Positions 1-64,000 of a DNA stretch of 64,000 nucleotides are shown here, piece after piece. The position numbers and the translations under genes are program-made. The DNA comes from Irpex lacteus (Eukaryota; Basidiomycota; Agaricomycetes; Polyporales; Irpicaceae): contig MQVO02000022.1 in the NCBI GenBank assembly GCA_001986395.2, forward strand, positions 310,001 to 374,000, given 5' to 3'. Under the pieces are notes generated by a model that worked only from the letters and a program-made list of their open reading frames with translations, was not told the DNA's origin and made no database searches. Each line of letters begins with the position of its first letter. Positions within the stretch are counted from its first letter, which is position 1.

Positions 1-114
1 AAGCCCTCCTATCATCAACTCTGAAACCCATGAATTATTGTATACGATAAATACCTCTAAGTACACCTACAATGAAAGACAGCTCATCAAGGCATGAAAG
101 GCGCTGCTTTCCGA

Positions 115-1288
115 TCATGCTAACACTGGTGGACTACATCTCTCTCTCGTCTCCCAGTTATTTGTCCACGTCTCACTCCACATGTTCTCCCACAACCTGA
201 CCTCCTCCGTAAAATCTCCCCAATCTCGCTCGTCCTCACTCTCCTTGGCCCGCATGGAAACCTGATCAACACTCAACCCTTCAAACTTCTTCGTCACGAA
301 CGGTTTCACCAGCGTATAATGATACACTCTCATCTCATCCTTCAACCCCGCCCACGCCTCAGGATACCTGTACTTCATCGCCAAGTTTCCGTTGTACACG
401 GGCGGCAGCGTTACTGTCCTTCCCGCAAAATACTGGTTCAAGAACGCCTGCTCGGCGAACTGCATCGGGAAGTCCGTAATAGGCAAAACCTCCAATATAT
501 GCTCGTACACGGCCGAGTTGGGCCGGATGAACAGCACGCCTGCATTAAACTCGAGCGTCATACCACGTTGGTCGCCCCACACGTCCGGAGCGGCCGCAAA
601 CGCGTACGGTAGCTGGAAGACTTCGTCAAAGTTGCGGAGGACGAGGGTGTCGGCGTCCAAGTAGACGAGCGCGTCGAGGCCGATTTTGTCGAGGGACCAG
701 AGTGTAAGTTTGGTGAATTGGTCCATGAAGTGTTGATTGATACCCTTGCCGGTCCCAGGAGGAGCTATGCGGGTGACTGGTACGGGCTCGAAGCCAGAGG
801 AGGTTGCGAGGCAGAGGGAGGAGGGTGATACTGCAGAAGGGAAGTAGAGGACGATCTTGCGGGCGGAGGTGTTGGCTTTGGTGAGGGAGTGGCCGAGGGT
901 GGCTACGGCGGCTGCGTAGGCGTCGTTGTAGAGAGTTGTAACGACGGCATTTCGATGTGGATCAAGGGTCATATTGTGTGGCAAAGGTGATGCTATTGGG
1001 AATGTATTTCTATAGACGAGTCAGCGAACTATTGGGCTACATGTCACTGATAACTGACATGTGTTGGTAATTGTCGAGTGGACGGCGAGCCGGCCGCTTG
1101 CTGAGCTTGACGCCTAGCACGATATTGGCAATGAGTGAGCCTAAGAGAACCAGAGGAATTAACGCCAGTAATAGGACCACTTTGCGGCGCCGCCGGGTGA
1201 TTGGTGGGGTCGATTTTTCCGGATCGTCTGTACTCAGGAGCACATAATTGCGGTGGAGCCTAAAGAGGCCAGAGAAGAGACGGTTCAT
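115..1288 (-). CDS. GT8-family glycosyltransferase, type II membrane protein (paralogue 1)
   Basis: Two exons (1288-1059 and 1009-115) joined over a 49-nt GT/AG intron give 374 residues with no frame break. The N-terminus has a short cytosolic stretch, a basic patch (TRRRRKV) and one hydrophobic segment at about residues 37-60, the layout of a Golgi type II enzyme. The lumenal domain carries LDADTLVLRNFDEVF, a DxD metal/nucleotide-sugar motif, then an NAGVLFIRP block and FAEQAFLNQYF, all typical of glycogenin-like GT8 transferases. In this family the enzyme moves a sugar from a nucleotide donor to an acceptor; the sugar and acceptor cannot be read from sequence. A close paralogue on the same strand starts about 1.8 kb upstream of this start codon. 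The family call is firm and the substrate is unknown. Confidence 0.88.
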
Positions 1289-3075
1289 GATGGGGGTTGA
1301 GAAATGAAAGGCGAGTGGGTGCTGCGGTGTGGATGCAGGCTAAGTAGAGAAAAGCGAATAGTCGGAAAGGAAGGTGGGACCGGGAGAATGGATCGTGTCG
1401 AGATGAGGGAGGGGGATGGGATCCGTTCAGAAGATGTTGCGCTGCCCCCGCCACCTGATTATATGCGGTGAGAAAATGAAACGAGTTGCTCGGTGGCGCC
1501 GTCGAAGAGTACAGCGCCAGTGACAACGAGCAGGGCGTCATTGGCATTGAAATGACCTCACAACGGAGCGCGATATCGCTTCTCAGGGTATTACCGCCGT
1601 CAACTGTGCGCATCGTGTCGTGCGCGTGCCCGGGACTATCTGTGGCATGGAATGCTCAAAACCGAAAGCAAAAGGCGTTTGTAGTGCGACTTACCGCTTC
1701 GGGAACTGCGCGCAGCACCACATTTGCAACGACGCCCCCGCCCTTTCACTGCGCAAGGCAACAAAGATGTCCCTGCATCGCTTTATCCCAATGCTCCGCA
1801 GTGATGTCTCCGTGGTACAGGCAACACCACGGAAACATTGTTCTGCGCTCAGAAAACTCGGCCTCAGAGAGTGGTATTGATCGGTTCGTATCGGCTTCTT
1901 CAAACTAGGAATACATATGGCAATGTCAGCGCGCTGAATTGAGCTTATCTATCAGAGTCCGAACGCTTCTGCCGACACGAGGAGTGCTTACCGGTACCGA
2001 TGTGGTAATGGGCTGGTCTAACCGACGCTGAGACACACGTGGCACGTCCGAATTGTTGGTAGCCTCTCGGCGAGATGCCCTACGAGAGACCGAGAGTATT
2101 AAGTATTTCATCGCTTATTCGAGTAGAAACTGAAATAACTCACTGTAACTATCCATCTCAGAACGTTTGAGAACATTGTGCGACGTAGGAATGATCACCT
2201 CCGACCTGCATGGTGTATTCGTACCGCTGAGTCTTCAGCGCGAAAAGGCTAAGTGATAGTATTTGCATAGCTGCTGCATTGTCGTTTGCCACTGGACCTC
2301 AGCGCAAAGTATCGAGCAGATGATCACAGAGGTTGCATAGTGACCCATGATAATCGTGCGAAAATGGGAAAAACTCCGCCAGAGTTGAACATGGTTTGAT
2401 TGCCAATAACGGCAATCCTCCCGATGTGACTGTTCCCACGCTCCCATCGGGAAATACATTGCCATCGCGCACTGCAACTTGAAGCTAACACTGTTGGTGA
2501 CAGATTATCACTCTTGGTGGTGTTGGTAAAGTATGGAAATTTAAAACGATACAATGAACAGTAGTATTGGATTTTTGGCGGTGTCGTCGTAAGATATTCA
2601 ACACGCCGACTGTGGAATACTCCGAGTCAGGCTGCGCAGTGGACATCAAGGTTCTGGAACGAGGAATACTCGAGTATGTATACGACGAAAAATAAAAGGG
2701 CAGTGATAGGGCGGGTACTTCTGTGGATGCCAAGCCTATGGATTAGTAAAGGTATATAGTTTATCAGAACGTCCCGAAATGGTACACAATACATTACTAG
2801 TAGTATCGCAAACGCCACTCATATGACCACTCCAGCATTGCCGTTCAGATCCGTCAATGGACACGTTCTGTCCGCAGTGCTGTCCGACAGACCCGGAAAC
2901 TCGAGCATCCCAGGGAAGTAGATGATGCTCTTGTTTCCATCGTCACAAATGCTGCCTTGTTGAGTTGGTCCCACTATCGCGCGGCAGGTCTCCCACATTG
3001 CTGCCCCAGAGCCTGATACCTCCTCATGCTGGCGATCTTGAGAACCGCATCAATCCCGCCAATAGTAAACAACAG
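1289..3075. other. Intergenic region between the two GT8 genes
   Basis: About 1.8 kb holding only short open frames without recognisable domains, splice-consistent exons or repeats. It should contain the promoter of the downstream GT8 gene (start 1288, minus strand) and the terminator of the upstream one. No gene is seen. Confidence 0.6.
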
Positions 3076-4328
3076 CTATGGCCACCCCCTCAAACACTCC
3101 TCCTCAATTCTCGTATATGTTGCCTTCGTCTCCCTCCACATATCCCCCCACTTCTCCACTTCCTCTCTATACAACCCCCCTTGGCTCGCCGCAACCTCCT
3201 TCACCCTCTCCCCCACCTCCCCCACCCCGATCTCCCGAAACTTGGGACCCACAAACGGCTTAACGACCGTATAGTGTATGACCCTCACCTCGTCCCCTTC
3301 CCATAGTGCCTTCCACATCTCGGGGTACCGCTTCTTGCTGACAATGTTCGAGTTGTAGACTGAGGGCAATGTTACTGTCTTTCCTGCGAAGTATTGGTTG
3401 AGGAATGCTTGTTCGGCGAAGAAGAGAGGGAAGCGCGTGGTCGGGAGGACATCGAGCATCCGCTCGAACGTGTTCTTGTCAGGCCGCAAGAACAGCACGC
3501 CCGCATTGAACTCGAGTGTCATGCCACGAGACTCCTCCCATACGTCCGGGACCGCAGCGAACTTCCACGGCATATCAAACACCTCGTCAAAATTCCTAAG
3601 CACAAGTGTATCCGCATCGAGGTACACGAGCCCGTCGATAGGTATGCCATGTATGGAGGTGAGTGACCACAATGTCAGCTTCGTAAATTGGTCGAGGAAG
3701 TGATCATGGATTCCCGCGCCGGAGTGCGGTGGTGCAATGCGTGTGACGGGTATGGGGTCGAAGCCCGATGAGGTGGCGAGGCAGAGCGCGGAGGGGGAGA
3801 TGGTAGCGGGGAAGTACAGGACAATGAGCTTGGCGGAGGTGTTGGCGAGGCGGAGGGAGTGACCGAGGGTGGCTACTGCGGTCGCGTAGGAGTCAGAGAA
3901 GAGGGTGGTGACGATGGCGTTGGTGCTGTTGGCGGTGGGATTTGAGGATGTGGTGTATACTAGATTGGAGGTATAGCTGATGAGTTTGGGTCAGTGGTGG
4001 ACGGTGCGGTCTGGAAGGCGAGGAGTACATACAGGTTTTGGAAGTCGTCGAGCGGACGTGGGGGGTTGGTAGAATTTGTGAACTTGACGAGCGAGACGAT
4101 GTTGAAGACAGCCGACGCGAGAACTAACACGGCTAGCGCGAGCGTAAATTTTCGGCGTTTGCGTCGGGCCTGCGGAAAGGGTTCATCTTCGCTAAGCCCA
4201 AGTGGCATATATTGACTATGCAGCGTCCGGAAGCGAGACGGGAGATAGCTCATAACAGACGAAAAGGGGCGAAGAACTGAACGAGCAGATAGAGGGGCAG
4301 CACTGTATTCCTCCTCGAACGTTTCCAT
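3076..4328 (-). CDS. GT8-family glycosyltransferase, type II membrane protein (paralogue 2)
   Basis: Exon 1 (4328-4033) and exon 2 (3976-3076) are joined over a 56-nt intron placed as in paralogue 1 and give 398 residues. The start is the ATG at 4328. A basic stretch (ARRKRRKF) precedes a single hydrophobic segment (about residues 63-82), followed by a short stalk with NxT/NxS sites. The catalytic domain keeps LDADTLVLRNFDEVF, NAGVLFLRP and FAEQAFLNQYF. The two genes share the intron position, the block VATLGHSL and the block LATSSGF, so they arose by tandem duplication. The role is presumably transfer of a sugar in the Golgi lumen; donor and acceptor are not known. Confidence 0.88.
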
Positions 4329-6453
4329 CACCCTACTTAAAGCTTAAGCAAGCGATCAGATGCGGGAGTGAGAGGGTGATACAACTGACCTGGGAGAACA
4401 ACGACATAGCCGCTATATACCTAATACAAAGATGTCAATGAAAGACCGGGAAACGAGAACAGCCATTGCTTTGGTCGCTTCATGACAAGCGCGTGGTCGC
4501 CGAGACGGGAGACGCTATGTCCCAAACTGCTGCGAGCTGTCTTTTCGGGATATTCACTGGCAACATGGGGTGTTCTTCGTCCTTTCAAGATCGATGGAAG
4601 GGTCAGCAAGCGCACACGGTGAGATATCTTCATAATATGGGTATCACTCACTGGCCACACTGCAGGCATACGGATATCTTCCCATCGCATGGCTCATGGT
4701 AGGTCTTCGAACTCGTCTCTGAGCATTACGGATGTCAGAGCGTGGGCGGTCATTATTTTACCAACATTTCTTCGTTGCAGTCATCCCTTTCAAGCGCGTG
4801 CACAGTAAGTGCCATGATGCACGCATATTCGTCCGCGCGTGGCTCGCATCCCCATTGATTTGGACGGTGTTAGAAGCTCAAGTTAGTCGTGGACGCCGTG
4901 GTTGAGCGTAACGCTTGCGATTCCCGAGGAGTTTGTAACGAAGCGCTTGTACGACGCCGAGGTGGCTTACGCCACATTCTCAGGATAATCGACTCGGATA
5001 CTCGTTTGCATAGAGTCGACGCCCGACGATAGCCGCACGGCGCAACTAGCGTCACTCAGAGGGAGATGTATGAGAGCCGACAGATGCCTCTCGGAGAAGA
5101 GGCGTCAGAACAAACCGCAGCCTTATCACCAAAGATGCGAGCCAGGTGTTGCACCGAGCGGCTTTCAGCGGCTGTAACATACTCTAGGATAGGCACGTTG
5201 AATATATTGAGCCAACCTGAATGAATGTACGTACCGTCACAAATGCTCGATCATTATGGGCATGATATCATCTGTCTTTCGACCCTTCCTCGATGCTCGA
5301 CCGCAGCACCCTCCTGAGCCAACGTGATAAAAATGCAGGAGTCGTCCACATCCACTTGAACGAAGATGCAGATGCAGTACAGAGTACTGAACACATGATG
5401 TCCTGTTGACTTGTAAGTGACATGCCATGGGATGCGCAGTCGGTCAGTATATGTGCGTCCACCCTGGCAAACAACCAACTCAGGTCCACAACGCAACATC
5501 TCTCTTCGGGAATCGCGGCTTTGGAAGCCCGTGAGTCTTGCAGCAAGCTTGCAGAGTCGGAACCGCAGTAGTAAACCGAGATAAGACTGAGGATTCACGT
5601 TGCTGCGGACGATGCCATTAAAGATTATTCGACATATAGTGATGTACCACTTACTGCGCACATCCTGGTCGAGTTGAGAGCCTGATGGTCATGAATTCGC
5701 CAGAGGTAATTAGTTGACAAGCGATTGGTAGCAGTTGTAAGTGTGCAACGAGGGTAAGAATGGGAACAAATGATTCTTAATTGGGTACACCGTTTCCCAG
5801 TAAACCTCGAACTCTTCAATGTTGGTGGTGGTAGCAGAGGCTTCCGTCTATTCCCATCTGGAGAAGCGAGTATAGCGCTTCTACTGATTACATAAGCTTG
5901 CCATTGTCACGATCTTTGAGCGAACGAGGTGCAGCGGCGTGGTACTCATTCATGGACTCGGATTTAGTGCGCACGGCCCACATCTGTGAAGGCGTTCAAG
6001 AGTACATTCACCATATGCATGCTGCCGAAAATGATCGATGATTATGGGAGGTGTGTCTATATTCGGTGACCTGGATGAACGAGATCGTGGCAGCTCGTCC
6101 ACTGCTTCAAGAGAGAATAATACAGATACTTACATGACGAGGAGTGTCATACTACTTGACGTAGCCACTGGCACAAGAGTCGCGGACCGGGTAGGTACTC
6201 GTGGTCGCAACTTTGTCATTATAAACTACATACGCGTTTCTGATAGGGATAATAGGATCCGAGGATAGGTATACTATGAGGACCTTGCGGTCTGTGGACG
6301 TGAAGCGCATGAGTTCATCGGAAGATGGACACAAAAGGAAGGTTCGTAAGGAGAACACTAGCACGTAAAACACCAAAGATACGCAGCAGGACGCCTACTT
6401 GGTGTCTGATAAAGTCAATTGATGATTGAATGAAAATCAGCTTCTTACATGTC
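4329..6453. other. Intergenic region, no gene seen
   Basis: About 2.1 kb with only short overlapping frames on both strands. None shows a domain, a signal peptide followed by a plausible exon chain, or repeat structure. Part of it must be the promoter of the GT8 gene that starts at 4328. Confidence 0.55.
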
Positions 6454-7542
6454 CTAGGAGAGAGTTGAACAGTACTCACTTTTCGGGTACTTCTTTGGAG
6501 CATATATGGGAGACAAGAATTCCGATATTTGGTCGATCGTTCCCAGCAGCTTTGTATTAATAAGCATGCGATAAGAGGGGAAATCCCGAGACGGAAGTGA
6601 GGGTAATTTTGGCTGGCGCGAGGTCACTTTATTGTGTTCCTTCTGAAGTTTCTCTCGAGTCGCATCCCATATTTTCTTCTCCTCAGGGGAAAGTCGCTTA
6701 AACCTCGTCGCACCCGATTTCCATAAAAGGTACAATGCAATCGAGTGCTCTTGATTGTTGATGGGGCTGATGCCGGAGAAAGGAAGCTGAGGCCAGTTCT
6801 CAACTGTAACACCGTATTTCTTGGTGATACGTGTGTCGAAGCTTTTGTAAGACATTCTCACAGGCCTGCGACCTATAATCTCCTCTTATGATATTGTCAG
6901 TCAATAGAACGATAAGTAGAGAGAGAGATACATGCCAAGCTTCCCCGCTATTAAATTTTGGATGTGCGGTTTGAGGCCTCCTCTAGGCAAATACCATGCG
7001 CGTCGGAGGATTCTGAGACGATGGTCTTCCCTCAGCCACATCATACTTCGGATCTGGTCGGGTGGCATATTCTTGATCTCCTTCAGCCGATCAAGGTATT
7101 CTTCCATCTCTTCAGAAATGTTATCGAGTTCTGTAAGCATTTGAGATTGCTGTTCATCAAGCCATTGTAGCGTGGACTCCTTCTGCTTTAGGTACGCATC
7201 GTCCGTGGCAGCAAAGCGTTCCAGTGGGTCCATAGCTAGCCAACGTTTGCGTATTTGGTTACGCACTTCTGGGGCGAATAGATAGGGTTGCTTCGTGCCC
7301 TCAGATAATACTGTATGAGCCAGATGAATAGCCATTCTTGTGTGATCAGTAGATGTATCCATACCATAATTCTTCGCTTTCAGTTCTTGCATCAAAAAAC
7401 AATGGTAGCGGTCCGCACGGATTTTTGGTGCCTTACGTTGTGTTTGTATCTTCTCTCTAGAAATATTCCGAGTCGCGCCGACGGAAGTTAAACGGGGGAG
7501 AAAAAGAGGAGGCGGCCTGTGCGAAACGAAGATAGGATGCAT
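6454..7542 (-). pseudogene. Unrecognised agaricomycete gene, two exons that do not join in frame
   Basis: Two minus-strand coding blocks, 7542-6932 and about 6872-6454, read as one protein of roughly 340 residues. The first has a helical region with EEMEEYLDRLKEIKNMPPDQ and REDHRLRILRRAWYLPRGG. The second starts near KKYGVTVENWPQLPF and continues with RFKRLSPEEKKIW. I have the impression of a large agaricomycete family of unknown function with this style of sequence, but cannot name it. A GT/AG intron (6931-6873) separates the blocks, yet the donor leaves two bases and the acceptor needs one, so the join shifts frame. Either the gene is decayed or a splice site was missed. The hAT insertion at 7687 lies about 145 bp upstream of its start, where the promoter would be. 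Confidence 0.45.
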
Positions 7543-7678
7543 GCCTTGAACCTAGCGTCTTCCTCAAGTTGAGCTCGAATATCGAGAGAGTTGCGTAGAA
7601 AGCCCGAACTGCCAGTGGGCCAGAGTGCTTACTAGTAGGTTGGTTGCACCAAAATTCACGATAGTTGCTTCAGAGGTG

Positions 7679-7686
7679 AGCGGAAT
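7679..7686. repeat. hAT target-site duplication, left (AGCGGAAT)
   Basis: Direct copy of 19175-19182, immediately outside the left terminal repeat of the interrupted hAT element. The perfect match after an 11.5-kb interval shows that the inner element arrived after the hAT insertion. Confidence 0.95.
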
Positions 7687-7838
7687 TAGAGCGCTGCGAA
7701 GAACTGTCGGGCTTGGATTTTTCACGTTAGTAACGTTATAGACAAATCGCCGTTTGATTTCACACGGTTAATAACCAGTTAATAACCCAATAATAACATT
7801 TATTGTACACATCAGCAATGAACAATCTCTACGATGCA

Positions 7839-8174
7839 CTACAGACTCCAGTCGGATTCTTGTAAGATACGCGGTTGAGAGCTCTTCTTGGGAGCAGCTG
7901 CTACAGGCCGAGCTGGCCTCGAAGGAGCAGTAACAGGCTCATCCGACAGCAGATCACGGAGAGTGTGAGAGTTGAGGTTTGCAATCTCCTCGACAACGAG
8001 CCTGTCGCTAGGTTCTTTATCATACGGACGTTGCTTCCGTGTCTGCGCTGTATCCCAGTCGAATTCTTCGAATTCTGAGTCACTTGCGCGGCCGGGTTCT
8101 TGCACATTGTTTGAGTCACCGCCTTCGCCGCCTGAGTCGGAATCAGAGTCACTCTCCAAACCGCTGGTACCACC
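7839..8174 (-). pseudogene. hAT transposase, 3' fragment of the split gene
   Basis: This is the end of transposase exon 8, read on the minus strand to its stop at 7839-7841. It encodes the acidic, serine-rich C-terminal tail (SDSDSDSGGEGG and onward to ILQESDWSL) and is identical in protein to 34730-35059 of the intact copy. The reading frame runs on into the left terminal repeat of the inner element, which makes a misleading longer frame up to about 8327. Alone it lacks all catalytic parts. Confidence 0.9.
8166..8174. repeat. 9-bp target-site duplication of the inner element, left (GGTACCACC)
   Basis: The 9-mer occurs again at 15564-15572. In the uninterrupted hAT copy (around 34724-34732, other strand) it is present once. 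This pins the insertion point to the base; the CTAG shared by both element ends leaves only a one-base ambiguity in how the ends are named. Confidence 0.92.
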
Positions 8175-8312
8175 TAGGCTCGTCCCCAGCCGCTTTCGGA
8201 TCAGTCGTCCCTCCGTGATGCGTAAGCGGCTGGTACAACTGAACCGTGAAACTCGACCCACCCTCTTAGCGCTGGACCGTGTGAAAACGTACTTAGAATA
8301 ATCGCGCGTTCG
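8175..8312. repeat. Terminal inverted repeat of the inner element, left
   Basis: Starts TAGGCTCG and matches the reverse complement of 15398-15563. The inner 80 bp are best conserved, including CCGTGAAACTCGACCC, AGCGCTGGACCGTGTG and AAAACGTACTTAGA. The outer 50 bp are looser apart from the terminal TAG(G/A)CTCG. Confidence 0.88.
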
Positions 8313-8454
8313 ACGACTGCTTAACAACGTCGTGCTTATACCACATCCTCATCATGTCGTCCTATGCCCTAGTATGTTAATGAAAAGTTGCTTCTATGCT
8401 CATTATAATTGTCTCTGTGCAAAAGCTGTGGCAGAATACATCCAGGTACGTTCT

Positions 8455-11124
8455 CTATTGCATGTGGAATGGGGCAGGAGGATAGTGGTGAGGGTCGGGT
8501 TGGGCCCTGGAAGGGGGTTCACGCCGTGAGGGGTGTGGGACACCTTGCATAAGTGTATACGGAGGGTACTGAGGAGGTGAAAGAGCCTCTTGTGGGTTAC
8601 GGAGTAGATGCGAGGGATATCCGGGCTGGGGTGCTGCCATCGGTTGCCAGTGTGGCGGATCCCTTGGAACTGCACCTTCGACCGCCAGGTGGTGTCTGTT
8701 ATTAGTGATAGTCCCCGTGTATCCCATAGGAGGTGGGTAAGGGCTGTATTGAACAGTGAAATATGGTGGTGGATAGGTCATGGGAGGGTATGTGTTTCTG
8801 TACGCTCCATGCACCTGGCTATTACTTACTTGCACTGGCATCTGACTACGATAGGGATACTCCGTAGGATAATAGTCACCAGTGTACGTATTGGGCAGGT
8901 GTGCTGCGTGTGTGGTGACCGGAGTGCCTCTGAGTAGCTGTTGAGCTGTAGCAGGCGGCGTAGCGAGTCCAGTTATTTCGGGAGCTTGGGGTACGGCAGT
9001 CGGTCGCGACTTCTTTGCCACACGCTCGGCTTCGTTGACGTTGTCCGCAGGGCTACGCTTCGGCTTTCGCGACACCTTCGGCATCGGAGTGAATGTAGCC
9101 TCGACGCCCTCGGTCCGTGCCATTAACTCCTCGCCATACCGGTCCCACCACAACCACGACGACCTCAGCATCCCTTCCACCACCTCTCGCGTCAAAGTGC
9201 CAACGGACGACAAGTTGACGACCTCGTCATCGCTCAGGATAGCTGAAGAGTCAAGCGGGGAACGGCGATGATCACGCTCGAAGACGGTGTCACGCCACTT
9301 CTCCAGGAGGTTGCGCATGGACTCATCAGGAAGGCCTTTTGCCAGGGGCTTGATAGTGGCAGAAGACTTCGTTAAGGGTGCTGGACGTGTGCGCTGCAGG
9401 AGTGCGGGCACACATATGTCGCAGCATGCTACCGTTGAGCCTACTCTCACGGTCAGCACAATTAAGCCTGGCTTGACAACGGTGCTGACTCTTACCTGGA
9501 TCCTGCGCGTTGTCGAAGATCTTCGCCCATAGCTTTCGGCGGCAGGTGACACTCTGGACGAAGGCAAGTAGTCCCTCGTCGTCTGCACAGAGATCAAGTA
9601 CTGGTTGCTGACCTGTGGGGACGTCATCATTACCAGTGCAGCCGCCACGCTTCACTCCGTGAGTGACCGCCCACTCCTTCAACACCGCCTTTTCTTCTGT
9701 TGTGCGCTTTGTTCGCGCTTTCTTTGCTTGTGTTGCCAGAGCTCGCGCGTCATCAGTCGTTAAAGCGATTGCGTAGACGGAAGGTTCAACTAGTAGCACG
9801 GCCAATCCCTCTTGATTGGCCCCACGCGCTGCTCGCCCTGCCCTCTGAATGAAGTTTGACAGTGTTCCTGGGAGCTTCCATTGTACCACCACGCGTATAT
9901 CCGGGACGTTGCATCCCTAGAAGCCGGCATGAACGTTGTGCGGTGATAATCAGTGAGTTGACCACTTACCATTCCGGCAGCCTCCGTGCATATCAGGATG
10001 CGAACATTCCCTTCCCTAAACTCGCTCATAGCCTTCTGACGGTACGGTAGTGAGAGTCGCGCATTATACGGCCGTATGGTAGTGTCATCGAGCTCCGGGT
10101 TCCTCTCTCGGAGAACATCACGTAAGTGCTGTATAATCTCTGCCCCAGTGTCAATGTCATCGACGTAAATCCAGGTCTTCGGTATGTCCTCAATCGAGGA
10201 AACAGTGTCGGGTATGACAAAGTCGAGGTCGGTATACGTGTTCATGGGGTTCTGACACGCGCGAACGACAACAGATATATTGGGTCTGTTGTTGCCAATG
10301 TCGACAAAGCTACTGGTGGTCTTCGAGAAGTGTAGCTTGCTTTGGATGTCCCGGCGAACACGAGCAGTAAGGGTCGCCGAAACAGCGATGACTGAGGTAG
10401 AGGCGGGTAGGAATGCGCGCACATTACCAAGGGTTGCGTACTTCTTGCGGAATTGGGCTCCCCAATGCGATATGCAATGTGCCTCGTCGACAAAGAGAGC
10501 TATTACTCTTCGCGTAAATAGCCGGTTACGGAGGAGACGTTCCGTGAAGGAACGAGATTGCATCATCTCGGGTGAGACTAGTATGACTTTGTACTTCCCA
10601 GTAAGTATCTCCTGGGCTATTAATGAGATTATGCCAATGCAATAGCACTGTATTGACGTACCTTGGCTGCCATAGGCGAAAGCGCACCGTTTTTACTATG
10701 AATCGAGATTGCGTCCAGCCCGAATTCGTTTTTGAATGTTTCTACCTGTACGTTACAACTTGTAAATATTGTGATTGATTTACTAAACGATTTCCAGACG
10801 TACCATCTCCTCTGCGAGTTGAATAAGAGGAGTTGCGATGAGCGTCACTCCGTCTTTTATCCAAGTATGGGGGCCAGCCGCAATAGTAGTCTTGCCCGCA
10901 CCAGTCGAAGCGTGCACTACCATATCGGTGCCTTCGATCTGAGCCTTGATAGCTTCAAGCTGGAAGTCATAGGGCTCGCGACCGTATGCTTTACGTAGCC
11001 TGTCTTTCAAGTCTTCAGTCTCCTCAGGGGTCAGCTGCTTCCGTTCGCGCACAGAGCCGGATTGGTTTCGAGATCCCCAGCCTGAACTTTTTCGAGTTTT
11101 AGCCTTGCTACGAGGGACTTTCAT
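8455..11124 (-). CDS. RecQ-like superfamily 2 DNA helicase of the inner element
   Basis: Five exons (11124-10804, 10745-10662, 10611-9970, 9916-9496, 9443-8455) join in frame to 818 residues. Helicase motifs in order are STGAGKTT (motif I, about residue 72), DEAHCISHWG (motif II, about 173), AVSATLT (motif III, about 207), ICTEAAGMG(C) (motif V region) and QRAGRAARG (motif VI, about 373). The DEAH(C) followed by ISHWG is diagnostic of RecQ. A cysteine cluster spanning the exon 4/5 join (CRRKLW and ACCDIC) resembles the RecQ zinc-binding module. The last 180 residues are proline/tyrosine-rich and unrelated to cellular RecQ; no HRDC domain is visible. The expected role is ATP-driven 3'-5' unwinding, here presumably for moving or copying the element. 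The gene appears intact. Confidence 0.88.
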
Positions 11125-11326
11125 AATGAATGAAGGAGGGAAGAGGACTGGGAGAGATGTACACTGTAGGTGTCTGGGTCAGGGATATACGTAGCTCTGT
11201 TTACCCCAAGCCCAAACAGCGGAAGTAAATATACATGACAATTTTCAAGCAAAATCTAGAGTACGATCAGCACCACTGTGACTTCACATATGTACCCTCT
11301 CCCCTCACGCCAACTATCATTTCCGC
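11125..11326. promoter_or_regulatory. Divergent promoter region of the inner element
   Basis: The 202 bp between the two start codons are all the non-coding DNA between the helicase and the DUF6589 gene, so both promoters must lie here. No individual box is clear enough to name. Confidence 0.5.
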
Positions 11327-14300
11327 ATGGCTCAACTCCCGTGGCCTATGAACAGCAGCAATCTGTTAAATCCAAGGTTAGTTGACCACTCGATATCAGA
11401 CCGAGCGAGGAATGGGCGCTTACCAATAAATGACTTACCGTGGCCGTTTTCAGTACACCACCGCGAACCCGTACTGGACGGCTTGAATATCCTGATACAA
11501 GCCATGATAATAAGTCCCCAGAACTCGAAAGCGATGCTAATAAGTCCCCAGGACTTGCGAGCGACACTTCATATGAGCGAAGTTCACCTATAGCGGGTAC
11601 CGCCAAGCAGCAAGCGATAATACGTTCGCAGAGGACTCGGAAGCTCAAAATGGCAACTATCTATGAAGAGAGACGGGAGCGAAACACATGGAGATTAGAA
11701 AACGCAGACGTACCAGGCTTAGATGAGTATATTGGTGAACCGGCCGAGCCTGAGATCGAAGACAATTCAAAGGCCCGTGAACGAGTCTTCTCGGCAATCT
11801 TAGACCAGCTTGCTGTTGCTGAACTCACTTGGGGAGATCTCGTAGAGTGGATATCCGATCCCAACTCGTCATGCCCAGCGGAGAACCGTTACAACGGTTT
11901 CTTTGCAGCCAAAGATCAGGTTAAACGGGTTCTTGGCCATTGGTCCTCATGGAAGAACTGTGGTTCAGGACAGGCTCTACTTCGTGACTGGACTTTGGCC
12001 TTTGTTAGCCGTCGTATCACCAAAGAAGGCAACAAAGTGACGAAGAGCAAGCTATTACAGTCACGCACCATGGCTATTGACCGCGCTTTTGTCTTGAAGT
12101 TCGATATCGTGCGGTTGTACGAAGAACTTCGCGAGCTATGCCCTACCACACTTCAGCTGTTCCACGCGCTATGCACAACACGAAAGCAGGAGAGGAAGAT
12201 GAAGGATAGTTCAAAAATGACATTGCGAAAGCAGCTGGTAAGTATTCCGTTCACGTTTCTATACTTGCTTATCACTCACCGGCAAATATTGTAGCGCGTG
12301 GCGACAGCTGCGCTTATCCTCCTAGGCGAGCGTAGCCAGCAAAACAGCTATTTCAAACACGTAATAACCCTGTACCTATATGCAACAGGAGCATCACGCC
12401 AGGCTATTAGTGTACTGGCGCACCTTGGTGTTGGCAGCAGCTATACGACGATTGCGGCCAGCAATAATGAGCCTAAGGTGGACAGCGAGCCTCAGCCGAA
12501 GCTACACAGTGAAGCGACACTCACCTCCGAGTCTACACCCTCATCGAGTGCTATTCTCAGTCGACAAAATAACGAAGCTGCACTTACGACTCGAATGGAA
12601 CACGACAACACGGAACATACGGATTGCGTTGGGGTAGACGAAGAACTTCAAGACTCAGAGTCATCGGACAGCTCTGCCTCGTCAGAAGAGTCTGACAGTG
12701 ACTCAGACTTTGATAATGTCGATGGGTCTGACTCTGACTCGTCCGAGTCAGCTTTGAAACTCGATGAGTGTATAGGTCACGGTGATCATGATGGAGATCA
12801 GCGAGAGAGAACTGATGCAGTATACACTGAGGTGAGATTCTGATATTGTCTACGCTGTGAACGACTCACTTACTGTTATACAATGTCGTTATCTTGCAGG
12901 TGCCAGAGCGCGAAAGCGTTGCAGTTGAGGGTTTTGAAGCAAACCACCGGCGGCAGCGCTAGTGAAACTCTTGCAGATCCAGAGTCGAAGTCCCAGGGTT
13001 CTACACCCAAACGCCGCACCTATACAGGCTTACTGTCACGTCTATCCCAATCTTGCCGCCAAGAAACTCGGAAGGTTGCTCAGGATAATCCAGTTGCTCA
13101 TGTTTACGACAACATCAATTGGCTTCAAAAGGTGGCAGAGGCTATACTGGGGCGCTCGCAAACACAGGAAAACGGCACCTGCGCAACCGTGTTCCCTCTC
13201 TTTGGAGCAGATCCAGACGACTTGCTAACGAAGGATCTTCTGGCGTCGATTGACAAAGCCCCCCCTCTGACACTCGACGATATCATTCTCTCACCCGAGG
13301 AACAGGATATGCAACGTAAGTGTATGATACATGCAGTCCTACGTATCCTCGTCAAGTATGGTGGCGAGCACTACAGTCGCTTCAAGAACGATGTTGAAGA
13401 GAGTACACCGCGCACAGAAGATCAGATTGAATTGCACAAGACCGATGTCTACCCCCTTCCGACCATGAACATCAACGAGTCCTCCATCACCGGGAATGCA
13501 GAAGTCATGGAGACGATCTTCACCGAACTTGGCAATGATATTGAAAGCTCAGAATTTCAGGACACCATCCGTATCGTATGTGGAGACCAGCTCTCAGTCG
13601 CTAATCTACGTTCTGTCACGCTAAGCCGTGTAGGGAACGATTCACCATCACAAAGCTTCCCCAACATTGTCACCATCCCCGGCCTCTTCCATGCTCAGAT
13701 TCACAGCATCTCCAGTCTCCTAGAAGCACACTGGGGAAGCGCAGAAGGTGCACAAGATCCCGGATCCCTTCACTCACATAATACCATGCTCTCCCGAAAA
13801 CCGATTGTACTCTCTGCGCTTCCTCCGTACCGGACTTGTCGGGATCTCGTCTTTGTCTCTCTGTACGCTCGAGTCCTCCGCTGCCTTGAGCTCGTTTCCG
13901 GATGCGACTCACTTGATGAATATCCCCAAACGGTAACGTTCACTCAGCTGTACCAACATGCAGCTGAAATCGTCGATCGATACGCAAACGCCCAAGTAGC
14001 GATGAAGCTGCGCAGGGCACGGACAGCTGAAGAACGGAAAGCACAAGACAAGCGGACCCCTCAGGGCGATGTCGTATTCGAGAACGCTGTCCTCTTTATG
14101 CGCGATGCGCTGCTCATTCGTGAGTTTACTGATGCTATCAAGGCCGGCGACTCGGGAAGACTGGAGATCAGTCTCAAGACGTTCACGCTCAGCTACCGTG
14201 GTGGAGGCCGCACAAAATATGCCCATGAGATGTTGCATATACGCCACAATCTGGCCCACATCTGGCCCAAGCCACTAAGGTACGTACTATTACCTTTTTT

Positions 14301-15127
14301 GTAATTCTAGTTCTACGACGCATCAACTCACGCTACGGCTCTGTACGATTAGGAAGATCGTGCTTGACAATTGGGTCGCGAATCCGACAGGTTTCAAAGA
14401 TTCCTATGTGCCGCTCGACTTACTTCAGGAGCACATGAATTTCTGGATTAAGGTGAGCTGTCAATTCCCATGCACCGGATAGACCTCCGACTCTTACACC
14501 TGTGGCGCAACACCTACTCTACAGACCATATACAATGCAAATGGAAGCAATGCGTCGTGGGAATGGCTGGAGAAAATATCTCCATGTATAGACGTTCTAC
14601 GGCGTCTCGCGGACCACATGAACAGTACGTTAGGCTCGAAACTTGGCCAGAAGCACCATGCCCCCCGACCTCAGCAAAGATATTCGCAAGTTGCTCGACT
14701 CCCTACGTGAGAAGGCGGTCTATGAATTCAAGATAGGGCGTACCGTTGATCAAGCAAACGCCGAAGTCACCAACGTGGTTACAGCTGGCCTCCAAGCACT
14801 ACCGGGCCCGCTGCGGGAGTACAACGAGCGGTTCGAACAGCTCCGTAAGAAGTACAGGCAAAAACCGTTGATAGGTGAAGGTAAGTAAATCTATGTCCTT
14901 GCTCGCAGTAATGCCACTAACCGTCAGATTCCGAATCAGCACTTCTTGGCCCAGCAAACAGCCAGCCGGGAAGCTCGGGCCTCGAGCCCATTCCAGTCGT
15001 GCAGCCGAATAACAAGCATGACGACGATGACGACCTATGGGCGGCGATCGACGACATAGGGACTATGACAACAGATGTCCCATTCACTCTCGAGAGCGGA
15101 GACAACTACCCGCTCGGCATGGACTAG
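11327..15127 (+). pseudogene. DUF6589-family protein of the inner element (one apparent frameshift)
   Basis: Exons 11327-11376, 11454-12237, 12295-12831, 12907-14279, 14353-14452, 14525-14880 and 14928-15127 give about 1,132 residues. All junctions keep frame except for one extra base inside exon 6, in the six-C run at 14661-14666, where the reading must move by one base. The middle has an acidic serine/aspartate stretch (about residues 400-450). The C-terminal part shows VCGDQLSV, GLFHAQIH, YRGGGRTKYAHEMLH, LDNWVANPTG, LLQEHMNFW and NASWEWLEKISPC, which I recognise from memory as DUF6589, a family much expanded in agaricomycetes. The invariant acidic positions (GDQ; LLQEH) would suit an RNase H-type transposase, but that is inference. 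The extra C may be a real inactivating change, a sequencing slip, or a recoding site. Confidence 0.75.
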
Positions 15128-15397
15128 TAAGCAAGCTTTTATATCGTGAGTACACTCATTATGGGCCCAACTTCGTTGCACTTACGCAGTAAAATAGCAG
15201 TCACCGACTACAGCCTTCGGCTAAGCCTGTTGACCTTGCGAGCCGGATAGGCTAGTGGGCCAGCACGCGTATATCATAACTCATTTAATATATATATATT
15301 GTAGCTGGCTTATGTATCTACCTATCTCTATAAACAAACTTCTCGTTTTGATGAGCGGATGGTGGGATATTCAACGTCGACGCCTCAGGCCTACTCA

Positions 15398-15563
15398 CGA
15401 ACGCACGATTTTTCTAAGTACGTTTTCACACGGTCCAGCGCTTCGAGGGAGGGTCGAGTTTCACGGCTCAGTTTTACCAGTCCGCTCGCAAGCTCGCGCC
15501 TCCCTTTGATGTCTTTGATGGAGGCACGTGGGAGCTTGCGATCGGATCTGGCTGGCGAGTCTA
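15398..15563. repeat. Terminal inverted repeat of the inner element, right
   Basis: Ends CGAGTCTA. It is about 28 bp longer than the left repeat because it carries an extra hairpin-forming block at about 15487-15540, whose arms share CGCAAGCTC and CCTCC. Confidence 0.88.
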
Positions 15564-15572
15564 GGTACCACC
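15564..15572. repeat. 9-bp target-site duplication of the inner element, right (GGTACCACC)
   Basis: Second copy of the 9-mer at 8166-8174, directly followed by resumed hAT sequence (CAGAATCTGAGC). Confidence 0.92.
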
Positions 15573-18500
15573 AGCAGAATCTGAGCCCGCGGTGTCGTTT
15601 TCGCTGGCAGAAGCATTGGCCGAATTCGAGGATTTCTTGTTATTGGTCTTGCGGCGGATGGTCGAGTTGAGGTCACGGAATCGTACAGTCGGCCGTCTTG
15701 CAGCACGGGTACTCTGAATGCAGAGTCGTAAATGAGTTCGCTTTCAGGTGTGAGGGTAAGTATTTTACTAACCAATGACTGCATCTTCTTGTACTGTCGG
15801 ACTTGAGCCATGCGAACAAGAGTTGACACCTTCTGTGATCCACGCAGATGAGAGTTTTGCCATGTGAAGTAGGATGCCGTTCGCTCATCACTCATGGAAT
15901 TCGGAGTGACACCGAAGATCCCGGTCATGAGTTGCTGTGGGAGAAAGCGTGTTGGTACGCATCGTTTTCGGATAGTAATACAGAGATGCACTTACTGCGA
16001 TTGGCTGAGTCCTGTGAGAACGATCACAGTTTAAAGCTTCCCACCATTCGCGTGGCCCTTCGTCGCCTATGACAGGCCGGTTGAAAGGAGCTTCACCTCG
16101 ATAATACTGACCAAACTGCTCCTTTAACAGATCCAATGCTTCGTCTGCTCTGAGGTTGCATATCGGCACTTTGCGTTCTTCATACTCGGTCCGCAGGAGC
16201 GAAACCAAGAAGTTTCCGGCTCGCTTGACCAACTTCGGGTACTCGTTTGTTGACGATGGCGCAAGTCGTTGGCCGTTCAGCCGGATTGGTGGTATAGCCA
16301 ATGGGTTCGCACTGTGTTGACGAAGGATGTCGGAGTTTCTGAACCCTACACAGCGAGATGTGAGTTCAGCAAACATAAACTAAGGGAGGCAGCTCACGAG
16401 GGTCAAGAACAAATCCTGTGAGGTATACGTCCTTGGACGGCTGCCCTTTCTCCTGTTTTCCTGACTCCGGCTCCATCATCTGCTTCCATCGGTAGTTGGC
16501 GATACGGCGGATTTCGTCGCGAACACTATTTGGCATCGGAGTATTGGGATCTGTGATGACATCTTTAATTGCTGACAGCATAGCAAGCCAAAACACGTAG
16601 ACATCAGAGACAGAAGAGTGAGTGGACTCGAGACATGTTGTTGCTTTTGCAGCAGGTCCCAAGATTGCCAGTAGTTCGTCAAGCTGCGTGCTGAACTTAG
16701 CACTTGCAAACCCGTCTGTGAAGTTATCATGAAAGGCCTGCAGTGTGCTTGGCGTAAGTTACCTCTCTCGCAGCTAGATGTGACTTCGTACCTTAAGCTT
16801 CACAGCCTTGCTGTTGCATAGCGCCTTGATCGCAGGCATGCAAGTGCGAAGCGAACGGCCAGAAAGATATACGGTCGAGAAACGGGTCTTTCCAAATGAG
16901 GTGAGTCCACGCTTGATCTTCATATCTCGACGTTTCGCTTGCAAACGCGCGTTTGCATAGGATGACTTCTTGAAGAATTTGACGGTCGCGCGAGCGCAAT
17001 CAATAGTCTTTCCGTAAAGTGGCATCAATAATCTGTCAGAACCTGGAGCTACTCACGTACCAGCTTGAAATAAGGTAACTTGCCGATGTCCTTCATGAAC
17101 AGTTGGATGTGATGCGGGGCGTCGATAAGATTCAGAATCCATGGATAACGGGCTGCTATAAGGCTCCTCGCTAGGCGTGTATTGCCCGTGTTGTCCGACA
17201 CAATCGCTCGAAACTTGCCTGGGCCAATTTCGACAAGAACCTTGGCAAAGGTGCGTTACCGTCTGTCTCGGAAGGAAGAGAAGTACTTACGATATGCAAG
17301 ACTTCATAAAGCTTTTCACCTGTGTGAGATTCTGATGAAGACTCATGACCCTCCCATAGGAACACCCGACGGTCAGCCATCGTGATATGGATGGTGTAGA
17401 CGGAATCAACCTTGCGGGTGGTACCACCATCAAATGATAAGGTGAAGCCTTCATTTCGTGAATCTCGCAACAGCTTTCTGATCTCCTCACGCACACGACC
17501 GGCTTCTTGTGGAAGAAGAGAGGTGACCAGTGATGTGCTGCTGGGGGGTGTGTAGGTGGGATCAGCATCACGCCACAAAGCTTTCCACTCGGGACTGTCA
17601 GCCTTGGATGGAGCCATCCCTCCCGCAACGATGAAGTCGATAATATTGCTGTGGTGCTTCAGATGTCGTATCTCGCGGCCTGCCTTGTGCCATCTTGTCT
17701 CCGCCTTGAGTTGTGCCGCGGATTTCGGTGCGGTAAGTTTAGCATTGCTCTCCAGTATCACAGGTTCGTCATCCGAGTCCGAACTGATGTGTGCCTGTGC
17801 TTGCCGAATCTTCTCCCGTGCTTCAGCAGCCTGCTTTGTATACTTATCGAGCCGTTTGTTGACAGACTTCGAAGCAAGCTCCTCGTTGGCCCGTGCTACA
17901 AGCTCTGGGGGAAGGTATCCGCAATTTGCAGCGTGCAAAAGAACTCGGTTGCTCTGTCGGTGACCAGTCCAGTACACACCGCAGCCCTTCTCAGCAGCTA
18001 TACAGCGCCAATGCTCCTTGCCCACATCCTTCTCATCGGGGTCTTTCAGGATCACGTAGCGCGACAACTCGTCAAGAAGAGGCAGCGCTTTCTGTCCACC
18101 ATTACCCTTCGGGCCAGGACGCTCTGCATCGATATAACGACTCATGATCTCCTTGATGCAAAGGGCGGTGGCCTTCTTTGCCTTCTTCGCAGTAGGTGTC
18201 TGTTGTTGCTCCTCGGAGGCGGTGATGTCTGGTTCTGTCACGGTATGTGTTCGCTTTCGACCCTTCTTCTTCTTCTGCTGCTCAGGATCCATCTGTAGCT
18301 GTACTGCCCCCTTCCGGAGAACATCCCATGCCGAAGCTGAACCCTGCTGCGCCTATAAACAGAGTCATCATCTCGTCAGACTCAATAGAATGATAGCCGC
18401 AGCAATATTGATAAAGGGCTTCGCTCGAGGTGCGTAACATACCACATTAGTCTCATTGTCTCGCTGTCCCCCAGCCGCTTCAGCTGCTTCCGTTAGATCG

Positions 18501-18832
18501 TCAACCCATTTCATCAGGAGTGCAGACTCCGATGGATAAAGGGTCAAATACTTCTCTAGGGTAAATGTCAGGTCTACAAGGCCAGGACCTTGCTCTTCAA
18601 ATCTGATAGGATTCCCCTCGGTACGACCTTGCGGACAGAATGTAACTTCCAAGGTGCGATTTAATGCTGCCACTTTTGTTCCGTAGAGATCAACATCGTC
18701 TTCGCTAGGTGAAAACCCTGTAAAATAATAATGGGCCTGACCGACCGGAATAGAAGCCGGGAGCGATGATAGAAGAGATGCGAGGGCTCTGAGCTTCGCC
18801 TGAACGTCTTGCGAAAGCTCTCTTGTATCCAT
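15573..18832 (-). pseudogene. hAT transposase, 5' and central part of the split gene
   Basis: From the ATG at 18832 this copy contains exons 1 to 7 and the start of exon 8, with the same introns and the same protein sequence as the intact gene at 31464-35059. It is cut at 15572 by the inner element, just inside the acidic tail (after AGSDSAGG). BED-like finger, RNase H core and dimerisation region are all still present, so a truncated protein ending in element-derived residues could in principle be made from this locus. Confidence 0.9.
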
Positions 18833-19174
18833 GACAAGCTCGGTGAGGGCAGCAAATGCTGGGTCGACGGTCGAAAATTAGGTGACTCGGACAAGTGAAG
18901 TCGAACAGCGCGCCGCCGGCTGATTTGTAGAACTCCCTTACTTCACTAGCAATGTTTGTTATCAGACTTAAGTTAATTTAATAGTTGTAAGCACGCTATC
19001 GTAGGTGCTACTAGGTACAATAATTTCGACGAACACGTGTGTTTTGCGATCAACGGCGGTCAGGCGCTTATCGAGTTAATAACCCGACTATCCTGGGCTC
19101 TCGAGTCTTTCACCGTTACTAACGTGAGTTATTAACGTTAGGTTAGTAACTCGGCAGTTCTTCGCAGCGCTCTA
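18833..19174. repeat. Subterminal region of the interrupted hAT copy (5' end)
   Basis: Non-coding DNA between the transposase start and the right terminal repeat. It contains the same GTTAATAAC/GTTATTAAC-type motifs (for example GAGTTAATAACCCGAC near 19073) found at both ends of the intact copy. Such repeated subterminal motifs usually bind transposase in hAT elements. Confidence 0.6.
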
Positions 19175-19182
19175 AGCGGAAT
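19175..19182. repeat. hAT target-site duplication, right (AGCGGAAT)
   Basis: Direct copy of 7679-7686, immediately outside the right terminal repeat. Confidence 0.95.
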
Positions 19183-19488
19183 GCTTCAAGAGCATTGTAG
19201 CTCGTCAGCTTGAATGATGGCGGTTGAGAGTTACGCATTACTTCTGACTAACTTTGAGCGCCGACAGCGAAGCTTGGCGCCAATCATGAAGACCGTCATA
19301 CTTCCAAAAGTAGTAGGTTCCCGCCCCCCCGCCCGGCGCCTTTGGACATGATGGCCCCGACTCGTATGGTCTGCGTTTCTGTTTCTTACCACCACCACCT
19401 TCTGCCTCTATATCCTCTCCTTCAACTCAAGAAACGTTCATGAGCTTTCTTTGTTAGTATATCAACTTGACCAAACCTGCAGGACGAC

Positions 19489-21373
19489 ATGCTGAAAAGG
19501 ATATGGACCCCCCTGGTCGTTTGTCTGCTCGTGGGCCTGGTTTCCGCTCAGAATTCGAGCAGCAGCGCAAACTCAACTCTCGACGAGTACGAAACGCATG
19601 TTCTCTCAATTACAGCTACGCTGCTGACATTCTCATAGTGGCTTCCCTTTCGACCCGATTCTCCAATATCGGCCATCTTTCGCCCGCTCTCTACCTATAC
19701 AAATCCTCGTTACTGGCATCGTACTCACCCTGACCTCCGTTTTACTCGTTCATCTCGTATTCACCGCACAATATCACTGGCCCCTCGCCCCCATTAACTA
19801 TGCCTTGCAACTATCTGCTGTGATTACCCTCCTGATCTCTCTCATCGCAACTATCCGCGTCGTTCTTCAAGCATCCACGGAGGAGAGTCTACGCTGGCCG
19901 TACATGCTCACATATATATCTGTCGATATACCGCCGTTACGGGAAAACTCGGACGCAGAATGGGCGACGGGAACATTGGCAGCGTGGCTACTCATGAATG
20001 CGACAACGTCCGCATTGATCCAGGTGCGTTTCCTATGATATGCCGCATCCTCGTGACTTCCATTCCTGTAATATTTTCGAGGATTCTACTTATTCGCCAA
20101 TCTCTACTTATAGATCACCCACATACAATTCCTTACCCTGCTGTTCCCTTCACGATTGGAGCGTCGTTTAATTTTCATTCTGCTAGGCCCGCTCGCGATA
20201 GTTGCGGCCATAATGCAGCTCGTACCATTGAACGACGGCGACGAAGGCGGCAAACTCACTTCTATCGCAGACGCGATCCAGAACGTCTGCAATGCCACCC
20301 TTTCTTTGCTGTTCACTGCCTCGCTATTCATTTGGGGATTCCTCGTGAACCGGAAACAGGCGTGGCGAACGGATGGAGGGACTGCCGCCTTCGGTGTCGG
20401 CGCTCTCTTACTTGCCATCGCATCTACCACGATTACCTTTGTCTATATTCCCAGCAAAGACCAGTATGATTGGATGCCAGGGTTCATGTGGGCCGTCATC
20501 TTGTGGCAAAGCTTCCTAGGCTGGTGGTGGTGGGTAGGCGCGGGCATGGGCGTAGGCGAGGTTGACGAACTGCTCAGAAGAGAAGAAAAGCGGCGGCGAA
20601 AGAAGAAGGCCAAGGAAGAAGCGAGACAGCAGCGCAAGGAGAAAGCCCAGACATTCTGGCGCGGGGTAGCTGGCTCTTTCAGTGGAGCTGGCAAATCGCG
20701 GCAAGACTCTTTGCTCAGTGGAATGACGGAACGTGAGCGTCCGTCCATGAGTAGAGAGAACTCTTTCACGCGCAGCTCCATCCACTCGACATCACGTAGA
20801 AGGCCTGTCAGTCCTGCGGCATCTTCGAGCGATGCATCCAGTACCAGGCGCAGTGGCGTACTCAGCCACGTGAGGGATCTACTCAAATATGGATACGGAT
20901 GGTATCAGTACCTTCGACACGCCCATTTAACCGCAGCGCGGGAACAAGCGGAGGAAAACTCAGAGAAGATTCAACAGGTGTACGGGAGGGAGGGCGTTGA
21001 AATTAGTGAAAACCCATCTGAAGTTGGTTGGGGTCTGGGTCACTACGGTGTAAGGCAAGCGAGGGAAATGAGTGACGCTGAACGAGAGGAAGGGTTTCAA
21101 GCCATATTGGAGGAAAGCAGAAGCGAGGTCGGCGAATGGGTGGATGAACATGAGGAACCAGGCCCGGCTGAGACAGCGTGTGACCAGGGTACTCGAGGAG
21201 TAGCCCGGAGACGAGGGTGGCGGTTTCGAAGAGGGGACGCCAGCATAGATATGACAGGCGTGACCTCCAGACCACCGCTAGAGCCAGCTTTGTCTGAGGA
21301 ACGACAATCCTCGATGTGGTACTGGGGGCCTCTAAGGCGATGGAGGTTACAAGACAGTACCGTTTATTCCTGA
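19489..21373 (+). CDS. Seven-transmembrane protein with signal peptide and long basic cytosolic tail
   Basis: Three exons (19489-19586, 19639-20023, 20114-21373) join in frame to 580 residues. A signal peptide (VVCLLVGLVSAQ) is followed by a short Asn/Ser-rich lumenal piece and seven hydrophobic segments between about residues 45 and 330. The last segment contains the tryptophan run GWWWWVGAGMG. After it comes a very basic stretch (REEKRRRKKKAKEEARQQRK) and a serine/arginine-rich tail of over 200 residues, consistent with a cytosolic regulatory tail. I do not recognise the family; the topology recalls fungal receptor-like or sensor proteins such as PalH but no signature ties it to them. It sits about 310 bp beyond the end of the interrupted hAT copy. 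Confidence 0.78.
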
Positions 21374-23259
21374 TTTCCGGATCTCTATGTATATATTAAT
21401 GTGTATCATTAGTCGTGTAGTGCTATGGAGTTGTGCCTTTCGAGACATCACAGATCGTTCGACCTCTGGAGAGCTCCTCAAGCAGCAGCGGATGTCACAT
21501 AGCCCTACTTATTATTATTATTCGGTGCTATCAGCGCGACTGTAATCAGAATTACTCCCTCCTGAAGTGTATCGCAGTTGCACACCTGAGTACGTAGTAC
21601 ACACATAGGATCTTGTACGGCACGCTACCCGCGGTTCATTCCGGGCACTCCGGCAAGAGTGTTTAAGCGGATGACTGCCGTTTTGGGAAGAACTTAAGTT
21701 TCTTACAACTGCCCTTTTGGGAAGGACTCCCCCGCGTCTGACGACTATGCAGTGATAATCCGGAATGCGGCCATCGATAGTTATTGAGAAAGCAGACACG
21801 ACTAGGCAGAAACGATAGCAAAGCAACGAAAGCAATTTCAACTAATTATCCCATCCTCTCAACCTGCGCATACTCCATGACTTCCATTCAAGACGACTAT
21901 TTCTTCATTCGTGAGATTCGTTGAGGGATGAGGGATAACGTCAGAGCCCTGCAGAATTCGTTTTGTACGTAATGTGCTCGTGCTCATCTATAAATTACAA
22001 TTGATCAGTAAATTTGAAAGTAAGCACTACTACAGGCAGACAGCATGTGTGACTAGGCTTCTCATATACGTACTGGTTCTTGGTCTTGCCACTGGCAGAG
22101 GTGGACTCGAGAGGGGTAATATAGAAGATACATCCCTTGGCATGCGCTCCCCTCCACCCACAGTGACAGCATTGCGGTGCGCTATGTACTTGCGAGGTAG
22201 GTATGCATGTCGAAAGTTCGACATTGTAGGCAGAAGTTTGAGAAAACTTGAAGTCGCCCGGTGTCATTAATGATGAGTAAAACTTGGCAGAGTAGAGCAG
22301 TCAGATGCACAAGTTCAAACGCAGAGGATAGGTCTTGATGGTAAGCTGAGCAGTTCGGCGTGCCGACATTCCTTTTTATACCCCTCACCTACCAGATCAC
22401 GCCGCCTTATCCGACGGATAACAATCGGTCCTTCTACTACAACCCTGAGAAAATTTTGTGATTCCGATATTCCGTTCATAGTTCCGTGCAGTTTCCCTGC
22501 AAGAACAAGCAGAATTTGTGTCATCATCTCGCTTTTTTGAACAGTAGATCAATATGACCGCCCACCTGATCTATCCTACCTCCTTATCTGGCATGCATAA
22601 TCTCGTCGGCCACGCTCTGAAAAGTGCCGAGAAACCAATCATCTGAATCTTATGTGCGAGATTGCGGTATTCATCAATAGTACTACGCCAAGTCAAATTT
22701 CCGTACCGGCCGAGTCATGCGTCCCTGCTTGTGAAATGTCTTCTGAGCATTATATATGATAATGAACCACAGTGTCTGGCATTGTCATTCATTCTGACTA
22801 TCGAGCAAGAACAAGATCTTGTTGCGCACGCATTCTCACACAACTCACGGGAGTTGTGCGGGTCCCAACGATCGATTTGGAGTTGAATATACGGTCACTG
22901 TGAAAGAGGCACCAGCTTTACACCTACATGTGCTGAAGTCCCAATGAAACCAAGAGTTACGATTCAGTAAATGGAGAAGTTATGAGGATGTCTAGCAAAC
23001 TCACCGTATGTACCCGTACACCTTGCAAGTTTTTAGGATGTCTAGCCGAACCAGCCGATAGGTGAGACCCTGAACTCCGGGAGATTGCCCGCATGTTCAA
23101 TCAACTCAGGGACGTTTAGTGACCATGTATGCATTGTTCCTTGAAAAATGTGCCTACTGTTACCCTGAGCCGCTACTCTCCCGCACTCTCCTATGAAATT
23201 GTGTACAGCCGGCATTGCTAGTCATCGCTGCGAGCGCGTTGGTAGCCCTGGCCTCCCTT
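21374..23259. other. Intergenic region, no gene seen
   Basis: About 1.9 kb between the membrane-protein gene and the Plavaka element. Short frames only, no recognisable domain or repeat. Confidence 0.55.
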
Positions 23260-23460
23260 CATCAGGAAAAACGTCAGGTAGTCCGGACATCTCTGGAGTG
23301 TCTGGATGATAGAGACACTCAGACGTACGTCCCTTATCTGGATGATGTAGATAAATGAGTGGCAGATCTAGATCAATTTAGACATATCCAGATTGGGTCA
23401 GATTCATGCATCGCTAGCTGGACGTGTCTCAGATGCACTCTGGATAGCACTGGATAGTTT
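23260..23460. repeat. Plavaka left terminal and subterminal repeats
   Basis: Contains the 12-bp inverted terminus, GTCCGGAC, and at least five direct or inverted variants of TCTGGAT (near 23300, 23338, 23388, 23450 and 23460). The right end mirrors the first three elements. Confidence 0.7.
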
Positions 23461-23577
23461 GCAGATACATATGGATTTGCATGTAGTACTGCTCACTGGC
23501 GGCCGATCACCCTCGATAGTTTCCGATACAAAATATGTCATTCTCATATAATGAAGTGCAGACCGTCAACATTTGTA

Positions 23578-25680
23578 CTAGATATCCGCGTCCGGCTCAT
23601 TCTCATCGGATTCGGTAGTGTCTCCGTCACTGTACCTCTTAAGCATTCCTTGGAAGTCCGCCCGTGTAGAATATCCGGCCTTGGCATTCTTATCCTCACT
23701 GAGTTGGCGAAGTCCCGCGTAGTGCCTAGGCAAAGTTAAACATAAGTTAGCTTCGTCACAGTAGAGTGGGGTTAGTACAGCTTCTATACTTACCTTCCAT
23801 TGGTTACCAACTTGATCACGATGTGGTTGAAGAGATCGTGCTGCGCGAACACGCTCTCGAACTCTTGAAGGTCGGTCATATGAGCTCTCCAGTGGGTGCG
23901 CCCCTTGCTCTTCTCGAACGTGTTGTTAGCAACAGTCCCGGCCTTCCATTCCTTGATACAGAAATTGATCTGCATACTGACGGTCAGCTTATACACGGTT
24001 GACGTGTGGCGGACGCACCATGGTAATAAAAAAGGCTAGGCAGGACATAGAAAGGCGATCTCCGAAGTACTCCTCGTACTTGACCCCGTGTGCATCCTTC
24101 GAATGGTAGAGCACCGTGTTAGCTAACGCACCAATAGCCCGATGACGATAGATGTGACAGCGCTGATCTGGGTCCTTCTTCTGCTCTTTCTCCTGGCATA
24201 TCCGAATTCAAAAGCGTTGAGAAACTGTGATTGCCTTCGACAAAGGGTATAACTCACCGGAAATAGGTAGGTGTTGCGTTTTCCGTCCAGTACCAAGTCA
24301 AAGTGGAGCTGGATATTTTTCTTTTGAGTAGCGGTGCTGTGGCTGCTTGAGAACCCATACTCCGACGTGATAACCTTGCGGGTGCCTATCTTAACTTCGT
24401 TTCTGAAATGGCTGGGGCGGGTAGCGATCTAGATGATACAAAGACCATGGTGCAGGAAGTCGGTGGGATGGATGCGTCGGAATATATATTGGTCAGCGGA
24501 CATAGCGGCGTGGAGAATATGGAGAAGATCTGCTCACCATCTTTGTGATGGAGTCGGTGATACGAAGCTTCTGCTTCGGCCAATCCTCCAACTCTATCTT
24601 GCAAGCCTCAACCCACTGCTCGCTAATCCACTCTGCCAGCTCCGTCGGACTTGGGAACGGGTTCTCACGAAGCATCTTCACCTCGATGAGATCCATGGTA
24701 GTCTTAATGATAGCCTGGGTTTGTGGGTCATACTCACGCATCTTGGCAACCAGTGATTCGTCATAGCCGTTGAGTTTGACTGCCTTGGGTGTGGTCCCAG
24801 TAGGGGCAGAGTTGGAGAGCTGACGTTTATGACTACTGCGAACAGGAGTAACTGGGTCAGCGGTGTCATGGTCAGCTTCCCTGCGGTGGAGACGTCTTGG
24901 AGGCGTAGAGAGGGGCTCAGGACTAGATTCAGGAGACCGATAGTAGCGGTCAGTACGAGGCGGACGAGGCTGCGCTTGCTCATCCTCCTCATCGACCTCC
25001 TCGTCAACCTCCAAGCTTGGGTCCTTGCGGAGTGGATGATCATCTTCCTCCTCACTGGCATAACGCGGAAGAGATTCACCACGTTGAGAACCATCAGAGT
25101 CGGCCTGATCCTGCATAGGTAAATCAGGCTGGGACCGCTCTTCTGAGTTTGGACGTTCAGGAGAGCGGTCTCTAGCTGTGTGATAGTGTTATGAAGGTAC
25201 TATAGAGGTGATGCAGTCCGTAAGCTTACCTGCAATGCGTCTCTCATCTTGTGGTTTTTGTTGCTGGCGGCCACCACCTCGAGAGACTCTTCGTCCGCTT
25301 TCTACCGCCTTCTCTTGAGAGGAAGAGGTTGTCTTCTTCGATGGAGCGGCCACTGGCGGCTTTAATATCCTTGTGCTCAGCTTGATAGGTCGAGACTCAA
25401 TCTTATTTGGTTAGAAACGATTATAGATAGCAAGTATTGATCCACTTACCTGTCCTGCAGTCGCCTTGTTGACTTGCTTCTGAGCGGCTTGCCTCTTGCG
25501 AGGCAGAGGTTTTGGGGCATCCTTGGCCGCCTGTTTTTGTTGAGCACGTTCAACTACAAGAATAAAAAATCAGCAGAGAAAGTGAAATACAGTAGCCACC
25601 CTACCGTTTTCAGCCTGCTTACTAGAGAGGTTTCTTTTCCTGCGGGTACGTTCCGCTGCATCGCTAGGAGGCTGAGCCAT
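23578..25680 (-). CDS. DUF6532-like protein carried by the Plavaka element
   Basis: Eight exons (25680-25605, 25553-25450, 25401-25230, 25175-24538, 24428-24258, 24192-24019, 23969-23794, 23725-23578) join in frame to 552 residues. The first 250 residues are low-complexity, rich in K/R/Q then in acidic residues and serine (EVDEEVDEEDEQ), suggesting a nuclear protein. The rest is a folded helical domain with RCHIYRHRAIGALANTVLY, YEEYFGDRLSMSCLAFFITM, CIKEWKAGT and HDLFNHIVIKLVTNGR. I recognise this as DUF6532-like from memory. It starts about 310 bp from the transposase start, in the opposite direction and between the same inverted repeats, so it is likely an accessory protein of the element. 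Its biochemical role is unknown. No disabling change is seen. Confidence 0.75.
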
Positions 25681-25990
25681 GATGAGAATAGGACTGAGCT
25701 GGCGTCAGGCGAGGTAGTCCAAATCCTGAAAGGAAGGTCTGAATGCCGAGCGTACCTTTCACAAGGAGTCCGATTGAGTTGTGGCTGACAAGTGTGACCA
25801 ATCAGTCACTCTACCTATACAGTTGTGACTGTCCAGGTGTGGCCAGGATTGATGGGCCTACCGTATCTGGTAAGGGTGATGGTCACATCTGCCTGTCGCT
25901 AGCCGCCTGCTGGCGAAGAATCTCTAAGTCCGGTTATATCAATAGCAACCCTCTGTATTCTACCTTGCATAGACGACTCCAACATCAGAC

Positions 25991-28900
25991 ATGTCACAAA
26001 TCTTCCGCTGCCCATTCTGCAAGAAAGGCTTACCTACAGAGCCCGGTATCTCGCGTCATATCCAGAATACCAGAGCATGTCGAGATCGCTGGGATGCCGC
26101 TTTGGAGGAGCGCCATGCACGCTATTCCAGTGGCCAGCCTGTTACAGGCCTTAACCATGAGTTTTCACTCTGGCAGGATGAACACATGGACGTGGACTTG
26201 CCTTCTTACCCCAACACTGCCAACGTGAGAGTGTCTCAGGCAGCTACAGTCCAGGAGATACCAGACGAAGATAGCTCTGAAGTCCGTCGGTTCGTCGAGG
26301 AGTATTCTGGCCCTGTAGCAAAGATTCTTGGTGAAGGCGAGACTATCTTCAACAGGTGGAAGAGGGAGAACGAGGAGAGCGGTCGACAAGAGTACTTCCC
26401 ATTTGCGGGCGAAGACGAGTGGGAGCTCGCCATTTGGCTCATCCAAAACGTCGGCCATAATAAGATTGAGGAGTTCTTAAAGCTCAAGACTGTAAGTGCA
26501 AGTGCTACAACGGTCCGTTAAACGACTAAGTCCATCTCTTCAGATAAAACAATGTCAACTTACCGCTGGAAGCAAGTACAAGTTCCTTCAACAAATTGAC
26601 TCCCTTCCGGTCACCGAGGGGATGCAGTGGCACTGCGATGAGGTGGAAGTTCAAGGGACACTGGTAGGGGAAGACGGAAAGGAGATGGTGGAAAGTCTAG
26701 AGTTGTGGCGGAGGGACCCTGTGGAGTGCATACAAGAGCTGTTGGGCAACCCAGCGTTCAGGGACGAGATGCGATATGAACCGGAGCGCGTGTACGCTGA
26801 TGCTGGGGCAAAGACACGGGTATTTGATGAGATGTGAACAGGCGACTGGTGGTGGGACACACAGGTCAGACGGATTGCCACTGTAATCATCGCTGGACAC
26901 TTACATCTACATTAGAAGAAGCTGCCTGCTGGTGCTACCATTGCACCGGTGATCCTTGCCTCTGATAAAACAAAACTCTCCCAATTCCGAGGAGATCAAA
27001 CTGCCTGGCCGGTGTACCTTTCCGTTGGGAACATTCCTAAGGCTCGACGCCGTCAGATCTCCTCCCACGCTACTCTGTTAATCGGTTACATACCTGTATC
27101 TAAACTCGAGTGCTTCCCCACCGGTGATGAGCGCCGTTATGCAACCTATCGCCTCTATCACCACTGTATGCGAGAACTGTTGAAGCCCCTCATCCAGGCT
27201 GGGAAGTCCGGTGTTAGTATGGTCTGCGCGGATGGTGCAGTCCGGAACATCTTCCCCATCCTTGCAGCTTATGTCGCCGATCATCCAGAGCAGTGTCTAG
27301 TTACCAACGTTCAGGAGAACCACTGTCCTCGAGGGAAGATTGCGTCCGACCTCCGGGGAGAGCCAAGAGGATGTGTGCTACGATCTGTCGATGAGACGAT
27401 CAGCCTTCTTGAGAAGCATCGTAACGGAGAGATAGAAGGGGACTTGCCTCATGGCCTTTGCCCGGTTTATGATCCCTTTTGGGCGGATCTCCCTCACTGT
27501 GACATCTACTCCTGCATCACTCCTGATATTCTACATCAGCTTCACAAAGGCGTGTTCAAGGACCACTTGGTTACCTGGGTTACTGCGCTCATAGAGTCCG
27601 AGGAGCTCGATCGTCGCTTTCGCGCCATGTCAAATATCCCCGGATTGCGTCACTTCAAGAAAGGAATATCCTCGATACAGCAGTGGACCGGAACAGAGTT
27701 CAAGGAGATGCAGAAGGCGTTCGTTCCTTTGGTAGCTGGTGCAGTCGACTCACGGGTGCTACAGGTGGTCCAGGCCATCATCAACTTCATCTACTATGCG
27801 CAGCTACACGTTCATACATCAGTGACCCTGGACGCGTTGGAACACTCCCTTGCCTTGTTCCACCAGCACAAAGAAGTCCTGATTGGCCTGGGAGTGCGTC
27901 AGCACTTCAACATTGCGAAGATACACTCTATGACTCACTATGTAGACGCCATTCGTGACAAAGGATGCTTGGACGGATTCAACACCGAGTTATTCGAGCG
28001 TTTGCACATTGACTTTGCGAAGGTCGCCTATCGCGCGGGAAATCGCCGTGACTATATCGCCAACATGACTAAATGGTTAGTCAGACAGGAAGCAGTGAAG
28101 CTACGCATTGCCTACCTGGATTGGATTGCCATAGAAGGGAAGGAGGGAGAGGACCAGGATGTCCAAGCTAGTTCTGAGAGCGAATTGGAAGCCAGTACCA
28201 ATGAGGACCAAGATCCGCGCTTCTCCACTCCAGACACCCCTCTGTTGTACAGCCTCGCCAAGAGATGCCCATTCCCTCGACGGAAGTTGGAGTTCCTAGA
28301 GGAGGAGCACGAGGCCATGACTTTCCTCACCGCGTTCCAGGAGTTTGTGGACCGGACTTGGCCTGCCTCCACTCACCGTCCAAGCCGGATTACTAGATAC
28401 AATGTCTATAAACAGCTGAAGATAACGCAGCCTTGGAACAGCTGGCTAGGGAACCAAGAGCGTCGCCACCGTGTCCGTGCTATTGCTCCAGTAAAGGAGG
28501 CTCGCTCTCGCGCCCGCCCGACTTCAGGATACTTTGACCCTGTTCTGGTCATAGAAGATGAATCAAAGTATCAGAGGCGAACTCAAGGCTCTCTAGATGG
28601 TACGTACCTCGACGCTTGCTGGGTCTCTGCCTCCATCTGACTCTCAACCGCCAGGCCTACGTGCAGCTAGACTGAAAGTTATCTTTGAGCTGCCCGCAGA
28701 GTATGGGAGGATCACGCACCCTCTGGTGTATCTAGAGTGGTATACCCCTTTCCACCGAGTGGACCCTGGCACCGGCCTATATCAGGTCTCAGTGTCAACC
28801 CGAAACCGCATGCCTAACTCAGTAATACTGCCAGCCAACCGTGTTCTGGGGTACTGTCATCTCGCCGGCAAGTGCGGCGCTGCAATACCTGTTTCATGGA

Positions 28901-29010
28901 CTTCGGAGAACGTCTTGGATAAGGCCAGCGTGTTCTACGTCAACCCTTACATCTCGCTGAACACATTCTCTGTGACCAGGCTGTATGCCTCCTCAGCATG
29001 TTTGAAATGA
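25991..29010 (+). pseudogene. Plavaka transposase with one in-frame stop
   Basis: Exons 25991-26491, 26544-26864, 26916-28599 and 28655-29010 join in frame over 954 codons. The N-terminus is a C2H2 finger (FRCPFCKKGL, then HIQNTRAC). The core contains LPAGATIAPVILASDKTKL, WPVYLSVGNIPKARRR, LAAYVADHPEQ, DIYSCITPDILHQLHKG, FKDHLVTWV and IHSMTHYVDAIRDKG, the classic Plavaka/CACTA-like series. A single TGA at 26835-26837 interrupts exon 2 between RVFDEM and TGDWWWDTQ; from memory most relatives have tryptophan there, so one G-to-A change explains it. Everything downstream stays open and splice sites are intact, so the death is recent. The Zn-finger part upstream of the stop could still be made. 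Confidence 0.85.
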
Positions 29011-30594
29011 CTTTGTATATAGGTTTTATTACGTTAAAGCTTCAGTACATGAGTTACAACTAACGTCCAATTACTATTGAAGGGCTGAACAACCAAAACG
29101 AAGGTCATACCTTTGTAAAGCCTAAAGAGAGGCAGGAGCCTTGCTGAGAGGATGTTGACCACGTCATAGAATGGTCTAGAAACAGTACCTTGATTAGCTA
29201 TAGTTGAGAGCCACAGTGTCAAGCGGTGGGGAATGGGTAAAGATGCACCATAACAGCCAAAACCCAGCCGCAGAAGGGCCCGGTTAGGCCCTTTCGTTGG
29301 CATGAGGGTTTTAAGCTCCCAGCGCAATTGGAATGGCACGCAAAAGGAGAGCAAAACGCACCTTTCAGCTCCTATCACACCCATCCCAGCACCCACTCGA
29401 ATTTCCCTGGCTTGGTAATCTCATCAAGTCTTGCTAATGTGACGACGAGTGACGTGAACAAAGGAAGTTTGAGCGGAAGCTCAGCAGCGTTGGTCTGCGA
29501 TGATGTACGTGCCAGTGTGCTGGTGCGGTTGGTGAGTGGGCGTGCTTGAAGGTGTGGCTGTACGAAGCAGCGGGGAGATTGGATGAACTCGAGGTGATGA
29601 GAGTCAAGGGACCTCTCTGTGATGTGCACCGCAAAGCGTCAAGCGCGCCATCACCGAGAGGTTGAAGGTAGAGTGACAGGGTGTGACCACACCCACAGGC
29701 CCAAGACCTTGCCTGTACGCCGGGGTCGTCAAGACGTGCCAGGTTCGGTGCAAGGACTAGCGGGAGCAGTCAGCGAGCGGAGAGGGCGAATGGGGGCTCC
29801 TGACAAGCAGGCCGCCCTGTCTTATATAGGCCACAGCCCGACGCGACGCGTGCGTGACATCACGCGCCGTGATGTTTCGTGAATGTCACACCAAGACATT
29901 CGCACGGTCAGAGCACGCGAACTTGGGCGGCCACCGTTCTTCGCCTTTAACCTGAACTTCTCCTCAACACTTCGCGCATCAAGCTTGTAACAAGACCAAT
30001 TTTCTTAGAACCCGACTGAGGACTGGTCGACTGACCGGGATGACGATGGCTACGACGAGGACAACACCGACGAGGACAACATCAACGACTCACGCGGACG
30101 AGTTGGACGACAGGAGGCTCCGCGAAGTGAAGAGCGTCATCGTTCGCACAGGGGAAAGATTAGTGCTGTGTACTAGTGAGTCTCTATCCAGCTCCACCGA
30201 TGTTGATGCGCAAAGGTGCGGCGGTGAAACAAGGTACGTGATCTCCGATGCTTGACGTCTCGACAACATCCTCTCCAGACCTCGCTTTACACCCCATCCC
30301 ACCCACGGCCCCTTCTCTTCTTTACCTACGCTACACAGTGTATGCATGCTTCGTGGAGGAGGTTCATTGTCGCTACTCCCCCTCAGACCCTTTGATTAGA
30401 TTTATAGTCGCTCCGAATGTATTCAATTCTCTGTATTATGGCATAGTATACTGGTTCACAAGATGAATTCATAGTCGTGTTTGAGACCGCAGTCTATATC
30501 TAGTGAGAAGAGTATCTACAACACATGCAAGGACACCAGGTCGTCTAGGAACATGGTGTATTATATAGAGTAGTCTAGACACTTCACCTTCCCT
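29011..30594. other. 3' part of the Plavaka element without a recognisable gene
   Basis: About 1.6 kb of DNA between the transposase stop and the right terminal repeat. A stretch near 30046-30110 is rich in GACGA/GAGGAC units and could encode Asp/Glu-rich peptide, but no exon chain or domain supports a gene. Confidence 0.5.
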
Positions 30595-30668
30595 CAGACA
30601 CCATCGGACACGCTCAGACGATCCAGACACCAGAGTGGTGCGTCCGGACCAGGCGCTTTTTCCTGATG
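30595..30668. repeat. Plavaka right terminal repeat
   Basis: Mirror image of the left end: ATCCAGACAC, then GTCCGGAC, then TTTTTCCTGATG at the terminus. The spacing differs by a few bases, so the repeats are imperfect. Confidence 0.72.
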
Positions 30669-31113
30669 TTAATGATGTTGTTAAAGGTGCGGCCACTACT
30701 TCCGATCAATCTCACAGTCAAGTCCGGTCCAAGGATATGTAAACTTTCAGAGAGATGTACCCCGTTGGTACGATGATTGCTGTTATCTATTCCAGCCTGC
30801 GCGGACGAACCTCAGATTGCTGATGGGTACCAGTGCAGCGCAGCGAGAGTTCTTATATGAGTATGACATGTGTTGTAATAGTAAGAGCTATAGAACTTAC
30901 TTCATTTAAATGCAACTCAGTCCTTGTTGTTATTCACAAGACCGTATGGTCCGAACTGCGATGTCACGGTAAGTATTGAGGCGGCTGCGTCACCGTAGCG
31001 GGATTTGTGGGTATTTGTTTGGCTACAGCTTGGTGGCGCTCTCTCCGGTTGTCGGGACATCGTGTGGCGCCCATCACCTGGTACTCGACGCCGACTCGTA
31101 AGTACTAGTATAC
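30669..31113. other. Short spacer between Plavaka and hAT elements
   Basis: About 450 bp of unassigned DNA; nothing recognisable. Confidence 0.5.
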
Positions 31114-31121
31114 ATGCATGT
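31114..31121. repeat. hAT target-site duplication, left (ATGCATGT)
   Basis: Matches 35212-35219 perfectly. Confidence 0.95.
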
Positions 31122-34100
31122 TAGAGCGCTGCGAAGAACTACCGAGTTACTAACCTAACGTTAATAACTCACGTTAGTAACGGTGAAAGACTCGAGAGCC
31201 CAGGATAGTCGGGTTATTAACTCGATAAGCGCCTGACCGCCGTTGATCGCAAAACACACGTGTTCGTCGAAATTATTGTACCTAGTAGCACCTACGATAG
31301 CGTGCTTACAACTATTAAATTAACTTAAGTCTGATAACAAACATTGCTAGTGAAGTAAGGGAGTTCTACAAATCAGCCGGCGGCGCGCTGTTCGACTTCA
31401 CTTGTCCGAGTCACCTAATTTTCGACCGTCGACCCAGCATTTGCTGCCCTCACCGAGCTTGTCATGGATACAAGAGAGCTTTCGCAAGACGTTCAGGCGA
31501 AGCTCAGAGCCCTCGCATCTCTTCTATCATCGCTCCCGGCTTCTATTCCGGTCGGTCAGGCCCATTATTATTTTACAGGGTTTTCACCTAGCGAAGACGA
31601 TGTTGATCTCTACGGAACAAAAGTGGCAGCATTAAATCGCACCTTGGAAGTTACATTCTGTCCGCAAGGTCGTACCGAGGGGAATCCTATCAGATTTGAA
31701 GAGCAAGGTCCTGGCCTTGTAGACCTGACATTTACCCTAGAGAAGTATTTGACCCTTTATCCATCGGAGTCTGCACTCCTGATGAAATGGGTTGACGATC
31801 TAACGGAAGCAGCTGAAGCGGCTGGGGGACAGCGAGACAATGAGACTAATGTGGTATGTTACGCACCTCGAGCGAAGCCCTTTATCAATATTGCTGCGGC
31901 TATCATTCTATTGAGTCTGACGAGATGATGACTCTGTTTATAGGCGCAGCAGGGTTCAGCTTCGGCATGGGATGTTCTCCGGAAGGGGGCAGTACAGCTA
32001 CAGATGGATCCTGAGCAGCAGAAGAAGAAGAAGGGTCGAAAGCGAACACATACCGTGACAGAACCAGACATCACCGCCTCCGAGGAGCAACAACAGACAC
32101 CTACTGCGAAGAAGGCAAAGAAGGCCACCGCCCTTTGCATCAAGGAGATCATGAGTCGTTATATCGATGCAGAGCGTCCTGGCCCGAAGGGTAATGGTGG
32201 ACAGAAAGCGCTGCCTCTTCTTGACGAGTTGTCGCGCTACGTGATCCTGAAAGACCCCGATGAGAAGGATGTGGGCAAGGAGCATTGGCGCTGTATAGCT
32301 GCTGAGAAGGGCTGCGGTGTGTACTGGACTGGTCACCGACAGAGCAACCGAGTTCTTTTGCACGCTGCAAATTGCGGATACCTTCCCCCAGAGCTTGTAG
32401 CACGGGCCAACGAGGAGCTTGCTTCGAAGTCTGTCAACAAACGGCTCGATAAGTATACAAAGCAGGCTGCTGAAGCACGGGAGAAGATTCGGCAAGCACA
32501 GGCACACATCAGTTCGGACTCGGATGACGAACCTGTGATACTGGAGAGCAATGCTAAACTTACCGCACCGAAATCCGCGGCACAACTCAAGGCGGAGACA
32601 AGATGGCACAAGGCAGGCCGCGAGATACGACATCTGAAGCACCACAGCAATATTATCGACTTCATCGTTGCGGGAGGGATGGCTCCATCCAAGGCTGACA
32701 GTCCCGAGTGGAAAGCTTTGTGGCGTGATGCTGATCCCACCTACACACCCCCCAGCAGCACATCACTGGTCACCTCTCTTCTTCCACAAGAAGCCGGTCG
32801 TGTGCGTGAGGAGATCAGAAAGCTGTTGCGAGATTCACGAAATGAAGGCTTCACCTTATCATTTGATGGTGGTACCACCCGCAAGGTTGATTCCGTCTAC
32901 ACCATCCATATCACGATGGCTGACCGTCGGGTGTTCCTATGGGAGGGTCATGAGTCTTCATCAGAATCTCACACAGGTGAAAAGCTTTATGAAGTCTTGC
33001 ATATCGTAAGTACTTCTCTTCCTTCCGAGACAGACGGTAACGCACCTTTGCCAAGGTTCTTGTCGAAATTGGCCCAGGCAAGTTTCGAGCGATTGTGTCG
33101 GACAACACGGGCAATACACGCCTAGCGAGGAGCCTTATAGCAGCCCGTTATCCATGGATTCTGAATCTTATCGACGCCCCGCATCACATCCAACTGTTCA
33201 TGAAGGACATCGGCAAGTTACCTTATTTCAAGCTGGTACGTGAGTAGCTCCAGGTTCTGACAGATTATTGATGCCACTTTACGGAAAGACTATTGATTGC
33301 GCTCGCGCGACCGTCAAATTCTTCAAGAAGTCATCCTATGCAAACGCGCGTTTGCAAGCGAAACGTCGAGATATGAAGATCAAGCGTGGACTCACCTCAT
33401 TTGGAAAGACCCGTTTCTCGACCGTATATCTTTCTGGCCGTTCGCTTCGCACTTGCATGCCTGCGATCAAGGCGCTATGCAACAGCAAGGCTGTGAAGCT
33501 TAAGGTACGAAGTCACATCTAGCTGCGAGAGAGGTAACTTACGCCAAGCACACTGCAGGCCTTTCATGATAACTTCACAGACGGGTTTGCAAGTGCTAAG
33601 TTCAGCACGCAGCTTGACGAACTACTGGCAATCTTGGGACCTGCTGCAAAAGCAACAACATGTCTCGAGTCCACTCACTCTTCTGTCTCTGATGTCTACG
33701 TGTTTTGGCTTGCTATGCTGTCAGCAATTAAAGATGTCATCACAGATCCCAATACTCCGATGCCAAATAGTGTTCGCGACGAAATCCGCCGTATCGCCAA
33801 CTACCGATGGAAGCAGATGATGGAGCCGGAGTCAGGAAAACAGGAGAAAGGGCAGCCGTCCAAGGACGTATACCTCACAGGATTTGTTCTTGACCCTCGT
33901 GAGCTGCCTCCCTTAGTTTATGTTTGCTGAACTCACATCTCGCTGTGTAGGGTTCAGAAACTCCGACATCCTTCGTCAACACAGTGCGAACCCATTGGCT
34001 ATACCACCAATCCGGCTGAACGGCCAACGACTTGCGCCATCGTCAACAAACGAGTACCCGAAGTTGGTCAAGCGAGCCGGAAACTTCTTGGTTTCGCTCC

Positions 34101-35211
34101 TGCGGACCGAGTATGAAGAACGCAAAGTGCCGATATGCAACCTCAGAGCAGACGAAGCATTGGATCTGTTAAAGGAGCAGTTTGGTCAGTATTATCGAGG
34201 TGAAGCTCCTTTCAACCGGCCTGTCATAGGCGACGAAGGGCCACGCGAATGGTGGGAAGCTTTAAACTGTGATCGTTCTCACAGGACTCAGCCAATCGCA
34301 GTAAGTGCATCTCTGTATTACTATCCGAAAACGATGCGTACCAACACGCTTTCTCCCACAGCAACTCATGACCGGGATCTTCGGTGTCACTCCGAATTCC
34401 ATGAGTGATGAGCGAACGGCATCCTACTTCACATGGCAAAACTCTCATCTGCGTGGATCACAGAAGGTGTCAACTCTTGTTCGCATGGCTCAAGTCCGAC
34501 AGTACAAGAAGATGCAGTCATTGGTTAGTAAAATACTTACCCTCACACCTGAAAGCGAACTCATTTACGACTCTGCATTCAGAGTACCCGTGCTGCAAGA
34601 CGGCCGACTGTACGATTCCGTGACCTCAACTCGACCATCCGCCGCAAGACCAATAACAAGAAATCCTCGAATTCGGCCAATGCTTCTGCCAGCGAAAACG
34701 ACACCGCGGGCTCAGATTCTGCTGGTGGTACCAGCGGTTTGGAGAGTGACTCTGATTCCGACTCAGGCGGCGAAGGCGGTGACTCAAACAATGTGCAAGA
34801 ACCCGGCCGCGCAAGTGACTCAGAATTCGAAGAATTCGACTGGGATACAGCGCAGACACGGAAGCAACGTCCGTATGATAAAGAACCTAGCGACAGGCTC
34901 GTTGTCGAGGAGATTGCAAACCTCAACTCTCACACTCTCCGTGATCTGCTGTCGGATGAGCCTGTTACTGCTCCTTCGAGGCCAGCTCGGCCTGTAGCAG
35001 CTGCTCCCAAGAAGAGCTCTCAACCGCGTATCTTACAAGAATCCGACTGGAGTCTGTAGTGCATCGTAGAGATTGTTCATTGCTGATGTGTACAATAAAT
35101 GTTATTATTGGGTTATTAACTGGTTATTAACCGTGTGAAATCAAACGGCGATTTGTCTATAACGTTACTAACGTGAAAAATCCAAGCCCGACAGTTCTTC
35201 GCAGCGCTCTA
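31122..35211 (+). mobile_element. hAT-superfamily DNA transposon, intact copy (4,090 bp)
   Basis: Both terminal repeats (TAGAGCGCTGCGAAGAACT, 31122-31140 and 35193-35211) are perfect over 19 bp. The flanks carry a perfect 8-bp duplication, ATGCATGT (31114-31121 and 35212-35219). The single gene inside encodes an unbroken transposase. With the near-identical second copy 12 kb away in opposite orientation, this is a strong candidate for an autonomous, recently active element. Confidence 0.96.
31464..35059 (+). CDS. hAT transposase, apparently intact, 1,058 residues
   Basis: Eight exons (31464-31853, 31944-33005, 33056-33235, 33289-33504, 33559-33898, 33951-34300, 34362-34523, 34583-35059) join with every phase matching. 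Domains in order: a helical N-terminal region of about 130 residues; a lysine-rich linker; a BED-like zinc finger (about residues 235-275: HWRCIAAEKGCG then LLHAANCG); the RNase H-like core with LSFDGGTTR, SDNTGNTRLAR and DAPHHIQLFMKDIGKL; FVLDPRFRN; and the hAT dimerisation region (SDERTASYFTWQNSHLR, about 860-890). The last 155 residues are acidic and serine-rich. The enzyme excises and reinserts the element by binding its terminal and subterminal repeats. About 340 bp of 5' and 150 bp of 3' non-coding DNA lie inside the element. Confidence 0.92.
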
Positions 35212-35219
35212 ATGCATGT
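35212..35219. repeat. hAT target-site duplication, right (ATGCATGT)
   Basis: Matches 31114-31121 perfectly. Confidence 0.95.
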
Positions 35220-35907
35220 GTCCGAGTCCAATTACTCAGTCTTCTCTCGCTAGCTTCAGATTGCTCTAGTTCATTTACCAGCTTCACGGGCACCTCTTGA
35301 AGTAGTTGTGGGAGATGAATTTCCCTTTACAGATGAACATTAGCGTTCCGTTTGACTCTATCATCGTAACGATTACATCCCCCGATGCTCAGCGTGAAAG
35401 TTCACTCCGCCGAAGGCGTATTGACCTTCTCATTGGGATTAGCATAGATTTAGAGCGGCTGACTTGTCACACGTGAGTATGTGTGGCTACCTAGCTGCTG
35501 CATGCTTCGTTGACGCCTTCCCATATAGGTACTCTGCTTCGTTTCTGAGAAGCTAGCCCAACGTTACTTGGATGACTGTTCTTCGGCTATCTGTCAATGC
35601 GAGGGCACCACGCCGATTAGTACGGCTCTGCGGATATTCGGTACAGTTGCTGGTCACGCTGCCTATACACGCCTGCCGTAGAAGCAGCAGTGGGTGACAA
35701 TGGTGGGTACGCTTCTGAACCTAAGCAGTGAAGCGTATCCCAAGTTTAGCGGACTATACACGCGCGGCGTTGAGTGAGGGGTTTTCCACAGGTACGAGCT
35801 CCCAAGTCTTGCGGCACGCAATACGTCATGTTCATCAGCTTGCGGGTGCTGCTTTCGTATATAAGCCCCTTCAAGCTCACAATCTACAGTCGCTCTCTCT
35901 ATCATAC
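35220..35907. other. Intergenic region upstream of the monooxygenase genes
   Basis: About 690 bp between the hAT element and the first monooxygenase. A TATA-like TATATAAG near 35858 lies about 50 bp before that start codon, a plausible core promoter. No other feature is seen. Confidence 0.5.
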
Positions 35908-37710
35908 ATGGACTCTTCTACCAACGCACTGAGGGTGGCTATCATGTAAGTGTATAACATACCTTGATTTCGACCCACTAACTTTGCATTTCAGTGGCGG
36001 TGGTATCGGAGGACTCTCCTTGGCCATGGCCCTCGGAAAGTCAGGCGTGGATTTCGACGTCGATATTTACGAGAGTGCACAGTGTTTCAGCGAAGTCGGC
36101 GCTGGTATCGGCATGTGGCCAAGAGTTTCCCATACTTTACACGACCTGGGACTCGAAGAAGACCTTGCAAAGTACGGTTCTGGAAAGGGTGAAGGTGAGA
36201 TTTTCTTGTCGCCGAACAACTAATATAAGTTAATGTGCTCTTACAGAGCCGTTCAGCTACTTCAAGGCAGATGAGACCCCACTTATATCATTCGGGCAAA
36301 CGGAAAGTGAGCCGATGTCAAAGATATTGTTAAAGTATCTGAACTTACTAAACCGTATCTTAGACAGCATTAAGACATATCATCGAGCAGACTTCCTTAA
36401 GGTGCTGGAGGATAATATCCCCAAGCAATATAAAACGTGGTTTGGCAAACGTCTCGTTTCATACGAAGATGGCCCCGTAGGCCCGGTCGCGCTTCGATTC
36501 AACGACGGGACGACTGCAACGTGCGATGTTCTCGTCGGGGCTGATGGAGTCAAATCTGCAGTGCGGAAAGCCATGTTTGAAAACCTTGCCAGTGCAGAAG
36601 CAGACGTAGCGAAAGCAGTCCTCTATAAACGCTGCGTTGAGCCTACGTGGTGTGGTCTCATCATGTATCGTGCCCTCATTCCGACTGAAGATCTCAAAGC
36701 GGCATCACCAGATCACTTTTCTCTCTCCGCCCCGAGATACGTGAGTTGCATTGTGCACGTTTGATTACCATGTAGTGCTCACATTTCCTGCGGTGTCAGT
36801 TCTTTGGTAAACACAAGGTGCGCTATGTCTGGCAAGTGATTCGTTGATCATTACTAACCAGCTAGTCGACAGTCTTCCCTTACGTATCCTATACAGCAAG
36901 GGCAGAAGGTCAATTTCGCCGCTCTTAGTTTCAAGACAGGAGTCCGAGATACAACATTTGATGGCCCGTGGGTTTCGCAGGTGGACGAAGGCGAACTAAC
37001 TGAACTCTTCAATAATTGGGATCCTCTACTCACCATCCTGTTGAAGGTACGTGGCATTAGAACCTCTCACAAGAGGCTACCACGTCTTACTTCATCTTGA
37101 CCAGTCTGTCCCTTCGCCTTTGAAATGGGTGGTCAACGAAGTACGAAACCTCCCAACCTTTGTTTCCGGTCGAGTGGCTATAATGGGTGATGCCGTGAGC
37201 ATTTCTATCTCCATTAGTGCAATTTGTGCGCTGACCTGAAGCCACCTAGGCGCATGCAATGATGCCCAATCTCGCTTCAGGTGCCGGCCAAGCAATCGAG
37301 GTGCGCTAGAACACTCCTCCTTTCATGACTTGATGTAAACGCATGTCTAGGACGCCGTGATTCTTGCAGACGTTTTGTCTCACTCCCAAACTGGGAAACA
37401 CTCAGTGCAGCGTGCACTTGAAGTATACGATGGGATCCGTAGGCCACATGCGCAACACATCCAAGGCATGTCCCACGATGCCGGTGAAGCCATCTGGTTG
37501 AACAGTCCTGGCATGCAGAAGTATAGCGCGGAAGATAGCGCCTTAGGCAAGATACCTCGGGATGAACTGAACATGCTCATGAGCGCAGTTCTGTCGGGGG
37601 GTAAGCATCTTGGGGCTGGGGCGGCCACAATGCGAGGAGATCGCCACAATGCTAAAGAAAAGCTAAACCACTGGACTGAGCCGAGTCTGAATCAAGGTCT
37701 CCAGGAATAG
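35908..37710 (+). CDS. FAD-dependent monooxygenase, salicylate hydroxylase type (FMO 1)
   Basis: Nine exons (35908-35945, 35995-36194, 36247-36306, 36364-36740, 36800-36817, 36873-37046, 37105-37194, 37250-37300, 37351-37710) join in frame to 455 residues. All three class A flavin monooxygenase signatures are present: the Rossmann GGGIGGLSLA at the N-terminus, the DG motif VLVGADGVKSAVR (about residue 190), and the GD motif IMGDAAHAMMPNLASGAGQ (about residue 320). Such enzymes use NAD(P)H and O2 to hydroxylate, or oxidatively decarboxylate, aromatic acids. No membrane segment or signal is seen, so it is probably cytosolic. It is a tandem duplicate of the next gene, and a UbiA prenyltransferase follows, suggesting action on a prenylated phenolic acid. 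Confidence 0.88.
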
Positions 37711-38813
37711 TGAGGTGGTAGAGCATTGTAGATACATAGATCTACCCAATTTGAACAGCAATGGTTGAATGTCGGTTACAATGCCAACATGTGGACCTGC
37801 CTCTCTTGCGAGCACTATTTTGTTGTTTTACTATATTGTTCGAGTTTTCAAAATAGCAAATATTCGCATCTTCCATGCCATGATTACGTATGCACGCTTG
37901 CTCATAATATGAGCCTCACTTGTACGATTCCTCCCTCCACTTTTCATTGGGGCATCGACAGCGGTATTCGTATGTTCCTGTTTGGCTACGGCCTGGTGGC
38001 ACAAACTATGCGGATCAAATGCGAATCATGTTGTGACGCCCATGTCTTGAACTCGTCCTGCAGAGCCTCGCGTCCTCGTCAACAACTTCAAGTTGAATCC
38101 GAAGAAGCATCCCGCAATGCTCTCACTTATCTATGCATCGCCTACCCCGGAGCAAACAATCGTTACCTCACCAATGAAGGTAGCCAAGGATATTGATTCA
38201 GTAGTAGGCTTACCAAGAGCCGCATCACGGTAAGTATCTTGACTCTCGAGAGTGCCCCGGCAGGAAAACTGCTCTGCCCTTCGAAATCAAAGACGCAAGA
38301 TGCGACATCGAACTATCACTCTTTCAAATAAAACATACCCGTACATGGTATCCAATTCCCTGCTTATCAGGCACGACTCGTAATGATCGTCTACACGTGA
38401 GTACTCAAATGTCGATTTGTTTCGTTGACGAACTTCCCAAGCCGACAGTCTACGCGAATCGAATGGCCGCGTGTGCGCATTGTTGTACAAGCACTATGAC
38501 ATTTGGCCGATCCATACGGGTCTTGCGGGTCGCCGGTACAGCTGCTGGTCATGCTGTCTGTGCACAATTGCCACAAGAGGATTGAGTGCATCGAGTTTAG
38601 GGTACAAAAACCCTCCAGAAAATCAAATGCCTCTCCATCCAAGACGTTACGCGGGCTTCGTTGAATCAATCCGTACTTTAAAACACGTCATGCGGCAAGT
38701 ATTCCCCGGTGAGACGGTCCCCATGATGTATCCACTATATAAAGCTTAAACACCTTGTACATGAACTATAACTCTTGAACATCGCTGACGATCTCTTCTT
38801 CAATTGCGTAGAC
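37711..38813. other. Intergenic region between FMO 1 and FMO 2
   Basis: About 1.1 kb. A TATA-like TATATAAAG (near 38736) precedes the FMO 2 start by about 75 bp. Otherwise only short frames. Confidence 0.5.
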
Positions 38814-40614
38814 ATGAGTACTTTGGGCGAAAAGTTGAGGATTGCAATAATGTAAGCCGCGTCCCTTTTTTTCCGGAGTCTTCCTTCATGCTAATGGTAT
38901 GGTGGTGTACCAGTGGCGGAGGCATCGGGGGACTGTCCTTCGCCGTCGCCCTGGCACAGTCAGGAGCAGACTTCCATGTCGATATTTACGAAAGTGCACC
39001 TGCGTTTAGTGAAGTGGGTGCTGGTATCGGTATGTGGCCGCGGGTAACTCAAATACTTCGCGACCTGGGACTTGAAGATGATCTAAAAAAGAAGAGCTCT
39101 GGCCAAGGAGCAGGTAACACAAGCCTGTCGAAGATTATCAGCACGTACTAAAGCATATCATCGACCAGATTCGTTCACGTACTTCAAAGCCGATGAAAGA
39201 CCACAAGTATCGGTGGGGGAAATGGGATGTAGGCTTAATCAATCAAGCTTATGGAACGAAGTATCTGCTGACTTGGTTCTCAGACAAGATAACCGCGTTC
39301 CATAGGGCAGACTTCCTCAAAGTCTTAGAGGATCATATACCCAAGCATTATAAGACTCATTTCAATAAGCGCGTCATAACCTACGAGGACGACCCCGCAG
39401 GTCCTGTCACCATTCGCTTCAGCGATGGAACGACTACGACATGCGATGTCCTGGTTGGGGCCGATGGCGTCAAGTCCGCGGTTCGTAAAGGACTGTTCGA
39501 AAGCCTTGCCGGCCGGGAAGAAGATCCCGCCAAATCAGCTTTCTACAAACGCTGTGTGGATCCGAGGTGGTCCGGCCTTGTCATGTATCGTGCTCTCATT
39601 CCAACTGAAGCTCTCAAGAAAGAAACCCCGGACCATTTTGCTCTTGCTTCTCCCAGATATGTAAGTGATATCTAAGCATCAAAGCCGCTCGCACACTCAC
39701 TATCCTAATATATGTAGTTCTTCGGCAAGCATAAGGTTTGTGAAGCCTCTTCAAGTTTCGCCACGAGTCCTCATTTATCAACTGACTATTGGTAGTCTGT
39801 GCTCACGTATCCCATACAAGAAGGGCGAAAGGTCAACTTTGCGGCTCTTATCTTCAAAACGGGTGTTCGAGATACCATATTCGATGGCCCGTGGGTGTCA
39901 CAAGTTAATGAAGGCGAACTGACTGGTCTATTCGATAACTGGGACCCTCGGCTCACGGATCTATTGAAGGTTTTATCTTCCATATTGAAGTCCTCGTGCA
40001 CCCAGACTGATGTTTTCTATACTCTTTTCACTAGTCGGTTCCCTCGCCGTTGCGATGGGTGGTCAATGAAGTGAGACATCTTCCTACGTTCGTTTCCGGC
40101 CGAGTAGCTATTTTAGGCGACGCCGTGAGTGGCTTAGTTGAATTTGCATGCTCTACATGCTGATAATAAGATACATAGGCGCATTCAATGATGCCCTGCC
40201 TCGCCTCAGGCGCTGGCCAAGCAATCGAGGTATGTTCAACACGACCAGTATTTTTATTCTATGTGCATGCCTCATGCGTACATTGAGGACGCCGTAATCC
40301 TTGCGGATGTTCTATCTCACGCCAAAACCGCGAGAGGCGCCGTTGAGCGTGCCCTGAAGGTGTATGACGAGATCCGCAGGCCTTTCGCCCAGAACGTCCA
40401 AGATATGTCCCACGATTCTGGCGAAGCTATCTGGTTGGTCGGCCCTCGTATGCGCAAGTATACGGTGGAAGATAGCGCCTCGGGAAAGATACCGCACGAT
40501 GAACTGGAGCTTGTCCTTCGCGAAGACACGCTGAGCAAGTATCTCTGGGCCTGGGAGACTACGTTACGCCGAGACCGTGAGCGTGCGATAGAGATGCTGC
40601 AGACCGGCGCCTGA
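38814..40614 (+). CDS. FAD-dependent monooxygenase, salicylate hydroxylase type (FMO 2)
   Basis: Nine exons (38814-38851, 38914-39113, 39169-39228, 39284-39660, 39718-39735, 39796-39969, 40035-40124, 40179-40229, 40288-40614) give 444 residues. The first eight exons have exactly the lengths of those in FMO 1 (38, 200, 60, 377, 18, 174, 90, 51), so the pair is a tandem duplication. Motifs: GGGIGGLSFA, VLVGADGVKSAVR, ILGDAAHSMMPCLASGAGQ. The last exon differs in length and sequence, so the C-terminus has diverged. Function as for FMO 1; the two copies may have split substrates or steps. Confidence 0.88.
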
Positions 40615-41873
40615 ATGAGTCGTCCATTGTACTTCGACCACACGTACTCACCCAATACATCATGCAGAGTTTTAATCACGATCGGATATGCATGTAATGA
40701 CCGAACAGAGCTGTTTCATTACAGTGAGATGGTCTTATTCTCGGCGTTTTTCGAGTCCAATGCTGCCAGTGTTATGGAATGTCTCATGTCTTCACCGCCA
40801 TGGCCGCCGGTGCCACCACTGTAACAGTGAGTACGCTTTGTTGCTATTTCAAGTTTAGAGTCTAACTTTCATTTATATAGTATACGAGCATATCAAGTTT
40901 CAGTCGACTTGCCAACTAATGGTGACTGTCTCGAGGAAGCTAGCTGTAGCAGTTCTCATCCGCAGTGGTGTCTGCATGCACATGGGCGATATGACATGAC
41001 GAATGCGCAATCGAGCACATGAGAGTCGCTAATGCATTCATCCATAGATAGTACAACCCTTCGAAACATGAGCTGATCTATCCAGACCACTGCCGGCCTT
41101 AATCTCAAGAAGAGACAACAAAGTGTTCGCAACATCACATGACGAGACCGGAGATGGCTTCATCTTCCGTCGTTGCACGTTCTTCCTCCAAGGGGTATGT
41201 CGCATTCACACACATTTATCTAAGCTGACCTTGTTCATCACGATGTCTTAGGAACAATTGAGCGTCATTGGAGAAAGTAGCTTCCTAACAAACATCCCGT
41301 GGCCAGCCGGTAGCGCACAAACAAGTCCAAGTATGGTCTTTGCTGCACCACGACATAGCTTCATATACTTATCCTCTGATGATAGACCTCACTGGCAGTG
41401 GAGGCTCCTAGAGCCATGAACTATCTCTCCCGTCTATCCGGCGACAGTAAGCCGGGAAACTTCCCTCCTATATATCGGTAGCTTCCACGGCGTCACAAGG
41501 AAGATCTCAGGAACTCCCAGGTACGTACATGCCCACATGTCCATTCACAATTCAGAAGTGCCAACCAGTCTAGTCATGTATCGTTGATTGTTACTAGCAC
41601 TGGGGCGCTCGGCCATCCAAGTCGTTACTGTAACTGGCCACGCCGGGTATAGATGAGGTTAGCATCCATGCGCTTCAGAAGGTTTGGGAGATGCTCCAAT
41701 GCATGCTGCCATCTGTCTTGTGTCGGCGATGTCACAGCTTCTTCGTCAGGTGCATAGGTCGTTATGGGATGCACAGTATAAGAATGCTTTGGTGTACACG
41801 GAAAGTGGCTTCCATCCCTGCGTGTTCCCTTCTCCCGGTACCAGGCGCACCTACCTGCGCATGCAAATCTGAT
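40615..41873. other. Intergenic region with a coding-looking remnant
   Basis: Between about 41112 and 41470 some stretches read like protein across GT/AG breaks (for example TGDGFIFRRCTFFLQG and SFLTNIPWPAGSAQTSP), but no start, stop and frame-consistent chain could be built and no family was recognised. It may be a decayed gene. The rest is unremarkable. Confidence 0.35.
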
Positions 41874-43277
41874 ATGTCCCAGCCTAGTAGTAGAGATATA
41901 GGGATGCCTTCGCCACAGGACGAATCGTGTCTCGCTCCCCTGCTTGGCCACCACAACATGGATGACCACAAAGGCTCGACGTCAACCGGGGCCGTTACGA
42001 CTGGAGTTCCAGCCAAGCCCACCATTGGGCATTACGCAATATGGTATTTTGAACTCACTAGGCTACACAAGTTTCCTCTGGGGAATATACTAATCATATG
42101 GCCCTGTCGTAAGTTATATACCATTACTTTGTGGCGACGTTTCGCTAATGACCCTCATGGACAGTATGGGGCTTAACGATGGCGGCGTATAACACGAAGC
42201 TACCTCTTACTCAACTGGCCACACAGAGTCTAGTGTTTGCGTTAGGCAGTACATTGTTGCATAGCACGGCGTGCGTCATAAACGACATATGCGACATCGA
42301 GTTCGACCGACGAGTGGGTACGTTATTATCACTTCGAGCATTCTCTGCGCTTGCTTACTTTTGTCCTCCTTGTCAGAACGTACAAAGAGTCGCCCTCTGG
42401 CTTCTGGTCTACTCCCGGTATCCGGCGCGTGGGTTCTATGGGGTGTCGGTGTCGCGGGTTGTTTTGCCCTTTTGACAATGACGAATCGTACAGCGTGAGC
42501 AGTACTGGACTACAATCAGACATGGGACTGCACTCTAACTCTGTCATTCCCATATCATTCTAGCGCTACCATGGGTGTATTCGACCTTTTCCCCCTACAC
42601 GCTTTGTACCCTTTGATGAAGCGATGGACGTATTGGCCTCAAGCATGGCTCGGTATGTTGGTGCAAAACGGATTTCCAGCAATCTACTGATATACAATAG
42701 GAATCGCTATGAACTGGGGTTTTATGGTCGCCTGGCTTCACGCCAAGCCCGTCAACACGCCAACCGACTGGTATGTTATGATTACGATGTTACTTGGTGC
42801 AACCTGGTGAGTAGCCTCGAGAATTGCCTCATACTACCACTTATTCCCCGGATATCAAGCTGGACAATTGTCTACGATACACAATACGCCTGTCAAGATC
42901 GCGCCGATGACGCCAAACTCGGTATCAAGTCAACTGCTCTACTCTTCGGAGAGAACGTACGCCCTATTCTCATAGGATTCGCGACAGTGTTCGTCTTGTC
43001 CCTCGTTGCTGCGGGAATATTAAATGGCCAAACTGCAATATACTACGTCGTATCTTGCGGAGGTGCAGCCGCACATCTGACGTGGCAGTTTGCTACATGG
43101 GACGTAAATGACCTTGAGGACTGCGGAAGGAAGTTCAAGGTGAGTGGGGATAATTTAACAGGAGAAGGTTGATATGAGCTGAATTTGGTATTGTTTTTGT
43201 GTTGCTTCTAGTCAAACGGAGACATAGGCTACGTAATATGGATAGGCATGCTTCTCGACTGTTACCTTCGAACCTAG
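41874..43277 (+). CDS. UbiA-family aromatic prenyltransferase
   Basis: Seven exons (41874-42108, 42165-42317, 42377-42494, 42564-42652, 42701-42806, 42860-43139, 43212-43277) join in frame to 348 residues. The first aspartate-rich motif is [13 protein letters not shown] (NDxxDxxxD), followed by the conserved [13 protein letters not shown]. The second motif is [25 protein letters not shown] is also typical. Several hydrophobic helices alternate with these loops, as in integral membrane prenyltransferases. The enzyme joins an isoprenyl diphosphate to an aromatic ring using Mg2+. An N-terminal mitochondrial presequence is not obvious, so a role in a meroterpenoid pathway rather than ubiquinone synthesis is favoured, supported by four aromatic monooxygenase genes nearby. 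COQ2 itself cannot be excluded from sequence alone. Confidence 0.88.
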
Positions 43278-44159
43278 GATCATGATGGTCATGTATGATT
43301 CATTGCACACAGACAATGGTTTCACCCTACACAGCCGCTTGTGCTCTACAGTATGAGTTGTGTGGACTTGTTCCAGAACTTTTCTAGGCTCTATGGTCAA
43401 TAATGCGCTCGCCGCGTGTGTCATGGAAGTCAGAAAATACTTGTTCGGAAATAGGTTTGACACGGAAGCTGATGAGGTTTGCTTCCATCTTCGTGTCCGC
43501 CGCTGCGCTGCAGAGGTACGCCTTGTTCGCAACGTAACTTGAAGCTCGCCTGAAGCCTAGGACGTTAGAGCTAACTTGAAGAATTCCAGAAATACTGCAT
43601 GATTGGAGCATGTCGTCATAACATAAGCGCGAAGTGAGTATCCCGAAATGGAAGGTGTTATGATGCTCCACCGTGCGCCTATTCTGTTCCTTATTCTCAT
43701 TCTCGGCTCCGTGCGCTTGTGGCTCCTCAAACGCGAATCCCGCTCTACCACGCCTGTCAGACCCAGCCAAAGCTGTCTCAATCTCTTGACGCACTCGAGT
43801 TCGAATCCCTCTGCAGTCTCTTCTCAATGTTCTTCTCCAATTGCAACGACAGCGAACTGAGCACTGAGCACTGAAACATGCTAATCAGCTGTGACGTCAA
43901 GCGTTATCATTAAATAAAATTTCGATGCTTCCGAAGAGCCAATGAGGAATAGCTTCAGGGCAAAGGCCGTTCAAGCCGCGTGGTGGCCGACAGTTCTCAG
44001 CTACCGAACATTCGCACGCGACATGAGCATCCCGCTCGTATATATTACTCCTGCCATCCGTCCCTCGCAAGTCTTTCTTTTCTTCGTACGACTTCCTTCG
44101 TCGTTCACCACCACTGCCTGTTGCCGCCGCTCGTCTCTGCTCTCTTCCTGCTGTTCACG
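43278..44159. other. Intergenic region, no gene assigned
   Basis: A minus-strand block around 43640-43860 reads as a basic, helical peptide, but no full exon chain or family emerged. A TATATAT motif about 120 bp before 44160 may belong to the cupredoxin promoter. Confidence 0.4.
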
Positions 44160-45239
44160 ATGCGCGCCACCGCATTCCTCGCTGCTGCTGTAAGTGGTTT
44201 TTAGACTTTGGTTACCATGTTCGTTATGCTCATATCAGCATGGTGTGTGTTCTCGTGATAGCTCGCCGTCTGCACCTCGGTGGTCTCTGCCAAACGAGTG
44301 GTTATCACAGTGGGAGCCAACAAGACGTCTGACCCCAGCACTGTGTTCCAGCCTCAGGTGGTAACAGCCAACATTGGAGACACGGTTACCTTCAACTGTG
44401 AGTGTCCCCCTTGTACTCCTGACTTGTTCGAACGCCCCATCATCATTTTATTACTCGTTTCCAACCACGGGCCAACCACATCCCGCCATCACATGTCACG
44501 CAGAATGTCGTCCTTCTGCTTCTCGATCGTCCATGTCGAACAGGCGTGACAGCTGAGATAACACGCGTGTCTGTCATAGCAAACGCGACATGAACGTTAA
44601 CGCGTTTGGCAGTTGTCTGTGCTTCTATTCATAGCAAAGCGCCCATATTTCACGTGCTGCATCTCATTCTTGAATATATTACTCAAACTCGGCCTCATTT
44701 TCCAGTCACAAACGGCTCGTATAGCGCCACCCAGGCAGACTTCGCCTCGCCATGCATTTTCATCACCAAAACGAATGCCTCGATTACCGGCTTCGATACT
44801 GGCACCCAGGCGACGAATAACGGCACAGCGTTCCACACATACGATGTTCCCATCACCGATAACAGCACGAAGTGGTACTTCGACTTCAATGGGTGCAGCA
44901 AGGGCGTCGTCGGTGTGATCAACGCTAATGACTCGACGGGACAGACAATAGCAGGCTTCGCTGTGAGTCTTCTCGCATTTCAAGCAACGAAGCGAAGTAT
45001 GACATGATACTGATACGTCTGGTCGGAATTTATAGCGCAATGCCATTCGTCTCAACGGCACGGCGTCTTCGTCCTCCGCCAGGCCCTCGGCAACCGGCGG
45101 AAGCAACAGCAGCAGTGGAGGTTCCAGCACCAACAGCTCTTCATCTGGGGATGACTCTTCCGACAGCGGTGTAGCACGCAACGCTATCGTCGGAACCGTT
45201 GCAGTGATTCCTCTGGCTGTGATCGCTCTTATGCTCTAA
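44160..45239 (+). CDS. GPI-anchored cupredoxin-like cell-surface protein
   Basis: Exons 44160-44189, 44262-44397, 44706-44962 and 45036-45239 join in frame to 208 residues. The signal peptide MRATAFLAAALAVCTSVVSA is followed by a beta-rich domain with VITVGANK, FQPQVVTANIGDTVTFNF, TQADFASPC and WYFDFNGCSKGVVGVIN. This order resembles fungal extracellular serine-rich cupredoxin-like proteins. The end is a serine/glycine stretch with many NxS sites and a hydrophobic tail (IVGTVAVIPLAVIALML), a typical GPI-attachment signal. Copper ligands look incomplete: the usual histidine of GNHTVTQ is replaced in NGSYSATQ, so it may not bind copper. The intron between exons 2 and 3 is 308 nt, far longer than others here. 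Confidence 0.8.
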
Positions 45240-45747
45240 AGTCCATCCTGAACGAAGCACGATATATGTGGCTATGGTCATTCTGCTAGAATCGTCTCTT
45301 CTAGTTTGACTTGAAGTTCGGTTTCTTCTGCCCCTAATGCTGATGCTTATACCCCGCGGACTTTCCCCTACGCAGCCACGCTTTGTCCCGCCGCTCCCTC
45401 TGCCTTCTTCGAAGCGTGCCACGAACGGCGAGGCATCAAACGGCATGCGTTGGATGCACATTCGCATGTACCCCCACCCCTTCTTTGTACTGTCTGTCGT
45501 TTCTCATGAACGATTTTTGTTGTGCTTCATATATACATACATACCTACTTAGACTTTGTTGCGCTGTATTGTGGTTTTATTTAGTCTAGTGTCGCACATC
45601 TGTCTGCAACATGATAGTGTCTCCGTCCCGTCAGACTGGGCTCCCTCTCGTGTACTGTGTTTTGTGCGTCGTGTGGTAAGTGTGTGTAATGTACATTTCT
45701 TTACTTCATGGGGACAGGGCAATTTACTCCTCAAGGCATATGGTATT
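45240..45747. other. Convergent 3' regions of the cupredoxin and otubain genes
   Basis: About 500 bp between two stop codons facing each other. It should hold both transcript ends; no gene is seen. Confidence 0.5.
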
Positions 45748-47169
45748 CTACACCGCCTCAGCTTCAGCCTCGACTTGGCTTTCCAAGATGTCGTAATGCC
45801 CCGGTCTAAAAAATAGTCATCAGCTTCTCCTTCATCCTCTGCCGAACGCTACGAAACGTCGAGCTTTACTGAAGATGGGTCTCACCTATACAGCAGAACT
45901 GGCGGCTTTCCTCCATCATTCTCGATGCCCTCCTCGTTATTCAGGAAGTCGACAAAGTTTACCGTCGAAGCAGAGTGGCCATCCAGGTACGCCACTTGGA
46001 TATTGATCTTGAGGGCTTTAGTGAGGGCGGTAATCTGGATGTGGTCTTCTCGTGCAAACAGTTCCGATCAGCATATTACTACACAGTCTGATAGAAAATA
46101 CATGTTTATGGACTCATAACGCACCTGCTTCTTTGCCAGTGGCCTCCACGAACCTCTCGCAGAAGTCTTGAGGGGCGATGTCCTCGCCTGTCTCAGGGTG
46201 AAAGAGGAATGGTGCGTAGTCTTCCACGGAGGTCCGGATGACAGCCGAGGTGAACATCCGGAGGAAGACAACGATACAATTACTTGCTGTGAACACACGA
46301 CGAGCATCAGTATCCCGTCATGAACTAGATCTTCTAGTCAACTTCAACATACTCACTTTCTGGATCCTGGAACGCTTGCAAGAGCGTCGCGCTCGTCAGG
46401 ATCTGCCCATCTGGTCCCGGCACGACGATGTGTCGGATCAGATTCACAAGCACGTCGTAGAAGTCTTCGAACACGAGGTCTTGGAACCCAGCTGCTTTGA
46501 GCACGTCAAGGGATGAGTCGAGGAGAGAGAGGGCAGTGGCAACGGAGATGTCTTTTGACGGAGATAGCAGCAGGCGTTCGATCCACGCGAATGCTAATGC
46601 TAATTCAGAAATGCATGGTATTAGAGATGTCTAGAAGTTCTTGTACGATTAGAACGTGGAGCGAACACTCACATCGGTAGAAACAGTCACCATCTCCTCG
46701 CGTCCTCCGTACGTGGGTGAAACCCTTTGAGATGAGCCAATCGATTTGTTGAACAAAGTTACCGGAACCGCGCTCGTACTCTTCGCGGAGTGTGACGATA
46801 GGTAGACTCGTAGAGATGAGAGGCCGTTTGGAGGCTTCGTCGTCGAGGAGTTGCTACATGGTTAGGCGAAGGGGATAAGAAGGTTATTCATATCTGTACG
46901 TAAGAATTATATCTATGGTAGAGTAGCGTACCTGTGTGAGTTCGTGCAGCTCAAGCGTGCTCAGTTTCGTCATGTCTTGCTCTTTCGGCCCAACGGCTGC
47001 CAATTAATGGTCAAATTATCTAGACAGCATCTGCGCCGCTTACCTGCATGTTGGCCTGCTGTGGTCGTTCCAGTTGACTCTATGAAGTGATTAGGTCGAT
47101 GTTATAGTCACGGGAGGGATCTCATGAATCATCGTTACCTGTGGGTGGCTGATCTCGGTGAGACATCAT
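45748..47169 (-). CDS. Otubain-type ubiquitin thioesterase (peptidase C65)
   Basis: Several short exons read from an ATG at 47169 to a stop at 45748-45750. After a short polar N-terminus comes FVQQIDWLISKGF, then RTRGDGDCFYRS with the catalytic Asp and Cys of OTU proteases, then LAFAWIERLL, RMFTSAVIRTSVEDYAPFL, FCERFVEATGKEADHIQI, INIQVAYLDG and finally LLYRPGHYDIL with the catalytic His. This is the complete otubain order, and the phases checked across the last joins agree. The enzyme trims ubiquitin chains (OTUB1 prefers Lys48 links) in the cytosol or nucleus. It is on the opposite strand to the flanking monooxygenase genes and is probably unrelated to them. Confidence 0.88.
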
Positions 47170-48379
47170 GATGATGGTCACGATTGTCGTGGTATTGCCG
47201 TGACTAACTTCCTGTCAGACTATGCGATACTAACAACTAGAAAAGGGCAGAGTAAGTCTCCTGGTGCCTCGATATAACTGCAGCCTTTAATTGTGCTCTC
47301 TTTACTCACTTGATGGCGGTTTCGCTGAGTTTGAGCTCGCGATTCGCTTCCAGAGCCTGAGGGAGCAAGATAAGGTTATTACAGATCAGATCATCACGGT
47401 ACAAGCCGGATGTGAGCGCCACCAGGCTTTTACCAAACAGTGATAAACAGCGCATTTGAAGCCCCAGCCTGAGGCTCAGCTGATGAAAGCTGAAGTGATA
47501 CTATGACTATGAGGAGAGCGAGACTGCCGTTTGAAAAATGAAGGTGAGCCGACCATCCATATGTAGCTGTTGCACTTGACTGAAGAACACATACACTGGC
47601 AGCGAGGTTGGCACTGAACACAATCTGGGCGGCCTAACTTGAAATGCCCGTACTTATATTATACTGGTGGCCATCGACCAGGTACACTTGCATTTATACG
47701 TTCGTCTATCGTGTGCCAACGTTTTGCATACTGTCTGGTCGTGCGATCCCACCCTCATTATCGTTCGCTGACAAGCCGAGGCTCGGGGTCTGTTCCATTA
47801 CTCGGAAACTCGAACCAACGAATGCCTGGCATGCATGACACCCGGGGTTTCGGCGAAGGGGCGGCAGCCTGAAGGCCTGGATTCCCGCGAAGAACGTTGT
47901 TCCATCTTGAGATACAACCTACCTACTTGATTATGACAATTATTCTCAACAGTCGAGCGACCAATCACACCGTGGCCTGGAGAAGCGTTCTCTGCCCTTC
48001 TGCTGCCAGTGATGGGTACTTTTGGGCTTGACAGAGCCTTGTATGACCGGTATATACCTGTAACCTCGGTGCGATTTATCCAGGTACGCACAGAACCGTC
48101 AAGCGCGGAGCGCTCCAGAAGCTTCGTAGACAGGTCCCAATACAGTTGGTGGGTCATATCTCGGAACTTCAGAGTACGTATCATCATTTCTACAAATCCG
48201 AATCTTACATGCTCAATAGACCCACCTCAACAGATCACGCATGTCGCGACGCCCTCACAAACGTCTGCACATGGTGCATCAAGATGGTATCTGTCTGGGC
48301 CACCGGAGCCCTAGCGGTCTACTTTAGATGAGTTGACGCCACATAGCTCGTCTCTAACACCTCTCCGCGTTCTTCAGCC
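47170..48379. other. Intergenic region between otubain and FMO 3
   Basis: About 1.2 kb; divergent promoters of otubain and FMO 3 must lie here. Short frames only. Confidence 0.5.
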
Positions 48380-50339
48380 ATGTCGTCTACTGGTACAAGC
48401 GGCCCTGCACCTCTGTCGATTGACTTTATCATTGTAGGTGGCGGTACGTATAGGCGGTTCCCTATTCCGATCGTCTTTCATTAGACAATATTTTAATTCA
48501 TGAAATGGCACTTAGGTATCTCAGGCCTTTCGACTGCATACACTCTCTGCAACGCTGGCCACAAGGTTAGAGTGTTCGAGAGGGCATCTGATGTGCGGCA
48601 CCCATCGTCTGGGGTTCGAGTCCCTCCGAACATGAGCAAGATCTTGAAGAAGTGGGTCGGCGATGAGGAGCTCTACAAGACTGCAGTATTGAATGTGGCC
48701 ACACCATGCATTGATAGTGAGTCTCCACTCTCATTCTATCACCCTGAATGCTTCTAGAGCGCTCGATAGTTGACTGACCCTATCGTTGTAGTGAACAGCG
48801 GAACATGCATTGGCGTGACGCCGTGGAAACCAGCAGTGATGGCAGAGACAGGTGGAGAATTCCTGATGATGAAGGTGCTCGACTGCTTTGGCATTGTCCT
48901 TACCTGTGAATGCTCACAACCTTTGTACTTTCTTCTTTAGCATGAAGATATCCATAGCATCATGTACCGTCTGGCTATCACGGCAGGTGCCCACGTAGAT
49001 TTCGAGACTACCGTCACCGAAGTTCGACAGGGTCCTCCCACGCCCTCTGTGGTACTTGCGTCCGGAGACATCATATATGCGAATGTTGTGATTGGAGCCG
49101 ACGGATGGAACAGTATGGTACGGAAAGTCGTTTGCGACTTCGAAGAGGGAGATGAAATTCTGCCCAGTGGCGTCGCCGTATACAGTGGGATCGCGACGGC
49201 AGACAGCCTGAGGGGCGACCCGGAATTAGAACGGTTTCTGAGATCAAATGAGGTAAGATGCTCGCTCTTGTACTAACATCACCTGATTTATGACAACTGA
49301 CTGCATCTGATTATCAGTGGGCGATTGGGTTCGCCACTGGAATGACGATGTGCAGTACGTCTCTTTGTAGTCGCTGTTGTAACTGTTACTGATTGTCTTG
49401 TAATGACAGTATATCCAGTGGTGAGAAATCATGGTGAATACAGGGTTTCGAACGAAATACTGACCCAGGATTAGCGAGCGAATACAGAGCTGGCCTTTGT
49501 AATATTTGTACCAGACGAGAATGATCCGGATACCCCTCTGGCTGACGTTGAGTCGTCCCAATCCTGGTGTATCAACGTTCCCTCAAGCTCAATAAAGGTT
49601 GATGGGCTCGCTTCATAGTAAGAAGAACGACCGTGCATTGATTCGACGAACTTATGACGCCCATTTCTCACAGTTTACAACGACTGATATCAAAAATCCC
49701 TTCCTTCTCCGGCTTACAATGGCTAAAACGACCTCAGGCAGAAGAATGGATCGATGAATCTAACAGGATAGTTCTTCTAGGAGATGCCGCGCATCCCTTC
49801 CCTGTGAGCACTCAAACGATTTTATGTCCTACTGCCCGATAACAATTTTCAAAGCCAGGGAACACATACGCCACAGCTGCCTGTCTCGAAGATGCGGTAG
49901 TACTAGGGACACTCTTCTCCCATCTATCTTGTACAAGTCAGATCACTACTCTTCTCCATGCGTACCAAGAAATCCGTGAGACACGGTGTCAAAATTTGAT
50001 CAACACAGACATATCAAACATGAGTTTGATGATGTTGCCGCCGGGACCGGTGCGTGAGGCAAGGGACAAGGCGTTATCGGTCACGATAGACGAATGGGAT
50101 GAAGACTCTGTGACAAGAATGGAGTATGACAGGCTGGCAGAGATGTTTGGATACGAAGCTGAGGATGCAGCCATGGTACGCTTTGTTTATACGCATATTG
50201 CTTAGGTTATTTGATGCTGAGTTTTATGCTCTAGCAATGGTGGGTTGATTGGGGACGCTACATTCAAGTCGAAACACCTGAAAATAGTACAACGTTCGAT
50301 CCATTCATCCAAGTGGAAAAGCTTTCGCTGGATCCTTGA
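48380..50339 (+). CDS. FAD-dependent monooxygenase (FMO 3)
   Basis: Ten exons (48380-48443, 48516-48716, 48792-48874, 48941-49252, 49318-49354, 49410-49420, 49475-49617, 49674-49803, 49855-50175, 50235-50339) give 468 residues, including an 11-nt micro-exon. Motifs: FIIVGGGISGLSTAY (dinucleotide fold), VVIGADGWNSMVRKVV (DG motif), IVLLGDAAHPFPPGNTY (GD motif). It belongs to the same salicylate hydroxylase-like superfamily as FMO 1/2 but is a separate lineage, with a different exon map and the conserved block PPNMSKILKKWVG. Likely substrate: a hydroxylated or prenylated aromatic ring. It is paired with FMO 4. Confidence 0.87.
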
Positions 50340-51536
50340 GTTACATACAGAAAGTTGACGAACATTCCTGTCTTGTCAGTCACCTTCACATGGGCGCCAT
50401 TATTAGTCATACGGGCAGTAGTAGCATTATATATATATATATCAGTACACAACGTGGCATGTCGATATGCACGCATCACATTTTGGGGTCTCACGAGACG
50501 CTGGTACCACAATACGAACATGCACGAGTGTCTGACTTCATAACGCCTCATGGCCCGGAAATTTAACGCTCAAGTTTATGATAAGGATTCGATTAAGGGA
50601 GTAGTAGTGCAACAGGAACGGCTCACACCGCCTGGACCTAACTGAATGAAGTTCAGTAAAAACGTATTGCCTCAAATGGTAAGTTTCCCACATGGTCGTA
50701 TGATGAGCGCTCATATAATTCAGTCTGAGCTTGAAATCGCTTTGATATCGGGGTTGTTCCCGAGTTTTCCCAACGAGAGTGTACTCGGATACAATCATCA
50801 AGTGCTCGTCACACGGATTAGAATATCGCTACTATCGCTCTTACTAGTACACAGCGCTCAGTGCTATACATGCGCAAAACATTCATCGACTCTCATGCAC
50901 AGGAATCACTAAGGTGACCATACCTTTCGAAGTTGGACAGCTCTCCATCGATGCCTCGCGGCCTGGCAGTTGTCAGACCTTTGAATGTAAACCTACGTAA
51001 CTCGTGGACACGCGCTATATAATACAGCCGCTAGCTTCTCATAGATACCTATCAAGACGCTGGCCACATACAAGAAGGCGGGAGAGGGTCAGGTGAGCTT
51101 AACGCTATTACTCTGACGCACTGCTACTAGACGACCACTGACTATATTCGCCTCTTCAGGTAGAGTTTGATGATACCTCGCCATGTAGAACAGGCGTGTC
51201 CATTGTGGCAGTGCCCGTGTGAGTTGGCTAAGGATGCGCAGTACTTCTCCTCAATATACTTTGTAGTTTTTCACTACATCAGGTAGGCTAAGTATAATTT
51301 CGCTCTTCGAACTGGAGAGCCGGTAGCGCGCAATCTCTGATGTATCACTGCTCCCAGCCGCGATATCAAACAGTGACCACATATCTACATACTTGGGCAC
51401 CCATGTATAGCGTGGCGTGGCCTTCGAAGGATCTGTGCGATTCCATCTTTCAGGTCTCTCAGAGAGTCTCCCAGGGTGATTCTGTTTAAACGGCGTCGAC
51501 ATCATGAAGCTTCTATCCCCCACAACATACCCACCC
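50340..51536. other. Spacer between FMO 3 and FMO 4 with a possible small decayed gene
   Basis: Around 50920-51223 there are coding-looking blocks: VTIPFEVGQLSIDASRPG, IPIKTLATYKKAGEGQ joined over a GT/AG intron to VEFDDTSPCRTGVSIVA, then a stop at 51221-51223. The first block does not join the second in frame, and no start was found, so this may be a degenerate secreted-protein gene. Unrecognised. Confidence 0.3.
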
Positions 51537-53466
51537 ATGTCCTTCATTTCGCCAAACGATAGTGCTCCCTTGCGAATTAGCTTCGTCATTGTTGGCGGAG
51601 GTAAGCTACCCTCATCTCGTACGTGGAATAATGTTTCCGGAGCCACTGACGTTCGATCGTTCGTTTTGATTTCAGGTATTGCTGGCCTTTCTGCGGCCTA
51701 TACTCTTTGTATGGCCGGACATCGTGTCAGAGTGCTCGAAAAGGCGTCGGAACTAGGGTATTCGTCTTGTGGCATACGCGTTCCTCCGAACATGAGCAAG
51801 ATTTTGAAGAAATGGGTTGGCAGCGAGGAATTGGAGAAAGTCGCAGTCCTAAACACAGCCACACCATGTATTGATAGTACGTGATTTCACTCATGGCATG
51901 CTGCACTGAATAGGCTAAAGTTGATCATTCATCATATCGACACGCAGTGAAGAGTGGAGTATGCATCGGCGTGAGCCCGTGGAAACAGACAGTCATGGCT
52001 GAGACAGGTGGCGACTTCCTCATGATGAAGGTATGGCATGCAGTGGTCGAAGTCTATCTATACATTCTCACCACAGAGCGTAGCATGAAGATGTCCATCG
52101 CATGGTCTATCAGCTAGCTCTTTCAGCGGGAGCCGAAATAGATTTTGGTGTTACAGTTGCGTCTGTCTCGTCGGGTAATCCCAAGCCTTCTGTGGTACTA
52201 TCAACTGGAGAGGCTATACAGGCGGATATCGTGATCGGTGCGGACGGGAGATGTAGCATCGTCCGGCAGGTTGTCTGTGATTATGAAGAGGATGAAACCC
52301 CTCTATCTACTGGCACCACTGTATATAGTGGTACGGTACCAGCAGAGCAGTTGAAGGATGATCCAAAGTTGGAGCAATTCGTCAAGTTAAACGAAGTGAG
52401 TAAATAATGTCTGTCTCAAGTCAACATCACTAAGCCAGATTGTCTAAATTTTAGTGGGCGGTTGGCTTTGCAACCGCGATGACTATGTGCAGTGCGTGTG
52501 GTGTCCTTGTGTGCAGAATAATGAAAACTGAATCAAGCTTGAACGTACTACTGTCGTACCAGTATTCCCCGTGGTAAGAAAGGTCTTCATTGTGCGTGGC
52601 AAGGAAGTTTACCATTTCTTATCTGATGTCCTAGCGCGCACATACGGAACTGGCCTTCGTGCTTTTTCTTCAGCAGCAATGCACGGATTCATCATTGGAC
52701 CAACAAATCACGGATGAGTGCTGGTCTAATTCCGTACTATCCGATTCTCTGAAGCCGGAGGGACTCGCGTTGTAGTAAGTTCATACCTTATGCGTCTCAG
52801 TGCAAAGTAAATCCTCACAAGTGAGCAGTTTGAGAAGACTAATGGCCAAGATGCCCTCTTTATCTTGTTGCCAGTGGTTGCGGCGAGACTTGGCCGAGGA
52901 GTGGATTGATGAATCGGGGCGAATAGTCTTACTAGGAGAAGCTGCTCATCCGTTCCCTGTAAGTATGCTCTCACGTGGTCCTTTTCATGTGAAATATCAC
53001 CGGACGCTGATGATACAAACAGCCAGGTACCACGTACGCCACAGCTGCTGGTATCGAGGATGCCGTAGTTTTGGGCATGCTATTCACACACCTCTCATCC
53101 GAGCGCCAGATTGCAACACTTCTCAATGCGTACCAGGAAATTCGTGAGGATCGATGTCGAAATCTGGTGAATATAGATACCTCCAATGCTGGACTGATGA
53201 TGCTTCCGCCTGGTCCGGCGCGCGAAGCGAGAGATAAGATGTTGTCAGCCCCAAAAGACGATTGGGACGAAGATTCAGAAACGCGGAAAGAATTCGACGG
53301 ATTGGCAGAGCTGTTCGGATACGAGGCAGAGGATGCTGCGATGGTATGATATTTACAATGTTTCACATAATCAAGGTATACTGAAGGCGTTACTTGACAA
53401 CAGCAATGGTGGGTTGATTGGGGTCGTTATATTCAGGATGGACCGTCCGCAACGACTGCAATATGA
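51537..53466 (+). CDS. FAD-dependent monooxygenase (FMO 4), GD motif altered to GE
   Basis: Ten exons (51537-51600, 51676-51876, 51948-52030, 52084-52395, 52455-52491, 52563-52573, 52635-52774, 52829-52958, 53023-53343, 53404-53466) give 453 residues. Seven of the first nine exons plus both inner small ones match FMO 3 in length (64, 201, 83, 312, 37, 11, 130, 321), proving tandem duplication. The ATG at 51537 was chosen over the in-frame one at 51504 because it makes exon 1 the same length as in FMO 3. Motifs: VIVGGGIAGLSAAYTL and VIGADGRCSIVRQVV are normal, but the third reads LLGEAAHPFPPGTTY. Its Asp normally contacts the flavin ribityl chain, so Glu here may change flavin binding. The C-terminus is shorter than in FMO 3. 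Confidence 0.86.
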
Positions 53467-54319
53467 AACCCTCAGTCGGGAGAGTGGTTCTACTTGAGAC
53501 TATTCCAAACGAATCACTCCGATCGGCTCATCTTTGGGCTCAGGACGACGTACAAACCATAAAGCAATCTATGGAGCTCTCGATCCAGTGATCTGGTCTT
53601 ACGTTACGCGTACCTCTCGCATGGATTTTCACATACTTACTGGCCTCGGTATTTCGTGCATTTTGCCGGATGACATTGCAATGCAATGAGTTACGAATCG
53701 AGATGGGTTGTGGGCTGAATCGGACAGACAATTGATGGGGTACATCATATGCTGTCTCATGTACGTTTTCAAATTTATGGTTTGTATACTCATGGGACCG
53801 CTATGTACGTACCGCCATTTTATCTTACAGAGTACTGGCAGTAGGCTCGTAACTAGCAGCGTGGACGCATGGCTCCCGATGCTTATCGGAGCAAGAGGTG
53901 ACATGTATGACATAGCGGACCCAAACTTATTGATTCATTCCTCAGGCGATGATAATGACTTGACGCCTCTGCCCAGGAAGTATGCCGATTTCCTGTTCAA
54001 TATGCATAACTGAAATGCTACCGTCACAAGCTCAATAGCTAGGACGGCCTTTACATATCGCCAGTCTCTCAATCGCGAGACTTGTGATCATAGTACTCAC
54101 ATGATTACCTCTAGACATCCAAGTTCCTGTTCTTGTCAGTCATGAACTGGCCTCGACTATAAAGGCGTTGAACCTTTGCAGTGGACCGCCCTCACTATTA
54201 TCTCTCCCTCTCCCTCTTCCCTCTTCCCTCTTCCCAGTGAGTGCCAGTGCTATTACGCTGCATCTACCATTCATTCAATATGCTTGTTCACAACCTCCCT
54301 CATGCAGTACATCGGCACC
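53467..54319. other. Intergenic region upstream of peptide gene A
   Basis: A TATAAAGG box (near 54159) and a C/T-rich tract (about 54195-54237) precede the peptide gene start, a typical fungal promoter and transcription start arrangement. No gene otherwise. Confidence 0.5.
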
Positions 54320-54612
54320 ATGAAATTCACACTGTCTCATTTGGTCGTTCTCTTCGCTGTAGCTAACACAGTGAACGCATTCTGCTGCATTGGAGGATCC
54401 CTTCTAGATCCTTGCGGGAAACGTAGGCGATGGGAGAAGGGCAGCTTAGCATTGTTGCGAGAGGAGGATCTTATGGCTCCCCGTGCGGCTGACGCAATCT
54501 GCTGTTGCGCCGCCGCATCCAAGGACCAATGCGAGGCGAGTTGTGTGAGTCATACTGGTAAAATATCGATACCGTCAACACACTGACCAGCATGATCCTA
54601 CCAGGACTTTTA
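54320..54612 (+). CDS. Small secreted eight-cysteine peptide A
   Basis: Exon 1 (54320-54544) ends at a GT donor and joins over a 59-nt intron to a 9-nt last exon (54604-54612, GAC TTT TAA), giving 77 residues. A signal peptide ends around NTVNA. The mature part has cysteines in the order CC-C-CCC-C-C, with the block SLALLREEDLMA between the third cysteine and the CCC triplet. A basic site (GKRRRW) precedes that block and could be cut by a Kex2-type protease. The exon plan and cysteine order match peptide B. I do not recognise the family. Roles of such secreted cysteine-rich peptides range from effectors to signals; none can be assigned. Confidence 0.75.
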
Positions 54613-56384
54613 AACCGATACGAATCATGACTCGGACGCTGGACTTTCACCAATGGCGGACCCAGGTTACTTCCTGCTGTCATAGTTGCCACAAGTGTTA
54701 AATAAAATGGGTTTAAATTTGTTCGTCGAATGTGCAGTACTATCAGTACTACTGGTATGTCAGGGTGGGATGTATATAGATAGCCTGCTTCCCCGTCTTC
54801 ACCGCGTAATCATTACTCTCTACTTGTCTCGCTACAGGTCACATTACGGTCCAAGTTGTGACTCCCAGTTACAGACTCGTACGTACCATAGTCAACTGAC
54901 GCTTGCCAGCCCGGAAGGAGGTTTATGAACATTTCATTGAATGTATCTATGACTATTGATGCCTACTATTCATTAGTACTCTTGCGCGGCTTGAAACGAA
55001 ATTGAACTGACCCGCGGCATACAATGTGGGGTGTGGCGGGATATGCATCCACGAGGTACAATGATATTCAATTACCTCCATGACGTGTAAGGAGGCATGG
55101 TTTGCTTTCATGGCCTGGTCAACTCTGGGTCGGCTGAGAGGCCTGTAAGGGTCGCAACTGCCGAGGGATATAGAAGGAGTTGGATTTCAATTGTGAGGGA
55201 TTATACTGATAGCGGAGCATGCTGGGGCGCACATGTCAATTGAGGAGATACACTCGGGAGCACAGTGCTGCACATACTAGCATCTTGGATATCGCAGCGT
55301 GGCACGGGTACGCTGGATATAGCATGCTGGAGGTAGGCTTAGCACTGCATTATTCCTACCTGCTATTGCTCTGGATCACCAACACAATAATGCCACCCCA
55401 CCGACCTGAAACTCATGAGAAACCAGGATGCATGATTGGAGATGAATTGAGGCACCATCAGCTTAATCAAAAAAGAAAACAACGCACGCACAGGCTGTAT
55501 CGTACAGTCGCATAGTACTGGTTATCAATACTTGTGCCATGTACAGTCATACATGCGTGGTTACCAGAGTGCCGCCGTATTATCATTCATGATAATGCGG
55601 AGCATGCACACAGCATGTTAAATCAAAACGTTGTTGACACCTGGCGAAATTACTGGCAGATGGGAGGGGGACCCAAGGTCAGATGACAAGTATAATCACT
55701 GCGCACGTACTAAAGTCTCTGCATGTGGATAGCCTCTCCAATACTATTACTCCAACAGATAGTACCTCAGTCTTGTTACATCAACATCAGGGAGGCAGTC
55801 CGGTGCTGCGCTACCAGTTATGTTGCTTTGAGTTGACCAGCTCTGTCTCGCGGCAGATATTGGAGGTGTGAGTACTGACAAGAATATTTATAGTACGTCA
55901 CAACTTACTGATTGGCCTATTCCCGGTCGTAGACATTATGTTAGGCTAGCTGCATATACGACGAGGCCGATGCCTTGATTCCTTTGCTCAGGCTGAAGGC
56001 GTTGCTGATCACCGGTAATCGCCGACCGAGGTAGCGATAACAGTCCACCGGCCTCGCTCAGGAGGCCGTACATGATGCATGACACACCAATTTTTCACGA
56101 CACGCGTGGTACAGGAAATGTTGCAGTAGATTACCAGACAGTCTCTGCATGCCACAGACGGGCCCGGGCCGTTACGCAGCTGCGATACCTATCATATTGC
56201 CGCACATCAGTAGCCTCGAATGAATACATATAAGACGTTACATTTCGTGCCAATGGGTAGGCCACTGAAGAACTTCATCTCTCCAGCCACTTCCGCAAGT
56301 GAGTCAGCACTTTTTATGCACCGTGTTCGTTGCTCACGGACTAAATTTGCAAGATAGCTTCTGTCCAACCACCCTTCAGTTAAC
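54613..56384. other. Intergenic region between peptide genes A and B
   Basis: About 1.8 kb with no recognisable gene. Confidence 0.5.
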
Positions 56385-56681
56385 ATGAGGTTCAACGTGT
56401 CTTATTTGCTCACCGTCTTCGCTATCGCGACCTCCGCCAACGCGATCTGCTGCATCTATAGTTCGGCCGGTAGCTGTGCAAGAGGTTTGGAGAAAAGGGG
56501 AAACCTGGCATTGTTGCGCGAGGAAGACCTTCTGGCCCGCGGGGAGCTCGAGCACGAGAAAAGGGCTTGTTGCTGCGCAGCCGGAAACGCACAGCTATGT
56601 CAGACACATTGTGTAAGTTTATGATATGGATTATAACAGAACATGGTATACACTGACCACCTCTCAACCGATCAGGACTAG
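56385..56681 (+). CDS. Small secreted eight-cysteine peptide B
   Basis: Exon 1 (56385-56612) joins over a 63-nt intron to a 6-nt last exon (56676-56681, GAC TAG), giving 77 residues like peptide A. A signal peptide ends around TSANA. Cysteines follow CC-C-CCC-C-C. The central block NLALLREEDLLA is bounded by two Lys-Arg sites (GLEKR and HEKR), so Kex2 processing would release a short linker peptide and leave two cysteine-bearing chains that could stay disulphide-linked. The layout is that of a processed prepropeptide. Function unknown. Confidence 0.75.
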
Positions 56682-56926
56682 CGGGGCTTCAGAACGCATC
56701 TACTGGCAAGCATAATGTTAGGATGTATTTCGCCTCGTACATAGTCCGAACTGCTGCTTCTTCGATTACAATAGTTGGTGGGGTACAGTACTTCACTTTG
56801 ACCACGTTTCGTATGATTCGATATGTTGGTCGGGTGATGGAAGGTTGTAGTCTGACTCCGCCTATCAATTTCAAGATGATGAAAGACACAAGATAGTCAC
56901 ACAGGCTTACCATAAGTTAGACTATA

Positions 56927-57133
56927 TGTGCCTGCTTCGCTTTTCGTCGATTCTCTTCACGACAGCCATCATTTCAGCGAATCCTGTATATTCTCTGAGA
57001 TTGACCCGGAGCATGCGATACGGCCAAAGAGGGTTTGCAACAAAGATATCTGGCTTTGTTGAGGAATCGTGATCTCCAAAGTACCCGTATCTGTTGCTGC
57101 TCTGCTCCAGACCTCGAGTCGTGTGAGAAGCGA
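56927..57133 (+). pseudogene. Third, degenerate member of the eight-cysteine peptide family
   Basis: A possible signal sequence (MCLLRFSSILFTTAIISA, from 56927) is followed, in another frame, by QQRYLALLRNRDL and then CCC, seven residues, C, three residues, C and a GT donor (GTGAGT) exactly where peptides A and B have theirs. The N-terminal CC pair is not found and a stop lies between the parts, so it is either decayed or has an unresolved intron near 56980-57010. Confidence 0.5.
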
Positions 57134-57491
57134 TGCGTGAGTTCTACTTGGCGCACACTATGGTTGGAAAATCGATTACTTACATGTATGACAAGGGAAT
57201 ATAATTCGTCGGCATTATGGCAGTGTCATTTGCGGCTAGCGCTTTCTGACGTATACTTTGATGGCTAACAAAGTGCTTATGGGAAGGAGTTCTACCATTG
57301 TCGACGAAGAACCTAATCTTCATTCGGGAGTACCGCTAGATTGACAGCATTGCCTGACCATTTTGCCAACGAAACACTTAGACGTGTGCCAGTATGACTA
57401 CCCGTACAGTGTACTTCTGTGTACTATAATCCTAGCTGTGGACATCAGTAAGCAACTTGTCTGCCCAATGGAAGATGCACGTCGCACTTCA

Positions 57492-59935
57492 TCATACAGC
57501 CGCGCTCGCCGGCGTCTGGTTATCCCAAAATTGTTCCATAAGCTTCATAACCACCTCCATCGTCGCAAGGTCGATATCTTTGTCGTCCTTTCTGGCTTGT
57601 ATCACGGCTTCATTCGTGGCTTCGTACCAAGTGCTTTTATCTCTCTGCGAAGCCAGTTCGTATTGATCCGGCTGATACCGAGCGTAAAGCTGGAAAGCCT
57701 CCGTTCCTTGTTTTGGCAAAGGTATGTCTGTTCCTGGGATCGTCTCCATCGGTGACTCGCCTGCAGGCTAGTTTAAGCACAGAGATCGTGACATTAGATA
57801 GATGGAGCGAACCGTAGATGTCCAACGCCACATGCTTTCGAGTTCTCATGATAGTCGTACGCGCTTTTGTCTTCGCCCTGAGAATGAGGAAGCTAAGGGA
57901 GCCCATAACCTCCACAGACGTGATCTTGACAACTTCAGGAGTCATGTCGCCCCCCGTGTTGCTGCATTCCAAGCAACGCTGCACAAACTGAGTTGTGTAC
58001 ATGGCACCAAAGTGTTTCGCAGTCATACCCTTAGGACAGAGCTTTTCTACGTCGACTGCTAGTTCCAGAGGGTCGTGAGGGTCCAGTGAAGGAACGCTTT
58101 GACCTGAACGACAAGCCTCTACTTCTTTAACTTTGTGCTGGTGCTCACGACGTGTGAGCGCACGAGACACGAATTCTTCGGTCAGCCACTTCAGAGTCTG
58201 TTCATGATTCCAGGTGCGAGGGTCTGTAGGATTATATGGAGCAGGTCCACGAGGTTTGGGTGGTGAAGTCTTGAACGGAGAGGCATAGGATAAGGTGCTA
58301 ACGCTATGCGTTGAATCTTGAAGATGCGGGGATACATGGGCAATGATCATCGTTTTCGATGGCTGACGAGATTCGACGTCGAATACTGGCTTTATGAACA
58401 TCTCAGTGAGACATACCGAGGTAAGGACGAGTGGACAGACCTTTAGGAGCATGGTGAGTTTGTTAGCACGCCAAGGGATGTGTACAAAGCCATCTTCCTG
58501 TGCCATCTTCGCCTTTGCGCGGACACACTCCTTGAGATGCATCAGGCTGTTGTTATTGTCACGAGATTCCAGCATCCGCTGCTTGTTATGCCCTTTCGAG
58601 TCCTCGTATCGTTCGCTTCCAGCTAAGCTAGCGTCGAACGTGAGCAAGCAAGACGGGCTAATATTTCAGTTACCAAACGTACTCGACTAAAATCAGTTGG
58701 CCGTCCTCTGCGAAGGGCAAGAGTTTGTTTTTGATTCTGATGTTCAAGAGTGCATGACTTCTACTGGAAGTAGCGTTGCGTGCCGTAGCAGATACGCGCC
58801 TAGAAAACGAGATGAGAAAGGAAACTGTAAACGATACTACCCGTACCGATAGGATAAAGCAGATGTGATCAGCTGGTGTAAGTGCTCCGCTGATTGTACT
58901 TGACGGGATATGAGCCGTGGTCTAACATCTCCATTCTGGACTCTGCAATGAGTACGTACAGAGTGGCGTTGAAAATGTCTCAACTCACCTTGTCCTCGTG
59001 AACCGCAATCTCTTTGCGGATTGGATTCCCTTGATCGTCCATAGCTAAGCCATCGACGGGTTCCAGGAGATCAGATGCTCGTTTACCCAGCAGCTCCAAA
59101 AATGTGACATTGAAGTCGAAGATATCAGCACCATTCTTGTAGTCTAACATGGAGTCTTGAGTTGGTATGACTGTCCTGCGTTCTGCTTTCAGAAGCTTCT
59201 CCCCGGCCATCTCGGCTGCTACGTATAAGTCTCTTGCCACGCGATATTCGAGAGCCTCCATCGTGTAAGTCTTGCCTGTACCAGTTTGACCATATGCAAG
59301 AATACAGGCTGTACCTCCGGCCAGGGCGAGAGGTATTATCTGCCAAGATATACAGTCAATTATGCACCCAAGGATACATCTGCATCTGTTCCGGGCTTAC
59401 ATCATTGGCGACTATTGTACGTTCGTACACTTCATCATTCGTCACATTGGATCCGAAAGCAAGGTCGGACTCGAATTTCTTGTGCGTGAGTGTGGGTCCA
59501 GACCACTGGAAAGCAGCAAAAAGTAAGTCTCACGAAGTTCAATAACTGGCAGAAGCGTACCTTCATTCCCGGAACATGAGCTACGAATACACCCGGCTCG
59601 CCCCTTACTAGAGTGATGCCAGGACAGAACTCGGGCGTATGGGCCTCGTCAGTCGGTTTATGTTCGTTTACATCTTCCTCGGCAGAGGGAGCTTCAGCAA
59701 CCGAGCTGACTTGGAACTTCTCCTCCGCCTCATGCTCAAGAGGGGGACGCGTTCTAAACGCGACGATAACATCCTTGTCTTGTTCCTGTTGCAGACCATG
59801 TAAGGCTAGGCGGGATAGTATATCTTGTGAGGCAGACGAAAAGGGCACGGCAGGGGGTTGTTTCGACCGCCATTGCTCAAGCTCTTTGCGCAAACGGGGA
59901 AGGTGAGTGGTGGTTAAAGCTGCAGAAGAAGCCAT
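57492..59935 (-). CDS. Kinesin-like motor protein, atypical, kinesin-13-like core
   Basis: Read from the ATG at 59935: exon 1 (59935-59561), exon 2 (59505-59401), exon 3 (59339-58989) and further exons to the stop at 57492. Motor motifs in order: VAFRTRPPL; the P-loop GQTGTGKTYTM (about residue 175); switch I NATSSRSHA; switch II LVDLAGSE; then ESRDNNNSLMHLKECVRAK, IPWRANKLTMLLK and FDVESRQPSKTMIIAHVSP. The last block is typical of KIF2/KIF24-type microtubule-depolymerising kinesins. A long C-terminal region has a tryptophan-bearing helical segment (WNHEQTLKWLTEEFVSRAL) that may be SAM-like, and no obvious long coiled coil. It probably acts on microtubule ends. Catalytic residues are intact. 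Confidence 0.85.
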
Positions 59936-60527
59936 AGTGAATGCGATAGTAAGATGAAGGAAGAGTCTGAGTTAGGCCAATGTCGACGTTTTAGTGCCTG
60001 ACAGGACGTGCCTTTTTGTACTTCGCCTAACCGATGCCATGTGGCTACCGTGCATCAGACGCGTATTGTGATATGACCCAAGCCTAAGACCGACCTGAGT
60101 GATGATTGGCTGGGGACGCTCCAGTTCGACATTCATTGCTCTGATCGCTTCTTACTGACTGCAACAATGCGAGAATGATGCTAGTGTGACTCCTGGTGAT
60201 AGAGTATATTGAGGCAATAGCGGGGCCGTGTCTGCTCGACATTCTAGGCGGGTCAACTCGTTCGCATCAACGTAATGAGAGTATAGAAAGGTGTTGTGCA
60301 GGTGTTGTACCAGCGCAATTAACTGACTCCTTCGCTCGTCTGACTCAACTCCGAGTCTTCATGACTCCACGAGACAGTCAATGCCAAAAATATATCCATT
60401 GCTTCCGGATCATTGGTGATGCTACGTAACATAGTGTGTGCATTGTGAGATAAATTGTATGCGACTGAGGACAATAGCATTCGGATCACTCACTGTATGA
60501 TACAGCTGGTTTATTAGTGGTTCACAT
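59936..60527. other. Spacer between acylphosphatase stop and kinesin start
   Basis: About 590 bp, the presumed kinesin promoter and acylphosphatase terminator. Nothing else is seen. Confidence 0.5.
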
Positions 60528-60927
60528 TCATCTTGTTATATCGAATGACTGGAACTGAAGTCGTGCAAGGTCGCTTTCATTAGAAAATCGAATGTCAGAG
60601 ACGTTGGCATAGCGAGGTCCCGCTGCCAAATCCTCCTTGCTATTGACAATTTGAGAACCGACTGGATTAGCCACTATCCAATCTTTAAATGTGGTAAACT
60701 CACAACTTCGCCAACTTGTCCTCATCGCCTTGCGCAAGGCCAACGACCGTTCCATCCTACCACATGGCCTCAGAACAGAGGGCATTGCTTGATGGTGAAT
60801 AACATACTGAGTGGTTCTTTACCCATCCCACAATTCCATCCGCCCTTGCGGTGGTTGCAACGAAGTGTCTGAATCCGACTCCTTGAACGCGACCGTGAAC
60901 AACAAACTCGAAGGTTTTGAGAGACAT
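60528..60927 (-). CDS. Acylphosphatase
   Basis: Three exons (60927-60808, 60756-60704, 60639-60528) join in frame to 94 residues, the usual length. The start MSLKTFEFVVHGRVQGVGFR includes the phosphate-binding loop with its catalytic arginine (GVGFRHF), followed by GIVGWVKN with the catalytic asparagine, and GTVVGLAQGDEDKLAKF. The enzyme hydrolyses carboxyl-phosphate bonds such as in acyl phosphates, in the cytosol. The second intron must end at 60640; using the earlier AG at about 60664 would put a stop in frame. A 720-bp gap to the divergent SWR1 gene probably serves as a two-way promoter. Confidence 0.9.
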
Positions 60928-61645
60928 TATGTGTTTCAATGAGGCATGCGATGTTGTAGACTGAACCAAGAGACGAGAGAGCATTAAAAGTACCCGTGGT
61001 GCTCCATAGCCACGAGCCGCTGAGATCACGCTTCGTGCCGCGAGCAGAGACGGAAATGTTCCACACGCTAAACCAGCTGTATTGCCCAATTCCCAGTGAG
61101 AGTTGTTAGACTCAAGATGAAGCTGCGTTCTCAGGCGAGTAGAAAGCTCAAGATACAAGCAGATTGAACAAGTCCGACCCTGCGTAACGCGCAACAAGAC
61201 CGTGGTACTGTAACGACTTCTACAACGGTGACAGACACCAGGGTTTAGTTGCAAAGGATACCATGGCGCTGTACGAGTCCATTCCAGAGTTTTAAGAAAG
61301 TAGAGACAGAAGCCAGAATTTGACCAAATGAGAGTGGCCAAGCTGATTCGTTGAAACACGCTGCCGCCCTAATTACCGAACGCGGTGGCCGTTATTTGTT
61401 CCGACCAAATATCCTTCTCGATGCGCAACGAAATGGCACCGGAAAGTACTCGAGCCCAAACGACCACCTCCGCGGCCTGCAAGCAGCTGCTTCATTCTTC
61501 AAACTCTTCTGTTCTTGCAGAATCTGTGTCTTGGTCCAAAAATCTCAAAAAACCGTCCAGGATCCAGGGAGATCATCCGCCGACTGGCTCCCACGCGTCT
61601 GCCACCCTATGGACAATTAGCTGCATATTGGCCCACTAGTTGGAT
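60928..61645. promoter_or_regulatory. Divergent promoter region of acylphosphatase and the SWR1-type gene
   Basis: 718 bp between two start codons pointing apart. No specific boxes are named; both promoters must be here. Confidence 0.45.
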
Positions 61646-64000
61646 ATGAGCAAGACAGAACGTAATGGGAAGGCTCGTGGAGGTCCTAAAGAGCGTTTGA
61701 GGGCCTCTATAGTAGAGGACGCGGAGGAGAGTGTGATAGAAGAGCGCGACAGGCTGATCCGTGAAAGACAAGGCACAGTGGAAGAGGTGCTGGACAGGCA
61801 TGACGATTTGGTGCGTGCTGAAGTTCTGTATAACAATTTTAGACCTTTTAATTTATATTTCTAGGTGCGAGAACTATTCCATCTGGAGAAATATGTGTCA
61901 TTGTTGTCCTATAATCCTCAGGTACGTCCTTGTCTGTCCTGCAAATGTTCACAAGCACCATACGCAAGGATTCTTCAAAGCTCTTCATATACGTCTCTTC
62001 TATACGTCTGCTTTGCATGGGCTGGTGTGGCGTACATTGATATGCTGAAGCGACTCTACAGGAGGCAAAAACGGATAAGAGCGCGGTTTTCCTGAACGTA
62101 TGTCCTCCAGAGCCTCATTTCTGAAATGCAACTCATATGTACCTAGTTTAAAGCAACATATGACCTTGTGGATCATACCGCTACTGCAGGTCCATCCAGA
62201 AAGACGCGTCACGCTCATACGCAGCGTCTTCAGTCTTTGCAAACCAATCCAGCCGGTGGCCCTGCTTCTTCGTTAAATAAGAAGCACAAGGCACCCGCAG
62301 GCCACGAAGAACAGGATGGAATGCTCTGGACGTTGCTCGCCGAAGTCAATGCCAAAGCAAAGGGTAAAGAACCCCCTGCTGTACAGAGCGCCAGTGCTCC
62401 TGTTCGCCGCCGTGGAAGGCCTCCCAAGTCTACTCAGCCGAAGGCATCTACCCCAGTTCATAATGATGATCACAGCGCCCACACCACTGCACCTTTGCAG
62501 CGTCGGCGAACTGTAATAGGTTCACCAATGCAACCACCTCCTGCGAAGAGACGCAAATTGGATAATCACGCTAGTGAACGTGATTTATCTCTCTCCGCCT
62601 CTATCACCGATTCCAATCCTGCCCCGCCGAAGAGAAAGAGACGTGAAGGCTTGCGTGCTGCACAAACTGAGGAAGAAGAGCCGTCTGTTTCCGCCTCTGC
62701 TGCTCCTCTCAAGCGCGTCAAGCTCATCGTTCGCAAACCGCCCCCAGTCTACACTCATCCTCTGCAGCGGCCTCCGTTACCACAATTCGGATCGTCCCTG
62801 GAATCATTCCTCAGGTCGTATAAGGCTCCAAATGATGCTAACATGGACGAAAATGCCCTTGAGGAGGCAGCTCACAGTGACCTGGTTATCTGGAGGCAGG
62901 TGGATAATATGCGACGACAAGGGCGGATGATACACCGACCGCCAGACAGCTCATCTGGTAGTGTCTCCGGTTCGAAAGGCCCACAGCGGGCGCCTGACCT
63001 GTGGGACCAAATCATCCTGGAGGTGCAGGAGCGTCATCGTGTACGCCGTTATCCCACCGGCGAGTATGTTGCCTCGCAGGTTGCTAGTCGAGTCGTGGCA
63101 TACTGGGAGGCTCAAGCGGCTCGGGACGACAAGGCCAGAGCGCTGGAGGAGAAGAGGTTGCGTGCGTTGGCGAAGGCCACCATCAGGCTAGTGACGGCGA
63201 AATGGAAGGAGGCAGTATACGTAAGTCTACGCGACTTCTCAATATCATCAAGCAGTCAATTTAGTCCTTTGTGTACAGTATATTCGCGATCAGGAGCGGA
63301 AGAAGCGCGAGGACGAGGAACGACGGCGTGGTCACGAGCATCTGGACGCTATCCTTGACCAGTCAGGACACATCCTCGAAGCTCAACAGGTGGACCTCGC
63401 CAGACCCAACGGCGCTTTATCTCGAAGCAGGTCAGGTAGTCTTTCTGCGGGTCTTGACCACTGGGCTTCTGCTTCCCCACCGGCAGGAGACGAACATGAC
63501 TCTGACGACTCCGATTCAGATGATGGGAGAAAGGGCGTCGAAAGTGATAGCGACGACAAGGATGCAGAGCTTAATCAGTCAAATATTAATCAGCTCATCT
63601 CGCAGAAGAGTAGTCCTCCCCTCGGAGAAGAATCTTCTCGAGAGGTTTCTGAGGAACGTACCAGAGCATCGCGGACCTCCTCTCCAAACGATGTCGAGGA
63701 GTCTTCTACGTTCTCAAGGAGATTAAGTGTCTCATTCGCGGAGAAAGATACACGTATTTCACCCACCTCTCCTTTGTTCCTCAAACACCGTTCCACTTCA
63801 TCATTACGCTTGGAAATCACGGAGGATCTGGATGAGGATGCCCCCTCTCACTTGCGAGAATCCCAAGCCAAGTGGCAAGAAGAGCCCTCGGTTGCATCTC
63901 CCCTTGCCCGGATCACCGACTTTCCCGAGTCTACGTCCAGCAGATCTTCCGTCATCCCCGAATCAATACCCGAACTTCAGCAAGACCACCTCGACGATCT
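61646..64000 (+). CDS. SWR1-type chromatin-remodelling helicase, N-terminal part (runs off the window)
   Basis: Exons 61646-61810, 61865-61921, 62062-62097, 62147-63220 and 63279 onward join in frame to about 684 residues before the window ends. The start is a charged helix (SVIEERDRLIRERQGTVEEV). A long basic, serine/proline-rich region with nuclear-localisation-like PAKRRKLD and PKRKRREG follows. At about residues 365-450 is an HSA-like domain: DLWDQIILEVQERHRVRR, YVASQVASRVVAYWEAQAA, KATIRLVTAKWKEAVYYIR. HSA domains recruit actin-related proteins in SWR1, INO80 and NuA4. After it come acidic clusters (DSDDSDSDDG), as in Swr1 upstream of its ATPase. The Snf2 ATPase itself would lie beyond 64000. 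SWR1 is preferred over Eaf1/INO80 from the acidic region, with moderate confidence. Confidence 0.75.

Follow-up and report, generated by a model that had tools for sequence, protein, structure and literature searches.

The window, that is, the whole stretch of 64,000 nucleotides that was analysed, was found to contain a 7,389-bp insertion within a hAT-like element, and the insertion was found to carry a RecQ-like helicase gene and a DUF6589 protein gene on opposite strands (Table 1). The tips of the inserted element were inverted (TAGGCTCGTCCCCAGCC / TAGACTCGCCAGCC) in the pattern TAG[G/A]CTCG, followed by the presence of an 83-nt inner inverted repeat matching at 92% (8230-8312 vs 15398-15480), and the two flanking copies of GGTACCACC were identical, giving a perfect 9-bp duplication. 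The 600-bp flanks, joined with one duplication copy kept, matched positions 34124-35213 of the window (minus strand) at 100% and ungapped over 1,090 of 1,200 bp, and the end of this match coincided with the end of the hAT-like host element. The earlier note had claimed an insertion with inverted ends and an exact 9-bp duplication, as well as an empty site in the other hAT copy of the window, and both claims were borne out, the latter by the match of the joined flanks. Each of the two host copies was flanked by its own 8-bp duplication. The host copies (7687-8174 plus 15573-19174, vs 31122-35211) showed a single difference in 4,090 positions, and therefore the DUF6589/helicase insertion looks very young.

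Table 1. Features of the inserted element and of its host element, in positions of the window
Feature	Position	Strand	Basis or remark
Whole element, very probably an AcademH-type DNA transposon, 7,389 bp	8175..15563		inverted ends, exact duplication, empty site
9-bp target-site duplication, left copy	8166..8174		GGTACCACC
9-bp target-site duplication, right copy	15564..15572		GGTACCACC
Left terminal inverted repeat	8175..8312	+	tip TAGGCTCG, then palindrome, then arm 8230-8312
Right terminal inverted repeat	15398..15563	-	tip TAGACTCG, palindrome, arm 15398-15480
Left subterminal palindrome	8186-8203/8216-8233
Right subterminal palindrome	15481-15505/15522-15546
RecQ-like helicase gene, several exons, limits approximate	9326..11124	-	Pfam, NCBIfam and PDB matches
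Helicase parts	DEAD 10783-11124; central about 9970-10566; C-terminal 9326-9892	-
DUF6589 protein gene, several exons	11650..14640	+	PF20231, exon model
DUF6589 (PF20231) domain	13255..14656	+	stretches 13255-14292 and 14345-14656
Codon, proposed first catalytic D (Y-D-N-x-N)	13108..13110	+	D in 10/11 aligned elements; putative role
Codon, proposed second catalytic D (G-D-[Q/R])	13585..13587	+	11/11; putative role
Codon, proposed catalytic E (LLQEH)	14429..14431	+	11/11; putative role
hAT-like host element, target of the jump	7687..19174		4,090 bp without insertion; duplication AGCGGAAT
Empty site (second hAT-like host copy without insertion)	31122..35211	-

The helicase was found to belong to the NCBIfam family TIGR00614 recQ_fam (E 2.3e-32), with Pfam matches to DEAD PF00270 (E 2.7e-08) and Helicase_C, and its top PDB match was helicase Q5 (E 3.4e-27). 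The second protein matched Pfam DUF6589, PF20231 (E 1e-106), at C229:323255-324292 and 324345-324656 in the contig coordinates of the window gene. The first ATG and the 5′ exon limits of the DUF6589 gene were placed by eye, and intactness of the window copy is not claimed. The earlier note had read the DNA as fungal, and the apparent short introns agree with this.

The genome (44.3 Mb, 317 contigs) was searched for both genes, and a helicase match was found within 4.5 kb of DUF6589 in 31 of the 36 merged DUF6589 loci, followed by the presence of a nearby DUF6589 match at 31 of the 36 helicase places; five loci were without a helicase match and five helicase places were without DUF6589. The gene pair was convergent in 20 cases, divergent in nine and on the same strand in two, so the divergent orientation seen in the window is not a general rule. 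The long ORFs of two compact elements (C58 and C170) belonged to DUF6589 and the helicase, the longest two being DUF6589 (680 and 695 aa, respectively) and the helicase (548 and 399 aa); among the next ORFs, one encoded the helicase's DEAD part, and another, which contained no Pfam match, lay immediately upstream of DUF6589 on the same strand. Three of the four computable pairs showed dN/dS of 0.04-0.07 in both genes (DUF6589/helicase: window-C185 0.051/0.061; C214-C255 0.072/0.042; C1-C262 0.068/0.042), with dS at 1.6-2.1, near saturation, in five of these six values and saturated in five of nine pairs, the exception being C54-C308 with a DUF6589 dN/dS of 0.42. The low values are signs of purifying selection on DUF6589.

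Both ends were read in 14 of the 36 DUF6589 loci, the other 22 lying outside the duplication count. Perfect 9-bp duplications were found in 13 of these 14 elements, which span several families, namely in 10 of 11 long regions and at C255:72102-78914, C58:142646-150138 and C54:1203745-1210511, and the C296 element contained a duplication of 8 bp or, shifted, of 9 bp. The 11 DUF6589 regions contained 34 inverted TAG[N]CTCG pairs with a spacing of 1-16 kb, and identical 9-mers were present at the ends of 10 of these, vs none of 1,360 displaced controls. Of the ends and duplications that had been predicted for other copies, the 8-9 bp duplications were recovered (9 bp in 13 and 8 bp, or a shifted 9 bp, in one of the 14), and the TAG(G/A)CTCG tip did not hold throughout, the C255 element starting with CAGGCTCC and thus escaping the TAG[N]CTCG motif. 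A strict scan for terminal inverted repeats (14 bp, at most three mismatches) missed six of the ten elements of those regions, the window's included, owing to small indels between one end and the other, and the TAG[N]CTCG scan recovered the missed elements. The terminal inverted repeats were perfect over 166-170 bp in C58 and C170 and were imperfect or shorter in the others. Short elements containing the ends only were found with 9-bp duplications in four of six cases (sizes including 1,596, 1,659 and 119 bp), followed by two 931-bp ends-only elements in which no duplication was found; elements carrying the ends alone have moved. Palindromes were present inside 13 of 20 ends. Arms capable of forming hairpins were located 11-83 nt inside the tips, and the palindromy was kept while the sequence changed between families. 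The pairing at 31 of 36 loci and the duplications in 13 of 14 elements support the earlier note in its view of DUF6589 and the RecQ-like helicase as a DNA transposon.

Duplications of 9 bp and long terminal inverted repeats are typical of MULEs (Mutator-like elements, MuDR) and are likewise present here, as would be expected if a MULE carried DUF6589 and the helicase as passengers; however, no MULE transposase was found in the 10 distinct window proteins (Pfam scan of 11 of 15 ORFs, the other four crossing element ends) nor in the four further ORFs scanned from C58 and C170, and the DUF6589-helicase pair recurs at 31 loci. A MULE identity was set aside on the transposase domain and is given a minimal probability. 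Kolobok elements duplicate TTAA, whereas TTAA duplications flanked none of the 14 elements read, in which the duplications were of 9 bp in 13 and of 8 bp (or a shifted 9 bp) in one. A KolobokH origin, that is, a fungal Kolobok transposon with a RecQ helicase, would account for a RecQ helicase in a fungal DDD/E transposon, and passages of PMC9587614 describe this helicase-encoding group from fungi only; it was set aside on the TTAA duplication and is scarcely credible. The KDZ/Plavaka elements of fungi are likewise large DNA transposons with their own transposases, and their duplications are given in a passage of PMC12730594 as 8 bp (Zisupton, Dileera) and 2-3 bp (Plavaka); no KDZ/Plavaka transposase was found in the window proteins scanned or in the further ORFs scanned from C58 and C170.

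The alignment of 11 divergent DUF6589 proteins was found to contain conserved Y-D-N-x-N (D in 10 of 11, replaced by N in C308), followed by G-D-[Q/R], an H further along and the glutamate of LLQEH, each of them conserved in 11 of 11, which agrees with the conservation claimed for the GDQ and LLQEH acidic sites. The proposed first catalytic D sits upstream of the Pfam-matched DUF6589 stretch. Because the D...D...E pattern is conserved among the DUF6589 proteins, DUF6589 is very probably the transposase, as had been proposed; it is the best candidate for these elements, with a putative catalytic triad and a putative RNase H-like fold, and the 9-bp duplications and the signs of purifying selection point the same way. 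An AlphaFold2 model from the single sequence of a 405-residue DUF6589 part, lacking the E-bearing exon, had a pLDDT of 32.8, too low to be informative about the fold. Against solved structures, the single sequence gave weak hits (E 0.3 and 1.8) and the DUF6589 A1 profile gave E 0.16 and 0.59, with no nuclease in either search. DUF6589, its catalytic role being putative, could also be an accessory protein, e.g. one that binds the ends while another transposase cuts them in trans; against this, the families keep the same gene pair with no other shared gene found, DUF6589 proteins down to 26-28% identity are accompanied by similar end motifs and by the 9-bp stagger, and the D-D-E residues are conserved. 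On these grounds DUF6589 was judged very improbable as a mere passenger or accessory.

Terminal inverted repeats are a feature of the Academ superfamily, and AcademH is a lineage of Academ reportedly treated by Kojima in 2020 in Mob DNA 11:15. Academ is a DDD/E superfamily in published passages, which describe AcademH as the lineage with a helicase and 9- or 10-bp duplications (PMC10045372), place it among fungi in Basidiomycota, Ascomycota or Mucoromycota (PMC10799480) and report PF00270 and recQ_fam helicase domains in fungal Academ copies that were annotated as host genes (PMC6416283); PMC9674265 mentions neither Academ nor a helicase. The present elements were found to be alike in the recQ_fam and PF00270 helicase, the 9-bp duplications and the terminal inverted repeats of the elements read, and DUF6589, with its conserved D, D and E columns, would be their DDD/E transposase. 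No difference from AcademH was established, and the passages on AcademH contain neither the name DUF6589 nor any word of subterminal palindromes or of two alternative gene orders. AcademX, of the same superfamily by published classification, is described in a passage as having a nuclease in place of the helicase and 3-4-bp duplications (PMC10045372). The element is, with high confidence, a TIR transposon of the AcademH kind, with DUF6589 as the proposed DDD/E transposase making a 9-bp stagger and the RecQ-family helicase as its regular partner; the assignment is made by described features, and homology of DUF6589 with the Academ transposase is presumed. The new type of DNA transposon proposed in the earlier note was not upheld, the helicase and the 9-bp duplications being matched by AcademH in print. 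A new superfamily, in which a DDE-like DUF6589 unrelated to Academ acquired a RecQ helicase as partner independently and leaves duplications of 9 bp, draws on the comparison with Academ being by description rather than by sequence, on the listing of DUF6589 in Pfam as a family of unknown function and on the absence of its name from the literature searched, where PF20231 appeared only in an unrelated physics text; the helicase, the 9-bp duplication and the inverted ends nevertheless fit AcademH, and a new superfamily is considered improbable. No DUF6589 relative was confirmed in the viral contigs, prokaryote genomes and plasmids searched. The link of Pfam DUF6589 to an Academ-type transposase and the palindromes within the ends may be new.

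For the AcademH-kind element, it is proposed that the DUF6589 protein would bind the ends and cut them, using the D of Y-D-N-x-N, the D of G-D-Q/R and the E of LLQEH as a putative triad, and would insert the element at a target site cleaved with a stagger of 9 bp, the repair of which would leave the duplication of the same length. Opening of the ends, or of the strand-transfer intermediate, is the probable task of the RecQ-family helicase. A helicase-dependent route is a bolder and rather unlikely proposal, in which RecQ would open the palindromic ends, the DDE-type enzyme would act on partly single-stranded or hairpin ends, unlike cut-and-paste, and the many public fungal DUF6589 genes would be the transposases of this route.

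A likely function is thus offered for DUF6589, a family listed in Pfam without a function and present at 36 loci of this genome, which would explain the abundance of DUF6589 genes and the position of RecQ-like genes next to them. Gene counts would be corrected if such genes were masked as transposon genes. The young copy with its exact empty site provides an entry point for testing what reason there is for a helicase in certain DDE-type transposons.

The 9-bp target duplication of the window element was read directly at both flanks, and joining the flanks with one copy of the duplication gave a gap-free match of 1,090 bp at 100% to window 34124-35213 (-). The claim of the earlier note that this was a real insertion with exact ends and a 9-bp duplication was thus borne out by both flanks and the empty site. 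The host element, which from its sequence looks hAT-like, was found to have TAGAG ends, an 8-bp duplication and one ORF whose DUF659 match scored below the Pfam cut-off. Its two 4,090-bp copies lie in the same window, one bearing the insertion; they differed at 1 base and were flanked by separate 8-bp duplications, AGCGGAAT and ATGCATGT, and they may have been recently active. The insertion is younger than the host duplication, which gathered 1 change in 4,090, unless gene conversion acted on the copies.

The window element was found to contain DUF6589 (PF20231, E 1e-106) in a Pfam scan, which also detected DEAD and Helicase_C pieces. The helicase belonged to the RecQ family (recQ_fam, E 2.3e-32; best PDB matches helicase Q5 chains, E 3.4e-27). 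No further protein family was found above chance level in the 10 distinct window proteins scanned. These represent 11 of the 15 ORFs with a length of 100 aa or more, the four omitted ORFs crossing the element ends. The predicted DUF6589 protein carried a long acidic Ser/Asp/Glu-rich stretch at window 12500-12830 (+), separating its N-terminal part from the domain.

At least 71 PF20231 matches, hand-merged to 36 loci, and at least 41 matches to a 199-aa helicase query, merged to 36 places, were found in the searched genome, both lists being lower bounds. Of the 36 helicase places, 31 had a DUF6589 locus no more than 4.5 kb away, and 31 of the 36 DUF6589 loci had a helicase at that distance; less than one pairing was expected by chance, 5 kb on either side of the 36 loci covering about 1% of the genome by our own estimate. 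The divergent orientation put forward earlier was not fixed: nine pairs were divergent, as in the window, 20 were convergent and two lay on the same strand. Apparent duplicates were present among the loci (C143/C187; C20/C185:1163528/C255:73580), C143 and C187 resembling duplicates of a single locus.

Both ends were read at 14 of the 36 loci (11 long regions and three in smaller pieces; see table). In 10 of the 11 long regions, the window's among them, the ends showed the TAG[N]CTCG motif and the 9-bp duplications were perfect, and identical 9-mers were found at 10 of 34 TAG[N]CTCG pairs against 0 of 1,360 displaced control pairs. The element at C214:478922-488039 was apparently inserted in the inverted repeat of another DUF6589 element, of the C296 type.

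Coordinates and target duplications of the elements
Element	Coordinates	Duplication	Remarks
Window element	window 8175-15563	GGTACCACC	tips TAGGCTCG and TAGACTCG
Host copy, interrupted	window 7687-19174
Host copy, empty site	window 31122-35211
C214		CTTACTGAG
C54 (long region)		TCCGTTTAC
C255 (long region)		CGCACTGAT
C185		CACACAAAT
C308		AGCGCCAGT
C1		CACCAGAAC
C58 (long region)		CGGTGCGAA
C262		ACGTCAGCA
C170		GACGTGGGC
C296		CTCCCGTT	8 bp; 9 bp with end moved by one
C255	C255:72102-78914	TGGCGCAAT	ends CAGGCTCC
C58	C58:142646-150138	CCTAAATCC
C54	C54:1203745-1210511	GGTCCAGAA
Ends-only		GGTTGTCGC	1,596 bp
Ends-only		GTTCTTCGT	1,659 bp
Ends-only	C313:1943927-1944045	TAATTACTG (or complement)	119 bp
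Ends-only	C17:1481-1599	TAATTACTG (or complement)	119 bp
Ends-only	C277:10748-11678		931 bp
Ends-only	C262:30377-31307		931 bp
Duplications of 9 bp unless noted; the two 119-bp copies carry TAATTACTG and its complement.

The terminal inverted repeat of the window element matched 31 places in the genome, and six short elements were inspected that contained both ends and no DUF6589 or helicase match. Exact 9-bp duplications were found in four of the six, so the ends seem sufficient for movement in trans. The two 119-bp copies are perhaps one locus in duplicate, a haplotype duplicate in the assembly. The two 931-bp elements had no duplications and their flanks did not match; they have perhaps recombined.

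At 13 of 20 ends (10 elements), the best palindrome within the initial 130 nt exceeded all 40 shuffles of that end, the shuffles preserving base composition only and elements of the same family not being independent. The arms varied by family (CCAGCCGCTT...AAGCGGCTGG, CCAGACCCTCATGACA...TGTCATGAGGGTCTGG, CCAGACTCTCACGG...CCGTGAGAGTCTGG), which indicates that pairing was retained while the sequence changed. By the same comparison, C1 and C262 had no such palindrome at either of their ends, and it was also missing from a single end of C214, of C255 and of C308, the C308 end equalling its shuffles. The palindromes may be symmetric binding sites or may form extruded hairpins.

In the compact elements C58 (5,623 bp) and C170 (5,525 bp), DUF6589 and the helicase were the two longest ORFs, followed by an ORF of 364 or 328 aa that lay immediately upstream of DUF6589 on the same strand and matched nothing in Pfam, and by a further ORF of 289 or 264 aa carrying the DEAD part of the helicase. 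The long ORFs, which are not gene models, are therefore accounted for by two genes. Among 11 aligned DUF6589 proteins, the D of Y-D-N-x-N was conserved in 10 (N in C308), followed by the D of G-D-[Q/R], a later H and the E of LLQEH in all 11; identity to the window protein fell to 26% in a seven-protein alignment. The first D lay upstream of the stretch matched by the Pfam model. Since more acidic columns (e.g. D322, D353 and E406) were also invariant in the seven-protein alignment, the D-D-E catalytic triad is one that we infer. The single-sequence AlphaFold2 model of DUF6589 had a pLDDT of 32.8, too low to judge the fold.

The dN/dS values of DUF6589 and helicase were 0.051 and 0.061 for window-C185, 0.072 and 0.042 for C214-C255, and 0.068 and 0.042 for C1-C262, with dS at 1.6-2.1, near saturation, in five of these six low values; the young pair C54-C308 gave 0.42 and 0.15, and dS was saturated in the other five of the nine pairs. 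The closest relative found of the window element was C185:687419-694818 (86% overall), with a dS of 0.34 in DUF6589 and 1.76 in the helicase, an uneven divergence that would suit an element pieced together from two lineages. The proposal that DUF6589 is the transposase was upheld as very probable by the two-gene elements and the conserved D/D/E columns.

The founding paper of AcademH, a lineage of the Academ superfamily, is Kojima 2020. Academ is placed among the DDD/E superfamilies of Repbase (PMC9587614). AcademH is described with a helicase and 9- or 10-bp duplications, and AcademX with a nuclease and 3- or 4-bp duplications (excerpts of PMC10045372). Fungal Academ copies are described as containing PF00270 and recQ_fam (CDD:129701) domains, often annotated as host genes (excerpt of PMC6416283), and putative nonautonomous Academ elements are mentioned in a Marasmius genome (excerpt of PMC8290104). 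The window element agreed with AcademH, as known from descriptions rather than from sequence, in every testable feature of its anatomy, and the earlier idea of a new DNA-transposon type was not supported. AcademH is reportedly low-copy in Basidiomycota, Ascomycota and Mucoromycota (excerpt of PMC10799480), whereas the 36 DUF6589 loci found here exceed a low copy number, if all are of this kind.

The literature search returned no paper for DUF6589 and only a physics paper for PF20231, so its identification as an AcademH-type transposase may be unpublished under the DUF6589 name. The protein may well be familiar to specialists by the name it bears in Repbase. We conclude with good confidence that the window element is a genuine transposon of the AcademH type, apparently very young, and that DUF6589 is very probably its transposase. 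This confidence is slightly reduced by the position of the first D beyond the Pfam-matched stretch and by dS values that mostly approach saturation. The assignment of DUF6589 is useful and testable.
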